Source of the DNA: Sedimenticola selenatireducens DSM 17993
Lineage (GTDB): Bacteria > Pseudomonadota > Gammaproteobacteria > Chromatiales > Chromatiaceae
Assembly (NCBI RefSeq): GCF_000428045.1
Contig: NZ_ATZE01000010.1
Location: 90,072 to 154,071 of the forward strand
Length of the DNA: 64,000 bases
Reading direction: 5' to 3'
In this document: positions 1 to 64,000 of the stretch, piece by piece
How positions within the stretch are numbered: the stretch's first letter is position 1
Layout: every line of letters starts with the position of its first letter
Position numbers and translations under genes: made by a program
The notes under the pieces: model-generated
What the model saw: only the letters and a program-made list of their open reading frames with translations
Database searches by the model: none
What the model was told of the DNA's origin: nothing

Positions 1-1
1 C

Positions 2-31
2 GTTGGGGTTCGCAGGCTCACCCCAACCTAC
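2..31. repeat. REP-like palindrome, GTTGGGGT family
   Basis: Imperfect inverted repeat in which GTTGGGGTTCGC faces CTCACCCCAACCTAC across a 3-base loop. Near-identical copies lie at 12972-13001, 13029-13056 and 49000-49029, so it is a dispersed intergenic element and not a gene-specific terminator. It sits about 30 bases before the arsenate GAPDH start. Confidence 0.7.
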
Positions 32-62
32 AAGTTAACAAGCAGCGAGGCACTGAACAGGC

Positions 63-1064
63 ATGACCATCAAGGTAGGCATCAACGGCTTCGGCCGCAT
101 GGGGCGGCTGGGCCTGCGCGCCGGCTGGCAGCGGCCGGAATTCGACTTCATCCGTATCAACGAAATCGCTACAGACGCAGCCGGGTCGGCCCACCTGTTG
201 CAGTTCGATTCGGTACACGGCACTTGGGAGCGGGAGGCCACCACGGAAGGGGGACAGGTCCTCATCGAGGGCAAGGCGCTCGACTACAGTAGCAACCCGG
301 GCATAGCCGACAGCGACTGGGCTGGTTGCGACATCGTGATCGAGGCCACCGGCAAGCACCACAAGAAGCCGGAAACCCTGCAACACTATTTCAACCAGGG
401 GGTGAAAAAGGTAATCGTGGCCGCGCCCACCGAGGGGGCCCTGGACATCGTCTACGGCATCAACGACCAGCTTTACGACCCGGAAGTACACCACCTGGTC
501 ACCGCCGCCTCCTGCACCACCAACTGCCTGGCGCCGGTGGTCAAGGTGATGCACGAACAGGTCGGTATCCTGCACGGCTCGATGACCACCATCCACGACA
601 TCACCAACACCCAGACCATTATCGACAAGGGCCACAAGGACCTGCGCCGGGCGCGTGCCTGCGGCCAGTCGCTGATTCCCACCTCCACCGGCTCGGCGCG
701 AGCCATCACCAAAATTTTCCCGGAACTGACCGGCAAGCTCAACGGCCTGGCAGTACGGGTGCCGCTGCTCAACGCCTCCCTCACCGACTTCGTGTTCGAG
801 GCGGCGCGTCCTGTAACTGTGGAAGAGATCAACGGCTATTTCAAGGCGGCTGCCGAGGGCGAACTCAACGGTATTCTCGGCTACGAAGAGCGACCCCTGG
901 TCTCGGTGGACTATCTTAACGACCCCCGTTCGTCGATCGTCGACGCCCTCTCCACCATGGTTATCGACAACACCCAGGTAAAAATCTACGCCTGGTACGA
1001 CAACGAGTGGGGCTATGTGAACCGGCTGATGGATCTGGCGAGCAAAGTAGCATCCAGCCTGTAA
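63..1064 (+). CDS. ArsJ-associated glyceraldehyde-3-phosphate dehydrogenase
   Basis: Complete 333-residue GAPDH. The N-terminal Rossmann motif [12 protein letters not shown] and the catalytic SCTTNC motif (Cys151) are present, with the usual C-terminal WYDNEWGY. The next gene, six bases downstream, is arsJ. In known gapdh-arsJ pairs the GAPDH uses arsenate in place of phosphate to form 1-arseno-3-phosphoglycerate, which ArsJ exports and which then hydrolyses outside. The assignment to the arsenate pathway rests on this pairing; the sequence alone shows only a cytoplasmic phosphorylating GAPDH. A second, longer GAPDH (47364-48809) is more likely the central-metabolism enzyme. Upstream regulation (an ArsR site) cannot be judged because only 62 bases precede the gene. 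Confidence 0.9.
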
Positions 1065-1069
1065 GCAGT

Positions 1070-2335
1070 ATGGAACAGGGACTTCGCAACTACTTCGTAG
1101 TAACCGCCGGCTACTGGGCTTTCACGATTACTGACGGCGCCATTCGCATGCTGGTGGTGCTCTATTTCCACCTGCTCGGCTATTCGCCGTTCGAGGTGGC
1201 GATGCTGTTCCTGTTCTACGAGTTCTTCGGCATCGTCACCAACCTGGTGGGTGGCTGGCTGGGGGCACGCATCGGCCTCAACCTGACCATGCACATCGGT
1301 ATGGGACTGCAGGTGCTGGCGTTACTAGCGCTCACAGTCCCGGATACCTGGCTCTCGGTCCCCTACGTGATGGCGGCCCAGGCGCTCTCCGGCATCGCCA
1401 AGGATCTGAACAAGATGTCAGCCAAGGCCTCGGTCAAGTACCTGAGCAGCGGCGGCGAGGGAAAGCTGTTCAAATGGGTGGCGATACTCACCGGGTCCAA
1501 GAACGCGCTCAAGGGGGCGGGCTTCTTTATCGGTGCCGTGTTGCTGGAGTGGGTCGGATTTCGCGGCGCCCTGGCCCTGCTGGCCGGGATGCTGGTGATT
1601 GTCCTGATCACCACCGCCCTGCTGCTACCGTCCGGCGTCGGCAAGTTGAAATCCAAGCCGAAATTCACCCAGGTATTCTCCAAGGTCGCGGCCATCAACC
1701 GACTGGCGGCAGCACGCTTTTTCCTGTTCGGCTCGCGCGATGTCTGGTTCGTGGTCGGCCTGCCGGTGTTTCTCTACGAAGTGCTGGGCTGGTCGTTCAG
1801 CCAGGTGGGGGGCTTTCTCGCCCTCTGGGTGATCGGCTACGGCCTGGTGCAGGCCAACGCCCCGCGACTGCTCCGCCTTTTTCAATGGGGTCAGACTCGA
1901 TTGAAAACAGGTGGAGACTCCGCCCCATTGAAACAAACAGGCGGCGACACGGCGCGCCTGTGGGCCTTTGTGTTGCTGCTGTTCCCGGCAGGTATCGCCC
2001 TCGGCCTGCAACAGGACTGGCCGGCGCAGTGGGTATTGATCGTGGGGCTGATTCTGTTCGGCATCGTCTTCGCCATCAACTCCGCCGTGCACTCCTACCT
2101 GATCCTCGCCTACTCGGATCACGAGCGGGTCTCCATGAACGTCGGCTTCTACTACATGGCCAACGCCGGCGGCCGCCTGGCGGGTACGGTGCTCTCCGGC
2201 TGGGCCTACCAGACCCAGGGGCTGGAGGGCTGCCTCTGGTGGTCGGCGGCCTTCGTACTGGCCACGGCGCTGCTCTCCTTTGGCCTTCCTCAAATCGAAG
2301 AGAGCCAAAGGCAGCCGGAGACGCAGAAAGGTTGA
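1070..2335 (+). CDS. arsJ: ArsJ organoarsenical exporter (MFS)
   Basis: A 421-residue major facilitator protein with about ten to twelve hydrophobic segments. I chose the ATG at 1070 because it lies just after the GAPDH stop, while the longer frame from 1007 overlaps it. ArsJ exports the 1-arseno-3-phosphoglycerate formed by the upstream GAPDH. A hydrophilic stretch near residues 268-296 carries two similar motifs, KTGGDSA and QTGGDTA. It coincides with an 11-base inverted repeat in the DNA (1880-1890 / 1923-1933) and looks like an in-frame repeat insertion in the loop between the two MFS halves. The frame stays open, so the protein may still work. Confidence 0.88.
   Translation: MEQGLRNYFVVTAGYWAFTITDGAIRMLVVLYFHLLGYSPFEVAMLFLFYEFFGIVTNLVGGWLGARIGLNLTMHIGMGLQVLALLALTVPDTWLSVPYVMAAQALSGIAKDLNKMSAKASVKYLSSGGEGKLFKWVAILTGSKNALKGAGFFIGAVLLEWVGFRGALALLAGMLVIVLITTALLLPSGVGKLKSKPKFTQVFSKVAAINRLAAARFFLFGSRDVWFVVGLPVFLYEVLGWSFSQVGGFLALWVIGYGLVQANAPRLLRLFQWGQTRLKTGGDSAPLKQTGGDTARLWAFVLLLFPAGIALGLQQDWPAQWVLIVGLILFGIVFAINSAVHSYLILAYSDHERVSMNVGFYYMANAGGRLAGTVLSGWAYQTQGLEGCLWWSAAFVLATALLSFGLPQIEESQRQPETQKG
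1880..1933. repeat. In-frame inverted-repeat insertion in arsJ
   Basis: TTTCAATGGGG at 1880-1890 is the exact reverse complement of CCCCATTGAAA at 1923-1933. The segment is 54 bases (18 codons) and keeps the arsJ frame open. It encodes a Gly/Thr/Lys/Asp-rich hydrophilic stretch unlike the surrounding membrane segments. Confidence 0.65.
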
Positions 2336-2464
2336 CGGTAAACCAGGGCCGCGCCCGGGGGCGAGCACTGCGAACCGGCTATCATAGTGATACCATTGGT
2401 GACTTCCCCGGAAAGGACGGAGCCGCTGACATGCCGTCCCTACAGAAAATACGGAACAGACACC

Positions 2465-2917
2465 ATGGCAAACTACAGTTTTACAGAGGACCCCAAGGGC
2501 GGCGTGGGCCTGGAGGTGATCGCCCGGGACCATAACGAGATGTTCGATGCGGCCTCAACCGCGCTCTGTCTTTTTATGTGGGATCAGGAGACGGTGGAGG
2601 AGCGGGAGGAGGTTCCGATCAGTTGGTACGGCTTCGACATACCGACCACCGTGGTCGGCCTGCTCTCGGAACTGCTGTTCCAGATGGACAACGGCTGGGT
2701 CTTCAAGCGCTTCGTGACGCAGTCACTTGAAGAGGTGGACGATCTGGATGAGCGTCATCGTAAAAAGCAATTGAAGATCAGCGGTATTGCCTATGGAGAA
2801 CGGCTTCGCCCGGAACACCACAAGGCCCGCTATCCCGTGCAGGCGGTGCTTCTGCCACGGCTCAAGGTAAAGGAGATCGACGGTGGCGTACGTCTTTATT
2901 GTGTACTTGATGCGTAA
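2465..2917 (+). CDS. Archease-like protein
   Basis: A 150-residue acidic protein matching the archease pattern: an N-terminal region with an acidic residue near DHNEMFD, a central LLSELLFQMDNG segment, and a C-terminal RPEHHKARYPVQAVLLPRLKV block followed by a terminal D. Archease is known to promote multiple turnover of the RNA ligase RtcB through metal-dependent guanylylation. The ATG at 2465 fits the homology start; the longer frame from 2387 has an arginine/proline-rich leader with no archease similarity. No rtcB is present in the window. The gene is convergent with the response regulator at 2929. Assignment is by remembered motif, not by alignment. Confidence 0.75.
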   Translation: MANYSFTEDPKGGVGLEVIARDHNEMFDAASTALCLFMWDQETVEEREEVPISWYGFDIPTTVVGLLSELLFQMDNGWVFKRFVTQSLEEVDDLDERHRKKQLKISGIAYGERLRPEHHKARYPVQAVLLPRLKVKEIDGGVRLYCVLDA

Positions 2918-2928
2918 CAGCCACCACC

Positions 2929-4254
2929 TCAAGCCGGTTGCGAAATATCGTACCGCTTCATCTTCTCCCACAGGTTCTTTCGACTGATGCCGAGACTTTC
3001 CGCAGTCTCGGCTATGCGCCATTCATGGTGCTCCAGGGTCTCCCGCAGCAGGCGCTCTTCGTAGTGCTCCATCGCCTCTTTCAGAGAGAGGTGATCCGGT
3101 GACAACAACGGCTCCTCCCCGGAAGCGCCAAACTCGCGCGGGCCCAGAACCTCCTGTGGAGAGAGGATGCAGGCCCGTTCCACGGCATTCGCCAATTCAC
3201 GCAGGTTGCCCGGCCATGGCTGCGCTTCCAGGTAACGCTCGGTCAAGGGCAGAATCAATCGACGCGCCTGGTGTTCATTGAAATAGTTTTCCACGACGCG
3301 ATGAGCGAGCCAGAGAATATCCTCTTTACGCTCCCGCAGCGGCGGGATGTGCACGTGGGCCACGTTGATCCTGAAATAGAGGTCCTCGCGAAACTCCCCG
3401 CGATCGACCATCGCCTTCAGATCCCGGTTGGTGGCGTAGACCAGGCGCACATCCACTGGAATTTGATCCTCACTGCCGATCGGCTGCACCACCCGTTCCT
3501 GAATGGTACGCAGCAGCTTGGCCTGCATGCGCGGCGAGGTCTCGCCCACCTCATCGAGAAACAGCACCCCGCCACTGGCCTGCTCGAACATCCCGCGCCG
3601 ACTCTTGGTGGCACCGGTAAAGGCTCCCTTGACGTGGCCGAACAGCTCGGCCTCCAGCAGATCCTCGGGCAGTGCGGCGCAGTTGATGGCGATAAACGGC
3701 TTGTCAGTACCCTTATTGTAACGCTGGGCGAAATAGCGGGCCGCATACTCTTTGCCGACACCGGACTCCCCGGTTATCAGCAGATCCACCCGGTGCGCCG
3801 CCAGGCGGTCCAGGGTGTTTTTGATTTGCCGCATTGCCGGGGACACCCCAAGCTCCGCATTGCCCTGATGCATGTCCTCGAACAACGAGGGTGACACCTC
3901 CCTCAGTTTCGCCAGCAGATCATCGAGATCAAATGGCTTGGTAATGTAGTCCCTGGCCCCGAGCTTGAGCAGGCGTACCGCCTGGTCGATGGTGCCATAC
4001 CCGGTGATGAAGATGGTGGGAGGAGGTGGTCGTTCCGAATCCAGCAGCCGGATATAAAGGTTTTCACCGCTCATATCCGGAAGCCGGATATCGCTGATCA
4101 GGGCTGCATACTGCCGCTCCGCCAATGCGCCCAGGGCCTCTTCGGCATGGGTGAAGCAGTCGCAGCCAATATCTTCGATCTTGAAACGCTGGCACAGAGA
4201 GGCACGCATGATGGCATCATCCTCGACCAGGCACAGACGAGAGGTGTTGATCAC
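2929..4254 (-). CDS. Sigma-54-dependent NtrC-family response regulator
   Basis: 441 residues in three domains: receiver (phospho-acceptor Asp in LISDIRLPD, conserved Lys in ITKPFD), central AAA+ domain with Walker A GESGVGKE, the GAFTGA loop that contacts sigma-54, and a C-terminal Fis-type helix-turn-helix ending near SLGISRKNLWEKMKR. It starts with GTG one base inside the kinase stop (TAGTG), so the two are translationally coupled. It is the last gene of the long minus-strand run and probably activates the sigma-54-like promoter at 19534-19549 that heads the run (inference). Confidence 0.95.
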   Translation of the reverse strand: MINTSRLCLVEDDAIMRASLCQRFKIEDIGCDCFTHAEEALGALAERQYAALISDIRLPDMSGENLYIRLLDSERPPPPTIFITGYGTIDQAVRLLKLGARDYITKPFDLDDLLAKLREVSPSLFEDMHQGNAELGVSPAMRQIKNTLDRLAAHRVDLLITGESGVGKEYAARYFAQRYNKGTDKPFIAINCAALPEDLLEAELFGHVKGAFTGATKSRRGMFEQASGGVLFLDEVGETSPRMQAKLLRTIQERVVQPIGSEDQIPVDVRLVYATNRDLKAMVDRGEFREDLYFRINVAHVHIPPLRERKEDILWLAHRVVENYFNEHQARRLILPLTERYLEAQPWPGNLRELANAVERACILSPQEVLGPREFGASGEEPLLSPDHLSLKEAMEHYEERLLRETLEHHEWRIAETAESLGISRKNLWEKMKRYDISQPA

Positions 4255-5690
4255 TACGTCTCCTTTATCGGCAATTCCACAACAAACTGTGTTCTTCCGC
4301 CACGGGATTTTACCTCAATATTACCCTCCAGCTGGTGCACCAGCTGGTAGGTTACCCAGAGCCCGAGACCATTGCCCGTGGCGTTCTCGGAGAAGGGTTC
4401 GAACAGGCTCAGCTTCTGCTCCCGGGAGATGTTCGGTCCCTCGTTGACAACGCTCAGGCAGAGCCGGTTTTCACGGTTTTCCACAAGGCAGTGTACCGCC
4501 CCCCCTTCCGGGGAGGCCTGCACGGCATTCAGCGACAGGTTGATCAGTACTTGCCTGATCGGCGTCGAGGGCAACGCGACATCCCCCTCCAGGCAATTGC
4601 GCCAATCCAGCCTGATCTGCTTTCGACTAACGTCCGCCAGCAGTAGCATGCGCACATCATTGACATCTTTGGGGCTCAGACTGTGGCTGCGCGGATTGGC
4701 CTCCACCAGCAGTGCGGAAACGGTTTCCCGAATCTGTTGCAGCCCCCGTTCAATCAAATCAAAAGTTTCCCGGCCCAACGCGTCTGTCTCACTGTAGCGA
4801 CGAAAGGTATTGAGCGCGTTCAACATACCTCCCAGCGGATTGTTGATCTCGTGGGCCACCCCCGCCGCCAACCGGCCAACGGCAGCCAGCCGTTCAGAAG
4901 CCAGCATACCGGATTCCAGGCGCTCTTTCTCATCCAGCTCACCGAGCATCTGTTGAAAACTGGTCCCCAGCCGGCCTATCTCGTCCTTGCCCTGGCGCAG
5001 GTCACAGGTAATCTCCTCGTTGCTGCCACGTCCCACCTTGGACATGCAGTTGGCCAGGTGGCCGAGCGGCTTGACCATTCGATTGCCCAGATACCAGCCG
5101 AACGGCAACAGCAGAACCGTTACCAGCAGGGCGGAAACCACCACCCGCTCAACGATGGCAATAAACCTTGGCCAGAACAGTGCCCGGTCATAGCCGATCA
5201 CCAGTGTGCCCATGGCAACCCCGTCACTCAACATCGGCAGGATCACATAGAGGCGCTGGTCATTCGGGTATTCGTAGGGACGCGGCCGCAGGTCGCCGGT
5301 CAACCTCAAAACCTCCGCTTCAACACGCGCCAATTCCGCCCCGTGCGCACGCAACGGCGTGGTTACCGCCAGCTCCTTGGGACGATTGGAGACATAGATG
5401 CGACCATCCTTGTCCAGCACTACCAGCAAGCGGCTGGATGTCTCCCCGGACCACCCCTCAGCCGCCTGCACCAGGCGGTAGGCGCCCCAGAGATCATCGT
5501 GCAACATGGCGTTGGGCAGGCTGTTGGAGAGCACGCTGCCAATCTCCACCGCATTGTTGAACACCTCCTCGCGCAGCTCCTCGTAAGCACGCCAGGTAAG
5601 TGCAAGCGTGACTACGCTGGCGGTGATCAGAATCACCAGGGTGAACATCAGCGGCACCTTGATCCGGTAGCTGATATCCCCCATCTTCAT
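4254..5690 (-). CDS. Membrane sensor histidine kinase
   Basis: 478 residues: one N-terminal membrane helix (about 10-32), a periplasmic region of roughly 150 residues, a second helix around 180-205, a HAMP region, a HisKA domain with the phosphorylatable His in GVAHEINNP, and an HATPase domain with NEGP and GNGLGLW. The start codon overlaps the stop of the PhnD-like binding protein (ATGA), and the stop overlaps the response-regulator start. The order binding protein, kinase, regulator suggests the binding protein presents a ligand to this kinase. TtrS-type tetrathionate kinases carry a PhnD-like domain fused to the kinase; here it is a separate protein. Confidence 0.93.
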   Translation of the reverse strand: MKMGDISYRIKVPLMFTLVILITASVVTLALTWRAYEELREEVFNNAVEIGSVLSNSLPNAMLHDDLWGAYRLVQAAEGWSGETSSRLLVVLDKDGRIYVSNRPKELAVTTPLRAHGAELARVEAEVLRLTGDLRPRPYEYPNDQRLYVILPMLSDGVAMGTLVIGYDRALFWPRFIAIVERVVVSALLVTVLLLPFGWYLGNRMVKPLGHLANCMSKVGRGSNEEITCDLRQGKDEIGRLGTSFQQMLGELDEKERLESGMLASERLAAVGRLAAGVAHEINNPLGGMLNALNTFRRYSETDALGRETFDLIERGLQQIRETVSALLVEANPRSHSLSPKDVNDVRMLLLADVSRKQIRLDWRNCLEGDVALPSTPIRQVLINLSLNAVQASPEGGAVHCLVENRENRLCLSVVNEGPNISREQKLSLFEPFSENATGNGLGLWVTYQLVHQLEGNIEVKSRGGRTQFVVELPIKET

Positions 5691-6547
5691 TGGGCATCCT
5701 CCAGTATCCGCACCGACTCGGCCACGCCATCGTACAGGCTGTCCTCGCCCTCCGTGAAGCCATCCAGATTCAGACGTTGCAACAGTCGCCTGCCTTCGGT
5801 AACGGAGGCCATTTTCAACAGGGCGTTGCGCAAGGCGGAAAAATTCGCCGGGGAAATATCCCTGCGCACTACCAGCGGCGGAAACCCGAACAGCGGAGAC
5901 TTGCTCACCAGGCGGGTGCCGGCTGTCAGCGCCGGTTCATGCCGGGAGAGTGTCTCCCACACATAGCCATCCACCGCGCCACCCTGGGCCACGCCATCGG
6001 CCACCGCCTTCACCACATCCCGGTGCGCCCAGGCAAAAAAAGTCTTGGAAAAGAAATGCTTCGGTTCCAGCCCCTCCCTGATCATACTGACCTGGGGGTA
6101 GAGAAAGCCGGAATTGGAGTTCGGGTCGGAGTAGGCAAACACCTTGCCCTTGAGATCCACGATACCCTGGCTCACGCTATCGGTGGTGGGAACAATCAGA
6201 TAGGAGCGGTAGAGTGGCTCGCCGTTAAACAGGGGCACCGCCAGCAGTTTCAGCTGCTCCCGGTTGCGTACATAGGGAAAACCGCAAATCCAGGCCGCAT
6301 CCAGGTCCCCGCCGAGCAGCAGATCCGTCACCTCCTCGTAGGTCTGGCGCTGGATGAACTGGACCGGGCGCTGCAGGGAGTTGGAGAGGTAGTCCTGCCA
6401 CTCCTTGAGAAAGGATGTCTGATCGGTAAGGATCACCGCGGTCAGGCCTATTCGATAGGTCTTTTCGCTGCTGGCCAACAGATTACCCGCCATTAGCAGG
6501 CAGGCCATCAGCAGAATACAGCGAATTGTTGTTCGGCCCTTGATCAT
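5687..6547 (-). CDS. PhnD-like periplasmic binding protein of a sensory system
   Basis: 286 residues with a signal peptide (hydrophobic segment about residues 9-25, cleavage near LASSEKT) and the fold signature of phosphate/phosphite/phosphonate ABC binding proteins (AWICGFPYV, DPNSNSGFLYP, GFPPLVVRRD). I chose the ATG at 6547; the longer frame from 6730 runs antisense-like through the preceding cytochrome end. No PhnC/PhnE transporter genes are nearby, and it overlaps the kinase gene by 4 bases, so a sensing role is more likely than transport. The ligand is unknown; oxyanions such as tetrathionate are plausible by analogy with TtrS. Confidence 0.87.
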   Translation of the reverse strand: MIKGRTTIRCILLMACLLMAGNLLASSEKTYRIGLTAVILTDQTSFLKEWQDYLSNSLQRPVQFIQRQTYEEVTDLLLGGDLDAAWICGFPYVRNREQLKLLAVPLFNGEPLYRSYLIVPTTDSVSQGIVDLKGKVFAYSDPNSNSGFLYPQVSMIREGLEPKHFFSKTFFAWAHRDVVKAVADGVAQGGAVDGYVWETLSRHEPALTAGTRLVSKSPLFGFPPLVVRRDISPANFSALRNALLKMASVTEGRRLLQRLNLDGFTEGEDSLYDGVAESVRILEDAQ

Positions 6548-6614
6548 CTCAACAGCACCCGGCAACCCGTCATGTGGCCACTCGCCTTCGACATGAGCGG
6601 TCTTGTTGTACCCA

Positions 6615-7544
6615 TCATCGCTCCCGCTCCGCCCTGGTTGGCACGAATCGCGCCAGCTCCACCAGCACCACCTGGTCGGGATCAACCTCGTCCAGCTCCC
6701 CCGCCCTGAAGCGATAAACCAGCTTAGCACGAATCACCCCGGCTGCTTCATGCAGCGGGATTTCGAGCACACGGCCCGTACCTGGCGGCAGTGTGTTCTG
6801 CCGCCAGCCGGCGCTGGCCGAATGGAGCCATCCGAAGCGGTAGCGCCGACTGTCCAGCATCCGCTCCTGTGCGTCGCGCTGTTCAACCAGCAGCCAGACC
6901 GCGCGTCCAGTGGTTCCGCCCGGCAAGGCGTGTCCCGCGCGGTGCCGAATCTGCAGCAGCGCAACCCCGCCCTCCGCATCATGCCGAAAGGCCATCCTCA
7001 AGGTGGCGATGCCCTGCAGAAAGCCGGGCCGGGTCGGCCCCCGGAAATCATGACTGTTGCCACTCCCTTGCAGGTGGCAGGTCAGGCAGTCCTCGCCCCG
7101 GCGGGCCGCCGGCGAGTCGAGGAAGCCCTGCAGCGTGATCTCTCCCGGCGCATCATGGCAGCGGGCACAGACCTCCGGCACTTGCAGGGCAGGATAGGGG
7201 TGTCCATTCGCACCATGGCAATCGGTGCAGATGACACCTTCGGAACCCGAGGGGGAGTGACAACCAAGGCAGGCCTTCGGTTCACCCTTGCGCCGCCATT
7301 CATCGAGAAACGTTTCGGTGCGCGCCGCCACGGCCATGCGGCTGCGCTCAAACCCGGCCTGTTGCCGCGGGTGACAAGCGGCGCAAGAGGCCGACTCATC
7401 AGGGGGGTAAGCGGTTTCGGAGCAGGCCAGCAGCGGAAAAAAAAACAGAACCACAACCCGTGCCAAATCAAATCCGGACAGATGCTTCCCGACTATTCCT
7501 GGGAGGGTTACCGGTCGCCTGACTACTGCGGTCAACATCCTCAA
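6615..7544 (-). CDS. Five-haem c-type cytochrome lipoprotein
   Basis: 309 residues with a hydrophobic N-terminus ending in a lipobox-like LLAC, then five CXXCH haem sites: CAACH, CLGCH, CTDCH, CARCH and CLTCH, all in the first half. The second half is a haem-free beta-rich region. It is probably an outer- or inner-membrane-anchored periplasmic electron carrier. The frame begins with TTG overlapping the stop of the rhodanese-like gene (TTGA); an ATG two codons later (7538) is the alternative. It belongs to the operon headed by the molybdopterin complex and may link it to another redox partner. I cannot name the family beyond multihaem cytochrome c. Confidence 0.82.
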   Translation of the reverse strand: MRMLTAVVRRPVTLPGIVGKHLSGFDLARVVVLFFFPLLACSETAYPPDESASCAACHPRQQAGFERSRMAVAARTETFLDEWRRKGEPKACLGCHSPSGSEGVICTDCHGANGHPYPALQVPEVCARCHDAPGEITLQGFLDSPAARRGEDCLTCHLQGSGNSHDFRGPTRPGFLQGIATLRMAFRHDAEGGVALLQIRHRAGHALPGGTTGRAVWLLVEQRDAQERMLDSRRYRFGWLHSASAGWRQNTLPPGTGRVLEIPLHEAAGVIRAKLVYRFRAGELDEVDPDQVVLVELARFVPTRAERER

Positions 7545-8011
7545 TCAAACACCTGGGACGGGCTGCCGCCCTCGCACAAGCCCCTGGGAATAAGAAAGGG
7601 GACACTGCCAGGCCGGGTGTAGGTGGATTGCGGAATCTCCACACTACCGCCTGCCTCGACCCAACCCGCGATGCCACCCTCCAGTATCCACACCTGGTGA
7701 CCGGCGTCGGTGAGACGGGCAAACCAGGCCTCCACCAACTGTTCGGAGGCACCTTCCGGCAGCAACAACACCAGCCCCCCGCCACCATCAGGCAAAAAGC
7801 CGCTCGGTTCGACTCCGCCATCCAGCGCCCCGGCAAGGGTTCCGGCACGATACGCAGCGCGGCCACGCACATCCAGGATCAACGGCGGATCGGCTGTATC
7901 CAGCCACGCCTGCAACTGCCCGGGGCTGACGCCTGGCCAACGGGCAGAAAGGTCGCCAGACCCCAGCAGCAGAAACACCGCCAGGAGCAGCAGGATAAAC
8001 AGGGGCCTCAC
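7541..8011 (-). CDS. Exported rhodanese-like domain protein lacking the catalytic Cys
   Basis: 156 residues: N-terminal hydrophobic signal segment (about 3-18) and one rhodanese domain (PPLILDVRGRAAYRAG ... VWILEGGIAGW). At the place where active rhodaneses have a Cys-containing loop the sequence reads LLLPEGASEQ, with no cysteine. Sulfur transfer by the usual persulfide mechanism is therefore unlikely, and a binding or structural role is possible. It starts with GTG overlapping the upstream stop (GTGA) and is coupled to its neighbours. Confidence 0.8.
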   Translation of the reverse strand: MRPLFILLLLAVFLLLGSGDLSARWPGVSPGQLQAWLDTADPPLILDVRGRAAYRAGTLAGALDGGVEPSGFLPDGGGGLVLLLPEGASEQLVEAWFARLTDAGHQVWILEGGIAGWVEAGGSVEIPQSTYTRPGSVPFLIPRGLCEGGSPSQVFD

Positions 8012-8763
8012 ACCGTGCCTGCCGGGGCATCTCCCTGACCTATGCGGATGGGCACCTGCTGCAGCGGCACGCGGGGAATCAGCGCCTGCCTCAGTCGTTC
8101 CATGCCGGACTCCCGGGCCAGAGCCTCACCAACCACCACCGCCGATGCGCCGCCAGCCCGGGCCAGGTTTTGCAGGTACTTCAATTCGGAAACACCACCG
8201 GACAGCCAGATCGACAGGGGGCCACCCCGAACCCTGTCCAGCACATCCAGATCCAGCCCCTTGCCACGGGACTCGGCCGCTTCGGAGTGCAGCCACAGTG
8301 AATCGAACCCCAGCTCGGCGGCCCGGGTGACCGCCTCGGAAAGCAAGGTCTCGCCATCACTCACCCGCCAACCCTTTATTGCCGCCGTATCCGGCATGTA
8401 GAAGGAGAACCCTTCGCCGACCGCAGGTCCTGAGAATCGATAACTGGTTTCCGGCTTGAAGACAGTCAGCCGGGGCACCCAGTGCAGGCCGGGCCAACGC
8501 TCCTGCAGTCGGGCGGTCGCTTCCAGTCCCTGGTCACAGATCCAGCGGCTACGTTCGCCATCTTCACGCCACTCCACATCACGCGCCGGATCACCCGCCA
8601 GCAGCAGCGCGGTCTCAAACACCAGATTCCCCAGCCGTTCCGGGGTGCAGCCGCACGGATTGATCACCAGGCCATCAGCACCGGCCAGCCAGGCGTCCGC
8701 CTCCTGTTGCATATCCTCAGCTTCTGGTTGGTACTGTACAAACAGTTTGGTCTCTTCACTCAT
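8008..8763 (-). CDS. Uncharacterised TIM-barrel-like protein
   Basis: 251 residues, soluble, with alternating beta/alpha pattern. The C-terminal half contains IWLSGGVSELKYLQNLARAG followed by AVVVGEALARESG, resembling the phosphate-binding end of HisA/TrpF-like barrels. No catalytic set was recognised, so no function is assigned. It is in the operon with the Mrp ATPases and the rhodanese-like protein; a 260-base gap full of palindromic repeats separates it from the Mrp genes, so it may be expressed at a different level. Confidence 0.6.
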   Translation of the reverse strand: MSEETKLFVQYQPEAEDMQQEADAWLAGADGLVINPCGCTPERLGNLVFETALLLAGDPARDVEWREDGERSRWICDQGLEATARLQERWPGLHWVPRLTVFKPETSYRFSGPAVGEGFSFYMPDTAAIKGWRVSDGETLLSEAVTRAAELGFDSLWLHSEAAESRGKGLDLDVLDRVRGGPLSIWLSGGVSELKYLQNLARAGGASAVVVGEALARESGMERLRQALIPRVPLQQVPIRIGQGDAPAGTV

Positions 8764-8802
8764 AACCCTACCTCAATCGATTAATCCGCGGTTTCCCGGA
8801 TT

Positions 8803-8830
8803 GGTGGATGCGCCTGGCGGCTTATCCACC
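8803..8830. repeat. Palindromic repeat, GGTGGAT type
   Basis: GGTGGAT (8803-8809) pairs with ATCCACC (8824-8830) around a GC-rich loop. It is the first of three distinct hairpin elements in the gap between the TIM-barrel-like gene and the Mrp genes. Confidence 0.55.
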
Positions 8831-8861
8831 CGTACTGGACCAATTTGGTGAACCCTGTAGC

Positions 8862-8884
8862 GTGGGCACAAAAAGCGAGCCCAC
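8862..8884. repeat. Palindromic repeat, GTGGGC type
   Basis: GTGGGC (8862-8867) pairs with GCCCAC (8879-8884) around an A-rich loop. Second hairpin of the intergenic cluster. Confidence 0.5.
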
Positions 8885-8910
8885 CCTTCTACCGAGCTAA
8901 GGCCCACCAC

Positions 8911-8962
8911 CTGTAGGAGCGGCGCCCTCGCCGTGATTCGGCCCGGGGCTGACCTCCTACAG
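8911..8962. repeat. REP element, CTGTAGGAG type
   Basis: CTGTAGGAG (8911-8919) pairs with CTCCTACAG (8954-8962). The GTAGGAGCGGC core resembles REP elements common in pseudomonads and other gammaproteobacteria; a related pair lies at 34961-35074. A degenerate copy of the GTTGGGGT family follows at about 8968-8995. Confidence 0.65.
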
Positions 8963-9023
8963 CTCGATGGGTGAGCCAGCGAACCCCAGCCTACGAGCCT
9001 CTCTTTAACGTGTTTTTCCAGCG

Positions 9024-9956
9024 TTAATCATCCAACAGATTTTCCCAAAAGGTTTCGTGTTTGGAGCGCATCTCATCGCTGCTCTCCCGCGTCCGGGATG
9101 CGCGCTCCCGCCCGACCGCCTCACTCACCTCCAGGGCAAGATCGGAAAAAGCGGCGGCAGCCACGCTTTCGGGACGACCAATCACCAGTGGCAGACCACC
9201 ATCGGCCAGCATCTGCCCCTCCGGATCGAGTGGCACGCCGCCCAGGAACTTGACATGCTTGCGTCCGGCCAGGGCCTTTGCCGCACCATCGGGGAACAGC
9301 GGCTGCACCTCACCACAACATGGGCAGAGGTAGCTGCCCATGTTCTCCACCAGGCCGAACACCGGGATATCGAGGTCGTGAAACATGGCGATTCCCCGGG
9401 CCGCATCGACCACCGAGAGTTTCTGTGGAGTGGTCACCAGCACCGCGCCGGTGACCGGAATCTGCTCCAGTATGGTGAGCGGAACGTCACCGGTGCCGGG
9501 CGGCAGGTCCACCAGCAGGATATCCAGCTCCGGCCAGGCGATATCGTGGAACATCTGGGTCAGGGCCTGGGTCACCAAGGGTCCCTTCCACACCAGCGCC
9601 GCCTCGGGTGGCAGGACGTTACCCACCGACACGGTCCAGACGCCGTGATTCTGCACCGGCAGGGTGCGTCCCTCGTCATCCACCGGGAGCTCGCGGTCGG
9701 TACCCATCATGCGGGTGATCGACGGACCGTACAGGTCGGCATCGAGGATGCCGACACGCTTGCCGGCCCGGGCCAGGGCGCAGGCCAGGTTGACGGTGAC
9801 GGTGGATTTGCCGACCCCGCCCTTGCCGCTGGCCACCAGGACGATATCCTCGATCCCGGCAACCGGCGCCTGGGGCTCGGCATACCAGGCCTGCTCACTT
9901 CCGGGATCGCCCCTATTCACCTGCACGTCAATGGGAAACTCCGGTAATCCGCTCAT
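9024..9956 (-). CDS. Mrp/NBP35-family iron-sulfur carrier ATPase (copy 1)
   Basis: 310-residue P-loop ATPase with deviant Walker A GKGGVGKS (about 44-51), Walker A' DADLYGPS, and a CPCC motif providing the CXXC cluster-binding pair in the C-terminal half. It lacks the N-terminal MIP18/DUF59 domain found in copy 2. The start codon overlaps the stop of copy 2 (ATGA). Mrp proteins bind and transfer [4Fe-4S] clusters. Their placement among at least three FeS proteins suggests dedicated maturation of this complex. Confidence 0.92.
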   Translation of the reverse strand: MSGLPEFPIDVQVNRGDPGSEQAWYAEPQAPVAGIEDIVLVASGKGGVGKSTVTVNLACALARAGKRVGILDADLYGPSITRMMGTDRELPVDDEGRTLPVQNHGVWTVSVGNVLPPEAALVWKGPLVTQALTQMFHDIAWPELDILLVDLPPGTGDVPLTILEQIPVTGAVLVTTPQKLSVVDAARGIAMFHDLDIPVFGLVENMGSYLCPCCGEVQPLFPDGAAKALAGRKHVKFLGGVPLDPEGQMLADGGLPLVIGRPESVAAAAFSDLALEVSEAVGRERASRTRESSDEMRSKHETFWENLLDD

Positions 9957-11023
9957 ACCCCTGCCTCCTTCCGCACAGCCAGTTTCAGATCATCGGCGAT
10001 TCGGCTCGCCAGGGCATGGAATAACGCCCCGTTACCGGCACTCTCCCTGGCCACCGGCTCGCCACTGTCAGAACCCACCGCCACCTCCGGAATGAACGGC
10101 AGACTGGCCAGCAGCGGCAGACCGGTCAGGTCTGACAGCCCGGTGGCCCCGCCGGCACCAAACAGGGCACCCACATGTCCGCAACGCCGGCAACTGACCC
10201 CGGCCATGTTCTCCACCAGCCCCAGGCAGGGGACCGCCAGGTCGGCAAACATCTCCAGCCCACGCCGCACGTCATCGATGGCCACCTGTCCCGGGGAGGT
10301 GACGGTGATCACGCCGGACAGTGCCACGACACGGGCCACCGCCAGATGCACGTCCGAGGTTCCCGGAGGCAGGTCCACCAGCAGGATATCCAGGGCGCCC
10401 CAGTCTATATCGTTGAACAACTGCGGCAGCCCCTCGTCCACCAGGGATCCACGCCAGATCAGGGCCTGCGCCTCGGGCAGTAGCAGGCCGATCGACATCA
10501 TGCGTACGCCGAACGCCTCCCGGGGAGCGATACAATCGCCCGCCGCCGTGGTTTCTGCCCGTCCACTCACCCCCAGCAGGGTCGGCGCCGAGGGTCCGTA
10601 GACATCGGCATCCAGCAATCCCACGGCGTACCCCTGCTGCGCCAGAGCCACGGCAAGATTGGCCGTCAGGGTTGACTTGCCCACCCCACCCTTGCCGCTG
10701 TGCACACCCACCACGTGGCGGATACCCGGCAACGAGTCACGCCCGGCAATGGAGCGGGGGCGCGGCTTTACCACAGCGCGCTCAACACCCGGCAGGGATT
10801 CCACCAGCGGGATGATCGCATCAGCCAGCGGTTCCAATGCATCCTCCGCAATCCGCTCCGGGTCCAGCAGCACACGGACGGCACCCGCCGTGGCCACCAC
10901 GTCATACACCTGGCCGGCGCTAACGACATCCGGACCGCCGTCACTCAGACTGAGTTGGCGCAAGCTTTCCAGCACCTGCTGCTCCAGACTCTGTATCGGT
11001 TGATATGAGCAATTCATGGACAT
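9953..11023 (-). CDS. Mrp/NBP35-family iron-sulfur carrier ATPase (copy 2, with MIP18 domain)
   Basis: 356 residues: an N-terminal MIP18/DUF59-like domain (about 10-95) fused to the P-loop ATPase with GKGGVGKS, DADVYGPS and the CRRC cluster-binding pair. This is the standard Mrp/ApbC layout. It overlaps the preceding small cytochrome by 10 bases and the second Mrp by 4 bases. A tandem of one full-length and one short Mrp may form a heterodimer like eukaryotic Nbp35-Cfd1 (inference). Confidence 0.93.
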   Translation of the reverse strand: MSMNCSYQPIQSLEQQVLESLRQLSLSDGGPDVVSAGQVYDVVATAGAVRVLLDPERIAEDALEPLADAIIPLVESLPGVERAVVKPRPRSIAGRDSLPGIRHVVGVHSGKGGVGKSTLTANLAVALAQQGYAVGLLDADVYGPSAPTLLGVSGRAETTAAGDCIAPREAFGVRMMSIGLLLPEAQALIWRGSLVDEGLPQLFNDIDWGALDILLVDLPPGTSDVHLAVARVVALSGVITVTSPGQVAIDDVRRGLEMFADLAVPCLGLVENMAGVSCRRCGHVGALFGAGGATGLSDLTGLPLLASLPFIPEVAVGSDSGEPVARESAGNGALFHALASRIADDLKLAVRKEAGV

Positions 11024-11298
11024 ATTAAAGCTTCCTTCAGGTAGTCCCGGATAGCCAGCGCCTCCTCGGCACTGATCACCTGGTCGGCGCCGTGTTCATG
11101 GCGCATTACATCGACAATGGCTGGCCGCAACGCCGGTTCAAATTCGCACAGACGCGCAATTCGCAGTTCGTGACAACTGGAGCAACGCGCCAGAAACAGC
11201 TCCCTCGGTGTTCGCGGCAGCATGGCCCACCAGACGAACACCGCCGAAAGCAGGACCATCAACACCCCGGCACCCATCCACTTCCCCCTACTTTGCAT
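11014..11298 (-). CDS. Small membrane-anchored monohaem cytochrome c
   Basis: 94 residues with one N-terminal transmembrane helix (about 8-27, uncleaved type) and a single CSSCH haem site near residue 40. No obvious Met axial ligand follows in a canonical position, though Met64 or a His (H67, H69) could serve. The protein is very short for a class I cytochrome. It is coupled to the Mrp gene downstream by a 10-base overlap. It probably faces the periplasm and carries electrons for the molybdopterin complex. Confidence 0.75.
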   Translation of the reverse strand: MQSRGKWMGAGVLMVLLSAVFVWWAMLPRTPRELFLARCSSCHELRIARLCEFEPALRPAIVDVMRHEHGADQVISAEEALAIRDYLKEALICP

Positions 11299-11361
11299 GA
11301 CAGACAGTGGACAGGTTATGGATCGAACCAGTCCATCTCCGATCCCTTTGCCTGCGCGTCT

Positions 11362-12513
11362 CTAGCCGGACAGCATGTCGAGCCACTCGTCATCCAGCTC
11401 CTGTTCATTGCCACATATCCGGCAGTTCTCTTGTCCCGACTGCTCCGGGACAAAGGGTGTCCCGCAACGACCGCAAGGCCGTTGGCGGAGGTGGATTAAC
11501 CGCGAACGGCCCGCCTCCAGCTCTTCCAGGGCGAGGGCGGAATGCGGCACCATCGCCCCTTCGGGGCAGATGCGCTCACACAGCAGGCAGTCAGTGCAGA
11601 GCAGCGGATCGAAGCTCAGCTCCCGTGCCTGGCCACTCTCAGCGGCCTGCAGGGCACCCGTGGGACAGCGTTCGCCGCAGGCCAGGCAGCCACTGCACAG
11701 CGCATTGACCGAACGTGGCGTCCAGGGCAGCGGCGCGTCATCACGCCAGGGTACCCGGCCGATCCGACTCGCCAGCACCGCCTGGTATTGGACCGTGCGT
11801 TGCGGATACACACTGCTCTGGTAGAAAGGCAGCACGTCCGCGTCCGCCTCCTCCGGGCGGAGGCCGGGAACGATCCATTCCGCCGCCTGAGTCACCGCCT
11901 GGGCGCCACCAAAGCGCAGGAAGGCGCGGCGACTCAGGTGGGGTTGATCCTGGTACTCACGCACCGCCTTGCGCGCCCCGTCAGCGGGGGCCAGATCCAG
12001 CAGCGGCGACGCCTCGCCCAGCCATTCGTCGAGGGTCTCGGCAACCTGGCGAAGCCCGTCTCGGGCATCGCCGTAACGGCATTCGGCACAGTGATCCAGT
12101 CCATGCAGGGCCAGTATCTCCACCCCCTCCGCCCGGGCCGCGCTGATCAGGCGCGCATCGAGCACGGCATGGCAGGGGATCACCACACCGCCGCCCGCGC
12201 CGGTGCTGGCACGGCAGTGCAGATCGACCCGCTGCCGCCCTGCCAGGGCGGAGACAAAACGTTCCGGTACAAAACCGCTGGAGCGCAGGGCACCAGCCGG
12301 ACAGCTGGGCAGGCAACTGTTGCAACCGGTGCACTTCTGCTGGTCCAGATCCACGGCATCTGCCGACAGCCGCAGAGCATCGGAGGGACAGACATCGCGG
12401 CAACGGGAGCAGTGCTCCAGGCGGCCGCGCAAGTTGATGCACAGCTCTTCCTCGACGATCATTTCGGATAGCCTCAGGTAACCGTCGGCCTGTTCGGACG
12501 TGGTCATTCGCAT
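11362..12513 (-). CDS. Poly-ferredoxin with four [4Fe-4S] motifs and a zinc ribbon
   Basis: 383 residues. The N-terminal half has two cluster motifs (C25/C35/C38/C42 and C61/C64/C67/C71), then a region with isolated cysteines around HCAECRYGD that recalls MvhD/HdrA-type thiol domains. The C-terminal half has two more motifs (CSGCLACGERCP and CTDCLLCERICP) and a zinc-ribbon-like CGRC...CRIC pair. Between the halves, at residues 194-203, lies SRRAFLRFGG, a twin-arginine-like motif in the middle of the protein. An ATG at 12507 overlapping the previous stop (ATGA) is an alternative start. Probably an electron-transfer partner in the operon; the exact role is unknown. Confidence 0.8.
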   Translation of the reverse strand: MRMTTSEQADGYLRLSEMIVEEELCINLRGRLEHCSRCRDVCPSDALRLSADAVDLDQQKCTGCNSCLPSCPAGALRSSGFVPERFVSALAGRQRVDLHCRASTGAGGGVVIPCHAVLDARLISAARAEGVEILALHGLDHCAECRYGDARDGLRQVAETLDEWLGEASPLLDLAPADGARKAVREYQDQPHLSRRAFLRFGGAQAVTQAAEWIVPGLRPEEADADVLPFYQSSVYPQRTVQYQAVLASRIGRVPWRDDAPLPWTPRSVNALCSGCLACGERCPTGALQAAESGQARELSFDPLLCTDCLLCERICPEGAMVPHSALALEELEAGRSRLIHLRQRPCGRCGTPFVPEQSGQENCRICGNEQELDDEWLDMLSG

Positions 12514-12938
12514 GCCGCTTTCTCCCTGGATTCATCAGCCGCCGGCGCGGCGGCGATCTTACGCCCCAGCCAGTAGGTCAGGGCGACGGCGCTGACCATG
12601 TTGGTCGCCAGCGGCACGTTGTTCAGATCACAGACCCGGTAGAAGGGCGTGATATCCGGTTCGTCGGCAGCCGGGGTCTCCGGGTCGCGAATAAAATAGA
12701 CCGCCCGGATCGTATTGGTACAAACCAGACCGCAGAGCTGGATCTCACCACCTTTTTTTCCAGAGAAGAGGTGAGTGACTTCCAGGCCCAGTTCACGCTC
12801 TATGGCCTCCCCGGTCTCGCTGGTGGCAAGCAGGCGATACTCACTGAAGACCGCCAAGCGGTTTTTGATCAGTTTGATCAGCTCCGGCAGCTTGCGCTCG
12901 TGCGCGATCAGGATCACGGTCTGTCCGGCACCCGCCAT
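12504..12938 (-). CDS. Methylglyoxal-synthase-fold protein with substituted active site
   Basis: 144 residues that align without gaps to the E. coli MgsA core from about residue 64 to 101. Compared with MgsA numbering, His19 and Asp91/Asp101 are kept, but Asp20 is Glu, the catalytic base Asp71 is Glu (SGKKGGEIQ) and His98 is Asp (AADEPD). Methylglyoxal synthase activity is therefore doubtful; the fold may be reused for binding a phosphorylated or anionic ligand. I chose the ATG at 12938, which has a G-rich ribosome site upstream, rather than a GTG at 12947. The stop overlaps the next gene. Why an MGS-like protein sits in a respiratory operon is unknown. Confidence 0.72.
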   Translation of the reverse strand: MAGAGQTVILIAHERKLPELIKLIKNRLAVFSEYRLLATSETGEAIERELGLEVTHLFSGKKGGEIQLCGLVCTNTIRAVYFIRDPETPAADEPDITPFYRVCDLNNVPLATNMVSAVALTYWLGRKIAAAPAADESREKAACE

Positions 12939-12971
12939 GTTATGCACCCCCCAATGTTGTATGGAAGTTGT

Positions 12972-13056
12972 GTAGGTTGGGGTGAGCCCGCGAACCCCAA
13001 CGGAGTTTCATGCCTGCATGCCATGATGCTGGGGTTCGTTCCTCACCCCAACCTAC
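12972..13056. repeat. Two head-to-head GTTGGGGT repeats
   Basis: One copy (12972-13001) and an oppositely oriented copy (13029-13056) of the element also found at 2-31 and 49000-49029. Together they form a long inverted repeat in the gap between the glycosyltransferase and the MGS-like gene. The arrangement resembles a BIME-type pair of REP elements. Confidence 0.7.
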
Positions 13057-13153
13057 GGGCTTCATGGTGCTCTCGGGCCAACAAAAAAAGTGAAACATCC
13101 CTGTCTCAAGTTGGTACCGGAGTTCTGTATCTGGTTGCTTATGCATGGCGGGT

Positions 13154-14308
13154 TCAAACCTCCGAAAGCGGCGCCGGAAAGGCTGGAAGCCGATACGCCT
13201 CACCACCCGGCAGACACTCCGAGCGGACTTTCAGGTAGAGCTGCCGGTGGTCCTCGGCAAGCCGGTCGATAGACGCAAGGGGATCATCCATGGCCGCGAG
13301 CCTGTCCCTCACCCCGACCAGCCAGCGGGTCTGCTTCAGGCGGCGCTCCATGGCCGCGTGATCATCATGGGCGAAAGTACAACCGTGTATGCCTTCACGA
13401 AATTCGGCGCCCTGCACCCGGTCGGAGCGCAGCACCGGCAGACGCAGCGCGGCGGCCAGATCGAGCAGCGGACTCTTGCACTGCTTGACATAGGGCATCA
13501 GCAGCAGATCGGCATCCCGGAACAGGGCGGCGACCTCCCGGGGTGCCACATAGCGGTCGATCAGGGTGATGCGGGCGGCACGGCTGGCGGCGTCAAGCAA
13601 CGCCTCCGATATACCGCCCAGCACACCCTCGCCCGCCACCACCAGATGTACCGTCCCGGGCCAGTGGTTGCCGGCCACGGTTTCCAGCAAACGGTCCAGT
13701 CCCTTGCGCCGGCAGCCGTGGCCGAAGAACAACAGTCGACGCTCACCCGCCACTTTTTTCGGAGCAGGCGAATCAGCCTGGCATTCCAGCGCCTGCAGCG
13801 CCAGAAAGTTGGGACTGCCGGGCAGTAGCATCAACCGTTCCCCCGGCGTATCCAGCAGCTCCTCCAGGGCCCAGGCCAGGTGTGCGTCACGCGCCACCAC
13901 CCGATCAATCATGCGGTACAACAACCGGTAGGCGGGCATCAGCAGCCAGCGCTTTTCATGGGGCAGGATATTGTGCGGGGTATACACCACCCGCACCCCC
14001 TGTTTGTGCGCCCAGCGCACGAAGCGCAGGGCCCGGAAGGGATTGTCAACCCACTGCAGGTGGACGATGTCGGGACGGGTTTCGATAACCTGCCGACGCA
14101 CACAGCGCCAGCCGCGCCAACCGCCGTCCAGGCAGGCCTGCTTGTGAAACGGCACCGCCCAGTCGCCCAATTCGTCGCGCCGGCCGGTCAGCAGCTGGGT
14201 CTCGATCCCGGCCCGCTGCAGGCCCAGCGCCAGAGCGTGGCTGTAGTGGCTGAGGAATCCGCGACCGGAGGCCTCAACCAGCAACACCCGCGGGTCGTTT
14301 CTGCTCAT
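13154..14308 (-). CDS. GT-B glycosyltransferase (GT4-like)
   Basis: 384 residues with two Rossmann-like halves. The N-terminal half contains DIVHLQWVDNPFRALRF and VYTPHN; the C-terminal half has LLFFGHGCRRKGLDRLL and LIDRYVAPREVAALFRDADLLLMPY, typical of GT4 enzymes. No signal peptide, so cytoplasmic. Its start overlaps the stop of the TorD-like chaperone gene (ATGA), so it is part of the respiratory operon, which is unexpected. Donor and acceptor sugars are unknown. Confidence 0.85.
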   Translation of the reverse strand: MSRNDPRVLLVEASGRGFLSHYSHALALGLQRAGIETQLLTGRRDELGDWAVPFHKQACLDGGWRGWRCVRRQVIETRPDIVHLQWVDNPFRALRFVRWAHKQGVRVVYTPHNILPHEKRWLLMPAYRLLYRMIDRVVARDAHLAWALEELLDTPGERLMLLPGSPNFLALQALECQADSPAPKKVAGERRLLFFGHGCRRKGLDRLLETVAGNHWPGTVHLVVAGEGVLGGISEALLDAASRAARITLIDRYVAPREVAALFRDADLLLMPYVKQCKSPLLDLAAALRLPVLRSDRVQGAEFREGIHGCTFAHDDHAAMERRLKQTRWLVGVRDRLAAMDDPLASIDRLAEDHRQLYLKVRSECLPGGEAYRLPAFPAPLSEV

Positions 14309-15057
14309 AGTCCGGAGGCCTTGCGGAAATCGGCGTCGTAGTCCAGGCGCTTGGGCTCACGCCGGTTCAGCTCCGCCAGTTCGCGCAGACGCCGTCGTTC
14401 TACCCGCTGCTCCAGTTCCGACCAGAGCGCCTGTTCTGCCATCTCCAGCAACCTTTTATAGAACGGCAGCAACGCCGCTTCGGCGGCGCGTCGACACCAG
14501 CCCGGCGCCCACTCGGCCAGCTGCTCCAGCAGGAAGGTCTCACGCTGTGTCCGGTACTGTTCGGCCCGTTCGTTATCTCCGGCAAGCCGTGCGGTCGCCT
14601 CGGCTTCGGCCAGAAAGGCATAAAACCCGAGCATGGTGCCGATATGATCAGGGAACTCCCCGCTCAGGCGGTTGCGATAATCCAGGCCGGCATGGCGATA
14701 GGCCGCCGCGGCGCGATCCGCCGGCTCCTTGAACATGCAACCGGTCTCGACGACCGAGGCGTAAGGGCTGACACAGCCCGGCGCCACGAACAGCCCGGTA
14801 TACTCCTCGGCCAGGGCCTCCACCAGGGTCGCGGTCGGGGTGTGGTAAAAATCCTCGTCAAATCCCAGGCCGGCCGCGGCCAGCGGCCCGCGCAGTTCGC
14901 CGCGGATCAGGTCGATCAGAGCCGCGTCCGCCTCCTCTTCGAGACAGCGTGCCAGAAAGCCGAACAGCCCGGCCAGGGCCTGCGTCTCATCCACCTGCTC
15001 TTGTTCAAAACCGTTTTCCATTATTGCTTCCGATGCCATAGTCGTTGTTGTCTGCAT
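14305..15057 (-). CDS. TorD/DmsD-family molybdoenzyme chaperone
   Basis: 250 residues, all-helical. The pattern LAGLFGFLARCLEEE ... YTGLFVAPGCVSPYASVVETG ... DHIGTMLGFYAFL matches the TorD/DmsD/NarJ-type family, with its conserved EY..LF and DH...ML motifs. Such chaperones bind the Tat signal peptide of a molybdopterin enzyme and assist cofactor insertion. It lies just downstream of the Tat-bearing catalytic subunit. A GGGAGGAG ribosome site lies a few bases before the ATG at 15057, supporting that start. Confidence 0.9.
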   Translation of the reverse strand: MQTTTTMASEAIMENGFEQEQVDETQALAGLFGFLARCLEEEADAALIDLIRGELRGPLAAAGLGFDEDFYHTPTATLVEALAEEYTGLFVAPGCVSPYASVVETGCMFKEPADRAAAAYRHAGLDYRNRLSGEFPDHIGTMLGFYAFLAEAEATARLAGDNERAEQYRTQRETFLLEQLAEWAPGWCRRAAEAALLPFYKRLLEMAEQALWSELEQRVERRRLRELAELNRREPKRLDYDADFRKASGL

Positions 15058-15118
15058 CTCTTCTCCTCCCAGTCAGCAAGTACACCCCCGGCATCCGGGA
15101 CACCGGGGGTGTGGCAGG

Positions 15119-17788
15119 TTAGTGGCCGCCGCCATGCAGCTCCGGTTCCGGGAGGCTGTTCCAGTCGATATCCACCTCTTTGTGCTTGGCACGGTGGATG
15201 TCGCCGGTATAGGCGTAGCGCAGGGTCTCCTCGTAATCCTTCATCGAGGCCTCGACGCTGACATCGGTATCACCGTATTTGTCCCCGGGCTGGGCCTTGG
15301 CGACGGTGACCACCGTGTCATACCAGCCCTGGGAACCGCCGATCGGATCCACCGCCAGGCGGATGATCGGATTGGGATGCACTCCCTTGTCGTTCCACCA
15401 GACATTGTTGGCGATATCCGCATCCCCGCCCTGCATGTAATCGGCAGCCTGCTCACGCTGTTTCAGCTGCGCCAGACGTCCGTATGCACTGTGGCCGCAA
15501 GCGGTGGAGATGGCCACCACATCCGGATGGATTCCCTCGGTGACGTGGGCACGAGTCACGATATAACCCAGCGGAGAGGTGACCCGGATCAGGTCCCCGT
15601 CGGAGAGTCCGCGCGCCGCCGCCGTCTTCGGATTGATCCAGGCCGGATTCTTGTGATAGAGCTCGGCCAGGTATTTCAGCGAAGCGGTCCGGCTCTGGGT
15701 GTGCACATTCACCTTGTAGGTGGTGAGCACCAGTTCATCCGGCTTCTTGTCCCGGGAAGGCAGGCGCTTGTAGACCGGCAACGGGTTGAAGCCGTACTTG
15801 CGGTAGCTCTCCTTGTAGATTTCCATGCGCCGCGAGGGGGTGCCGAAGCCGACCATGTTCCGGCCGTTGACCTGCACACCGATCGCCTGCCCGTCCTTCT
15901 TGATGGTGCCGTCGTTATCGACCTCGGCACCGGCCATGTCGGACGCGGAAAGCTCCTTGGTGTAGAGACCGTAATCGGGCTCCACCTCGTTACCGTTCTT
16001 GTCCACGATCTTGGCGGTCTCCTTGTCCACCTCGCCATAGATGGGCCAGACCCCTTTCTTCTTCATGAAGTCCCAGCCGCCATCCTCCTTGAGGCCCGGA
16101 ATCGCATCGAAGTGGGCCCGCATCCAATCCTCGACGCTGTTGAAGGCGAAGTATTTCTTGATTCCCAGGGCGCCATCCGGATCAACCTTGCGGATCACAT
16201 CGATCAGCGTCTGGCGGAACTCCTGGGTGCCGCCCAGCGGTTTGATCACCGGCTGCCGGATGGAGAGGCAGGGATAGAGCCCGCCGGGCATCGACTCGGG
16301 ATCGTGCCGTTCCAGGTAGGTGACATCGGGAATGATCAGATCCGCCAGCTCGGTACTCTCCGACATGTAGGGGCTGAAGGATGCATAGAAGGGCACCGTG
16401 TTTTCGTCGCTCAGCATCTCCTTCCAGACATGACTCGACGGATAGGTGTAGACCGGATTGTCATAGTAGGTCATCCAGACCGACACCTTGGCCTCGCCCT
16501 TCTTGATCATGTAGGGGGCATGCGTCGATACATGATGCGAGGCCAGCGGATAGAGTGGCGGCGCGGCGATTACGCTGGCTGTCTTGCCCTTGGGCGGTAC
16601 CGGCTGCGGCTGCGGCCAGCCCATGCCACGCGGCAGGCAGTACCCCCCTTTCTTCTCCACGTTGCCGGTGATCACATTCAGCATGTTGATGGCTGCTTCC
16701 TGGTAGGAACCCCAGACATGCTTGCAGGGCCCCCGGTAGGAGAAGGTGGTGGCCGGCTTGGTGGTGGCGAACTCGCGGGCGATGCGCCGAATGTCCTTGG
16801 CCGCCATTCCCGACTCCTCCTCGGCAAACTCCGGCGTGTAGGGCTTCAGGTGATCGATCAACTGCCGGGCGCTGACGTTGGTCCAGTTATCAATGAAGTC
16901 GGCATCGTACAGACCCTCATTCATGATTACGTGGGCCATGGCCAGGGCGATGGCGCCATCGGTCCCCGGGTAGGGGAAGTAGGCCTCGTCGGCGAAGCCC
17001 GAGGTGTTGGACATGCGCACGTCGAAGCTCACCAGCTTTGCCTTGTTGCCGACCACACCGTCCACCAGCCGCTGGGCATTGGGATTCATGAAGTAGGCGG
17101 TCTCCAGCACATTGGAGCCGAAGTTGAGGATGTACTTGGTGTTGGCCCAGTCACACGACTCAATATCCGGCCCCCAAGTGGGCTCCAGCCCGACCTTCTT
17201 GGAGGATTCGCAGATATTGGTGTGGTTGAGCATGGTGTTGGAGCCGAGGGCGTGCATAAAGCGGCCCACGGCGCCGCCGGTACGATCACGCCCCCACTTG
17301 AACACCATCTCGTTGAGAATTTCCGGCTTGTGCTCGGCGTTGGCACGATCGATCACCTCGCGCAGTTTGCTGGCTAGCAGGGTGGTGGCCTCGTCGTAGG
17401 AGATACGCTTCCACTTGCCCTCGCCCCGCTTGCCGGTGCGCAGTAGCGGCGTCATGATGCGGTCCGGATCGTAGACATGCAGGAAGCCGGAGTTGCCCTT
17501 GGCGCACAGCTTGCCACGGGTGTTCGGGTGATCCATGTTGCCTTCCAGCTTGACGATACGGCCGTTCTCCACATAGGCGACACCGCCGTCCTCGATATTG
17601 CAGGCCATGCAGGTATAGGGCACCGCCTGGCGTTCCGCACCGGTGGTCGGCGAGTAGTCCTTGCCTCCCAGCTCCTGCTCCATGGCGACCAGGCGACTGC
17701 TGGTCAGGCCCAGGGCGCCGGCCGCAGTCCCCACCGCGCCGCCGAACTTGATAAAATCGCGGCGGGTGAATTTTATAGAGTCACTCAT
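15119..17788 (-). CDS. Tat-exported molybdopterin oxidoreductase catalytic subunit (DMSO reductase family)
   Basis: 889 residues. The ATG at 17788 follows a GAGGAG ribosome site and gives a Tat signal (TRRDFIKFGG). The N-terminal cluster motif is C60-x2-C63-x3-D67-x27-C95, exactly the family spacing, but with Asp where the third Cys is expected. Cys193 (NHTNICESSKK) is the candidate Mo ligand. Subunit order FeS-NrfD-catalytic matches tetrathionate reductase (TtrBCA) and Srd-type selenate reductase operons and differs from cytoplasmic SoeABC. The substrate (a sulfur, selenium or arsenic oxyanion, or polysulfide) cannot be decided from the sequence. It acts in the periplasm, anchored by NrfD. 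Confidence 0.9.
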   Translation of the reverse strand: MSDSIKFTRRDFIKFGGAVGTAAGALGLTSSRLVAMEQELGGKDYSPTTGAERQAVPYTCMACNIEDGGVAYVENGRIVKLEGNMDHPNTRGKLCAKGNSGFLHVYDPDRIMTPLLRTGKRGEGKWKRISYDEATTLLASKLREVIDRANAEHKPEILNEMVFKWGRDRTGGAVGRFMHALGSNTMLNHTNICESSKKVGLEPTWGPDIESCDWANTKYILNFGSNVLETAYFMNPNAQRLVDGVVGNKAKLVSFDVRMSNTSGFADEAYFPYPGTDGAIALAMAHVIMNEGLYDADFIDNWTNVSARQLIDHLKPYTPEFAEEESGMAAKDIRRIAREFATTKPATTFSYRGPCKHVWGSYQEAAINMLNVITGNVEKKGGYCLPRGMGWPQPQPVPPKGKTASVIAAPPLYPLASHHVSTHAPYMIKKGEAKVSVWMTYYDNPVYTYPSSHVWKEMLSDENTVPFYASFSPYMSESTELADLIIPDVTYLERHDPESMPGGLYPCLSIRQPVIKPLGGTQEFRQTLIDVIRKVDPDGALGIKKYFAFNSVEDWMRAHFDAIPGLKEDGGWDFMKKKGVWPIYGEVDKETAKIVDKNGNEVEPDYGLYTKELSASDMAGAEVDNDGTIKKDGQAIGVQVNGRNMVGFGTPSRRMEIYKESYRKYGFNPLPVYKRLPSRDKKPDELVLTTYKVNVHTQSRTASLKYLAELYHKNPAWINPKTAAARGLSDGDLIRVTSPLGYIVTRAHVTEGIHPDVVAISTACGHSAYGRLAQLKQREQAADYMQGGDADIANNVWWNDKGVHPNPIIRLAVDPIGGSQGWYDTVVTVAKAQPGDKYGDTDVSVEASMKDYEETLRYAYTGDIHRAKHKEVDIDWNSLPEPELHGGGH

Positions 17789-17798
17789 CTTTGTCTCC

Positions 17799-18686
17799 TC
17801 AGAAATTGATCTGGGTGAGCTGACCGGCATAGATCAGCACTTCCCTGAAGCTGTAAGCACCCACCGCGCTCAGCACCGCCGCCAGGGTCAGTATTTTTGG
17901 ATCACGACCCAACTTCGGTATGGCGACCAGCACCAGCGGCGCCAGGATCCCGATCAGGAAGGTCATCCCCCAGTACTTGAAGGCAAACTGCTGATTGATG
18001 ATCTCCCACGCCTGCTGCTTCTCGCCGGTGCCGTAGTTGAGCACCACCCACTCGGCCAGGAACAGGGCGAAGGTGACCGCCAGGGAGAGGTAGAGAAACG
18101 CGTGCAGAAACTCGGCAGCCCGCTGGTCAAGTTGACCGCGCAGCAGCTGGATGACCGCCACCACCGCGGTACCGGAACTCATGGATAGAATTACGAACAG
18201 CAGCGGGATGGTCGGGTTGCTCCACAGTTCCCGGGTCTGGTTCACCATCAGATCGAGGCCGGTATAGAGCGGCATGGAGAGTGCCAACAAGGAACCCAGG
18301 ATACCGGTCCAGCGCATCAGGCCCTGGTTATCCTTTATCGATCCGTAATAAAAACCGACAATACAAAGACCGAACAGCGGCAGGAACAGCGAGCCCCAGG
18401 AGAGCGGCGAGGTCCAGTGGAAATAGAGAATCGGGTAGAGGAACCTGGCCGGCTGGCCAAGATCCACGATCAGCAGCGGTCCGCAGATGGCCAGCAGTAC
18501 CAGGGAGGCGATCAGGCCGACCCTCTGGAACGGCTCCATCGACTTCGCCGCACCGCCAAAAACATTGCCGAATACCACGGGTGCCGCGGCGTAGACAAAG
18601 GTCATACCGGCGGCGCCGATCAGGAAGAAGTAGATGACGATTTCGTGCCCCCAGGGGGCGATGTTGTAGTCCATGTACTCAAACAT
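17799..18686 (-). CDS. NrfD/PsrC-family quinone-interacting membrane subunit
   Basis: 295 residues with about eight hydrophobic helices, typical of PsrC/NrfD. The N-terminal GHEIVIYFFLIGAAGM and DLGQPARFLY motifs are family hallmarks. It anchors the FeS and catalytic subunits and exchanges electrons with the quinol pool. Menaquinone is available, as menFDBAC lie in the same window. It starts 11 bases after the FeS gene and stops 10 bases before the catalytic gene. Confidence 0.93.
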   Translation of the reverse strand: MFEYMDYNIAPWGHEIVIYFFLIGAAGMTFVYAAAPVVFGNVFGGAAKSMEPFQRVGLIASLVLLAICGPLLIVDLGQPARFLYPILYFHWTSPLSWGSLFLPLFGLCIVGFYYGSIKDNQGLMRWTGILGSLLALSMPLYTGLDLMVNQTRELWSNPTIPLLFVILSMSSGTAVVAVIQLLRGQLDQRAAEFLHAFLYLSLAVTFALFLAEWVVLNYGTGEKQQAWEIINQQFAFKYWGMTFLIGILAPLVLVAIPKLGRDPKILTLAAVLSAVGAYSFREVLIYAGQLTQINF

Positions 18687-18697
18687 GATGCATTCCC

Positions 18698-19420
18698 CTA
18701 TAGAACACCTGAAAAGAACTTGCTGCCCCGGTTGCGCTGGTAGAACGCCTGCGCATCGGAGCGAGCAGCATAGGATTGCGGCGCGCTGAACACCTGCTCG
18801 GTCTGGGCACGATCCGGCTTGATGTAGTACACCTGCGGACGGGTACCCTTATCCGGCTTCAGCACCACCGTCTTGTGCCGGGCCACCAGGCGCGAGACCT
18901 CGCTGTTGGGGTCGTTCAGATCGCCGAAGATGCGCGAACGGCCCAGGCAGGTCTGTACACAGGCGGGCGCCAGGCCCTTTTCAACGCGGTGATTGCAAAA
19001 AGTGCACTTGTCCACCACGCCGCCGATCTTCACCCGGTCCCGGTTTTTCGGCAGCACGTGGCGCGCATTGTAGGGGCAGGCCGCAATACAGGTGCGGCAG
19101 GAGATGCAGCGTTCATAACGCTGCAATACAAACCCGTCCTCATGCTTGTAAGTCGCCTGGGTCGGGCAGTTACGGACGCAGGGGGGATTGTCGCAATGGT
19201 TGCACAAGCGGGGCATGAAATGACGCTTGGTGTTTGGGTAATGACCGGTATCCTTGACCTTTACAGTAGTGCGCCATACACCAAGCGGCACATCGTATTC
19301 AGCCTTGTCTGCACAAACGCAAGCCATGCAACCGATACATCGACGCAGGTCGACGACCATGGCCCAACGTTTTTTACCGGGCACGCCCAGGGATGGTTCA
19401 GTCTGAAGACCAACGGGCAT
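18698..19420 (-). CDS. Four-cluster [4Fe-4S] electron-transfer subunit (PsrB/TtrB type)
   Basis: 240 residues, no signal peptide, so it probably rides across the membrane with the Tat-bearing subunit. Four Cys groups are visible: C28/C31/C34, CNHCDNPPCVRNCP, CISCRTCIAACP and CTFC...CVQTC. The first group should read C-x2-C-x2-C-x3-C, but position 38 is Asp (CIGCMACVCADK), with an extra Cys at 36. It is the first gene of the run and has an AAGGAGG ribosome site. It passes electrons between NrfD and the catalytic subunit. Confidence 0.92.
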   Translation of the reverse strand: MPVGLQTEPSLGVPGKKRWAMVVDLRRCIGCMACVCADKAEYDVPLGVWRTTVKVKDTGHYPNTKRHFMPRLCNHCDNPPCVRNCPTQATYKHEDGFVLQRYERCISCRTCIAACPYNARHVLPKNRDRVKIGGVVDKCTFCNHRVEKGLAPACVQTCLGRSRIFGDLNDPNSEVSRLVARHKTVVLKPDKGTRPQVYYIKPDRAQTEQVFSAPQSYAARSDAQAFYQRNRGSKFFSGVL

Positions 19421-19533
19421 GGGATATCCTCCTTAAGTTTTTGTGTTGATGCGGCAAAAAACCGACTGCTGTCAGGAACCTTTCAGGCCATTCTTGTCTG
19501 CTTTGCGGCACCGTTCTTGACAGAAGACACTTC

Positions 19534-19549
19534 AGCATGATCCATACCA
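19534..19549 (-). promoter_or_regulatory. Sigma-54-like -24/-12 promoter for the molybdopterin operon
   Basis: The minus strand reads TGGTATGGATCATGCT, with GG and GC separated by 10 bases as required for sigma-54 and 4 more bases shared with the symporter element at 40185 (ATCATGC). It lies about 115 bases before the FeS subunit start. The -24 hexamer is imperfect (TGGTAT for TGGCAC). Confidence 0.45.
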
Positions 19550-19649
19550 CAGTTTTTTAGTGTGTTTTTTAACTTATTGTTATTTATAATAATTTATACA
19601 ACAGCCGCACCCATACACGGCCATTTGCCAATCCCTTTACCCCAGGAGG

Positions 19650-19860
19650 GTTACAGATCGGTAACGGGCGCCTTTATACTCATTCATTACTTGTTGATTT
19701 ACATGGTTTTTTTACGCGCCACCCCGATAACGGGCAGATGTTACCCTCTCGTAACGGACGCCACCCCCCCTCCCCGGGCAAGTGACAAACAGACCCGATG
19801 TACGACCCCAAAAGGCCTGACCCACCGCATTGCCGCCCGCTGTCGTTACTATTCGGTAAC
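19650..19860. promoter_or_regulatory. Three GTTAC-N6-GTAAC palindromes, candidate activator sites
   Basis: Exact 5-6-5 inverted repeats at 19650-19665, 19740-19755 and 19845-19860. Bases flanking the right half are also similar (GTAACGGGCGCC, GTAACGGACGCC, GTAACGCTACC). They lie about 100-310 bases upstream of the sigma-54-like element, the usual distance for enhancer sites of NtrC-family activators. Confidence 0.55.
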
Positions 19861-20222
19861 GCTACCTATGCCCAACCGGGCGGCGTGGTTCATCTTAAAA
19901 GTTGCACCTGACGGGGGGAGACTATGACCGAAGCGCCCAGCACAACTGTTGGGGGGAGGCACCGCGCCGCACTCAACCGGTGAATTGAATATGCCATGCT
20001 GGGCAATCATTGTGTCAGGCTGTATGACGGGGCGATGGGGAGTGGTCTGAGCGCAAGGATCTACTCATGGAGAGATGAATAGAGCTGCCCCGTCAGGCGG
20101 GGTGACCGGCTCCCTATACCCACATCCGCGGCAGGTTGTTATGATGCGGCTTATCGGACAAGCTCTGAATGATGCCGCCCTCATACCCGGCAGCCAACCG
20201 CAATACAGATGTCAATGAATTC

Positions 20223-20939
20223 ATGAAACCCCTGCTCATTATCAGCCACGTCGCCTGCAGCCGCCCTGGCTATCTGTGCGAATACCTGGACCGGCACCGG
20301 CTGCCCTATCAGCGGTTCAGCATCGAATCAGGTGAACCGCTACCCTCACCAGACCGTTTGTCCGGCCTGGTACTGCTGGGCGCCCCGGTGAGCGTCAACA
20401 GCGATCAAGCCTGGATTGAACGGGAGATAAGACTGGTGCGCGACTGCGCAGAGCGGAACATCCCGGTGTTCGGTATCTGCTTTGGCGGTCAACTGATCAG
20501 CAAGGCGTTCGGCGGCGAGGTATTCACGGCCTCCACCATGCAGATCGGCTGGCATCCGGTCACGATCACCGAGCAGGGCCGGCAACTGTTTAACGGCAAT
20601 CCGATACCGGCACAGTTCACCGCCTTTGAGTGGCACGAAGATACTTTTACCCTGCCCGCCGGGGCCGTGCCCCTGTTCAGCGGCGGTTGTATCGGCAACC
20701 AGGGCTTCCTGTACCGGGGCTGCCTGGCGGTCCAGTTTCATCCGGAGGTCACCGAGGAGATCGTCCGCGAATGGGTGGCCCGCTATGAGGCCTGCGTCGA
20801 CAATCCCACCCTTTGCCGCCAGGACCACAACGCCATTTTGCAGGACTTGCCGCAAAAACTGACAGCCATGCGGCAGATGTCCGACAACCTGTTCGACTGG
20901 TGGCTCAAGCAGGTGAACCCGACACATAATCCCCGATAA
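20223..20939 (+). CDS. Class I glutamine amidotransferase-like protein
   Basis: 238 residues. The GATase1 nucleophile lies in GICFGGQ (Cys86), and the catalytic His-Glu pair is in VQFHPEV. I chose the ATG at 20223, which starts directly at MKPLLIISH as in related GMP-synthase-like amidotransferases; the frame from 20169 adds an unstructured leader. No synthetase domain is attached or adjacent. Such free-standing proteins act on glutamate-type amides or peptides, and the substrate here is unknown. Confidence 0.85.
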   Translation: MKPLLIISHVACSRPGYLCEYLDRHRLPYQRFSIESGEPLPSPDRLSGLVLLGAPVSVNSDQAWIEREIRLVRDCAERNIPVFGICFGGQLISKAFGGEVFTASTMQIGWHPVTITEQGRQLFNGNPIPAQFTAFEWHEDTFTLPAGAVPLFSGGCIGNQGFLYRGCLAVQFHPEVTEEIVREWVARYEACVDNPTLCRQDHNAILQDLPQKLTAMRQMSDNLFDWWLKQVNPTHNPR

Positions 20940-21088
20940 ACTCCACGGATACTTTTCCCCGTCGGGGCTTCCGCGCCGGGCGGTTTCGGTTAGAATGCAG
21001 TTCGCTCGCGGTTTCGCGATTTATTGACTATGGACGATACTCCCCCGGATATCGCCACCGATTCAAATAATCAGCCAGGATTACCGAT

Positions 21089-22267
21089 ATGCAATTTCGC
21101 CCCTTCAACCCCCCTGTTCGCACCCTGATGGGCCCCGGCCCTTCCGATGTCCATCCGCGTATTCTGGAAGCGATGTCACGGCCAACCATCGGCCACCTGG
21201 ACCCCGCTTTCATTCAGATGATGGAGGAGGTGAAGACGCTGCTCCAATATGCCTTCCAGACCAAAAACGAGCTGACCATGCCGGTCTCCGCCCCCGGCTC
21301 TGCCGGTATGGAGACCTGTTTCGCCAACCTGGTGGAACCGGGTGACCAGGTCATCGTGTGCCAGAACGGCGTATTCGGCGGGCGCATGAAAGAGAACGTG
21401 GAGCGCTGTGGCGGTACCGCCATCATGGTCGAGGACACCTGGGGCGAAGCGGTCGACGCGAACAAGCTGGAAGCAGCCCTGAAGGCCAACCCGGACGCCA
21501 CCATCGTCGCCTTTGTACATGCCGAGACCTCCACCGGCGCCCAGTCGGATGCCGAAAGCCTGGTCAAGCTGGCCCACCAGCATGACTGCCTGACCATCGT
21601 GGATACAGTTACCTCACTGGGCGGCACACCGGTCAAGGTGGACGAGTGGGCCATTGACGCCATCTACTCCGGCACCCAGAAATGCCTATCCTGTACCCCC
21701 GGCCTGTCGCCGGTGAGCTTTAGCGAGCGCGCGCTGGAGAAGATCCGCAGCCGCAAACAGAAGGTGCAGAGCTGGTTCATGGATCTGAATCTGGTGATGG
21801 GCTACTGGGGTGGCGGCACCAAGCGGGCCTACCATCACACCGCGCCGATCAACGCCCTGTACGGTTTGCATGAGGCACTGCTGATGCTGCAGGAGGAGGG
21901 GCTGGAGAACGCCTGGGCGCGCCACCGGAAAAACCACCTGGCGCTGCGTGCCGGCCTGGAGGCGATGGGGCTGACCTTCATTGTCAATGAAGCGGACCGC
22001 CTGCCCCAGCTCAACGCCGTCTCGATTCCACAAGGCGTGGATGACGCCACAGTGCGTGGCCGCCTGCTGAATGAATATAACCTGGAGATCGGCGCCGGCC
22101 TCGGCGCCCTAGCGGGCAAGGTGTGGCGCATCGGTCTGATGGGACACGCCAGCCGTGCCGAGAACATCCTGCTCTGTGTCGGCGCCCTGGAGGCGGTACT
22201 CTCCGACATGGGGGCCGATATCAATCAGGGCGTGGCGCTGGCTGCCATGCAGAAGGCGCTCGATTGA
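21089..22267 (+). CDS. Class V aminotransferase, serine/alanine-glyoxylate type
   Basis: 392 residues, pyridoxal-phosphate dependent. The PLP lysine is in SGTQKCLSC, with the family motifs LMGPGPSDVHPR near the N-terminus and PGSAGMETCFANL for phosphate binding. It would convert glyoxylate to glycine using alanine or serine. The neighbouring aceK, aceB and aceA genes also handle glyoxylate, which supports this role. A 34-codon out-of-frame ORF begins at 21030 and overlaps the start; I see no evidence that it is real. Confidence 0.9.
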   Translation: MQFRPFNPPVRTLMGPGPSDVHPRILEAMSRPTIGHLDPAFIQMMEEVKTLLQYAFQTKNELTMPVSAPGSAGMETCFANLVEPGDQVIVCQNGVFGGRMKENVERCGGTAIMVEDTWGEAVDANKLEAALKANPDATIVAFVHAETSTGAQSDAESLVKLAHQHDCLTIVDTVTSLGGTPVKVDEWAIDAIYSGTQKCLSCTPGLSPVSFSERALEKIRSRKQKVQSWFMDLNLVMGYWGGGTKRAYHHTAPINALYGLHEALLMLQEEGLENAWARHRKNHLALRAGLEAMGLTFIVNEADRLPQLNAVSIPQGVDDATVRGRLLNEYNLEIGAGLGALAGKVWRIGLMGHASRAENILLCVGALEAVLSDMGADINQGVALAAMQKALD

Positions 22268-22283
22268 ATGAAGTGAATTGGTG

Positions 22284-22319
22284 CGGCACCCTACAAGGCC
22301 AATACCTTTAGGGTGCCGG
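22284..22319. terminator. Hairpin between convergent genes
   Basis: CGGCACCCTA (22284-22293) pairs perfectly with TAGGGTGCCG (22310-22319). It lies between the convergent aminotransferase and aceK genes. There is no strong T-tract, so it may act as a weak bidirectional terminator or mRNA-stabilising stem. Confidence 0.5.
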
Positions 22320-22344
22320 TGAGCCTGAAAACCGTGCCACGCGC

Positions 22345-24099
22345 TTACGCGGTGGCGGCGGACTTCTCAAACGCCTCGCGGTGCAGGTTGATAAAGCGGA
22401 TATCCTGCGGATAGGGAAACACATCGGCATGGATGCCACGACCAATATCCAGTTGCCGCTGCTGCCAGTAATGTGCATCAAACAGATCCGGATGCAATTC
22501 AAGCAGTGTTTTGCGGATCAGCGGGCTGGCGCTGAGGAAGGTGAGAAACTCCTCCGGAAACACATCGTCATCGGCCACTGAATACCAGGGTTCGCTGCTC
22601 ATCTCATCCTCGGGGGTGCGCGGCGGCGGGATCTGTCGGAAATTGCACTCGGTCATCCGGGTGATCTCATCGTAATCATAGAACACCACCTTACCCTGGT
22701 GCGTCACGCCAAAATTCTTGAACAGCAAATCACCGGGGAAAATGTCCGCCGCCATCAGCTGCTTGATGGCCAGCCCCCAGTCATCCAGCATCGTTCGCAC
22801 CGTCTCTGGTGAGCCCTCGGCCAGACAGATATCCAGCGGTATCATACGATGCTCGATATAGAGGTGGTTGATAATGACGTTGTCTCCGTCCATCTCCAGT
22901 TGGGACGGTATCGACTCCTCCAATTCCGCCATCAGCTCCGGGTCGATACGGTCCCGGGGAAAGGCGGTCTTGGAGAACTCCAGGGTGTCCGCCATCCGTC
23001 CCACCCGATCATGCAACTTGACCTGCAGGTAGCGCTCCTTTACCTGGGCATGGGTGATGTTCTTCTGCGGGGCAAAGCGGTCCCGGATCACCTTGAAGAC
23101 GAACGGATAGGAGGGGAGCGTGAACACCATCATCACCAGCCCCCGGACACCCGGGGCGACAATAAAGCGGTCATTGCTGTCCTTGAGATGGCTCAGCAGG
23201 TCCCGGTAAAACTCATTCTTGGCCTGCTTGTGAAAACCGATACTCATGTAGAGCTCTGCCAGCGGTTTGTTGGGCATGATGCTCTGCAGAAAGCTGACCG
23301 TGGCCGCCGGAATCGAATTATTTGCCATGAAATAGGCGCGGGCAAAACTGAACAGCGCCTCCACCTCCTCATTGGAGGTGAGCAGACTGTCTACAAAAAT
23401 GCTTCCCTGGTAGTTCAGCAGAGGCAACACCAGCGGTTGCACTCCCTGATCACTCACTACCCGGCCAATCAGATAGGCCGCCTTGTTACGATAAAAAGGC
23501 GCCTCCAGCACATCGATGCGCAAACCGTCATCGGGCAGCTGGCCAAAGGCGGAACGCCGCCTGAAGGCATCGGCGACATGGGCGATATCCCGCTCCATAT
23601 CCTGATAGGGGATTCTGAAATAGAAGCCGGAGAGGATTTCGCGCAGGCAAGTCTCCAGGCCGCCGTCTTTCAAATGGAACGACATGAAGACCCGATCCCG
23701 CCGGGTCAGCTCCTCCCGATCCACCCCGGACTCGATAAAAATCTTGTCATTGTCGAAGTACTGGCGATCGAACATCTTGCAGAACACCGAGTTGTAAAAC
23801 GTCTCGGCCAGCTCCGGGCGCCGGTAATTGACCAGGAACTGCTGGTACTGGGTCTTCACCTGTTGCCACAGGGCATCGTCCACATGGGAGACATCGAAGG
23901 TGGAACGGACCTTGCTGATCGCCTCTTGCACACGCCGGTCATAGAAGCTGATCCGGTCCACCGAGGCCTGGCGAATTGCCTCCCAGTCCGCCTGCTCAAA
24001 GCCCTGCCGTACCTGCCGGGTGATCTCCTGAAAAAAGGAGAAGTGGCGCTCGAAGCCGGTAAATATGGTGCGGGCAAGCTGCTGCGCGAGATCTGTCAT
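22345..24099 (-). CDS. aceK: Isocitrate dehydrogenase kinase/phosphatase
   Basis: 584 residues, the normal AceK length. Recognisable features include APGVRGLVMMVFTLPSYPFVFKVIRDRF (nucleotide region), and GDLLFKNFGVT followed by VVFYDYDEI in the kinase-like active site. AceK phosphorylates isocitrate dehydrogenase to divert isocitrate into the glyoxylate shunt. The gene is divergent from aceB with a 250-base AT-rich spacer, unlike the enterobacterial aceBAK operon. Confidence 0.97.
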   Translation of the reverse strand: MTDLAQQLARTIFTGFERHFSFFQEITRQVRQGFEQADWEAIRQASVDRISFYDRRVQEAISKVRSTFDVSHVDDALWQQVKTQYQQFLVNYRRPELAETFYNSVFCKMFDRQYFDNDKIFIESGVDREELTRRDRVFMSFHLKDGGLETCLREILSGFYFRIPYQDMERDIAHVADAFRRRSAFGQLPDDGLRIDVLEAPFYRNKAAYLIGRVVSDQGVQPLVLPLLNYQGSIFVDSLLTSNEEVEALFSFARAYFMANNSIPAATVSFLQSIMPNKPLAELYMSIGFHKQAKNEFYRDLLSHLKDSNDRFIVAPGVRGLVMMVFTLPSYPFVFKVIRDRFAPQKNITHAQVKERYLQVKLHDRVGRMADTLEFSKTAFPRDRIDPELMAELEESIPSQLEMDGDNVIINHLYIEHRMIPLDICLAEGSPETVRTMLDDWGLAIKQLMAADIFPGDLLFKNFGVTHQGKVVFYDYDEITRMTECNFRQIPPPRTPEDEMSSEPWYSVADDDVFPEEFLTFLSASPLIRKTLLELHPDLFDAHYWQQRQLDIGRGIHADVFPYPQDIRFINLHREAFEKSAATA

Positions 24100-24351
24100 G
24101 TACCCCTACTCCTGATAGATGCGGCCCGAAATCATTAAGAGCATGCCACATTAAAGAATTATTACTACCCCATTTTCTTCTGCAACGCAGCATAAAGAAT
24201 TTCAATACAAAGGATTAAAGTATTTATCGTTCTTAATACTTCACAATTGCGTATGCTCTATGCCGTTGATATATCTATTTGCTTGTTATTACTAAGGTTT
24301 TACCTGAATTCTCGGGTATTTTCCTAATAAGCATCCTGGGAGATACCGGAA

Positions 24352-25962
24352 ATGACAGCTACTCAGCTCAGTACCGATGCATCCAGCCAGCGCATTCGAG
24401 TCAACGCACCACTGGCTGAAAATCACCACCGGATACTCGTTCCAGAAGCACTCCAGTTTATCGCTGAACTTGAGCGGCGCTTCGGAAAGCGGCGTAAACA
24501 GTTGCTGGGTCTCCGTGCGGATCGGCAATCACGCCTCAACAAGGGTGAGTTACCCGGTTTCAGGGTGGAGACCGCCGAGCTCAGGGCAGCAAACTGGCAG
24601 GTAAAAAAAGCACCTGCCGACCTGCAGGACCGCCGCGTGGAGATCACCACCGGCGCAGCAGATCGCAAGGAGGTCATCACCGCCCTCAATTCCGGTGCCA
24701 ACGGTTTCGTGGCCGATTTCGAAGACGCGCACTCACCGACCTGGAGCGGCACTGTTGAAGGCCAGATCAACCTGTATGACGCTATCAGGGGTCGTCTCGA
24801 CTACCAGAGTCCGGAAGGGGAACAGTACCGACTGAACCCTCAGCGGGCCACCCTGTGGATGCGGCCCCGTGGCTGGCACATGGAAGAGAAGCATCTGCAT
24901 GTGGATGGTCAGCCGGCGTCCGCCAGTCTGTTCGACTTTGGCCTGTTCATCTTCCACAACGGTGTACAACTGCATGAGCAGGGTAGCGGCCCCTATTTCT
25001 ATCTGCCCAAGCTGGAGAGTTATATCGAGGCGCAGCTCTGGGCCGATGTATTCGCCTATGCCGAAGAGAGCCTGGGCCTGAATCACGGCAGCATCTGCTG
25101 CACCGTGCTGATCGAGACCCTGCCGGCGGCGTTCGAGATGGAGGAGATGCTCTATACCTTGCGGGATTACGCGGTTGGACTAAACTGTGGTCGCTGGGAT
25201 TATATCTTCAGTTTTATCAAGAGATTCCACGCCAATCCCGAGTGGGTATTCCCGGAGCGCAGCCAAATCACCATGGAGTCCGGCTTTTTACGGGCCTGTT
25301 CACAACTGCTGATCAAGACCTGTCATCGACGTGGCGCACACGCCATTGGCAGCATGGCCGCACAGATCACGGATGACCCCACCGCCGACATCGATGTCCG
25401 GGAGAAGGTCCGCAGCGACAAGGAGCGCGAGGCGACCGATGGCCATGATGGCACCTGGGTGGCTCATCCCGGACTGGTGGCGGTGGCGAAAGCCGTGTTC
25501 GACCGGGTCATGCCGCAGCCGAACCAGCTTGACCGCCAGCTGAACGAACTGACCGTGAGGGAAGCCGATCTGCTGCAGATTCCGCAGGGACTGATCAGCC
25601 AGGCCGGCCTCAGCGACAACATCAGTATAGGCCTGCGTTACCTGGCCGCCTGGCTGGACGGCCGGGGGGCCGTACCGGTGCATAGCTTGATGGAAGACGC
25701 CGCCACCGCCGAGATCGCCAGAGCCCAGATCTGGCAGTGGGTACGCTACCCCAAAGGGATCATGGAAGATGGACGCAACATCACCTTCGAGCTATTCAGC
25801 GAGGGCGTTGCGCAAGAACTGGAGCAGATCCGCCAGGGAGTGGGGGATGAGGCATTTGCAGCCAGCCACTACCCGGCGGCAGCCGACCTGTTCAGCGACA
25901 TTGTCGCCAATGACCGCTTTGTTGAGTTCCTTACACTGCCCGCATACCAAACGCTGGCCTGA
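24352..25962 (+). CDS. aceB: Malate synthase A
   Basis: 536 residues, typical of malate synthase A. Motifs include VADFEDAHSPTWSG, the LIETLPAAFEMEEML catalytic segment, LNCGRWDYIFS and GTWVAHPGL. It condenses glyoxylate with acetyl-CoA to malate. GGGAG ten bases before the ATG is a good ribosome site. aceA follows 98 bases downstream on the same strand. Confidence 0.97.
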   Translation: MTATQLSTDASSQRIRVNAPLAENHHRILVPEALQFIAELERRFGKRRKQLLGLRADRQSRLNKGELPGFRVETAELRAANWQVKKAPADLQDRRVEITTGAADRKEVITALNSGANGFVADFEDAHSPTWSGTVEGQINLYDAIRGRLDYQSPEGEQYRLNPQRATLWMRPRGWHMEEKHLHVDGQPASASLFDFGLFIFHNGVQLHEQGSGPYFYLPKLESYIEAQLWADVFAYAEESLGLNHGSICCTVLIETLPAAFEMEEMLYTLRDYAVGLNCGRWDYIFSFIKRFHANPEWVFPERSQITMESGFLRACSQLLIKTCHRRGAHAIGSMAAQITDDPTADIDVREKVRSDKEREATDGHDGTWVAHPGLVAVAKAVFDRVMPQPNQLDRQLNELTVREADLLQIPQGLISQAGLSDNISIGLRYLAAWLDGRGAVPVHSLMEDAATAEIARAQIWQWVRYPKGIMEDGRNITFELFSEGVAQELEQIRQGVGDEAFAASHYPAAADLFSDIVANDRFVEFLTLPAYQTLA

Positions 25963-26030
25963 TATAACCACATAACCAAAACCGTAAGTCCCTCCTCCAC
26001 CCGGAGGAACGATTGAACGGAGGAGGTTTG

Positions 26031-26063
26031 ATGACAGCAATACTGAAGGAGATTGTCCTATGA
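26031..26063 (+). CDS. Possible 10-residue leader peptide before aceA
   Basis: ATG at 26031 encodes [10 protein letters not shown] and stops with TGA at 26061-26063, overlapping the aceA ATG at 26060 (ATGA). It is preceded by a very strong ribosome site, GGAGGAGG at 26019-26026. Inverted CCTCCTCC/GGAGGAGG tracts (about 25989-26026) could sequester this site. A coupled leader would control aceA translation; alternatively the ORF is chance. Confidence 0.35.
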
Positions 26064-27370
26064 ACCGTAAACAACAGATTGAAGCCTTGGAAAAAGACTG
26101 GGCAGAGAATCCCCGCTGGAAAACCGTCAAGCGCGGCTATTCGGCAGAGGATGTGGTCCGTCTGCGCGGGTCGGTCCAGCCGGAATACACCTACGCCAAG
26201 CGCGGCGCCGATAAACTGTGGGATCTGGTCCACGGCAGCGCCAAGAAAGGCTACGTCAACTGCATGGGCGCCATCACCGGCGGTCAGGCGATGCAGCAGG
26301 CAAAAGCGGGCATTGAAGCAATCTACCTCTCCGGCTGGCAGGTAGCTGCCGACGGCAATACCTCCGAGACCATGTATCCCGACCAGTCACTGTATGCCTA
26401 TGACTCGGTACCGACCATGGTGCGTCGTATCAACAACGCGTTCAAGCGTGCCGATGAGATTCAGTGGTCCCGTGGCACCGGCCCGGAGGATCAGGGTTAT
26501 ATCGACTACTTCCTGCCGATCGTGGCGGATGCCGAGGCCGGTTTTGGCGGCGTCCTGAACGCCTTTGAGCTGATGAAGAACATGATCGCCAACGGCGCGG
26601 CCGGCGTACATTTCGAAGATCAGCTGGCAGCTGTCAAGAAGTGCGGTCACATGGGCGGCAAGGTACTGGTACCGACCCAGGAAGCGGTACAGAAACTGAT
26701 TGCGGCCCGTCTGGCCGCCGACGTCTGCGGCGTCCCCACCCTGCTGCTGGCGCGTACCGATGCAGAGGCAGCCACCCTGCTGACCTCCGACTTCGATCCC
26801 AATGACAAACCCTTTGTCACCGGCGAGCGCACCCCGGAAGGCTTCTACAACGTGAAGAACGGCCTGGAGCAGGCCATCTCCCGCGGTGTCGCCTATGCCC
26901 CCTATGCTGACCTCGTCTGGTGTGAAACCGGTACTCCGGATCTCGGTTTCGCCCGCGAATTTGCCGAGGCGGTGCTGGAGAAAAACCCCGGCAAACTGCT
27001 GGCCTACAACTGCTCGCCCTCGTTCAACTGGAAGAAGAACCTGGATGATGCCACCATCGCCAAGTTCCAGGATGAGCTGTCCGACATGGGCTACAAGTAC
27101 CAATTCATCACTTTGGCCGGCATCCACAACATGTGGTACAACATGTTCGACCTGGCCTATGACTATGCCCGCGGCGAAGGCATGAAGCACTACGTGGAGA
27201 AGGTCCAGGAGCCCGAATTCGCGGCCCGCGACAAGGGTTACACCTTCGTCTCCCACCAGCAGGAAGTAGGCGTCGGCTACTTCGACGACGTCACCACCAC
27301 CATCCAGGGTGGCGCATCTTCCGTCACGGCATTGACCGGTTCTACCGAGGAAGAGCAGTTCGAAGGTTAA
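26060..27370 (+). CDS. aceA: Isocitrate lyase
   Basis: 436 residues. The catalytic motif [16 protein letters not shown] is present, along with [12 protein letters not shown] and [11 protein letters not shown]. It splits isocitrate into succinate and glyoxylate. It has its own AAGGAG ribosome site at 26046-26051 within the possible leader ORF. A terminator follows at 27394. Aminotransferase, malate synthase and AceK nearby complete the glyoxylate module. Confidence 0.98.
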
Positions 27371-27393
27371 ACCCCTGGCCTGACTGCACGATC

Positions 27394-27423
27394 GGTCACA
27401 CCCGCAAGGGTGTGGCCGTTTTT
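27394..27423 (+). terminator. Rho-independent terminator after aceA
   Basis: GGTCACACCC pairs with GGGTGTGGCC around a GCAA tetraloop and is followed by a run of T. It separates aceA from the RraA-like gene, whose ribosome site begins only 8 bases later. Confidence 0.75.
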
Positions 27424-27442
27424 ACTCACAGGAGAAAAAAAG

Positions 27443-27937
27443 ATGACTCAGGCACCTACCACCCTGGAAAAGACTGCGGATATTTATGACGAACATGAAG
27501 CGGCGATCCAGGTCTGCGAACCGATTTTCAGGGATTACGGCGGCCACATCCGCTTCAGTGGTCAAATAGTCACCATCAAGTGTCATGAAGACAATTCGCT
27601 GGTAAGGGAACTGTTGGGTAAACCGGGTAACGGCCGGGTTCTGGTGGTGGATGCCGGCGGCTCCATGCGCTGCGCCATGCTGGGGGATATCCTGGCGCAA
27701 AAAGGCGTGGATAACGGCTGGGCCGGGGTGTTGATGTACGGCTGCATTCGCGATGCCCGGGAGATCTCGGAGATGCCGATCGGGGTCAAGGCACTCGCCA
27801 CCATCCCAAAGAAGAGCGTAAAAAAAGGTGCCGGCGAAGCCGAAGTACCGGTTACCTTTGCCCTGGTCACCTTCCGCCCCGGCGACTGGCTCTATGCCGA
27901 TGAAGACGGGGTGGTGGTATTACCGGCCAAGGCATAA
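27443..27937 (+). CDS. RraA family protein
   Basis: 164 residues. The central VLVVDAGGSMRCAMLGD and GWAGVLMYGCIRDA blocks are characteristic of the RraA/HMG aldolase fold. In E. coli RraA inhibits RNase E; other members are 4-hydroxy-4-methyl-2-oxoglutarate or oxaloacetate aldolases. I chose the ATG at 27443 because of GGAG at 27431. Its place after the glyoxylate genes does not decide between the roles. Confidence 0.88.
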   Translation: MTQAPTTLEKTADIYDEHEAAIQVCEPIFRDYGGHIRFSGQIVTIKCHEDNSLVRELLGKPGNGRVLVVDAGGSMRCAMLGDILAQKGVDNGWAGVLMYGCIRDAREISEMPIGVKALATIPKKSVKKGAGEAEVPVTFALVTFRPGDWLYADEDGVVVLPAKA

Positions 27938-28267
27938 CATCGCCTCTGCAGCCGATCCTCACCGCTCACCCGTACCACTGAACGGGAACCCCACTTCGAC
28001 TGGGCCGTTGAAGCGGCGCCAATTCACCAGGTCTTCGTCCCACTGAACGGACAACGCGGACCTTGATCAGGCACGCCAGATGAGCGCTATCGCCGTGCAG
28101 CAGAACACCCCATTTGAACAGTATCTGCGACAGCAGGGCTTCACCAATCTGACGGTCACCACCAGTGCCGCCCCTCTACCCATCCGCAGGCCACGGGCTG
28201 GCCGGGTGGTGGGAGAGCCATGCCTTCGCGGAACCGCCTCATTCAGGCCCCCATCCGGAACAACGTA

Positions 28268-28298
28268 TTTTTTACACCAAAACCGTTTTTTTTACACC
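28268..28298. repeat. Direct repeat TTTTTTACACC, candidate activator site
   Basis: Two copies about 20 bases apart, i.e. two helical turns, ending at 28278 and 28298. They lie roughly 120-150 bases upstream of the sigma-54-like promoter, a distance suited to enhancer binding. Confidence 0.35.
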
Positions 28299-28414
28299 GG
28301 ATAGCCGATTCAGTTTCCGCCGCCCCAGAAATACCTACAATCCTGGTGGTTTTTTCACTGAAATATCAATACATTATTCAAATAACCCCATCATTTTCCG
28401 TCGTTGCTCCAGGT

Positions 28415-28430
28415 TGGCACAACCCTTGTA
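28415..28430 (+). promoter_or_regulatory. Sigma-54 promoter for benzoate-CoA ligase
   Basis: TGGCACAACCCTTGTA matches the consensus TGGCAC-N5-TTGCA in all but one base. It lies about 97 bases upstream of the ligase start. Two sigma-54 activators are encoded in the window. Confidence 0.6.
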
Positions 28431-28526
28431 ATACCAAGGTGATAAACCGGTCACCAGTGCCGACGGCGGATTAAGGCCTACACTCCAAAGATCGGAAGTC
28501 TATCTATATTTAAGTGACGGAGAGAT

Positions 28527-30080
28527 GTGATGACCCTTGAACTCGATTTACCCGGGACCTTTAATGCCGCGGACTATTTTGTGGATAGAAACGTCCGGGA
28601 GGGCCGGGGTGACAAGACCGCCGTGCGCTGCGGCAGCACCAGCCTCAGCTATGCCGACGTCCAGGCGGGAGTCAATCGCTTCGGCAATACCCTGAACCAT
28701 CTCGGCGTTCGCATGGAGGAGCGCGTCGCTCTGCTGATGTTGGACACCGAGCTCTACCCCCAGGCATTCTTCGGCTCGATCAAGCTGGGCGCCGTCCCTA
28801 TCTGTCTCAACACCCTGATGCGCCCCAAGGATTATGAATATTTCCTCAATGACAGCCGCGCCCGGGTGCTGGTGATCGACGCCCACCTGCTACCGAGCCT
28901 GGAACCGATACGCAACAAGCTGCGCTTTGTACAGCACATCATCGTGGTCAATGGTGAGGCGCCGGCCGGTGATCTGGCACTCGACAGCCTCTGGGCGGAC
29001 CAGCCGGACCAGATGGAAGCGGCACCCACTACCCCGGATGACGCCTGTTTCTGGCTCTACAGCTCAGGCTCCACCGGCCAGCCCAAGGGCACGGTGCATC
29101 TGCAGCGAGACATGGTCTACTCCTGCGAGACCTACGGAAAACAGGTACTGGGCGTAAAGGAGGGGGACGTCTGCTTCTCCGCCGCCAAGCTGTTTTTTGC
29201 CTATGGACTGGGTAACGGCCTCTACTTCCCGTTCAGCGTCGGCGCCACCGCAGTCTATATGCCGGACCGGCCCACCCCTGAGGCGGTCTACCGGACCATC
29301 AAGGAGCAGCGGCCGACCATTTTCTATGGCGTGCCCACGCTCTACGCCTCCATGCTGGACGCCGAGGGGTCGCTGGACGGGGTACGTATCTGCGTCTCGG
29401 CCGGTGAGGCACTGCCGGCGGACATCCTGAAGCGCTGGAAAGAGCGCTTCGGCGTCGACATCCTGGACGGCATCGGCTCCACTGAACTGGTGCACATCTT
29501 CATCTCCAACTACCCGGGCGATATCCATCCCGGCAGCACCGGGCGACTGGTGCCGGGCCACGAGGCGAAGATCGTCGACGAAAACATGGAGGAGGTACCA
29601 CAGGGCGAGGTCGGCACCCTGCTGGTGAATAGCGGCAGTGCCGCGGCCTATTACTGGAACAAACGGGAGAAGACCCGCCAGACCATGCTCGGCCCCTGGT
29701 TCAACACCGGGGACAAGTTCTTCATGGATGAGAATGGCCTGTTTTTCTATGCGGGACGCACCGACGATATGCTCAAGGTAGGCGGCATCTGGCTTTCACC
29801 GGTTGAGGTGGAGGCCTGCATCATCTCCCACCCGGCGGTACTGGAGTGCGCCGTGGTGGCCGCCACCGATGCCGAGGACCTGGTCAAACCCAAGGCCTAT
29901 GTGGTACTGAAGGCCGGCCAGCAACCGAGCGACGAACTGGCCGAAGAGATCAAGCTGTACGTGAAGAACACCCTGGCCCCGTACAAGTACCCCCGCTGGC
30001 TCGAGTTCATCGACGAGTTGCCCAAGACCGCCACCGGCAAGATTAAACGCTTTGAGCTGCGGAAGCTGGACGACTCATAA
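28527..30080 (+). CDS. Benzoate-CoA ligase family protein
   Basis: 517 residues of the AMP-forming acyl-CoA synthetase family. P-loop YSSGSTGQPKG, the family motif near GIGSTELVHIFISN and the C-terminal catalytic Lys in PKTATGKIKR are present. The pattern (FNAADYFVDRNVREGRGDK at the start) is typical of benzoate- or 4-hydroxybenzoate-CoA ligases. It activates an aromatic acid in the cytoplasm as the first step of box or benzoyl-CoA reductase pathways, neither of which is in the window. The liv-type transporter downstream may import the substrate. Confidence 0.9.
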   Translation: MMTLELDLPGTFNAADYFVDRNVREGRGDKTAVRCGSTSLSYADVQAGVNRFGNTLNHLGVRMEERVALLMLDTELYPQAFFGSIKLGAVPICLNTLMRPKDYEYFLNDSRARVLVIDAHLLPSLEPIRNKLRFVQHIIVVNGEAPAGDLALDSLWADQPDQMEAAPTTPDDACFWLYSSGSTGQPKGTVHLQRDMVYSCETYGKQVLGVKEGDVCFSAAKLFFAYGLGNGLYFPFSVGATAVYMPDRPTPEAVYRTIKEQRPTIFYGVPTLYASMLDAEGSLDGVRICVSAGEALPADILKRWKERFGVDILDGIGSTELVHIFISNYPGDIHPGSTGRLVPGHEAKIVDENMEEVPQGEVGTLLVNSGSAAAYYWNKREKTRQTMLGPWFNTGDKFFMDENGLFFYAGRTDDMLKVGGIWLSPVEVEACIISHPAVLECAVVAATDAEDLVKPKAYVVLKAGQQPSDELAEEIKLYVKNTLAPYKYPRWLEFIDELPKTATGKIKRFELRKLDDS

Positions 30081-30096
30081 GCAATCGGCCAAGGCC

Positions 30097-30124
30097 ATAG
30101 GGCGGGCACAGCCCGCCCTATGAT
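30097..30124. terminator. Strong hairpin after benzoate-CoA ligase
   Basis: CATAGGGCGGGC pairs exactly with GCCCGCCCTATG around ACA. No T-tract follows, so it may be a REP-type stem that protects mRNA or a weak terminator before the transporter operon. Confidence 0.55.
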
Positions 30125-30289
30125 TCCCGAACATCACCGGGTATCAAACAATCACCAAAACATGGCGTGAGGCAATCAACAGACACTGAAAACCAAGCGT
30201 GACATGGCGTGGACGGGGTAACCCGAGCACGCGAACACAGGCACAAAAGCATCTTTTGCGCTGATGATAATCATAGAGAGGAGAAGCAG

Positions 30290-31501
30290 ATGAGTGATCA
30301 GAAAAAAACCGGCATCAGCCGGCGTGACATTATCAAGGGTGGTGCGGCGGCGGCTGGATTGGTGACGGCATCCAGTCTCATCCCCACCCGGTTTGCCATC
30401 GGCAACACCGCCAAGGTGAAGGTCGGCATTCTGCTACCCTACACCGGCACCTATGCCAAGCTCGGCGCCAACATCAAGGATGCCCTGCAACTGCGCATCA
30501 ACGAGGCCGGCGGCAAGCTGGGCGGGCGCGAAGTGGAATATATCAATATCGACAGCGAAGCCTCTCCTCCCAAGGCGCCGGAACTGACCAACAAGCTGCT
30601 GAAAAAGGAGCAGGTGGACTTCCTGATCGGACCGGTCCACTCCGTGGTCGGCATGGCAATGGTCAAGGCGGCGCGCAACACCGATGTGATTGCGGTAATC
30701 CCCAACGCCGGCGCCAACGGTCTCACCGGAGCGCTCTGCGCACCCAACATCTTCCGCACCTCCTTCTCCAGCTATCAGCCCGGCTTCCCGGGCGGCACTG
30801 CCATGCTGGAGGACGGCCACAAAAACGTGGTGCTGATGTACTGGAACTACGGCTTCGGCAAGGAGACCGCGGCAGCCTTCAAGCAGTCGTTTCTGGCCGG
30901 TGGCGGCAATATCGTCAAGGAGATTCCCACCCCCTTCCCCAAGGTGGAGTTCCAGGCCTATCTGACCGAAGTGGCCGCCTTGAAACCGGACGCGGTATTC
31001 ACCTTCTATGCCGGTGGCGGCGCGGTGAAATTTGTCAAGGATTATGCCGCTGCAGGACTGCACAAGAGCATTCCGCTGTACGGTGCGGGCTTCCTCACCG
31101 AGGGTGTGACCGGAGCCCAGGGCGAAGCGGCCGAAGGCGTTCGCACCACGCTGCACTACGCCGACACGCTCGACCTGCCGGCCAACCACCGATTCCGTGA
31201 GGCGTTCCTGAAGGCAACCGGCAACCAGGCCGATGTCTACGCTGTACAGGGCTATGACGCCGGTGACCTGCTGGTCCAGGGTATGGCCGCCGTGGAGGGG
31301 GATGTCAGGGCCAAGGCAGAGATGATCAAGGCGATGGAGAGTGCCACCATCGACAGCCCGCGCGGCAAGTTCACCTTCTCCAAGGCGCACAACCCGATCC
31401 AGGACATCTACCTGCGTGAAGTGGTCAACGGCCAGAATCAGGTCATCCGTACCGTGCAGAAAGCGGTGGAAGACCCGGCCGAAGGGTGCAAAATCGGCTG
31501 A
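30290..31501 (+). CDS. ABC transporter substrate-binding protein, branched-chain amino acid/aromatic acid type
   Basis: 403 residues. The ATG at 30290 follows GAGGAGAAGC and opens a Tat-type signal (ISRRDIIKGGAAAAGL). The mature part is a Leu/Ile/Val-binding fold (KVKVGILLPYTGTYAKLG ... VIPNAGANGLTGALC). Close relatives associated with benzoate genes bind aromatic acids. It is the first gene of a five-gene transporter operon directly downstream of benzoate-CoA ligase. Confidence 0.92.
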   Translation: MSDQKKTGISRRDIIKGGAAAAGLVTASSLIPTRFAIGNTAKVKVGILLPYTGTYAKLGANIKDALQLRINEAGGKLGGREVEYINIDSEASPPKAPELTNKLLKKEQVDFLIGPVHSVVGMAMVKAARNTDVIAVIPNAGANGLTGALCAPNIFRTSFSSYQPGFPGGTAMLEDGHKNVVLMYWNYGFGKETAAAFKQSFLAGGGNIVKEIPTPFPKVEFQAYLTEVAALKPDAVFTFYAGGGAVKFVKDYAAAGLHKSIPLYGAGFLTEGVTGAQGEAAEGVRTTLHYADTLDLPANHRFREAFLKATGNQADVYAVQGYDAGDLLVQGMAAVEGDVRAKAEMIKAMESATIDSPRGKFTFSKAHNPIQDIYLREVVNGQNQVIRTVQKAVEDPAEGCKIG

Positions 31502-31588
31502 TCGCTAACCGGCCTTGTACGGCCCTTGTTGCCTGGCGGCGAACTGCCGCCGGGCATACCTGACCTCACACTGATTTCCCGAGGCCCC

Positions 31589-32455
31589 ATGGAGAGTTCT
31601 TTCTATTTCATCCAGCTGCTGAACGGCATCCAGTACGGATTCCTGCTGTTTCTGATGGCCAGTGGACTGACCCTGATCTTCGGTATCATGGGCATTATCA
31701 ACCTGGCACATGGCGCCTTCTACATGGTCGGCGCCTACCTCTGTTACTGGCTGACCGGTATCACCGGCAATCTGTTCACCGGTATCCTGCTGGCCATCCC
31801 GCTGAGCATTCTGGTCGGCTACGCGGTGGAGCGACTGGCAATCTCCTACCTGTACCGGCGCGACCATCTCTATCAGGTGCTGCTCACCTATGCGCTGATC
31901 CTGATAGCCAATGAACTGCAGAGCATCTTGTGGGGCAATGATGTGCATAGCGTGCCGATCCCTGAACTGCTGAGAGGTTCGGTGCAGCTAACCGACAACC
32001 AGGCCTACCCGGTCTACCGGCTGTTTATCTCCGCCACCTGTATTTTACTGGCGGCCGTCATGTACTGGGTGATTCAGAAGACCCGCCTGGGCATGACCAT
32101 CCGTGCCGGCGCGAGCAACCGGGAGATGGTGCAGGCGTTGGGCATCAACATCAACTGGCTGTTCGCCATCGTATTCAGCATGGGCGCCGCCCTGGCCGCC
32201 TTCGCCGGCATGCTGGCGGCGCCGGTCAACACGGTCTACCCGGGCATCGGCGACAACATCCTGATCATCTCCTTTGTGGTGGTGGTGATCGGTGGTATCG
32301 GTTCGATCAAGGGGGCTTTTATCGGCGCCCTGCTGATTGGTCTGGCCGACACCTTTGGCAAGGTACTGTTACCTGAAATGGCGAGCATGGTGGTCTACAC
32401 ACTGATGGCCGCGGTTCTGTTCTGGCGCCCGCAGGGGCTGTTCGGCAAGGTCTAG
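31589..32455 (+). CDS. LivH-type ABC transporter permease
   Basis: 288 residues, about eight membrane helices. The family motif GLTLIFGIMGIINLAHGAFYM is near the N-terminus and GGIGSIKGAFIGALLIG near the C-terminus. I chose the ATG at 31589, since the longer frame from 31526 adds a non-hydrophobic leader. Confidence 0.94.
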   Translation: MESSFYFIQLLNGIQYGFLLFLMASGLTLIFGIMGIINLAHGAFYMVGAYLCYWLTGITGNLFTGILLAIPLSILVGYAVERLAISYLYRRDHLYQVLLTYALILIANELQSILWGNDVHSVPIPELLRGSVQLTDNQAYPVYRLFISATCILLAAVMYWVIQKTRLGMTIRAGASNREMVQALGININWLFAIVFSMGAALAAFAGMLAAPVNTVYPGIGDNILIISFVVVVIGGIGSIKGAFIGALLIGLADTFGKVLLPEMASMVVYTLMAAVLFWRPQGLFGKV

Positions 32456-32467
32456 ACGAGGTCACCC

Positions 32468-33451
32468 ATGCATACCGTTACACGTCCCATTATTATCTTC
32501 CTCTGCCTCTGTCTGGCGCTGCTGCTGCTGTTTCCGATGGTCGGCAGCGCCTTTTACACCGGGCTGGTGACCAAGATCATGATCCTCTCGATCTTCACCA
32601 TCAGCCTGGATCTGCTGATCGGATTCACCGGCCTGGTCAGTTTCGGTCACGCGGCTTTTTTCGGCATCGGCGCCTATCTGCTGGCGATCCTGTTCGGCGA
32701 CCTGGAGCACATCAACTACTGGTGGTCCCTGACCCTGACGCTATCCCTGACCGGGTTGGCGGCGCTGCTGGTAGGCTGGCTCTGTATCCGCACATCGGGC
32801 ATCTATTTCATCATGCTGACTCTGGCCTTCGCCCAGATGTTCTTCTACTTTTTCTTCGAGTCGCCTCGCTTCGGCGGGGACGATGGCATTTTCATGATGA
32901 ACAAACCGGAGATCACCCTGGCCACACGGCAACTGGTGGATCTGGACAATGAACATGACTTCTATTACTTCGTGCTGGCCTGGCTGGTAGGTGTCTATCT
33001 GTTCCTCAGCATGATCCTGCGCGCCCCGTTCGGCCATGTGCTGATCGCCATCAAAGCCAACGAGCAGCGGGTCCGGGCACTCGGTTACTCCACCCCCCAC
33101 TACAAGCTGGTCAGCTTCGTCATCGCCGGCACCATCGCCGGACTGGCCGGCTTCCTGGAAGCGGCGCACACCAGCTTCATCACCCCCGCCTATCTCGGCT
33201 GGCATGAGTCGGGCATGGCCATCATGATGGTAATTCTGGGCGGCATGGGGACCCTGTTCGGGCCTGTCATCGGCACCTTTATCGTGGTGTTGCTGCAGGA
33301 TTTTCTGCCCAACTTCACCGAGCACTGGAAGCTGATTATGGGCGGTATTATCATTTTCGTGGTGTTGTTCCTGCCCAACGGCATCGCCGGACTTATTTAC
33401 AGTATCAGCAACCGTTTCTTCTCCAGAGAGAACAGCGGGAGGGAGGGTTAA
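32468..33451 (+). CDS. LivM-type ABC transporter permease
   Basis: 327 residues with about ten helices. LDLLIGFTGLVSFGHAAFFGIG and the cytoplasmic coupling segment AIKANEQRVRALGY are hallmarks of LivM. It begins 12 bases after livH and overlaps the next gene by one base. Confidence 0.94.
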   Translation: MHTVTRPIIIFLCLCLALLLLFPMVGSAFYTGLVTKIMILSIFTISLDLLIGFTGLVSFGHAAFFGIGAYLLAILFGDLEHINYWWSLTLTLSLTGLAALLVGWLCIRTSGIYFIMLTLAFAQMFFYFFFESPRFGGDDGIFMMNKPEITLATRQLVDLDNEHDFYYFVLAWLVGVYLFLSMILRAPFGHVLIAIKANEQRVRALGYSTPHYKLVSFVIAGTIAGLAGFLEAAHTSFITPAYLGWHESGMAIMMVILGGMGTLFGPVIGTFIVVLLQDFLPNFTEHWKLIMGGIIIFVVLFLPNGIAGLIYSISNRFFSRENSGREG

Positions 33452-34212
33452 TGTCCGAGATCATCCTGCGCACCGAACACCTGTGCAAAAATTTCGGTGG
33501 CCTCAAGGCGACCGACGATGTCTCGCTGGAATTCGAGCGGGGCAAGGTGCACGCTATCCTGGGCCCCAACGGCGCGGGTAAAACCACCCTGATCAACCTG
33601 CTGTCGGGAGAGCTGCTGCCCAGTAGCGGGCGCATTCTGTTCAAGGGTTACGACATCACCGATGCGCGCCCGGAGAAGGTCTCCCGCATCGGAATCGGCC
33701 GCAGCTTCCAGAAAACCAATATCCTGCCGGGCTTCTCCTGCCTGCAGAACTGCTGGATCGGTGCCCAGTCCTGCCTCATCACCTCGATGCGTTTTTTTCG
33801 TCCAGCCAAGCACCTGCGGATGGTGCACCGGCGGGCCGATCACGCGCTGCAACTCTGCGGCCTCTCCAACAAGCGCAACCAGATCGCCGGCACCATGAGT
33901 TATGGCGAGCAACGCCAACTGGAGATTGCCATGATGTTGGCCACCGAACCGGAGCTGCTGCTGCTGGATGAGCCGCTGGCCGGCATGGGCACGGAAGAGT
34001 CGCAACAGGTCACCGCACTACTGAAAGAGCTGGCCAAGGAGCAAACTCTGATCCTGATCGAACATGATATGGACGCCGTCTTCTCTCTGGCCGACCGCAT
34101 CACGGTGATGGTGGACGGGGCGGAGCTGGAGACCGGCAGCGTTGAACAGATACGTAACAGTCAGGCGGTTCAGGACGCCTATCTGGGTCATGACGAGGAG
34201 GATGCGGCATGA
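33451..34212 (+). CDS. LivG-type ABC transporter ATPase
   Basis: 253 residues. Walker A GPNGAGKTT, signature MSYGEQRQLEIA and Walker B LLLLDEPLAGM are complete. It overlaps the following ATPase gene by 4 bases. Confidence 0.95.
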   Translation: MSEIILRTEHLCKNFGGLKATDDVSLEFERGKVHAILGPNGAGKTTLINLLSGELLPSSGRILFKGYDITDARPEKVSRIGIGRSFQKTNILPGFSCLQNCWIGAQSCLITSMRFFRPAKHLRMVHRRADHALQLCGLSNKRNQIAGTMSYGEQRQLEIAMMLATEPELLLLDEPLAGMGTEESQQVTALLKELAKEQTLILIEHDMDAVFSLADRITVMVDGAELETGSVEQIRNSQAVQDAYLGHDEEDAA

Positions 34213-34934
34213 GTACGAGTTCCGCCACACCACTGCTGCAGGCCGAGGGGCTGCACACCTATTATGGCGACAGCCACATCCTGCGCGGTATCGACCTCTC
34301 CATCGAAGCCGGTGAGACGGTCAGTCTGATGGGGCGAAACGGTATGGGCAAGACCACGACCCTGCGTTCACTCATTGGCCTGACACCGCCACGCCGGGGA
34401 CGCATTACCATTCGCGGCAAGGAATCCACCCGGCTCAACACCCATCAGGTGATTCGCCAGGGGATCGCCTTCGTGCCCGAGGACCGCGGCATCTTCCCCA
34501 ATCTGAGCGTGCTGGAGAATCTCACCATGGCGGCCCGTACCGGCCCGGATGGCCGCGACGAATGGAATCTGGACCGGGTGCTGGAGCTGTTCCCGCGACT
34601 GGGCCAACGGCTCACCAACATGGGCAACCAGCTATCCGGCGGTGAACAGCAGATGCTGACCATCGCCCGCGCCCTGATGACCAACCCGGACCTGATCATC
34701 CTGGACGAAGCGACCGAGGGGCTGGCCCCGCTGATCCGCCTGGAGATCTGGGTGGTAATCCGACACATCAAGTCGACCGGCATCGCCTCCATTATTGTGG
34801 ACAAGGACATCAACGCGCTGCTGCCGATCTGTGACCGCAACTACATCATCAACAAGGGTGAGGTGGTCTATCACGGGCGCTCCCGGGAGCTGCTGGAGAA
34901 CCCGGAACTGCACAAGCAGTATCTGGGGGTGTAG
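34209..34934 (+). CDS. LivF-type ABC transporter ATPase
   Basis: 241 residues. Walker A GRNGMGKTT, signature LSGGEQQMLTIA and Walker B LIILDEATEGL are present. Completes the livKHMGF-like set. A REP cluster follows. Confidence 0.95.
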   Translation: MSTSSATPLLQAEGLHTYYGDSHILRGIDLSIEAGETVSLMGRNGMGKTTTLRSLIGLTPPRRGRITIRGKESTRLNTHQVIRQGIAFVPEDRGIFPNLSVLENLTMAARTGPDGRDEWNLDRVLELFPRLGQRLTNMGNQLSGGEQQMLTIARALMTNPDLIILDEATEGLAPLIRLEIWVVIRHIKSTGIASIIVDKDINALLPICDRNYIINKGEVVYHGRSRELLENPELHKQYLGV

Positions 34935-34960
34935 CAGGTCGCAGGAACGCCTGCCTGGAA

Positions 34961-35074
34961 TCGGCCCGGGGCGGGCCTCCTACGGGCACATCGCCTTGCC
35001 TGACCCGTAGGAGCGGCTTCAGCCGCGAATTGGTTTTCACCACCGGCACGGGTCGCAGCTAAAGCAACTCCTAC
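34961..35074. repeat. REP cluster, GTAGGAG family
   Basis: Contains CCTCCTACGGG, then CCGTAGGAGCGGCTTCAGCCGCGAA and CAACTCCTACGAG in alternating orientation. The central unit matches REP elements common in pseudomonads. It marks the boundary between the transporter operon and the kinase gene. Confidence 0.65.
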
Positions 35075-35182
35075 GAGTATGGTCTTGAGGTAAAGGGATG
35101 TATTACAGGCGGCGCCCCCGCTGCGATCGATCCCGGGAATGGCGCAGCAAAAAATGAAACTGTGTAGAATGATGGAACGACT

Positions 35183-37036
35183 ATGCACGCGATCAGCCGA
35201 CTGTTCTCCACTATCACCATCCGCAAGCCGTTCTGGCTGTGGGTGGCAATCTGTCTGCTGGTGGGAGTCAGCACCGCCGCCCTGATCGGTATCCTGCACA
35301 CCACCAGCGCAGTCCGTCAGGAGGCGCAAACGCGTTTCTTTGAACAGTACAATCGCCAGCAGCTGATCCTGGCCGAACAGGCCGCTCACTCCATCGAGGA
35401 GACGTTCGCCACCTTCCGCAGAAATCTCAGCCTGGTCGCCAGCCTGTTCGAGGAAGACGGGGTTACCCGGGAGCGGGCACAGCTGCTCGGCGGCACACTG
35501 CAGCGAATGTATGAAAGCCTGATGGAGACCGATATTATCGACCTGGTGGTATTCGACAAGGCCGGTACAGTGGTGGCCATCAGCCCATCGGACAAGTATA
35601 CCCTGGGCCGCAACTACGCCTGGCGCAACTATTACCAGTGGGCCCGGGACGAAGGTCGGCCCGGGCAGATGTATCTCTCTCCCTTCATGCGCGTGGAGGG
35701 AGGTCAGAGCAGGGGCGACAAGGCACTGATCGTCGCCCAGGGGATCTACAACAAACAGGGCAGCTTTAACGGCGTCGCCATGTTTACCCTGAACTTCGAC
35801 AAATTGGCCAAACGGCAGGTGCTTTCGGTCACCATCGGCGAACACGGCTTTGCCTGGCTGGTGGATAACGATCAGCAATCGGTACTGGTGGACCCGTTGG
35901 GCCGGGTAACCGATCTGGACTTCACAACGACTTTTTTACCGCGCTGGCCAAAACTCTATAACCTGCTGATCTCCATGCAGGACGGCAGGCCAGGCACCGG
36001 CAGCTATGACTTTGTTGACCCGGTCGACCCGAAACAGTCGGTAAGCAAGCTGGTGGGTTACCAGCCGATACGCATCGAGGACCGGCTCTGGACCCTGGGC
36101 GTGGCCACACCGACCCGGGAAGTGGACGCCCTGCTCTCCTCCTTTCTGCAACAGCAGGAGCGTTACTCGGGTACCCTGGTGGTGATCATCTTCACCGGTA
36201 CCTTCATCCTGCTCAGCGCCCTGCTGTCATGGAATCACATCCTGGCCATACAGGTGGATCGCCGCACACTTGATTTGGCCGACGCGCGCGACCGCCTGGA
36301 ATCCACTTTTGACGAACTGCTCTCGTCCAAAAAATTGGCGGCGGTTGGCCATCTGGCGCTCGGTCTCGCCCACGAAATCCGCAACCCACTTTCGGCCATA
36401 CGCATGAATATCCAGATGATTCGCAAACGCACCAAAGCGGAAGGTCCGCTGGAGGAGCACTTCAGCATTGTCGAAGAGGAGATTCTGCGGCTCAACCGCT
36501 TGGTCAACGACGTTATGGATTTCGCCCGGGCCCGCCCGCTGCGACTGGAACAGACCAGCCTCAATCCCATCATTCACCGGGTGATGAAACTATTCGCCCA
36601 GCGCTTCAAGGAGGCCGGCATCCATACCGAGCTGCAACTGCGGGACGACCTCACTTTGGTATGCGATCCGGAGCAGATCGAACAAGTGATCCTGAACCTG
36701 GTCTCCAACGCCATCGAAGCACTGGAAGAGTGTGACGGTTATCGAGAACTGACCCTGATCCTGCGGCGTCACCGCCCCTACCTGTCACTCCAGGTGATCG
36801 ATAACGGCCACGGCATTGCCGCGGATGATCGTGAGAAAGTCTTTGATCCTTTCTATACCACCAAGGTTTCGGGTGGTGGCTTGGGGTTGCCGACACTGCA
36901 GGGTATTGTACTGCGTCACCAGGGAACCATTACGGTGGACAGCGCGCCGGGCGAGAAGACCTGCTTCACCTTGCTGCTGCCACTGGAAGGCCCACAGGAG
37001 CATGACCCACGCCAGCAAAACGAGAGCGAGACATGA
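35183..37036 (+). CDS. dCache-domain sensor histidine kinase
   Basis: 617 residues: N-terminal helix (about 15-38), a large periplasmic double-Cache region (about 40-320), second helix (about 330-352), HisKA with the phospho-acceptor His in GLAHEIRNPLSAI, and HATPase with NLVSNAIEAL and GGGLGLPT. dCache kinases sense small organic acids. Position between the aromatic-acid uptake operon and an organic-acid symporter suggests a carboxylate ligand (inference). Its response regulator follows after a repeat-containing gap. Confidence 0.93.
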   Translation: MHAISRLFSTITIRKPFWLWVAICLLVGVSTAALIGILHTTSAVRQEAQTRFFEQYNRQQLILAEQAAHSIEETFATFRRNLSLVASLFEEDGVTRERAQLLGGTLQRMYESLMETDIIDLVVFDKAGTVVAISPSDKYTLGRNYAWRNYYQWARDEGRPGQMYLSPFMRVEGGQSRGDKALIVAQGIYNKQGSFNGVAMFTLNFDKLAKRQVLSVTIGEHGFAWLVDNDQQSVLVDPLGRVTDLDFTTTFLPRWPKLYNLLISMQDGRPGTGSYDFVDPVDPKQSVSKLVGYQPIRIEDRLWTLGVATPTREVDALLSSFLQQQERYSGTLVVIIFTGTFILLSALLSWNHILAIQVDRRTLDLADARDRLESTFDELLSSKKLAAVGHLALGLAHEIRNPLSAIRMNIQMIRKRTKAEGPLEEHFSIVEEEILRLNRLVNDVMDFARARPLRLEQTSLNPIIHRVMKLFAQRFKEAGIHTELQLRDDLTLVCDPEQIEQVILNLVSNAIEALEECDGYRELTLILRRHRPYLSLQVIDNGHGIAADDREKVFDPFYTTKVSGGGLGLPTLQGIVLRHQGTITVDSAPGEKTCFTLLLPLEGPQEHDPRQQNESET

Positions 37037-37054
37037 ATATAAACTCCTTGTTTC

Positions 37055-37269
37055 AACCGCGAAGAACGCAAGGTTCGCAAAGAAATACAATAACTTATTT
37101 CCATTTTCTGCCTCAGGTTTGTATACAGAGCACTGCATCCTCGGCTCTGTTAGCGGTACATCCCAGCACCACCGTTCCTGCACCACTCCTTCGGTCCAAC
37201 TCTGCGGGTGAAAGATCAGGAGATTACAAGTCGATACTTTCCTTCGCATTCTTTGCGTCCTTAGCGGTT
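37055..37269. repeat. Inverted-repeat-bounded insertion between kinase and regulator genes
   Basis: A 31-base left end (37055-37085, beginning AACCGCGAAGAACGC) and a 32-base right end (37238-37269, whose complement begins AACCGCTAAGGACGC) form imperfect terminal inverted repeats around about 150 bases with no coding content. It looks like a MITE-like mobile repeat that split a formerly tight kinase-regulator pair. Confidence 0.6.
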
Positions 37270-37286
37270 GACATGGGATTTGCAGA

Positions 37287-38633
37287 ATGAAAAAAGCCCT
37301 GATAGTCGATGATGACCGCGCCATTCGCAGAACCCTGGAGCTGCACCTGATCGAGGAAGGTTTCGATGTCCTGACAGCCGAAGATGGTCAGCGCGGAGTG
37401 GAGCTGGCGCTGGGCGAACCGGTGGATATGGTGCTACTGGATCTGCGCCTGCCCAAGCTGGACGGCTTTGAGGTATTGCAGCAGATCAAACAGAAAAAAC
37501 CGGCCCTGCCGGTAGTGATGATCACCGCCTATGACGACATGCACACCGCCATTGAAGCTATTCGTCTGGGGGCCATCGACCACCTGGGCAAACCGCTGGA
37601 CCTGGATCAGCTGGACGAGGTGATCACCAAGATCAGCGAAATGGCCAGCCTGGCGGTAAATGGCATCCCCTTCTGCGATACCACCGAGTGTACCTTTCAG
37701 CCCAATGTCATCGTTGGTCGCAGCAAGAGCATGAAGGCGGTCTATAAGACCATCGGCGCGGTGGCCGACACCCGCGCCTCGGTACTGCTGCATGGCGAAA
37801 GCGGCACCGGCAAGGAGATGGTAGCGCGGGCAATTCACTTCAACGGCCAGTACCGGAACCACCCGTTTATTCCGCTGGTCTGCTCCTCCCTCGCCCCCAA
37901 TGTCCTGGAGAGCGAGCTGTTCGGCCATGAAAAGGGCGCCTTCACCGGCGCCATCAAGCAGAAGATGGGCAAGTTTGAACTGGCCCAGGGCGGCACCCTG
38001 TTTCTGGATGAGATCTCGGAGGTCTCACCCGATATTCAGCTCAAGTTGCTGCGTTTTCTGCAGGAGCGCGAATTCGAGCGGGTGGGCGGCAACGAAACCA
38101 TCAAGACCGACGTACGCATCATCACCGCCACCAACAAGGACCTGGCCACCCTGGTAAGTCAGGGCGAGTTCCGCCAGGATCTCTACTACCGACTCAAGGT
38201 GGTAACCATCGAACTCCCGACCCTGCGGGAGCGCCAGGAGGACATCCCGCTGCTGGTACAGTATTTCCTGGAGAAGATCCGCCGTGAGATGGGGCGTTCC
38301 GTGGAAATGATCCCGGAAGAGACCATGGCGCAGTTGAGAAGCTACTCCTGGCCGGGCAATGTGCGGGAGCTGGAGAATGCCCTGCGGCGAGCGGTGTTGC
38401 TGTCACCCAGCGATGTGCTGCTGCCCGAGACCCTGCAACTGGAGAGCAGCACCCCGCAAAAACGCCTGCCGCTGCTGATCAAAAGCATCCAGGAGCTGGA
38501 GAAGGAGCATATTGAAAATATTCTCGGGTTTACCGGTTACGAAAAGAAACGGGCCGCGCAGATCCTGGATATCTCCCGCCCCACCCTCAATGCCAGAATC
38601 CGCAGCTACGGTATTGAGGTGCCGGAAAAATAG
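37287..38633 (+). CDS. Sigma-54-dependent response regulator
   Basis: 448 residues: receiver with phospho-acceptor in [12 protein letters not shown]+ domain with Walker A GESGTGKE and the GAFTGA loop, and a Fis-type DNA-binding end ([20 protein letters not shown]). Partner of the dCache kinase upstream. It is a candidate activator of the sigma-54-like promoters at 28415 (benzoate-CoA ligase) and 40185 (symporter). Confidence 0.94.
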
Positions 38634-38720
38634 CTTGGGGAAAGTGCAGGGTTCAATAATCGCTGACGAGCAAAAAGCAGTTTTCCACAGTCGGTTAGCG
38701 CTGAGCATAGCCTGTTCCTG

Positions 38721-39752
38721 TCAGGCCCCGACCGCCCGTAACTCATCCGTCAACTGGCGCTCGTCAAGCTGTTGGAAATGGGCCTCGTCCGAAGGCACAC
38801 AGCCTCCCGCCATCTCATACCAGCCGTAACCGGCACTCCACTCCGGCAGATCCCTGCTCCCCTGCGGTGCACGTGGCAAACAGTACAGGATACCGGGATG
38901 GGCGATCAGGTTATAGGGAACCTTACGACCATGCAGTTCCTGGATATGGCGCCACGCCTCCTGTGCCGAATCAAACCGCTCGCAGGCCGCCGGATAGGCC
39001 ACCTGGCCACCATTGTGCGACCAGTGCCCCGCTGTAATCGGCAACGGCTCATCCCGCACGAACAGGTGGAAATGAAGATGATTGACCGAAGCACAGGCAC
39101 CATAACTGTTGTAGCCGACGCCGACGCCCGGCAAACCCTGTTGCAGGGCGGCTGTCACCCGCCAGATGTAATCATGATCAGCCTGCTGCAGAAACTGTGG
39201 CCGTCCCTCGCGCGCCTCGGGTACCAGCAGGCCGAGCAGCCGGACAAAGGGAAATTTATTGTACAGCAGCGACACATCCCTCCCCTCCAACGCCCCGCGC
39301 CAGAAGATCTCTTTTCGCAGAAAGGGTTTGGCAAAATGAAATCCGTCGGGATTGAACGGTGCCGAGAGCCCTGACACCCGCTGCTGAATCATGCGCGGTG
39401 GCCGCAGCGATCGAAGGGGGTTGAACTGAAGTTCCCAAGGCCCTTGGCGGCGCAGTCGTATCGGCCCTATCGCGTCAAAACCCAGCGCCATCAACTGGGA
39501 AAACACCAGCCGGTCATCCTTGGCATCATCCAGGGAACCACCCTGCTGGGAATCGGCATGGCGGGCACAAAGACGCTCAAACTTCCGCCGCAGTGGCCCG
39601 GACAATTCACCCCAGATCGCCGGATCGATCATCGCATTGGCCAGCACCAGAATAAACACACCCAGCTCATCGTATCCGTCCAGCATCTCTCTCAGACCGG
39701 CAGCGAAGGCGGTCTGATAAGTCTGCCGTGAATCAAATAAAGAGTTGCTCAT
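38721..39752 (-). CDS. GalT/HIT-fold nucleotidyl phosphorylase-like protein
   Basis: 343 residues. The HIT triad HLHFHLF (His225, 227, 229) follows a GYNSYGACASVN loop, resembling GDP-hexose phosphorylase/Ap4A phosphorylase branches of the GalT group. I chose the ATG at 39752 since the longer frame overlaps the permease remnant. Not part of an evident operon. The substrate is unknown. Confidence 0.65.
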   Translation of the reverse strand: MSNSLFDSRQTYQTAFAAGLREMLDGYDELGVFILVLANAMIDPAIWGELSGPLRRKFERLCARHADSQQGGSLDDAKDDRLVFSQLMALGFDAIGPIRLRRQGPWELQFNPLRSLRPPRMIQQRVSGLSAPFNPDGFHFAKPFLRKEIFWRGALEGRDVSLLYNKFPFVRLLGLLVPEAREGRPQFLQQADHDYIWRVTAALQQGLPGVGVGYNSYGACASVNHLHFHLFVRDEPLPITAGHWSHNGGQVAYPAACERFDSAQEAWRHIQELHGRKVPYNLIAHPGILYCLPRAPQGSRDLPEWSAGYGWYEMAGGCVPSDEAHFQQLDERQLTDELRAVGA

Positions 39753-39753
39753 A

Positions 39754-39984
39754 TCACTCGATTGGAAATAAAAAGATCCATTGGGCTGGGGGCAGACGCC
39801 TGGCCGCAACAGATCCATCCTCCGGCACCTTGCCAGCCAACTCGCGGCGCACCAGCACCAGACCGGCAATATTACTGGCCGGGCCCGCCAAAAGAAACAT
39901 CAACACGATACCGGGGGAGACCCCGGCAAACAACATAGGGAGCGGATTCAAGGGCCAACGCCGGGCCATTATCGAAAAAGGCAA
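39754..39984 (-). pseudogene. Fragment of an SO_0444/COG0701-type permease
   Basis: A 76-residue frame carries LPMLFAGVSPGIVLMFLLAGPASN followed by IAGLVLVRRELAG, a pattern typical of the C-terminal membrane part of this permease family. Full-length relatives have over 300 residues; no matching N-terminal part exists upstream. It is therefore a remnant, or the recalled similarity is coincidental. Confidence 0.45.
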
Positions 39985-40048
39985 TCATTGCGCTGAATTA
40001 TAGGGCTGTTGGCGTTCAGGAAAAAACCGTGACGGCCCGCCTGTATTT

Positions 40049-40107
40049 GTTACCTAACGTAACGAAACACACCCCAGACGCCACACCGTTTCGCTACCTG
40101 CGGTAAC
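40049..40107. promoter_or_regulatory. Two GTTAC-N5-GTAAC palindromes upstream of the symporter
   Basis: GTTACCTAACGTAAC at 40049-40063 is a perfect 5-5-5 palindrome, and GCTACCTGCGGTAAC at 40093-40107 has one mismatch. Centres are 44 bases apart. They lie 80-140 bases upstream of the sigma-54-like promoter, as expected for activator sites. The half-site is the same as in the 19650-19860 cluster, but the spacer is one base shorter. Confidence 0.45.
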
Positions 40108-40184
40108 AGTGAGACACCCCTGAGCACCATCAGAAATCAACCCGCATTCACTATCTGGTTGATAAAAATAGGAATTGTGTTTTC

Positions 40185-40200
40185 TGGCCTAAATCATGCA
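40185..40200 (+). promoter_or_regulatory. Sigma-54-like promoter for the symporter operon
   Basis: TGGCCTAAATCATGCA has GG and GC separated by 10 bases and close similarity to TGGCAC-N5-TTGCA. It lies about 150 bases before the small-subunit start, leaving a long leader with a duplicated TCTGTAGTT. Confidence 0.5.
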
Positions 40201-40348
40201 AAATGAAGCGCGGTCGCCAGGGGAGGATTCCCGAATCTGTAGTTCAGATGGAATTCGACTTGTTATGCCCCGGTTTTGATGCATCTGTAGTTGACCGGAA
40301 CATAGCGTCGAGACGAGCGCGCACTACTAATAATCCGGAGGACTTAAA

Positions 40349-40612
40349 ATGAGTACACAAAATACGTCTGGAATGGCCTATTGGAAGGCCAACGTCAGAC
40401 TCATCACAATCTCTTTGGTGATCTGGGCCGTATGTTCATACGGTTTCGGCATCATCCTTCGCCCCTTACTCGCCGGCATAAAGATTGGCGGCACTGACCT
40501 TGGATTCTGGTTCGCACAACAGGGCTCCATGATCGTATTCCTGGTGTTGATCTTTTTCTACGCCTACAAGATGAACCAGCTGGATCGTCAGTTTGACGTC
40601 CACGAAGACTAA
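40349..40612 (+). CDS. DUF4212 small subunit of a sodium:solute symporter
   Basis: 87 residues with two membrane helices (about 25-45 and 62-82). This DUF4212 protein is normally encoded just before a VC_2705-type symporter, as here. A clear GGAGGAC ribosome site precedes the ATG. Its partner transports acetate or a similar carboxylate. Confidence 0.92.
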   Translation: MSTQNTSGMAYWKANVRLITISLVIWAVCSYGFGIILRPLLAGIKIGGTDLGFWFAQQGSMIVFLVLIFFYAYKMNQLDRQFDVHED

Positions 40613-40628
40613 TTAAGGGGTTCGATTA

Positions 40629-42362
40629 ATGGAACTACAAACACTCACATATATCGTCGTCGGTCTGACCTTCGCGCTCTATATCGGCATTGCCGTATGG
40701 GCCCGCGCAAGTACGACCGGTGAGTTCTACGCAGCCGGTCGCGGAGTACACCCGGTCGCCAACGGCATGGCAACCGCCGCTGACTGGATGTCTGCTGCCT
40801 CCTTCATCTCCATGGCGGGCATTATTGCCTTCCAGGGCTATGACGCCTCCCTGTTCCTCATGGGCTGGACCGGTGGTTATGTACTGCTGGCCATGTTGCT
40901 GGCCCCTTACCTGCGTAAGTTCGGCAAATTCACCGTGCCGGAATTCATCGGTGACCGCTTCTACTCCAAGACCGCTCGTATCGTGGCGGTTATCTGTCTG
41001 ATCGTCGCTTCACTTACCTACGTAATCGGCCAGATGAAGGGTATCGGCGTGGCCTTTGGTCGCTTCCTGGAAGTGGATTACGACACCGGCCTCTACACGG
41101 GCATGGCGATCGTATTCTTCTATGCGGTGCTCGGTGGCATGAAGGGTATTACCTATACCCAGATCGCACAGTACTGCGTGCTGATCATGGCCTACACCAT
41201 TCCAGCCATCTTCATCTCCCTGCAGCTGACCGGTAATCCGATCCCGCAACTGGGGCTGTTCAGCAACACCGTAGCCGATGGCACGCCGCTGCTGGCCAAA
41301 CTGGACCAGACCATTGTGGATCTCGGCTTCGCGCAATATACCGCTCAGAAGACCAACACCCTGAATCTGGTGCTCTATACCTTCTCACTGATGATCGGTA
41401 CCGCGGGTCTGCCGCACGTGATCATCCGCTTCTTCACCGTACCCAAGGTCAAGGACGCCCGTTCATCCGCCGGCTGGGCGCTGGTGTTCATCAGCATCCT
41501 CTACACCACCGCTCCGGCTGTCGGCGCCATGGCCATGCTGAACCTGGCCAACACGGTACAGCCTGGCCCGGTTGCCGCGGCTGACGGCGCCCTGGAGTAT
41601 GAGGCACGTCCCCAGTGGTTCAAGAATTGGGAGACCACCGGTCTGCTGACATTCGAGGACAAGAATGGCAACGGCCGCGTCGAGTATCGTAAGGGTGATA
41701 GCAACGAGCTCAAGGTTGACCGTGACATCATGGTGCTGGCCAACCCGGAGATTGCCAAATAGCCCAACTGGGTGATCGCCCTGGTGGCCGCCGGTGGTCT
41801 GGCAGCGGCACTGTCGACAGCAGCGGGTCTGCTGCTGGCCATCGCCTCAGCCATTTCACATGATCTGTTGAAGGGTATATTCAATCCGCAGATTACTGAG
41901 AAAGGCGAACTGCTGGCAGCGCGTATTTCGATGGCAGGCGCCATCGCGGTAGCCGGCTATTTCGGCCTGCACCCCCCCGGCTTTGCGGCACAGGTGGTGG
42001 CGTTGGCCTTCGGTCTAGCCGCTTCTTCGATCTTCCCGGCATTGATGATGGGTATCTTCAACAAGCGCATGAACAACACCGGTGCGGTCGTGGGTATGTT
42101 GGTCGGTATCACCTCTACCCTGGTCTACATCTTCTGGTTCAAGGGCTGGTTCTTTATCCCCGGTACCGCGATGGCGGCCAATACTCCGGATAACTGGTTC
42201 CTTGGGATCTCTCCGGAAGCGTTTGGTGCCGTGGGCGCCATACTGAACTTCGTTTCAGCAGTCGTGGTATCCAAGGTTACCCAGGCTCCACCCGAGCATA
42301 TCCAGCACATGGTCGAGGACATCCGTACCCCTCGGGGTGCAGGTGGTGCCACCGGCCACTAA
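40629..42362 (+). pseudogene. VC_2705-type sodium:solute symporter, interrupted by an in-frame TAG
   Basis: The single frame 40629-42362 would encode 577 residues, the normal family length, but codon 378 (41760-41762) is TAG. Before it the reading is PEIAK and after it PNWVIALVAAGG, a continuous family match, so a single substitution such as TTG to TAG explains it. The two halves carry about nine and five helices. Possibilities are a recent pseudogene, a consensus error or readthrough. The upstream promoter, small subunit and downstream terminator are all intact. Confidence 0.88.
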
Positions 42363-42390
42363 TCACATAAGTTAAATGTGATGTAAGATA

Positions 42391-42417
42391 GGGCCTGCCT
42401 CGCGCAGGCCCTTTTTT
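42391..42417 (+). terminator. Rho-independent terminator after the symporter
   Basis: GGGCCTGC pairs perfectly with GCAGGCCC around CTCGC, followed by six T. A dispersed GTCCAGGGATGGAC repeat begins immediately after. Confidence 0.85.
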
Positions 42418-42419
42418 AT

Positions 42420-42540
42420 GTCCAGGGATGGACGTATACCGCGGAGGCCACGGATGGCCGGGAGCGGTATTTAATGATGGACGTATACCGCAGAGGCCAC
42501 GGATGGCCGGGAGCGATATTTAAAGGTGGACTTATACCGC
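42420..42540. repeat. Tandem 48-base repeat
   Basis: Copies at 42427-42474 and 42476-42523 differ at two positions; a partial third starts at about 42525. Each contains GATGGACGTATACCGC and GGATGGCCGGGAGCG. The leading GTCCA-GGGA-TGGAC hairpin also occurs at 48856 and 56201. Confidence 0.8.
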
Positions 42541-42581
42541 CAAGTACATCCGCCAACCTGTCATGCGAATGGGAACAGAAC

Positions 42582-44438
42582 ATGGAAATCGAACTGATAG
42601 AGATACGGGACTTCCTCTCCGCCCATCACCCTTTTGATCAGCTTTCGGAGCAGGCCCTCAACCAGATGCCGGAAATGCTGCAGGTCAGGTATTTCAGACG
42701 CGGTACCACCATTCCCGATTCAGGCAGCATCGATGATTATCTCTACCTTGTGCGCAGTGGCGCAGTGGAGATCCACGGCACCCAGGATGAACTGCTGGCC
42801 CAGCTGGGTGAAGGCGATCTGTTCGGATACCGCGCCTCTCACATGGAGGGGCATGCGGAGTTTCAGGGCACCGCCATGGAGGATAGCCTGGTCTACCTGT
42901 TACCGGCGGCGGATGTGGACCGGTTCTGCAGGGAGCATCCGCAGTTTTCCTATTTCTTTGAGCCGGCGGGCGGTGACCGGCTGCGCGATGCCATCAGCTC
43001 CACCGGAGAAGACGGCAGCAGCCAGTTGGGGCTGATGGCTACCCAGATCGGTGACATGATCAGCCGCGAGCCCATCAGCATGCCGCCGACTGCCTCGATC
43101 CAGGAGACCGCCAGTGTCATGTCCGATGAGCGGGTCTCCTCTATCCTTATCACCCAGGATGCGAAACTGGTTGGCATCGTCACCGACCGGGATTTGCGCC
43201 GCCGGGTGGTCGCCAAGGGGCTCGACACCAGCCTGCCGATCAGCAGCATCATGACGGCCGACCCTAAAACGCTGGATGCAAGTGACTACGCCTTTAACGC
43301 CATGCTACAAATGGCCCGGGCCAACATTCATCACCTGCCGATTCTACGTAACGGTGAAGTGGCAGGCATGCTGACGGCTACCGACTTTGCCCAGCGCCAC
43401 ACCACGTCGGCGGTCTATCTGGTCAGCTCAATCTACAAACAGCACGATGCGCAGGGACTGGCCAGCATCAGCGCCAAACTGCCGCAGCTGTTGCTCAACC
43501 TAGCCGCCGCGGATGCCACGGCAAACAGTATCGGCCACGTCATCACGGCGGTTGTCGACTCCATTACCGTGCGCCTGCTACAGCTTGCCGAAGAGCGTTT
43601 CGGCCCACCGCCGGTGCCCTATGCCTGGGTTGCCGCCGGGTCCCAGGCACGCAGCGAACAAACCGCGAAGTCGGACCAGGATAACTGCCTGGTACTGGAT
43701 GACGCCTACGACCCGAAAACGCACGGGGAATACTTCAAGGCGCTCGCCCAGTTTGTAAGCGACGGCCTCAATGCCTGCGGCTACGTCTACTGCCCGGGTG
43801 AGATGATGGCCACCACCGACAAGTGGCGCCAGCCACTGGCTGGCTGGAAACGCTACTTCAATCAATGGATCAATCAGCCGGAGCCCAAGGCACTGATGCT
43901 GACCTGCGTGTTTTTTGACTTGCGCTGTATCCATGGCGAGAAAAATCTGTTCCGCGAACTGCGCCAGTACCTGCTCGACAAGACCCGTGGCAATCAGATC
44001 TTCCTGGCCTACATGGCCGGCAACGCACTGAGCTTCAAGCCCCCCCTGGGATTTTTCCGTAATTTCGTCCTGATCAGCGGCGGCGAGCATGACCACACCT
44101 TCGACCTGAAACATACCGGCATCGTGCCGATTGTCGATCTGGCCCGGGTCTACGCCCTGGCGGCCGGCAGCCACGCCATCAATACTCAGGACCGACTCAA
44201 GGAGGTGGCCTCCGGCGGCGAGGTGTCGCATGGCGGCGCACATGATCTGCGTGATGCGCTGGAATTCGTCAGTTCGCTACGCATACGCCACCAGGCCAGG
44301 CAGATCAAGGCGGGCGAGGCACCCAACAACTACATGTCACCGGATGATCTCTCCCATTTCGAGCGCAGCCACCTGAAAGACGCCTTTTCGGTCGTCCGCA
44401 CCATGCAGAACGTGCTCAGCCAGCGATACCTGAGGTAG
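42582..44438 (+). CDS. cNMP-binding, CBS and DUF294 nucleotidyltransferase-like signalling protein
   Basis: 618 residues: a cyclic-nucleotide-binding-type domain (about 10-130), two CBS domains (about 170-300, with SSILITQDAKLVGIVTDRDLRRR) and the DUF294 nucleotidyltransferase-like region (GSQARSEQTAKSDQDN, PGEMMATTDKWRQPL) plus its C-terminal domain. It lies between the symporter and a DnaQ-like exonuclease, an association seen widely with DUF4212 symporters. The ATG at 42582 is chosen because the frame upstream is inside the tandem repeats. Biochemical role unknown; probable energy-state regulator of transport. Confidence 0.9.
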   Translation: MEIELIEIRDFLSAHHPFDQLSEQALNQMPEMLQVRYFRRGTTIPDSGSIDDYLYLVRSGAVEIHGTQDELLAQLGEGDLFGYRASHMEGHAEFQGTAMEDSLVYLLPAADVDRFCREHPQFSYFFEPAGGDRLRDAISSTGEDGSSQLGLMATQIGDMISREPISMPPTASIQETASVMSDERVSSILITQDAKLVGIVTDRDLRRRVVAKGLDTSLPISSIMTADPKTLDASDYAFNAMLQMARANIHHLPILRNGEVAGMLTATDFAQRHTTSAVYLVSSIYKQHDAQGLASISAKLPQLLLNLAAADATANSIGHVITAVVDSITVRLLQLAEERFGPPPVPYAWVAAGSQARSEQTAKSDQDNCLVLDDAYDPKTHGEYFKALAQFVSDGLNACGYVYCPGEMMATTDKWRQPLAGWKRYFNQWINQPEPKALMLTCVFFDLRCIHGEKNLFRELRQYLLDKTRGNQIFLAYMAGNALSFKPPLGFFRNFVLISGGEHDHTFDLKHTGIVPIVDLARVYALAAGSHAINTQDRLKEVASGGEVSHGGAHDLRDALEFVSSLRIRHQARQIKAGEAPNNYMSPDDLSHFERSHLKDAFSVVRTMQNVLSQRYLR

Positions 44439-44441
44439 TCG

Positions 44442-45140
44442 GTGTCGATCTGGAAGTATCTATTCAATCTGGAGGAGCGCCGAAACTGGTGGACCCGCAA
44501 GATGCCCGATGGTCCGCTACGTGACTATTACGAAACCCCCTTCCCAGCCCGCGACTCCGATTGGCGGCAGGTAGACTACCTGGCAATCGATTTCGAAACC
44601 ACCGGACTTGAGGCCAGCCAGGACCAGATCCTGAGCGTCGGCTACGCCACTGTCAGGGGAGATCGCCTGATACTGGGTGACGCCACGCATATCCTGATCA
44701 GGCCCACCGTGGACATTCCGGAAGCCTCCGCCGTGGTGCACGGAATTCTGGATGACAGGGCGGCGGGAGCCCAGCCGCTGGAAGAGGTGCTGCCGATTAT
44801 TCTGCATGCCCTAAAAGGCAAGGCCTTGCTGGCCCACCACGCCGCCATCGAGTACGAATTTCTGAATCATGCCTGTCGGAATCTCTATGGGTATCCGTTT
44901 CTCTGCCCGGTAGTGGATACCCTGGCGCTTGAGGTGCGCCAATACAGAATGCAGGATCAGGCGATCCGCTCAGGCGACCTGCGCCTGGCCAAGGCGCGCG
45001 CACGTTACGGACTGCCACGCTACCCCGCCCATAACGCATTGACCGATGCCCTGGCGGCGGGTGAGCTGTTTCTGGCCCAGGCCGCCTATCGGCGCAGTAA
45101 GCGTCCGCCTCGACTGAAGGATCTGATCGTGGTGAGCTGA
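44442..45140 (+). CDS. DnaQ-like 3'-5' exonuclease
   Basis: 232 residues with DEDDh exonuclease motifs: DFETTG near residue 49, a middle acidic motif, and HNALTDALAAGELF at the C-terminal side. It starts with GTG just 3 bases after the previous stop, with a GAGGT ribosome site. Often paired with DUF294 proteins; role in this context is not known. Confidence 0.9.
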   Translation: MSIWKYLFNLEERRNWWTRKMPDGPLRDYYETPFPARDSDWRQVDYLAIDFETTGLEASQDQILSVGYATVRGDRLILGDATHILIRPTVDIPEASAVVHGILDDRAAGAQPLEEVLPIILHALKGKALLAHHAAIEYEFLNHACRNLYGYPFLCPVVDTLALEVRQYRMQDQAIRSGDLRLAKARARYGLPRYPAHNALTDALAAGELFLAQAAYRRSKRPPRLKDLIVVS

Positions 45141-45156
45141 AGCAAAAGTCCTGGGG

Positions 45157-45849
45157 TTACTTGCGTCCCCGTCCCAGCGGCTTACTACTGTCCTCTTCCA
45201 TCCCCAACTCCAACGCCAGTACGTTATCGACCACCCGGAAACCGGTTCGACGCGCAGTGAACAGCAGGAACAGGGTCTGGGTTCCATACAAAAACAGGTA
45301 GACGCCGACAATCTGGAAAGGCACGCCCATGTTTATAATCCAGCCGACCAGAAAGAAGCCGAGAAAATAAAGACTCAGGATATAGATATCCCGCAACATG
45401 TCCCAATGAATCCGGGTGTTCAGCACCACTGCCTTGCCGTTATGCCGCTGGTAGGCATCAAGCCACACTTCTGTCTGCACCCTGCGACTGAAGCCGGAGT
45501 CCTTCACCATGGGAAATTTGGCTTGCAGATCACGCGACTCAAAGGGTTGTTTGCGGGTAGTCAGAAAGGCATCGCTGGCCGGGTGTGGGAACTGGCTACG
45601 CGCATAGAGCAGGCGATTTTTCCATAGCTCCGGCAAGCGCTGCACCAGAACCGCCCCGGCCACGGCAATCAGCGCGCAAATGGCCGCTACGTAAACAATC
45701 TGCGGACTGAGCTTATCCCAGGAGGCGAGACTGAACAGGAACGGGTCCAGGCCATAAGGGAGCTGTAGCATAAAAAGATAGAGCATGATGCCGTTGAGAG
45801 CGGCAAAGACAATGACCAACGCGAGATGAAAAAAGGAGAGAAATTTCAT
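45157..45849 (-). CDS. Uncharacterised membrane protein
   Basis: 230 residues with about four hydrophobic segments (5-27, 52-72, 155-177, 180-200) and a positively charged soluble loop of about 80 residues between the second and third. No family was recognised. It is convergent with the exonuclease gene. Confidence 0.75.
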   Translation of the reverse strand: MKFLSFFHLALVIVFAALNGIMLYLFMLQLPYGLDPFLFSLASWDKLSPQIVYVAAICALIAVAGAVLVQRLPELWKNRLLYARSQFPHPASDAFLTTRKQPFESRDLQAKFPMVKDSGFSRRVQTEVWLDAYQRHNGKAVVLNTRIHWDMLRDIYILSLYFLGFFLVGWIINMGVPFQIVGVYLFLYGTQTLFLLFTARRTGFRVVDNVLALELGMEEDSSKPLGRGRK

Positions 45850-46198
45850 TTAAATGTGTCGTCCGGCTGAATTTATGGGTTGGCCAAACGAGCTATTTCA
45901 CGTGAATTACCCGCAAATGGCAACCATTCAATCAATACCGGCATATTAGAACTCTCTGCTATTTTGATCATCATTCACAAGTGCCGTTTTTTCGGTAGTA
46001 TGGTATCAGCCTTGAAGGTCTGGATCGTGTCTGGACTGCAGCCATCGGGACCCCAACAGAAAACAGACACGAGTTAACGCGCTACGATGGTGCCAACCGG
46101 TGCTGTGAGCACCTGTGGCAGCGCCACATCCCGACAGGCAAGCGATGCCTCAGGAGTATCGGCATCTGACAATCCAAAAGTATCAAAAGGAGTAGATC
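45850..46198. other. Intergenic region upstream of phaB
   Basis: No gene seen. Holds AT-rich sequence at 45880-46010, a GGTGCTGTGAGCACC hairpin at about 46099-46113 and an AAGGAG ribosome site just before phaB. Confidence 0.5.
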
Positions 46199-46921
46199 AT
46201 GGGGCGAGTAGCATTGGTAACGGGCGGCACAAGGGGCATAGGTGAAGCGATCTGTGTCGCTCTGAAAGATAACGGGTATGAGGTTGTGGCCAACTACGGT
46301 GGTAATGAACAGGCCGCTGCTGAATTTACCAAACGCACCGGAATAAAGGCCGTCAAGTTTGACGTGAGCGATTTTGATCAGGTGGCGACCGGCATCCAGT
46401 CCATCGAGTCATCCATTGGTCCGGTCGAGGTACTGGTCAATAACGCAGGTATCACACGCGACGGCACCATGCACAAGATGAGCTTTGAGCAGTGGGACAA
46501 GGTGATACAGACCAACCTTGCCTCCTGTTTCAACACTTGTCGCTGTGTGATCGATGGGATGCGCGAACGCAATTTCGGACGCATTGTCAATATTGGATCG
46601 GTAAACGGCCAGGCGGGTCAGTATGGACAGGTCAACTACGCGGCTGCCAAATCCGGTATTCACGGTTTTACCAAGGCATTGGCCCTGGAGGGCGCCACCA
46701 AGGGGATAACCGTCAATGCCATTGCCCCCGGCTACGTGGAGACCGACATGGTCCGGGCCGTACCGGCAGAGGTGCTGCAGAAAATCATCCGCACCATCCC
46801 GGTCGGCCGCCTGGGGCAACCGGAAGATATCGCCCGCTCGGTACTGTTCCTGGTGGATGACAGCGCCGGTTTCATTACCGGCTCGACCCTCTCCATCAAC
46901 GGGGGTCAGCACATGTATTGA
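46199..46921 (+). CDS. phaB: Acetoacetyl-CoA reductase
   Basis: 240-residue short-chain dehydrogenase: cofactor motif TGGTRGIG, catalytic YAAAK, NAG motif VLVNNAGITRDGTMHKM and the PhaB-like end GGQHMY. It reduces acetoacetyl-CoA with NADPH for polyhydroxyalkanoate synthesis. phaA and phaC are not in the window. A strong GGCCACGG/CCGTGGCC hairpin (46928-46960) follows. Confidence 0.92.
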   Translation: MGRVALVTGGTRGIGEAICVALKDNGYEVVANYGGNEQAAAEFTKRTGIKAVKFDVSDFDQVATGIQSIESSIGPVEVLVNNAGITRDGTMHKMSFEQWDKVIQTNLASCFNTCRCVIDGMRERNFGRIVNIGSVNGQAGQYGQVNYAAAKSGIHGFTKALALEGATKGITVNAIAPGYVETDMVRAVPAEVLQKIIRTIPVGRLGQPEDIARSVLFLVDDSAGFITGSTLSINGGQHMY

Positions 46922-46927
46922 GGGCTT

Positions 46928-46960
46928 GGCCACGGACGGGACAAGCACCCGGCCGTGGCC
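46928..46960 (+). terminator. Hairpin after phaB
   Basis: GGCCACGG pairs with CCGTGGCC, extended by an inner GGG/CCC pair around ACAAGCA. No T-tract, so terminator activity is uncertain. Confidence 0.5.
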
Positions 46961-47363
46961 GACAGGATCTAGCTGAACTGTGCATGTATTTGAATAAATA
47001 CCTCATGACCCTTGGGAACAACCTCCAAGAGGCCCGCCTCCCGGTTGACCAACCCCGCATGCCCATATCATCCGATAGTGTCGTGCATTGCCATCTGTCT
47101 CCCATCATGCTGCACACACAGGCAACCAAGCATAACCAAACCGCAAAAAGCGGATTTTGACTCGCGCAACACTCCTTCCGATCAAGCAAAACAGAACAAG
47201 GCGGTTAATTAGTATAACTATCCAATTATATTTGCCATTTTTTCTATTTTGCACCGCACAAAACAAGCGTTTTCTGCTATTATCCGCGCACACCACAGGT
47301 GTTTATTAGGCAGTAAACTCTTCTTTAATCTGAAAAAACAGCGCGCTGGAGCGGGGTTGAGAC
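46961..47363. other. Intergenic region upstream of the long GAPDH
   Basis: No gene was found. The only candidate signal is an extended -10 sequence, TGCTATTAT (47275-47283), about 85 bases before the start, with no clear -35 box. Confidence 0.4.
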
Positions 47364-48809
47364 ATGAGCTTGAATGCAAGTGAGCAGTACCTGAATGAGT
47401 GGAAAGATCGCCAGAACCTGGCCGAGAAGATGATTCCACTGGTAGGACAGCTTTACCGTGACAGAGGCCTGGTGATCCTGATGTACGGTCGCCGGCTGAT
47501 GAATGCCACCACTATCGACATTCTCAAGGCCCATCGCTACGCCCGCCAGATGGTAGGGGTGGAGCTGGATATCGCCACCTCCTTTGCCATGCTCGAGGCA
47601 ATCGCCGGCATGGACCTCTCACCGGCACGTCTCGATCTCGGCAAGCTCTGTAGCGCCTACCTGAGCATGACAGATCGCCCCGGCATGCAGGCGTTCCTGG
47701 AGCAGCAGCTGGCTGAGATCAACACCGGCAAGAAGAGCCTGCTGGCCGGCCCCCAGGATGTGGTCCTGTATGGTTTTGGCCGCATTGGGCGCCTGCTCGC
47801 ACGACTGCTGATCGAGCGCACCGGGGCTGGCAACAAGATGCGTCTGCGTGCCATCGTGGTTCGGGGTGGACGCGAGGGCGATCTGAAAAAACGTGCCAGT
47901 CTGCTGCGCCGCGATTCAGTGCATGGCCCCTTTAACGGCTCCATCATCATCGATGAGGAGAGCAAAGCAATCATCGCCAATGGCAATTACATTCAGGTGA
48001 TCTACGCCGACTCGCCCGACTCCATCGACTATACCCAATACGGGATTAACAACGCGCTGGTGGTAGACAATACCGGCATCTGGAAAGACGAAGCCGGCCT
48101 GGGCCTGCACCTTAAATCGAAAGGCACTTCCAAGGTGCTGCTGACTGCTCCGGCCAAGGGAGATATCAAGAACATCGTTTACGGCGTCAACCACGACGAG
48201 ATCAGCCCGGAGGACAAGATCCTCTGCGCCGCCTCCTGTACCACCAACGCCATTGTCCCGGTACTCAAGGTGCTGAACGACAGCCTGGGCATCAACAACG
48301 GTCACCTCGAGACCATCCATGCCTATACCAACGACCAGAACCTGATCGACAACTACCACAAGGCGGAAAGACGTGGACGCAGTGCTCCGCTGAACATGGT
48401 GATCACCTCAACCGGTGCCGCCAAGGCGGTGGCCAAGGCGCTGCCCGAGCTGTCAGGCAAGCTGACCGGCAACGCGATCCGCGTCCCCACCCCCAATGTT
48501 TCCATGGCCCTCATGAACTTGAATCTTGGCAGGGAGACCAGCCTGGAGGAGCTGAACGGCCTGCTGCGGGATGCCTCGCTAAATTCCACCCTGCGTGAAC
48601 AGATCGGCTACACCACCTCCACCGAACTGGTCTCCAGTGACCTGGTCGGTTCCACCGAGGCCGGTATCGTGGACTCTGCCGCCACTATCGTCGATGGCAA
48701 CCGTGCCGTACTCTATGTCTGGTATGACAACGAAGCCGGTTACAGCAACCAAGTGATCCGGGTGATGCAGGACATGACCGGACTCAAGCTGATCAATCTG
48801 CCGGCCTGA
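47364..48809 (+). CDS. Long-form glyceraldehyde-3-phosphate dehydrogenase
   Basis: 481 residues: an N-terminal helical extension of about 125 residues and then a complete GAPDH (GFGRIGRLLARLL, catalytic ASCTTNA near residue 291, VWYDNEAGYSNQ). Long GAPDHs of this type occur in Pseudomonas and relatives. Unlike the 63-1064 enzyme it has no arsJ neighbour and is likely the glycolytic/gluconeogenic enzyme. Confidence 0.93.
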   Translation: MSLNASEQYLNEWKDRQNLAEKMIPLVGQLYRDRGLVILMYGRRLMNATTIDILKAHRYARQMVGVELDIATSFAMLEAIAGMDLSPARLDLGKLCSAYLSMTDRPGMQAFLEQQLAEINTGKKSLLAGPQDVVLYGFGRIGRLLARLLIERTGAGNKMRLRAIVVRGGREGDLKKRASLLRRDSVHGPFNGSIIIDEESKAIIANGNYIQVIYADSPDSIDYTQYGINNALVVDNTGIWKDEAGLGLHLKSKGTSKVLLTAPAKGDIKNIVYGVNHDEISPEDKILCAASCTTNAIVPVLKVLNDSLGINNGHLETIHAYTNDQNLIDNYHKAERRGRSAPLNMVITSTGAAKAVAKALPELSGKLTGNAIRVPTPNVSMALMNLNLGRETSLEELNGLLRDASLNSTLREQIGYTTSTELVSSDLVGSTEAGIVDSAATIVDGNRAVLYVWYDNEAGYSNQVIRVMQDMTGLKLINLPA

Positions 48810-48855
48810 TTCCCCGCTTTCAGGCGCCCCCCAGCCGCCACCGTGGCCAGTTTTT

Positions 48856-48879
48856 GTCCAGGGATGGACTTATGTCGCG
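48856..48879. repeat. GTCCAGGGATGGAC repeat, copy 2
   Basis: GTCCA-GGGA-TGGAC hairpin followed by TTATGTCGCG, right after a run of five T downstream of the GAPDH gene. Related to 42420 and 56201. Confidence 0.65.
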
Positions 48880-48945
48880 AAACTCAGCCATACGGCGCCC
48901 ACGGGGCGCCCTATGGGAAAAGCCTTGATGCACGAAAGGGCGCCG

Positions 48946-48972
48946 GTTGGGATAAGCGGAGCAAATCCCAAC
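48946..48972. repeat. GTTGGGAT palindrome
   Basis: GTTGGGAT (48946-48953) pairs with ATCCCAAC (48965-48972). Together with the next element it makes a repeat cluster between GAPDH and yidD. Confidence 0.55.
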
Positions 48973-48999
48973 GAATCCCGGTTCGATTCAACATCCTGT

Positions 49000-49029
49000 G
49001 TTGGGGTTCGCAAGCTCACCCCAACCTAC
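49000..49029. repeat. REP-like palindrome, GTTGGGGT family
   Basis: Almost identical to the copies at 2-31 and 12972-13056 (GTTGGGGTTCGC facing CTCACCCCAACCTAC). Confidence 0.7.
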
Positions 49030-49081
49030 CGTCGGAGCCATTTATCCGCCGCCCCCCACTTCAGACGCCAGCGGTCCCGTA

Positions 49082-49315
49082 TCAATGCTTATGCCGGCAC
49101 TCCGACCCGGGCACCGGATCATAGCCCCCCTCATGAAACGGATGGCAGCGCAGGATACGCCGGGTACCCATCCACAGTCCGCGCAGTACCCCGTGAATCT
49201 CCACCGCCTCACGGGTATAGGCCGAGCAGCTGGGATAGTAGCGGCAGTTGTTACCCAACAGCGGACTGACCAGATAGCTGTACCCCTTGAGCAGCTGCAG
49301 CACCAGGCGTTTCAT
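49082..49315 (-). CDS. yidD: YidD membrane protein insertion efficiency factor
   Basis: 77 residues with the family pattern [27 protein letters not shown] and [14 protein letters not shown]. Usually encoded with rpmH-rnpA-yidC. Here it is instead the last gene of the zinc operon, overlapping zur by 4 bases. Confidence 0.95.
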
Positions 49316-49779
49316 GAGCGCCCCTGTTCACTGCACCGCAGACAGCGGCCGGTCACTTCAATCACCCGGGAATCGGCCTTGAAACCACACTCCCTGACGG
49401 CACTACCCAGGGTGCGATCAACACTCCGGCTCTCCAATTCCCGCACCTCGCCGCAGTCACGGCAGATTAGAAACTGGCTGGCGTGGGGATGGTCCGGATG
49501 GACACAGCCGATATAGGCATTCAGTGACTCGATTCGGTGCGCCAGGCCCTGTTGCAACAGAAACTCCAGCGCCCGGTAAACGGTCGGCGGTTTGGCGGCC
49601 GGCACCCCGCTCTTCAACAGGTCCAGGATATCGTAGGCGCCCAGCGGCTTGGGGCTGGCGCAAAGGATCTCCAGAACCTGCCGGCGTTGCGGCGTCAGGC
49701 GAGCACCCCGCCCCTCACAGAGCCGCTCTGCAACACGCAGCGTCTGTTGACAGTTGGTATGACATGATCCCGGTTTCAT
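49312..49779 (-). CDS. zur: Zinc uptake regulator, Fur family
   Basis: 155 residues: winged-helix domain ([25 protein letters not shown]) and a dimer domain with [19 protein letters not shown] and a second CXXC pair, CLRC. Zur represses zinc uptake when zinc is plentiful. It overlaps znuB and yidD by 4 bases each. Its likely operator is the palindrome at 52272. Confidence 0.93.
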
Positions 49780-50630
49780 TGCACCGCCTTTACCAGTTGC
49801 TGGCGCAGCTCTCTGCGTTTCCTGGCCGTGCTGAACAGCAACGAGATCAGATAGCTGACCCCGGCCACGAGGATGATGGTGGCGCCGGCCGGCAGGTCAG
49901 GCGCATAGGAGATAATCAGCCCCAGCACGGTGAAAAGGGCACCCAGCAGTGTCGCCAGCAGCATCATTTTACCCAGACTGCGCACATGATGGGCGGCAAT
50001 CGCCGCCGGCAGCGTGAGCAGGGCGATGACCAGGATAAGACCGACCACCTGAATCAGCAGCACCACGGTTACCGCCACCATACAGAGCAGCAGGAGGTAG
50101 AAAAAAGTGACCGGCACACCGCGCAGTCGGGCAAACTCCTCATCGAAAGAGACGGCGAGAAACTGCTGATAACAGAGTGAAACGGTCAGCAGAATAATCA
50201 GGTCGATGCCCGCCATCATCCAGATATCGGCCAGGTTCACCATCAGGATATTACCAAAAAGATAGCTCATCAGGCTGACACTGTAGCCCGGCGTCTTGGA
50301 GATGAACAGGATACCGATCGCCATACCGACCGCCCACAGGGCGCCGATCAGGGTATCCTCCTGCTCACGCCAGGTCAGCCGTACCCAGCCGATCAGCAGG
50401 GCCGAGGCCACGGCCGCCGTCAGTGCCCCACCCAGGGGGCTCAAGCCGAAAAAGAAGGCGACACCCATGCCGCCCAGGACGCTGTGAGAAATGCCTCCGG
50501 CCAGAAAACCGATCCGCTTGACCACCACATAGCTACCAATGATACCGCAGCCGATACTCGCCAGCAGGCCGCCGATCAGTGCGTGTTGCAGAAAGGGGTG
50601 ATCCCAAAGTGCGCTGAAAAATTCCATCAT
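49776..50630 (-). CDS. znuB: Zinc ABC transporter permease
   Basis: 284 residues and about eight helices, ABC-3 family. GGISHSVLGGMGVAFFFG is the typical N-terminal motif. Two in-frame ATG codons at 50630 and 50627 are equivalent starts. Confidence 0.95.
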   Translation of the reverse strand: MMEFFSALWDHPFLQHALIGGLLASIGCGIIGSYVVVKRIGFLAGGISHSVLGGMGVAFFFGLSPLGGALTAAVASALLIGWVRLTWREQEDTLIGALWAVGMAIGILFISKTPGYSVSLMSYLFGNILMVNLADIWMMAGIDLIILLTVSLCYQQFLAVSFDEEFARLRGVPVTFFYLLLLCMVAVTVVLLIQVVGLILVIALLTLPAAIAAHHVRSLGKMMLLATLLGALFTVLGLIISYAPDLPAGATIILVAGVSYLISLLFSTARKRRELRQQLVKAVQ

Positions 50631-50637
50631 GACCCCA

Positions 50638-51369
50638 CTAGTGCCGATGCTCCACCATCCTTACATCGGCGTCATAGAGCGCGCGGATGGCGTCGCCATC
50701 GATGGCGGCGGTGTGGTGACAGATCAGGGTACGGTTCAGGCACGCGACCCGACTCACATAGCCGGAGATGAAGCCGACATCGTGGGAGACCACGATAATG
50801 GTCATGTGCCGGTTGAACCGCTTCAGCAAGTCGAATATCTCCGTTTCAATACGCATATCGATATTCGCCGTCGGCTCATCCAGCATCAGGATGCGTGGCT
50901 CGCAGGCCAGCGCCCGCGCCATCAACACCCGCTGCAACTGGCCGCCCGACAGGGTGCAGAGCTGCCGCGCGGCGAGATCCGCCACCTCGGTCTCGACCAT
51001 CGCCTGCCGTGCCACTTCCCGATCACGACGACGGTAGTTACCGAACAGACCCGACATGCCCAGCCGCCCCATCATCACCGTCTGCTCCACGGTGATCGGA
51101 AAGTCCCGGCTGAACTGGGGGTACTGGGGAACATAGCCGATCTGGGTGCGACTGCGCTCGGGCGACTCACCCAATACCCGCACCTTGCCCCTGAGCGGTT
51201 CCAGCAGTCCCAGCATCAATTTCAGCAGGGTGCTCTTGCCACCCGCATTGGGACCGACAATTCCGATAAACTCATGCTCGCCGACCTCCAGGCTGACGTT
51301 ATCCAATACACAGGGGCCACCATAGGAGAACGAGACATCCTGCAGCGACACCACCGGGGAAGGGTTCAT
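50638..51369 (-). CDS. znuC: Zinc ABC transporter ATPase
   Basis: 243 residues. Walker A GPNAGGKST, signature LSGGQLQRVLMA and Walker B ILMLDEPTANID are complete. Overlaps znuA by 4 bases. Confidence 0.95.
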   Translation of the reverse strand: MNPSPVVSLQDVSFSYGGPCVLDNVSLEVGEHEFIGIVGPNAGGKSTLLKLMLGLLEPLRGKVRVLGESPERSRTQIGYVPQYPQFSRDFPITVEQTVMMGRLGMSGLFGNYRRRDREVARQAMVETEVADLAARQLCTLSGGQLQRVLMARALACEPRILMLDEPTANIDMRIETEIFDLLKRFNRHMTIIVVSHDVGFISGYVSRVACLNRTLICHHTAAIDGDAIRALYDADVRMVEHRH

Positions 51370-52241
51370 TGATAGGCCTCGCTGATTGCCCTGGCAACCT
51401 GTCGCATATTCTCAATATAGGATTCCGCCAGAGGGTCGAGGGAGACCAGTCGCGCACCCGTCGCGGCCGCCAGCGCCGACGCCTGGCTCTGACTGAACTG
51501 CCGCTGCACAAAGATCACCCGGATCTGTTCCGCCCGGGCCTGTTCAATCAGCCGTTTCAGGGTACGGGCGCCCACCTCTTTCCCTTCGCTTTCGATGGGC
51601 ATCTGCTGCAGGCCAAAAGCATCCGCAAAGTAGCCCCAGGAGGGATGGAACACCATGAACCGGCGTCCCTTCAACGGGCTCAACAGGGTTCGGATCTCCT
51701 GCTCAAGTTTCAGCAGTTCCTGATGAAAGCGGGCGTGATTCTCCCGGTAGGCGGACGCATGTGGCGGGTCCAGTGCAATCAACTGGTCAAGCAGATGGCC
51801 GATCATAACCCGCACATTGACCGGATCGAGCCAGATATGCGGATCCTCCTGCTCATGTGTATGGCGGTGATCACTATCATGGTGGTGGCCACCTGCCGGT
51901 TCCATCTCGCGCAATGTCAGCCCGCGGCGTGCATCCAGCAGGGCAATCCGCGGATTGGCGCTCTGGACGGTATCCATCCAGGCATCCTCAAACGGCACCC
52001 CGATGCGATAAAACAGTGCCGCACGGGAGAGTACCGCCATCTGCCGGGGCAATGGCTCGAAGGTTTCCGGGCTCTGGCCCGGCCCCACCAGCACCGAGAC
52101 CCGCACGTGCTCCCCCCCCAGTCGTTGCACAAAAAACTTCTGCGGCAAGATAGTGACATAAACCGAAAGCGGTTCGGCGGCGAGCACTGAGCCAAATGCA
52201 AGCAACAGCAATATCAACAGGCTTCGTATGATCAAATGCAT
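51366..52241 (-). CDS. znuA: Zinc ABC transporter periplasmic binding protein
   Basis: 291 residues with a signal peptide (about 1-21). A short His-rich loop (GGHHHDSDHRHTHEQEDPH) precedes HIWLDP, as in zinc-specific cluster A-I proteins. First gene of the znuACB-zur-yidD operon. Confidence 0.96.
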   Translation of the reverse strand: MHLIIRSLLILLLLAFGSVLAAEPLSVYVTILPQKFFVQRLGGEHVRVSVLVGPGQSPETFEPLPRQMAVLSRAALFYRIGVPFEDAWMDTVQSANPRIALLDARRGLTLREMEPAGGHHHDSDHRHTHEQEDPHIWLDPVNVRVMIGHLLDQLIALDPPHASAYRENHARFHQELLKLEQEIRTLLSPLKGRRFMVFHPSWGYFADAFGLQQMPIESEGKEVGARTLKRLIEQARAEQIRVIFVQRQFSQSQASALAAATGARLVSLDPLAESYIENMRQVARAISEAYQ

Positions 52242-52271
52242 GGACGGAACACGGAATTATTTAGTTGGATT

Positions 52272-52294
52272 GTTATGTTATCACATAACATAAC
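52272..52294. promoter_or_regulatory. Zur-box-like perfect palindrome
   Basis: GTTATGTTAT (52272-52281) and ATAACATAAC (52285-52294) are exact reverse complements around CAC. This matches the core of known gammaproteobacterial Zur sites. It lies 31 bases before znuA and 75 bases before the divergent zinc-ribbon gene, so it could control both. Confidence 0.8.
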
Positions 52295-52368
52295 CAAACA
52301 GGGACACTTGGCATCGATATCCGTTACCATGCAGCCTACAAACCGATTTCCAAGGTCCCGACCCACCG

Positions 52369-52953
52369 ATGAATGCCGGATATCTGATTTTTCACCCTAC
52401 CGCCGACCAGCCCCTGCCGGAGGTTTCACAGTTATTGACCCGACTGTCGGAGACCGGCCTCACCGGCCAGCCACTACCGGGCATGCCGCAGCACTTTCTG
52501 ACCGGCCCTCACTTCCTGCAGCGCATTACCTTTCTGGGTTGCTCGCCCAGCGTGCCATTGACTGCCAACACCAATAGTGACAATGCCCTCTGCTCCATCC
52601 GACTGCTGGGCCCCTATCCGGCCCCACGATTGATGACCGGTCAAAACAGCCGGCCACCCCGCTGCCACGGCTGTCGCCATCGGTTCCATGAGTGGCAGGA
52701 GCAGATCGCTGAGCCAGACCGGGAGATTCGCTGTCCGGAGTGTGGGCAAGAAAGCAGTTGGCAGGATCTCAACTGGCGGCAAATGGCCGGGGCCGCCCGG
52801 CTGTTTATCGCCATCTCACAGGTATTCCCTGGCGAGGCGGTACCCACTGCCGGGTTGATGCAAACCCTGCAGCAGGGAGGTGAAGAGTGGGATTATTTCT
52901 ATGTACAGCAACCGTTATTATGGCCGGGTGGGCAAAACCCCGGCGAACTCTGA
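52369..52953 (+). CDS. Uncharacterised zinc-ribbon protein divergent from znuA
   Basis: 194 residues, no signal peptide. A four-cysteine zinc ribbon (CHGC ... CPEC, separated by about 20 residues) lies in the centre. The rest matches no family I recognise. Sharing the Zur-like palindrome with znuA suggests a role in zinc homeostasis or as a zinc-saving protein (inference). Confidence 0.7.
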   Translation: MNAGYLIFHPTADQPLPEVSQLLTRLSETGLTGQPLPGMPQHFLTGPHFLQRITFLGCSPSVPLTANTNSDNALCSIRLLGPYPAPRLMTGQNSRPPRCHGCRHRFHEWQEQIAEPDREIRCPECGQESSWQDLNWRQMAGAARLFIAISQVFPGEAVPTAGLMQTLQQGGEEWDYFYVQQPLLWPGGQNPGEL

Positions 52954-52972
52954 GGGTTGAATGACCGGATAA

Positions 52973-54541
52973 TCAGTGAACAACAATACAGTCCTTGCCG
53001 GCTCGCTTTGCCTCATAGAGCGCCCGATCCGCCCGGGCGAAGACGTCCATCGGGGTATCGCCCTGGGCAAATTGACTCATCCCGCAGGAGATGGTGACCT
53101 CGACCCGATTACCCACGGAATGGATACCACTCTCCTTCACTTCGAGGCGCACCGCTTCCGCCACCTTCATGGCATCATCACTATTGGTACCGGTGAGCAG
53201 CATGACAAACTCCTCGCCACCAAAGCGGGCGACAAAATCGGTTTCCCGCAAGCCAAGCAACAGACTCTGGCCGATAATACGCAACGCCTTGTCACCGGCA
53301 TGATGACCGAAACGGTCATTGATCCGCTTGAAGTCGTCAATATCCCAAACCAGCAGGGTGAGCGGCTCCCCAAAGCGTTTCCAGCGGGCGTACTCCTGCT
53401 CCAGCCGCTCGTCATAGGCCAGGCGATTGGGCAGCCCGGTCACCGTATCGGTAGCCGCTTGGCGGTGCGCCTCGATCATCTTGGCACGCAACTCACGGCT
53501 TTCGCTCTGGACCTCTTCCAGGCGCTTGCGCAACTGCTCTTCCAGCTCGGCTGCCGCCTTATGGCGCTCGGCCTCATTGATCACGAACGTGCCAACATGG
53601 GACTCGATCGCCTCCAGATGCTGACCAATCTCCAGGCACAATTGCTGAAGACTGGTGGCGTCGTTCATATTGTCGCGGATACCGCTGACCTGTTGTCGCA
53701 TCTTCTGGCCCAGGGACTGCCCCTCCACCATCGATTTCTGCCGCAACTCCTTGCTACTGCTGACATGCTTGTCAATCTCCTCCAGACGCTGGGTCAACTC
53801 CTTGAGGAAACCACGGGTGTCCTGGATCTCGGTCGTCACCTCCCCCACCGACCGGGAGAGCAATGACAACAGCGAGGAGAGCACCTCAATCCAGGCGGCA
53901 CTATCCTTTTGTGCCGCCAGTTCCAGCTCCATGCGCCGAATATCCAGACTGAGCTGGGCGGGCCAATCCAGCGTCTCCAGCAGTTTAAGCAGTTGCTGAT
54001 TTGGGGTAACAGCCTCATCCGGGGAGGCGTCCGATGCGGCCGCAGAAGTGTGGAAAAAGCGGCGTAGAAAGCCCGGTGAACCGTTTCGGTTTTCCGCGCC
54101 GGTCAACAGATGCAGAAACCGGTCAACCTGCTCATCTGAGGCACCGCCACCGTCGGCTACAAGCTGCTCCGCCAATTTGCGCAGCTTACCCAGATTCCTG
54201 CCCGTCACGCCGGACCGGCTTATCAACCGTGAGAGCAGGTCGGTATCACCTGATGCGACGGGCGCGGGCTCATCATTGGCCCGGATCAGTGCCTCAGAAA
54301 TGGCACCCAGCTGATCCTTCAAATTCGGCTGTACGCCTTTTCTCACCGCATTGCGAAGCGACGAGAGATGGGGGTCGAGGGCAGGATCCAGTCCGTTAGT
54401 GGCGAGGGTCAGTCGGATAATGATACGACAGAGCAGTTTTTCCGTCTCCGCTGCCTCGCTCTTTTCCATCGACTGCTGCTGGGCCAGGTCCAGGTATCGG
54501 ACCTTCCAGTCCTGGGTGGCAGTTATTTCTTGTTCGTTCAT
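52973..54541 (-). CDS. Diguanylate cyclase with helical sensor region
   Basis: 522 residues: a long alpha-helical and coiled-coil N-terminal part (about 1-350) and a C-terminal GGDEF domain with the active motif GGEEF. No membrane segments and no EAL domain are seen. A RxxD inhibitory site was not identified with certainty. It makes cyclic di-GMP in response to an unknown cytoplasmic signal. Confidence 0.9.
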   Translation of the reverse strand: MNEQEITATQDWKVRYLDLAQQQSMEKSEAAETEKLLCRIIIRLTLATNGLDPALDPHLSSLRNAVRKGVQPNLKDQLGAISEALIRANDEPAPVASGDTDLLSRLISRSGVTGRNLGKLRKLAEQLVADGGGASDEQVDRFLHLLTGAENRNGSPGFLRRFFHTSAAASDASPDEAVTPNQQLLKLLETLDWPAQLSLDIRRMELELAAQKDSAAWIEVLSSLLSLLSRSVGEVTTEIQDTRGFLKELTQRLEEIDKHVSSSKELRQKSMVEGQSLGQKMRQQVSGIRDNMNDATSLQQLCLEIGQHLEAIESHVGTFVINEAERHKAAAELEEQLRKRLEEVQSESRELRAKMIEAHRQAATDTVTGLPNRLAYDERLEQEYARWKRFGEPLTLLVWDIDDFKRINDRFGHHAGDKALRIIGQSLLLGLRETDFVARFGGEEFVMLLTGTNSDDAMKVAEAVRLEVKESGIHSVGNRVEVTISCGMSQFAQGDTPMDVFARADRALYEAKRAGKDCIVVH

Positions 54542-54546
54542 TTTTA

Positions 54547-55317
54547 TCAGGCCGCCAAACGCATACCGGTGGGTATAATTACATCAATGCCAATCGGCAG
54601 ATGATCCGAAAGCGGATACTCCACCACCTTGGCATTCTCCACCTGCAGTGTATCGGAGACCAGGATATGGTCAATCTTTCTGATCGGTCGCCAACTGGGA
54701 AATGTGTTCATGTGGCAGGCCGGCTGGGTAAGTCCACCACCCCGGGTCAACAGGCGCATCTCCTGGGAATCACAACCGAAGTTGAGATCTCCCATCACCA
54801 CCACGTGCGGCAAATCCGCCACCAGTTCCCGGATATAGGAGACTTGACGCAAACGGGCCCGTCTTCCTAGCGCCAGATGCATAATGCAGACGGTCAATCC
54901 GGTGGACCCGCCGAAGTTGCACACGATCACGCCCCGCCCCGGCAAACCGGGCAGTTTGTACTCGGAAATTTCCGACGGACGCAATCTCGATAGCAGGCCG
55001 TTACTGTTCTGTGCCAACTTGCCAAGGCTGCGGTTGACCTGTTTATACCAGTAGGGAAACGTCGCCTGCTTCGCCAGGTATTCAGTTTGATCCACGAAAC
55101 CGCTACGCAGACTTCCAGAATCAACCTCCTGAAGCCCGACAACATCATATCCGTGGATGACCATGGCGATACGGTCAAGATTGAACTGCCGGTCCCGATG
55201 CGGCAGGACCTGCTTCCAGCTCTGGGTCAGATATTGGCGGTAGCGCTGTGTATCTATCCCAGCCTGTATGTTATAGCTGAGTAGCTTCAGACGCTGCGGG
55301 CCACCACTGTCATCCAT
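54547..55317 (-). CDS. Endonuclease/exonuclease/phosphatase family protein
   Basis: 256 residues. Motifs LLSYNIQAG, GLQEVDSG, VVMGDLNFG and SDHLPIGIDV are the conserved EEP metal and catalytic residues. No signal peptide. It lies 5 bases upstream of the diguanylate cyclase gene on the same strand, so they are likely co-transcribed. Confidence 0.9.
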   Translation of the reverse strand: MDDSGGPQRLKLLSYNIQAGIDTQRYRQYLTQSWKQVLPHRDRQFNLDRIAMVIHGYDVVGLQEVDSGSLRSGFVDQTEYLAKQATFPYWYKQVNRSLGKLAQNSNGLLSRLRPSEISEYKLPGLPGRGVIVCNFGGSTGLTVCIMHLALGRRARLRQVSYIRELVADLPHVVVMGDLNFGCDSQEMRLLTRGGGLTQPACHMNTFPSWRPIRKIDHILVSDTLQVENAKVVEYPLSDHLPIGIDVIIPTGMRLAA

Positions 55318-55346
55318 TGGAACTCCCCCGGTACAATGTAGTCAGT

Positions 55347-55994
55347 CTACTGCTTTTTCAGGCTTTTTTCAGTGACTACCTTATCAACAAGATAATCAAT
55401 CGCCTGCATCTGCAGGTCGCCTTCAAGCCCGCTGGTGCGGTACTTTCCATCTACCACAAAAGCCGGCACACCCCGAATATCAAACCGGCTTGCCAGTACC
55501 TCTGCACGGCGTGACTGGGTCTGCACGGCAAAGGATTTCATTGCCTTGCGGTAGGCATCTATATCTACCCCTTTCTGGGCCAGAAAGGCTTCCATCTGCG
55601 CACTGTCGGCCAGCTTGTTTTTCCGCACATGAATTTCATCAAACAGCGCTGCGTTCAACTCATCCTCCACACCCATCAGGGTCAGGGCGTAGAAGGTCTT
55701 GGCGTGCAGCACTACATCCGCCCGCTTAAACATCGCGGGTATGCGGACGAATTCCACATTATCCGGCTTCTTCTCCAGCCATTTATTGATGTGCGGTTCC
55801 AAGTTGTAGCAGTGGGGACAGGCGTACCAGAAAAACTCCAGCACCTGCACCTTCTCCCCTTCACCGCCAGGCTGCGCGGGGATTATGGAGAAATAATGTA
55901 CTTCTTCTTCAAATTTTGTCTGCGCCGGGGCCTCAAGCGCCAGAAACAGGAGAGCAAACAGAGACAGCACCCGGATAAGCGTATGTTTCTTCAT
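55347..55994 (-). CDS. dsbA: DsbA-like thiol:disulfide oxidoreductase
   Basis: 215 residues. Signal peptide about 1-25, active site CPHC at residues 59-62, and the cis-Pro loop RGVPAFVV. The ATG at 55994 is the natural start, as the longer frame adds a non-signal leader. It oxidises cysteines in periplasmic proteins, including apocytochromes. Confidence 0.93.
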   Translation of the reverse strand: MKKHTLIRVLSLFALLFLALEAPAQTKFEEEVHYFSIIPAQPGGEGEKVQVLEFFWYACPHCYNLEPHINKWLEKKPDNVEFVRIPAMFKRADVVLHAKTFYALTLMGVEDELNAALFDEIHVRKNKLADSAQMEAFLAQKGVDIDAYRKAMKSFAVQTQSRRAEVLASRFDIRGVPAFVVDGKYRTSGLEGDLQMQAIDYLVDKVVTEKSLKKQ

Positions 55995-56168
55995 ATTAGT
56001 ACCTCTGTAGGAGTTAAGCGGCCAATCGGCTGAATTATTGAGCATCAATCATATATCCAAGCCACTGATTCTTTCGGACCCGCCAATACGCCCGGGGTTC
56101 AACAGTCCCCGGACTCAGCACATCCAACGGTCCTCCCGGCTCCCGGGACAATCTGCGCACTCAGCAAT

Positions 56169-56200
56169 AAAAAAGGGCAGCCTGATCGCTGCCCTTTTTT
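56169..56200. terminator. Bidirectional Rho-independent terminator
   Basis: AAAAAA-GGGCAGC-CTGATC-GCTGCCC-TTTTTT: perfect seven-pair stem with A and T tracts on both sides. On the minus strand it ends the cytochrome c4 transcript. Confidence 0.85.
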
Positions 56201-56249
56201 GTCCAGGGATGGACGTATGTCATGAAGACCAAAGATGGCGGGGAACGAC
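56201..56249. repeat. GTCCAGGGATGGAC repeat, copy 3
   Basis: The GTCCA-GGGA-TGGAC hairpin and a diverged body (AAGATGGCGGGGAACGAC) related to the 48-base repeats at 42427. As at 42420, it begins directly at the terminator T-tract. Confidence 0.7.
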
Positions 56250-56342
56250 GCTGCGCTTCGCCTACAGGAGGAACATTAGCCGTGAGCAGTAAGCCTTGCC
56301 CATCCTATCGTAATCGCACCGTTACCTACACCGCCGGTCAGG

Positions 56343-56948
56343 TCAGCGCAGCCCCTGCAGATACTGAGCAACGGCTGCGATCTCGTTATCGGTCATGCGT
56401 GCAACCACATTGCGCATCATCTTGGCATTATCGTTGGCGCGATCGCCGGAACGGAAATCCTTCAGCATCTTCTCAATATAGGCGGCATGCTGTCCTGAGA
56501 TACGCGGAAATTCGGCACCCGGGTTACCCATGCCGGAAGGACCGTGACAGGCCATGCAGGCCGCCACGTCGGTGGCGGTGTTACCGGCCCGATAAATAGT
56601 CGCACCCAGTTCGACCTGATCAGCCGCGGCCGTACCGGGAGTCTGGGTCTGGCTGCTGAAGTAAGCGGCCAGATCATCCATATCCTGTTCACTGAGCGGT
56701 GTGGCCATCGGGGACATCAGGTCGTTCTTGCGCGCGCCACCCTTGAACTCCAGCAACTGCTTTTTAATGTAGCTGGGGTGCTGCCCCGCCAGTTTCGGCC
56801 AGAGCGCGTTGGCGCTGTTTCCATCTGCGCCGTGACAGGCGAGACAGGTGGCGGATTTGGTCTTGCCGGCCTCGGCGTCGCCAGCTGCCTGAGCGCCGCC
56901 GACTGCCATAGCCAAAAGGATGGAAACTGAAACTAGCCATTTATTCAT
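56343..56948 (-). CDS. Cytochrome c4, dihaem
   Basis: 201 residues from the ATG at 56948 (a TTG two codons upstream is less likely). Signal peptide about 1-22. Two class I haem domains with CLACH and CMACH and Met ligands (LMSPMATPL, AKMMRNVVARM). A periplasmic electron carrier, often to cytochrome oxidase. Confidence 0.93.
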   Translation of the reverse strand: MNKWLVSVSILLAMAVGGAQAAGDAEAGKTKSATCLACHGADGNSANALWPKLAGQHPSYIKKQLLEFKGGARKNDLMSPMATPLSEQDMDDLAAYFSSQTQTPGTAAADQVELGATIYRAGNTATDVAACMACHGPSGMGNPGAEFPRISGQHAAYIEKMLKDFRSGDRANDNAKMMRNVVARMTDNEIAAVAQYLQGLR

Positions 56949-57311
56949 GGTCAAACCTGCTGTGTCGACTGAGTCACTTCAGTCGTTAGTAAACCCCCCG
57001 GTCGGCAATATTCGATTACCCCCCGGAAATCAAACACCCCGGGAATCGATCTTGGATCGCCCGGGGACCGAAAAAAGCCGTGCATGTATACCAGATGCCG
57101 CCGCTTCGGGTCAAATTCACCCGACTTATACTGGCCCATAAAAATCATTCGTGACCAGCATATTCAGCGACCTCTGCACCGGGTATGGATGGCGCATCGC
57201 GCGGCTTGATAATTATCATATGCAGAAAAATCATCGCCTGATGAAATGCGCCACACTGCCGGAATGCAGTATGATCAGCCCTGTCATTAATACCAGAGGT
57301 GGCAAAGCCAC
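56949..57311. other. Divergent intergenic region, cytochrome c4 / menF
   Basis: No gene. A GACTGA-GTCACT-TCAGTC inverted repeat at 56967-56984 and several CCCCGG-rich short repeats at 57000-57065 are the only structure seen. GAGGTGG before 57312 is the menF ribosome site. Confidence 0.45.
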
Positions 57312-58709
57312 ATGCCCAATCGGCCATCACTGATCCAGACGATACTGGGCCGCCTTGAAAGCGCCCTGACCTCGCTGCCGCCCAGAGCCGGCAAACAGAC
57401 CCATGAATTGATCAGTATCACCCTGACAACTCCAGAGCTGCATATGCAGCGGCTGCCGCGACTGGATGGCAACTGGTTTTACTGGGGCGAGCCCAGCCGA
57501 CAACGTTATCTGCTCGGTATTGGCGAAGCCCTGCGCCTCACCGCAACGGGTGAAGATCGGCTCAGCAGATTGTCCGATCAATTCGAGCAACAACGCGCCA
57601 GCTGGCACCACCTGGACCCGGACACGTGCGGATTCCGCGCCGCCGCTTTTACCGGTTTTGCCTTCGACCCGAACGACCCCATGCAGCAGAACTGGGCCGG
57701 ACTGCCCAATGCCGCGATCTTTTTTCCTGAACTGCTGTTGCACCAGACGCCGGATAACTGCGCCCTGACCTTCAGTTTCAGACACGCCGCCCCGAGACGC
57801 GCCAGACTGCGCGCCCGGCACCTGCTGCAGGAACTGACCGACTCCCTGGGGCGTAACCCGGAACCCAGCCGGGGTCCCAATCGACTGGCCAGAACCGCCG
57901 CTATTCCTTCCTACGATGAGTGGATAGTTCAGGTCAACGAGGCGACCCAACAGATCCGCCAGGGATGTCTGGACAAAGTGGTCCCGTTCCGGCGCATCAG
58001 TGTACGCGCCGACCACCCGCTCAATCCGGCACGCCTGATGGCCTCGCTGGATGATCTCTATCCCAGCAGTCTGCTGTTTTCCATCTGCCTGGACAACAGC
58101 ACCTTCGCGGCGGCCACCCCGGAACGGCTGATCACCCGCAGCAACCAGCTGATCCGCTGCGACGCCATCGGCGGCACTATCCGACGCGCCACCGAGCGCA
58201 ACGAGGATCACGAACTGGGCAGGCAACTGCTGAATGACCCCAAATCCCGCCATGAACACGCCCTGGTGGTCAAGGGCATCCTGGCCAGCCTGAACGCACA
58301 CTGCGACAAGCTGGCGGCCCCGGATAGCCCGGCACTGAAGCGGCTGCGCAAACTGCAACATCTCTGGACCGGGATCAGCGGCGAGCTGCGGGGTGACACC
58401 ACTCTGCTGCGAATTGCCAGCGACCTGCATCCGACCGCCGCCGTCAACGGCTTTCCCAGCGCCAGCGCAGGACGCTGGCTGAGTACCTACCAGAATGATA
58501 ACCGGGGATGGTATACCGGCGCGGCCGGCTGGCTGGATCACCAGGGAGACGGGGAACTGGCGGTACTGTTGCGCTGCGCCCTGCTGAATGGCGAAAGTGC
58601 CGAACTGTTTGCCGGCGCCGGGATCACCAGTGAATCCTGTCCGATTGCCGAATTCCAGGAGACCGAACTGAAATTCGGCACCATGCTGGAGGCGCTGGAA
58701 TATGCCTGA
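57312..58709 (+). CDS. menF: Isochorismate synthase
   Basis: 465 residues of the chorismate-binding family. The C-terminal half holds DKVVPFRRISV, RCDAIGGTIRRATE and RHEHALVVKGI motifs. Converts chorismate to isochorismate. First gene of menFDBAC; overlaps menD by 8 bases. The operon context favours the menaquinone over a siderophore role. Confidence 0.93.
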   Translation: MPNRPSLIQTILGRLESALTSLPPRAGKQTHELISITLTTPELHMQRLPRLDGNWFYWGEPSRQRYLLGIGEALRLTATGEDRLSRLSDQFEQQRASWHHLDPDTCGFRAAAFTGFAFDPNDPMQQNWAGLPNAAIFFPELLLHQTPDNCALTFSFRHAAPRRARLRARHLLQELTDSLGRNPEPSRGPNRLARTAAIPSYDEWIVQVNEATQQIRQGCLDKVVPFRRISVRADHPLNPARLMASLDDLYPSSLLFSICLDNSTFAAATPERLITRSNQLIRCDAIGGTIRRATERNEDHELGRQLLNDPKSRHEHALVVKGILASLNAHCDKLAAPDSPALKRLRKLQHLWTGISGELRGDTTLLRIASDLHPTAAVNGFPSASAGRWLSTYQNDNRGWYTGAAGWLDHQGDGELAVLLRCALLNGESAELFAGAGITSESCPIAEFQETELKFGTMLEALEYA

Positions 58710-60435
58710 CCAGCCACAGGGAGTGAGCAACCTCCTGTGGGCCTTTGCACTGATTGATGGTCTTGCCGGCGCCGGGGTAACCCGTGCCGTCATCTCTCCC
58801 GGCTCCCGCTCCACCCCGCTGGTATTGGCCTGCGATGCCCACCCGGCCATCGAGATCAGCATTCAGGTGGATGAACGCTGCGCCGCCTTCCTTGCCCTGG
58901 GGCAGGCCCGTGCCAGTGGCCGGCCGGTGATCCTGATCGCCACCTCCGGCAGTGCACCTGCCCACTGGTATCCGGCCGTGATCGAGGCGAGCCACAGCAA
59001 CATCCCACTGATCCTCCTGAGCGCCGACCGTCCGCCCGAACTGCACGGCTGGGGAGCCAACCAGACCACCGATCAGCAGCGGTTGTTTGGCAGCCATCTG
59101 CGCGCCTTCCATGATCCGGGCCCGGCCATAGCGGATAGCGCCGCACGAAGGCGTATGCATCGCCTGGGAAACAGCGCCGCCAAACAGGCCCTTCAACCCC
59201 ATCCCGGTCCACTGCAGATCAACCTGCCGTTGCGGGAGCCGCTAGTACCCGAGTCAAGGGTTGACCTGCCCCAACCGGACGATGCATCCGCCCTCCCGAT
59301 CTCGCGCCCAGCGCCAGACCCGGAACAACTCAATACCACCCTGGCATTGATCTCTGGCCAAGCGGGGATAATCGTCTGCGGCGCCACGGACCACGACGAG
59401 TCCTTTGCCGCCGCCGTCACCCGGCTGGCGCAACAGCTTCATTGCCCGATCCTCACCGATCCCCTGAGCAACCTGCGCTTCGGCGCACACGACAGGCAGA
59501 CCGTGATCTGTCGCTATGACGCCTATCTGGACGCCAGCAGCGTGGAACTGAAGCCAGGCTGGATTTTGCGCTTCGGCGCCCTGCCGGTCTCCAAGCCCCT
59601 GCTGCAGTTCATGGAACGGACCGTTGCCCCGGTTATCCTGTGCGATCCCTATCGGCAGTGGCCGGTTGCCCCACCCAACACCGCGCTGACCCTGGCGGCC
59701 GACCCGGCCCTGCTGTGTGACGCCATCCACACGCGAGCGCCTGCTCCCGGCCCCGCCGGCTGGCTGGAGCGGTTCCAGCGGCTTGAGCAGGTCAGCCACA
59801 GGATAATGTCAGCTGAAACCCGGGATGACCGACCGTTCGAGGGCTGCCTGATCCAGGACCTGCTGGCGACCCTGCCGGAAGGCAGCCTGCTGTTCAGCGG
59901 CAACTCCATGCCGATCCGGCAGCTGGACAGCTGGAGCGGATCGTCCGCGAAACGTCTGCGTATACACGCCAATCGGGGCGTCAGCGGCATCGACGGCAAC
60001 CTCTCCACCTTCATCGGCATGAGCTGCGGCGACTACCCCGCAGCCGTCGCATTGCTGGGGGACCTCGCCTTCTATCACGACATGAACGGCCTGCTGGCAG
60101 CGGCCGGACGCAACCTGGTGATCGTCCTGCTCAACAACAACGGCGGCGGCATCTTCGGCTACCTGCCCCAGTCGGCGCTGGAGAGTTATGAACCCTACTG
60201 GAACACCGCCACCAATCTGGACTTTCAGCACAGTGCCGCGCTGTATGACCTCGGTTATCAGCGGGTAACCCGCCAGTCGGGCTTTCGCCCGGCCCTCGAG
60301 CAGGCGCTGCAGGCCGGTGGGCCACAGCTGATTGAAGTGATGATCGAGCGAACGTTCAGCATTGAACGCCACCGTCACTACCGCAGTGCCGTGGCCGAGG
60401 CCCTGGCCGGCGAAGCGGATGATAGTAAAACCTGA
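58702..60435 (+). CDS. menD: SEPHCHC synthase
   Basis: 577 residues, thiamine diphosphate dependent: ISPGSRSTPL near the N-terminus, the TPP motif LLGDLAFYHDMNGLL and the LNNNGGGIF stretch typical of MenD. Adds a succinyl semialdehyde unit to isochorismate. Confidence 0.97.
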   Translation: MPDQPQGVSNLLWAFALIDGLAGAGVTRAVISPGSRSTPLVLACDAHPAIEISIQVDERCAAFLALGQARASGRPVILIATSGSAPAHWYPAVIEASHSNIPLILLSADRPPELHGWGANQTTDQQRLFGSHLRAFHDPGPAIADSAARRRMHRLGNSAAKQALQPHPGPLQINLPLREPLVPESRVDLPQPDDASALPISRPAPDPEQLNTTLALISGQAGIIVCGATDHDESFAAAVTRLAQQLHCPILTDPLSNLRFGAHDRQTVICRYDAYLDASSVELKPGWILRFGALPVSKPLLQFMERTVAPVILCDPYRQWPVAPPNTALTLAADPALLCDAIHTRAPAPGPAGWLERFQRLEQVSHRIMSAETRDDRPFEGCLIQDLLATLPEGSLLFSGNSMPIRQLDSWSGSSAKRLRIHANRGVSGIDGNLSTFIGMSCGDYPAAVALLGDLAFYHDMNGLLAAAGRNLVIVLLNNNGGGIFGYLPQSALESYEPYWNTATNLDFQHSAALYDLGYQRVTRQSGFRPALEQALQAGGPQLIEVMIERTFSIERHRHYRSAVAEALAGEADDSKT

Positions 60436-60694
60436 TATGCGTGCAGGAGAGCGGCAATCTATCTGACAATATATTGGGTCTCCATTAAAGTACGCCAAAA
60501 CCGCTTGCCAGGTTACGCCTTCGGCTAACAGGACCTACAACTATTTACCGGGTATCCATGCCTTCCGGCAAAGTTGCTGGTCGGATTACACGTCCGGCCA
60601 ACCGGATGAACAATCCTAATCGGCATTTTTTATACCCACCCGCGGTGTTTTGTTTAAAATGCCCGCTTTCAGTGATCAGACCATTGGAGTAGTC

Positions 60695-61525
60695 ATGGGC
60701 AGCAGCATCGAATGGCAGGTCCCCGAGGGGACTCAATTCAGCGACATTCTCTATCACCAGGCCGAGGGCATCGCCAAGATCACCATCAACCGCCCCCAGG
60801 TACATAACGCCTTCCGCCCGGAAACCGTGATGGAGCTGATCCAGGCCTTCCGGCATGCTCACCTGGATCCCAAGATTGGTGCCATCATCCTCACCGGTGC
60901 GGGTGAGCGCGCCTTCTGCTCCGGCGGCGACCAGTCCATCCGCGGCGACGGCGGCTACCGTGACAGCAGCGGCGTCGAGCACCTGAACGTGCTGGAGCTG
61001 CAGCGCCAGATCCGCACCCTGCCGAAGCCGGTGGTGGCCATGGTGGCGGGCTACGCTATCGGCGGTGGTCACGTACTGCATCTGATCTGCGATCTGAGCA
61101 TTGCCGCCGACAACGCCCGCTTCGGCCAGACCGGCCCCCGGGTGGGCAGCTTTGACGGCGGCCTGGGTGCCGGCCTGCTGGCCCGTACCGTCGGCATGAA
61201 AAAAGCCAAGGAGATCTGGTTCCTGTGTCGCCAGTACGATGCCCAACAGGCACTGGAGATGGGGCTGGTCAACACCGTGGTGCCGCTGGACCAACTGGAA
61301 AACGAAACCGTGCAGTGGTGCCGCGAAATGCTGCAGCTGTCCCCCACCGCCCTGCGCATGCTCAAGGCCTCCTTCAATGCCGAGACCGATGGTCTGGCCG
61401 GCATCCAGGAGCTGGCCGGCAACGCCACCGGACTGTTCTATCTGACGCCCGAGGCGCAAGAGGGGCGTGACGCCTTTGTGGAGAAGCGCCCGGCCGATTT
61501 CAATAAATTCCCCCGCCGCCCCTGA
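60695..61525 (+). CDS. menB: 1,4-dihydroxy-2-naphthoyl-CoA synthase
   Basis: 276 residues of the crotonase fold with [11 protein letters not shown] and [10 protein letters not shown], the MenB hallmarks. The ATG at 60695 follows GGAG and fits homologues; the frame from 60650 adds 15 residues. A 260-base gap separates it from menD, so an internal promoter is possible. Confidence 0.96.
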
Positions 61526-61555
61526 TCCCGGCGCTATCCAGGGCCTGTTAACACC

Positions 61556-62425
61556 ATGCAGATACAACAGTGGCTGCTCGCCATCCGCCCCAAAACCCTC
61601 GGCATCTCAGTGGTGCCGGTGCTGGTGGGCAGCGCCCTCGCCTGGGCCGAACTGGAGCGGATGGCATGGCTACCGGCCCTGGCGGCCCTGCTGGCCGCGA
61701 TGCTGATCCAGATCGGCACCAACCTGTATAACGACGCGGCGGATTTCGAGCGCGGCGCCGACACGCCCGAGCGACTCGGCCCGGAGCGCGCCACCGCCCA
61801 GGGCTGGTTCAGCGCCCGCCAGGTAAAATTGGCGGCCCTGATCAGCTTTGGCGGCGCCTTTGCCATCGGCATCTACCTCGCCTGGATTGGTGGCTGGCCA
61901 ATCGTGGTCATCGGATTGCTCTCCCTGCTGGCCGGCTACGCCTATACCGGTGGCCCCCGGCCGATCGCCTACAGTGCCAGCGGCGAGCTGTTCGTCTTTA
62001 TCTTTTTCGGACTGCTGGCGGTGAGCGGCAGCTACTACCTGCAGACAGGCACGCTCTCTATCGAAACCCTGTTTTGCGCCGCCGCCATCGGCCTGCTCGC
62101 CGCGGCTGTGCTGCTGGTAAACAATTATCGCGACCTGGAGACCGATGAGCGGGCCGCCAAGCTGACCCTGGTCCACTACCTGGGCCGGGAGCGGGCACGC
62201 CAACTTTATGTCCTGCTGCTGATTCTGCCCTTCGCCCTGCCGATTGTGTTCAATCACCGCTTCGACGGCAGCTGGCTGGTGGTGCTGTGCCTGCCGTTCG
62301 CCCTCTGGCTGCTGCACCGTTTCTCGCGGGAGCCCCTGGGCAGGGGGTTTAACACCATCCTGGCCAATACGGCCAAGCTGCAACTGCTGTATGGCGGAAT
62401 GTTGAGCCTCGGACTGCTGCTCTGA
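61556..62425 (+). CDS. menA: 1,4-dihydroxy-2-naphthoate polyprenyltransferase
   Basis: 289 residues, about eight to nine helices. Prenyl-diphosphate motifs LYNDAADFERGAD and NNYRDLETD mark the UbiA/MenA family. Joins the naphthoate ring to the isoprenoid tail in the membrane. Stop and menC start share one base. Confidence 0.95.
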   Translation: MQIQQWLLAIRPKTLGISVVPVLVGSALAWAELERMAWLPALAALLAAMLIQIGTNLYNDAADFERGADTPERLGPERATAQGWFSARQVKLAALISFGGAFAIGIYLAWIGGWPIVVIGLLSLLAGYAYTGGPRPIAYSASGELFVFIFFGLLAVSGSYYLQTGTLSIETLFCAAAIGLLAAAVLLVNNYRDLETDERAAKLTLVHYLGRERARQLYVLLLILPFALPIVFNHRFDGSWLVVLCLPFALWLLHRFSREPLGRGFNTILANTAKLQLLYGGMLSLGLLL

Positions 62426-63477
62426 TGCGGATTGTCGATGCCGCCCTGACGCCCTATCGACTCCCCTTTGCCACACCCTGGAGAAGCGCCGTCGGCCTCT
62501 GGCATGAGCGTCGGGGATGGTTGATCCGTATCACTGACCAGTCGGGACGCTGCGGCTACGGAGATGCCGCCCCCTTGCCGGCATCCGGTACCGAGACGCT
62601 CTCCGAGGCCAAACCCTGGCTCGACGCGCAACTCACTACCCTGATAGGGGCGATGCCCGAGCCAGCCTGTCGCCAGTTGCCAACCGGCTGCCCTGCCGCC
62701 CGCTGTGGCCTGGAGACGGCGCTGCTGGATCTGCAATCAAAACAGCAGGCGTTGCCGCTCTACCGGCTGCTGGGCGGTCGGGATATTCATCCAGTCCGGA
62801 TCAACGCGGCTATCGGCGCCCTGGACCAACAGGCCGGCGGACGGGCGGTTGCTGCCGTTGCAGCCGGCTATTCAATCCTCAAGCTGAAGCTCGGTTGCTC
62901 GCCAATCAAGACCGAGTTATCGCAGTTGCAACGACTCTGCAGTCAACTACCCGGGGAAGTAAGACTGCGCCTGGATGCCAATCGGGCCTGGCAACTCGAT
63001 GAGGCCGCCAACCTGATCGAAAAGCTGAATCACCTGCCCATCGAGTGCCTGGAAGAGCCACTGCATGAACCAACCCCACAAGGGCTCAAAGCCCTGCAAT
63101 CCCTGGCCCGCTTCGACCTGGCCCTGGACGAATCCCTGCCCCGCTATATCCGGGCGCAGCAACTGCAGCCGCTCCCGGTCAAGCGCATCGTCGTCAAGCC
63201 TGCCTGCCTGGGCGGCCTCGTCCCTGCACTGACATTGGTCGGGCAGGCCCACCAGTCCGCTGTCGCCTGCGTGATCACCAGCTCCCTGGAGAGCAGCGCC
63301 GGCCTCTGGCCCCTTTGTCACCTGTCCGCCACGGCAGATGCACTCACCACCCCGGCTGTCCACGGCCTGGCCACCAGCCACTGGTTTTCCCACGATCTGG
63401 GCACCCCGCCTGTTATCGCCAACGGCCGGGTGACGCTTGGATCGGAACCTGGCACCGGTTTTATACTGAAGGCATAA
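62425..63477 (+). CDS. menC: o-Succinylbenzoate synthase
   Basis: 350 residues, enolase superfamily: KLKLGCS (catalytic Lys), RLDANRAW, LEEPL and a DESLPR metal ligand segment. Dehydrates SHCHC to o-succinylbenzoate. menE and menH are absent from the window. Confidence 0.93.
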   Translation: MRIVDAALTPYRLPFATPWRSAVGLWHERRGWLIRITDQSGRCGYGDAAPLPASGTETLSEAKPWLDAQLTTLIGAMPEPACRQLPTGCPAARCGLETALLDLQSKQQALPLYRLLGGRDIHPVRINAAIGALDQQAGGRAVAAVAAGYSILKLKLGCSPIKTELSQLQRLCSQLPGEVRLRLDANRAWQLDEAANLIEKLNHLPIECLEEPLHEPTPQGLKALQSLARFDLALDESLPRYIRAQQLQPLPVKRIVVKPACLGGLVPALTLVGQAHQSAVACVITSSLESSAGLWPLCHLSATADALTTPAVHGLATSHWFSHDLGTPPVIANGRVTLGSEPGTGFILKA

Positions 63478-63503
63478 TCGACGCTGCAGAGGAGACCGCA
63501 CAG

Positions 63504-63776
63504 ATGCACGCATTACTGGATCAGCTCCCCAAGGCATCCCTCGGCTTTTGCCCCACGCCGCTGATGAACCTGCAGCGGCTCAGCCGGCAACTCGGTGGAC
63601 CGCCTATCCTGATGAAACGGGATGATCAGAGCGACCTGGCGCCGGGCGCCGACAAGACCCGCAAACTGGAGTATCTGGCCGTGACCGCCATTGCCGAGGG
63701 TTGCGAAACACTGATCACCGGCGGTGCGCCCGCCCCGTCCCCCTATGCCGCCTCACTACTCAACCCACAGGAGTGA
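63504..63776 (+). pseudogene. Truncated D-cysteine desulfhydrase/ACC deaminase-like protein
   Basis: 90 residues match the N-terminal part of a family of about 330: SLGFCPTPLMNLQRLSRQLG, LMKRDDQSDLAPGADKTRKLE with the PLP lysine, then TLITGGAP. After that the sequence is unrelated (PSPYAASLLNPQE) and stops. The rest of the domain is missing. It lies 26 bases after menC and 3 bases before the tautomerase gene, so it is probably a deletion remnant, though a small protein cannot be excluded. Confidence 0.65.
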
Positions 63777-63779
63777 TCC

Positions 63780-64000
63780 ATGCCGATTGTCACCATTACC
63801 CTGCGGGCCGGCCGCCCTGCCAGCGAGATCCGCGCGATCATGGATGCGGTGCATAACGCAACGGTCAATGCCTTCGATGTGCCCGAGACCAGCCGCAACC
63901 AGCGACTGGTGGAAATCGCCCCCGAATACCTGTTCTACCCACAAGGACGCTCGGAAGACTTCCTCACGGTGGAGATCGCCTCATTCCCCGGTCGACCGCC
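63780..64000 (+). CDS. Tautomerase-family protein, cut by window end
   Basis: 73 codons visible from the ATG at 63780, starting MPIVTITLRAGRP, so Pro is exposed at the N-terminus after Met removal, as in 4-oxalocrotonate tautomerase/MIF-fold enzymes. The family pattern continues through VETSRNQRLVEI-like sequence (PETSRNQRLVEIAPEYL). GGAG lies 5-8 bases before the start. Substrate unknown; 3' end is beyond the window. Confidence 0.75.
   Translation, partial: MPIVTITLRAGRPASEIRAIMDAVHNATVNAFDVPETSRNQRLVEIAPEYLFYPQGRSEDFLTVEIASFPGRP

Follow-up and report, generated by a model that had tools for sequence, protein, structure and literature searches.

An aspartate at the third ligand position of the N-terminal cluster motif in a MopB catalytic subunit of Sedimenticola selenatireducens and its relatives

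The locus and its catalytic subunit

The window analyzed here is a stretch of 64,000 nucleotides from Sedimenticola selenatireducens DSM 17993 (contig NZ_ATZE01000010.1, positions 90,072 to 154,071). It carries a gene for a MopB catalytic subunit (subunit A), which is adjoined by the genes for a four-cluster Fe-S subunit (subunit B) and a membrane anchor, the arrangement of a CISM complex. These genes and the other features of the locus are listed in Table 1.

Table 1 Features of the MopB locus, in window positions, and the evidence on which each was assigned
Feature	Position	Strand	Evidence
4Fe-4S subunit B, 240 aa, 16 Cys	18698..19420	-	Pfam Fer4_11; closest solved relative 2vpw chain B
Subunit B motif C28-x2-C31-x2-C34-x-C36-x-D38	19307..19339	-	Alignment to relatives
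NrfD-type membrane anchor C, 295 aa	17799..18686	-	Pfam NrfD 2e-39
MopB catalytic subunit A, 889 aa	15119..17788	-	Tat-type start MSDSIKFTRRDFIK; Pfam domains
N-terminal cluster motif C60-x2-C63-x3-D67-x27-C95	17504..17611	-	Translation; alignment with 2vpw and 6cz7
Asp67 codon GAC, third ligand position	17588..17590	-	Translation; homologue codons
TorD/NarJ-type chaperone	14305..15057	-	Pfam Nitrate_red_del 71.6 bits; TIGR03482 below cut-off
Glycosyltransferase-like protein	13154..14308	-	Pfam; conservation
Methylglyoxal-synthase-like (MGS) protein	12504..12947	-	NF003559 99.8 bits (cut-off 84); TIGR00160 and PF02142 below cut-off
Protein with two 4Fe-4S ferredoxin regions	11362..12513	-	Pfam Fer4
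Mrp/NBP35-type ATPase with FeS_assembly_P domain	9953..11023	-	PF10609, PF01883
Second Mrp/NBP35-type ATPase	9024..9956	-	PF10609
His_biosynth-like protein	8008..8763	-	PF00977 24.7 bits (gathering 23.6)
Multihaem c-type cytochrome-like protein	6615..7538	-	Pfam
PhnD-like periplasmic binding protein	5687..6547	-	PF12974 6e-54
Sensor histidine kinase	4254..5690	-	Pfam
Sigma-54 response regulator	2929..4254	-	Pfam

The longest ORF for subunit A encodes 903 aa and extends up to position 17830, which is 14 residues more than the reading from the ATG at 17786-17788. The latter start was favoured because an RBS-like GAGGAG lies just upstream, because the NrfD gene has ended before it and because the N terminus read from it (MSDSIKFTRRDFIKFGG) has a Tat-type signal. 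The Pfam TAT_signal model scored this N terminus just below its cut-off (22.1 vs 22.7).

Subunit A contains both molybdopterin domains (PF00384 Molybdopterin, 76.9 bits; PF01568 Molydop_binding, 69.3 bits; both above gathering) and the N-terminal Fe4S4 domain (PF04879 Molybdop_Fe4S4, 35.7 bits vs a gathering score of 22.7), and was thus placed in the MopB / DMSO reductase superfamily. The PF04879 match begins at ORF residue 85, past the changed ligand described below. In a HMMER alignment, the Cys of the sequence NICESS (Cys193 from the Tat start) stands opposite a Cys of 2vpw, in a column which we take to be the Mo-ligand position. A Cys in this column is the mark of the Cys-coordinated group (PsrA/TtrA/ArrA). 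The first ligand of its N-terminal cluster (FS0) is Cys60 and not the His of subfamily II (NarG/EbdA).

Among the best 25 of 26 matches listed, subunit A reached no NCBIfam cut-off, and none of the other A subunits scored did so among the matches listed. PhsA (NF012032) was the top NCBIfam match among those listed, with 357.5 bits vs a cut-off of 694. The scores for TtrA (107.3 vs 1750 bits), ArrA (184.6 vs 1600), QrcB (153.2 vs 440) and DmsA/YnfE (217 vs 777.7) also fell below the cut-offs. Subunit A is most likely the catalytic subunit of a periplasm-facing and presumably quinone-linked MopB/Fe-S/NrfD complex, belonging to the Cys-coordinated group (PsrA, PhsA, TtrA and ArrA).

The altered motif and its distribution among homologues

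Positions 17501-17620 of the minus strand translate to PYTCMACNIEDGGVAYVENGRIVKLEGNMDHPNTRGKLCA. The first Cys codon of the motif (17609-17611) and the last (17504-17506) delimit exactly the span given in an earlier note on this DNA, which had reported that Asp replaces the third Cys of a canonically spaced motif and that no other ligand is changed. Translation and alignment to solved relatives bear this out. In HMMER residue alignments, D67 is paired with the third Cys of CEGCFWRC in 2vpw and of CQGCTSWC in ArrA (6cz7), each presumably a cluster ligand, and the x2-x3-x27 spacing is equal in members with Asp and members with Cys.

Two other explanations were rejected. A sequencing error was ruled out as the Asp recurs in independent assemblies from Gamma- and Alphaproteobacteria. 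A register shift, or a replacement Cys or His nearby, does not agree with the identical spacing in both types of member.

Homologues were collected with the window protein as the starting point, mostly within Pseudomonadota, by queries covering its relatives, class, phylum and order, the family of one distant match, one small class, genome contigs and plasmids. One of the six search peptides used on the genome contigs held the Asp, which is a bias of that search, and two of the homologue searches scored the best two candidates per genome. The 144 loci gave 114 distinct ORFs of >= 400 aa, a length limit that excluded, for example, the Asp fragment L046. Ten more ORFs were excluded as fragments (L031, L032, L116, L095, L015 and L106) or far paralogues (L002-L005); two of these had Asp, six had Cys and two were without the region. 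Among the 104 homologues counted, the ligands were C-C-D-C in 77 and C-C-C-C in 21, another, truncated ahead of the first ligand, has Cys at the third position, and the remaining five (L081-L084, L108) had lost cluster ligands. The 77:22 ratio of Asp to Cys is not a superfamily frequency since the homologues were recruited by their similarity to a protein of the Asp type. As to whether Asp67 is conserved in a clade or homologues mostly carry Cys, the two outcomes that the earlier note had named, the first was found, and the near homologues are not mostly of the Cys type.

The Asp rows form four groups, which occur in Gamma- and Alphaproteobacteria. Group 1a (18 rows, 77-100 % identity to the query, CMACNIEDGG) includes Sedimenticola, Ca. 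Thiodiazotropha, Aestuariirhabdus, Phaeovulum and Rhodobacteraceae. Group 1b (23 rows, 56-59 %, CHVCNIQDGA) includes the Azoarcus sp. KH32C plasmid. Group 2 (42-45 %, CTMCPYFDGG) consists of 16 Asp rows and one row with Cys, L135, and group 3 of 20 rows (38-41 %, CWQCVTRD). The residues ahead of the Asp vary by group (NIED, NIQD, PYFD and VTRD) and the Asp alone is common. The group labels were assigned partly by the motif, and nearest-row identity agrees with them. At motif position +24, His was present in 20/20 group 3 rows, and mostly Gln or Asn in the Cys group.

A relative of subunit A with 56-60 % identity was present in 20 of 150 sampled genomes of one family. In the host genome (4.59 Mb), a similarity search found 16 MopB-type genes, of which eight have the four-Cys motif with Cys third, four have His first with Cys third, and one, that of the window, has the Asp. 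L170 and L171 have Pro and then Asp, and L175 is without such a motif.

A quick tree was drawn from 47 thinned rows; the motif columns were omitted, rows with a differing motif were retained and the root was not inferred. Groups 1a, 1b and 2 and the ligand-less rows fell on one side of a branch (SH-aLRT 100), and group 3 (SH-aLRT 100) was nested within a Cys-bearing group (99). No Cys row was placed inside groups 1a, 1b or 3. The minimum number of Cys/Asp changes on the tree is three, and a tree in which L135 and the ligand-less rows were constrained to group with all Asp rows was rejected (137 log-likelihood units worse; p-AU 9.6e-43). The Asp codons were GAC (44) and GAT (33) and the Cys codons TGC (15, the codon of L135 being one) and TGT (7), so that GAY and TGY are two bases apart. 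By a rough yardstick, BLOSUM62 combined with background frequencies, Asp accounts for 3.6 % of the replacements of Cys, which is infrequent without being extreme. The swap from Cys to Asp seems to have arisen more than once. Because Cys is the residue in both the outlying rows and the solved relatives, we read the tree as two gains of Asp among the relatives and one reversal to Cys in L135. Independent gains in groups 1 and 2 are also compatible with the tree.

Partner subunit, Mo-ligand column and gene neighbourhood

Of the 16 columns in which the relatives of subunit B have Cys, subunit B itself matches 15, and it has one additional Cys, Cys36. Its Asp38 occupies the position of the last Cys in the first CxxCxxCxxxC motif of the relatives (CIGCMACVCADK in subunit B; e.g. 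CIGCMACVAACK at the same place in relatives), and the residue aligned with it in 2vpw chain B is Cys. When 60 B rows were aligned, 16 had Asp and 44 had Cys; the Asp rows, which include a query copy and the duplicate pair L024/L144, represent 14 distinct loci. Further B rows, some of them genes already counted, added Asp in the gammaproteobacterial L027 and Cys in 35 rows. Within group 1a, Asp38 was present in all 15 gammaproteobacterial loci whose B motif was read, and the three alphaproteobacterial loci read (L026, L029 and L030) all had Cys. The other 15 Cys columns were kept across the 60 rows, with the exception of one position in L141. The additional Cys36 may stand in as a ligand.

The Mo-ligand column of subunit A held Cys in all rows of groups 1a, 1b and 3 (61/61) and in 17 of 21 rows of the Cys group, and in no row of group 2 (0/17) or of the ligand-less set (0/5). 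The retention of this Cys implies that groups 1 and 3 should be catalytic. Group 2 may have lost ordinary Mo binding, the missing Cys alone being no proof of missing Mo. As group 2 keeps the Asp (16/17) yet is perhaps without Mo binding, the Asp would serve the electron relay and not substrate chemistry at Mo.

All 16 distinct group 1a loci with enough flank share C-A-TorD and the MGS-like, ferredoxin, two Mrp and His_biosynth-like genes. The B gene was found in each of them except L028, whose contig starts just before A. The glycosyltransferase-like gene was present in the group 1a loci except L024/L144, and the multihaem cytochrome, PhnD-like protein, kinase and regulator in part of them, a count limited by the flanks. 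In group 1b, the TorD, ferredoxin and His_biosynth-like genes were found in 14 of 14 loci and the PhnD-like gene in 12; ars genes lie near the Azoarcus locus. The six long group 3 loci (L075, L076, L077, L143, L161 and L162) all have genes for a multihaem cytochrome (NapC-type in L075, based on Pfam), B, A, TorD, a PhnD-like protein, a kinase and a regulator, and no NrfD gene was detected in these six.

The Mrp carriers were also considered as a device for the Asp cluster. This idea is weakened as Mrp genes were found in 0/14 group 1b loci, though group 1b also has the Asp, and as Cys-type MopB genes, in a Natrinema and a Rhodococcus plasmid, have an Mrp gene downstream as well.

The binding protein, kinase and regulator suggest induction by a small oxyanion-like ligand. 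Such a ligand and the Cys at the Mo position would together point to sulfur, selenium or arsenic, and the substrate of the complex is probably a compound of one of these elements.

Proposed role of Asp67 and comparison with known systems

FS0 would relay electrons between molybdenum and the Fe-S subunit. With moderate confidence, and from sequence comparison for both the Fe-O bond and the cluster type, we favour a [4Fe-4S](Cys)3(Asp67) cluster in the catalytic subunit of this MopB/Fe-S/NrfD complex. A carboxylate oxygen of D67 would bind one iron, which would be distinct from the rest and more labile. Ligation by Asp67 is favoured by its place in the ligand column, its invariance within groups, its recurrence, the exchange to Cys inside group 2 and the precedents in other proteins. 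The Cys of L135 within an Asp group looks as if the two ligands were interchangeable, and the change from Cys to Asp at another ligand position in subunit B points the same way. The swap is probably a real way to build the electron wire of the enzyme, kept across whole branches.

Conservation alone is no proof of ligation since a role in proton transfer can also preserve an Asp beside a [3Fe-4S] cluster; a title in the reference list of PMC13111528 names Asp15 of Azotobacter ferredoxin I as the residue through which protons reach such a cluster. It is possible, with clearly lower probability than ligation by Asp67, that FS0 is itself [3Fe-4S]: the fourth iron would not be held without the third Cys, and the Asp would lie at the vacant corner, perhaps as a proton relay. 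In the parts of the sources available, Asp-bound iron is readily lost in ferredoxins (PMC5411485) and the MopB relative IdrA has an N-terminal [3Fe-4S] cluster (PMC10100899). Direct ligation is nevertheless the simpler account of the Cys found at the same place in L135 and of a two-base change to Asp that recurs. The earlier note foresaw a strong shift in redox potential from an Asp-ligated or a [3Fe-4S] cluster; a large shift would be likely mainly on loss of the fourth iron, since Asp ligation in Pyrococcus furiosus ferredoxin shifts the potential only modestly compared with Cys.

We consider it unlikely that FS0 is a [4Fe-4S] cluster on three Cys with its fourth iron on water, hydroxide or another residue and the Asp in the second sphere; in that arrangement, the open iron might even serve as a site of reaction. 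The alignment is unable to separate first from second sphere, and a preprint claims that certain MopB sulfate reductases carry out their reaction at FS0 itself (PMC12636705, in the text available). H87 and K97, close to the motif, are invariant in a 10-row alignment, but H87 is not tied to the Asp, as it is conserved in groups 1 and 2 and is Ser in group 3; moreover, the Asp sits in the ligand column with the spacing unchanged. C212, C384, C507 and C764 of subunit A are also conserved in the 10-row alignment and are possible alternative ligands. AlphaFold on 10 sequences gave a mean pLDDT of 41, too poor to place D67.

It is very improbable that the cluster is being lost and the Asp is a step toward cluster-less MopB-like subunits (L081-L084, L108), for although these five rows fall within the same larger clade and group 2 also has no Mo-ligand Cys, groups 1a, 1b and 3 retain that Cys and the other three ligands.

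A broader proposal, which we regard as doubtful, is that the electron wire has been rebuilt with carboxylates at two clusters, namely FS0 (Asp67, gained at least twice) and a cluster of subunit B (Asp38, gammaproteobacterial branch only). If so, [4Fe-4S](Cys)3(Asp) centres would be found in a MopB lineage for the first time, with electron transfer coupled to carboxylate protonation or with the labile FS0 iron as a second reaction site.

If Asp67 binds iron, the first relay cluster of a molybdoenzyme would have been repeatedly retuned by a carboxylate, and one complex would hold two such sites. The natural Cys/Asp pairs (group 3 vs its Cys sisters; L135 vs group 2) could then be used to measure how a single ligand affects the potential, the lability and the direction in which electrons flow. 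The analysis also flags a conserved respiratory gene set.

In the accessible parts of the open-licence literature (including PMC7331816, PMC10100899, PMC8840923, PMC5411485, PMC8301774, PMC12636705, PMC10609526, PMC9370002 and PMC13111528), we found no Asp on FS0 of a MopB enzyme, and no description of this gene set was found in the open-licence texts available. The string 'aspart' is absent from the main text, as far as accessible, of two MopB surveys, the later of which uses 'Asp residue' for the Mo ligand. Where the accessible MopB literature names an Asp, it is as the Mo ligand. A 2023 survey of MopB proteins covers, in its available part, cluster loss, the [3Fe-4S] clusters of IdrA and ActB, and novel lineages still unplaced (PMC10100899).

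The best solved relatives of A and B are in PsrABC (2vpw) / PhsA, which likewise combine a MopB protein, a four-cluster subunit and an NrfD anchor, but have Cys both at the third FS0 position and at the place of Asp38 in the B subunit. The ligand set proposed here also occurs in unrelated proteins, as the [4Fe-4S] clusters of Pyrococcus furiosus ferredoxin and DPOR have three Cys and one Asp. The same holds for NsrR (PMC5411485, in the part available).

IdrA and AioA are likewise MopB proteins with an altered N-terminal cluster. AioA has a [3Fe-4S] cluster. IdrA combines its [3Fe-4S] cluster with the lack of any amino-acid ligand to Mo (PMC10100899, in the part available).

Subfamily II (NarG, EbdA, PcrA and SerA) likewise has one non-Cys ligand on FS0. 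This is a His at the first ligand position. According to the accessible part of the EbDH paper (PMC8840923), subfamily II has His on FS0 and Asp as the Mo ligand, whereas here the Asp is third on FS0 and the Mo-ligand column has Cys; the remark in the earlier note that changed FS0 ligands are usually a first-position His matches that paper for subfamily II.

Group 2 and the Cys-less members are comparable to MopB-like subunits of complexes that have lost cofactors. QrcB is such a subunit. ActB is another (PMC10100899, in the part available), and the window protein differs from both in retaining its Mo-ligand Cys.

The substituted motif of the partner subunit

The partner 4Fe-4S subunit (B) of the catalytic subunit carries a second Cys-to-Asp change, at the last cysteine of its first CxxCxxCxxxC motif, and an extra cysteine was observed two residues ahead of the substituting Asp. 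When the B-subunit column was compared, Asp was found at this position in all gammaproteobacterial group 1a loci (closest Asp-bearing relatives) whose motif was read (15/15), and Cys in the remaining 44 rows.

Location of the B-subunit motif and of MopB-type genes in the window's genome
Feature	Contig	Window position	Strand
First Cys motif of B, with Asp		19307-19339	-
L170	C11
L171	C3
L175	C10

MopB-type relatives with altered motifs

Group 2, a set of more distant relatives, lacks the Cys taken as the molybdenum ligand (0 of 17 rows), L070-L074 among them despite their Asp motif. The L070-L074 proteins are perhaps non-catalytic subunits. Genes for c-type cytochromes lie close to these five loci, and in L070-L073 one of them belongs to a cytochrome cd1-like family (Pfam, run on the L070 member).

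The window's genome also encodes two MopB paralogues sharing 61 % identity, L170 (CYQCVAGPD) and L171 (CYNCVSGPD), with Pro at the third-Cys place and Asp one residue further on. A MopB-like ORF of 1023 aa (L175) has no CxxC within its first 600 residues. The N-terminal cluster cysteines were lost in the MopB-like proteins L081, L082, L083, L084 and L108; L081-L084 retain the B partner and the NrfD-type membrane anchor.

MopB-Mrp pairing

On Natrinema and Rhodococcus plasmids (L165 and L166), an Mrp/NBP35 (ATPase-type carrier) gene immediately follows a Cys-type MopB gene, and thus the MopB-Mrp pairing is wider than the window's clade.
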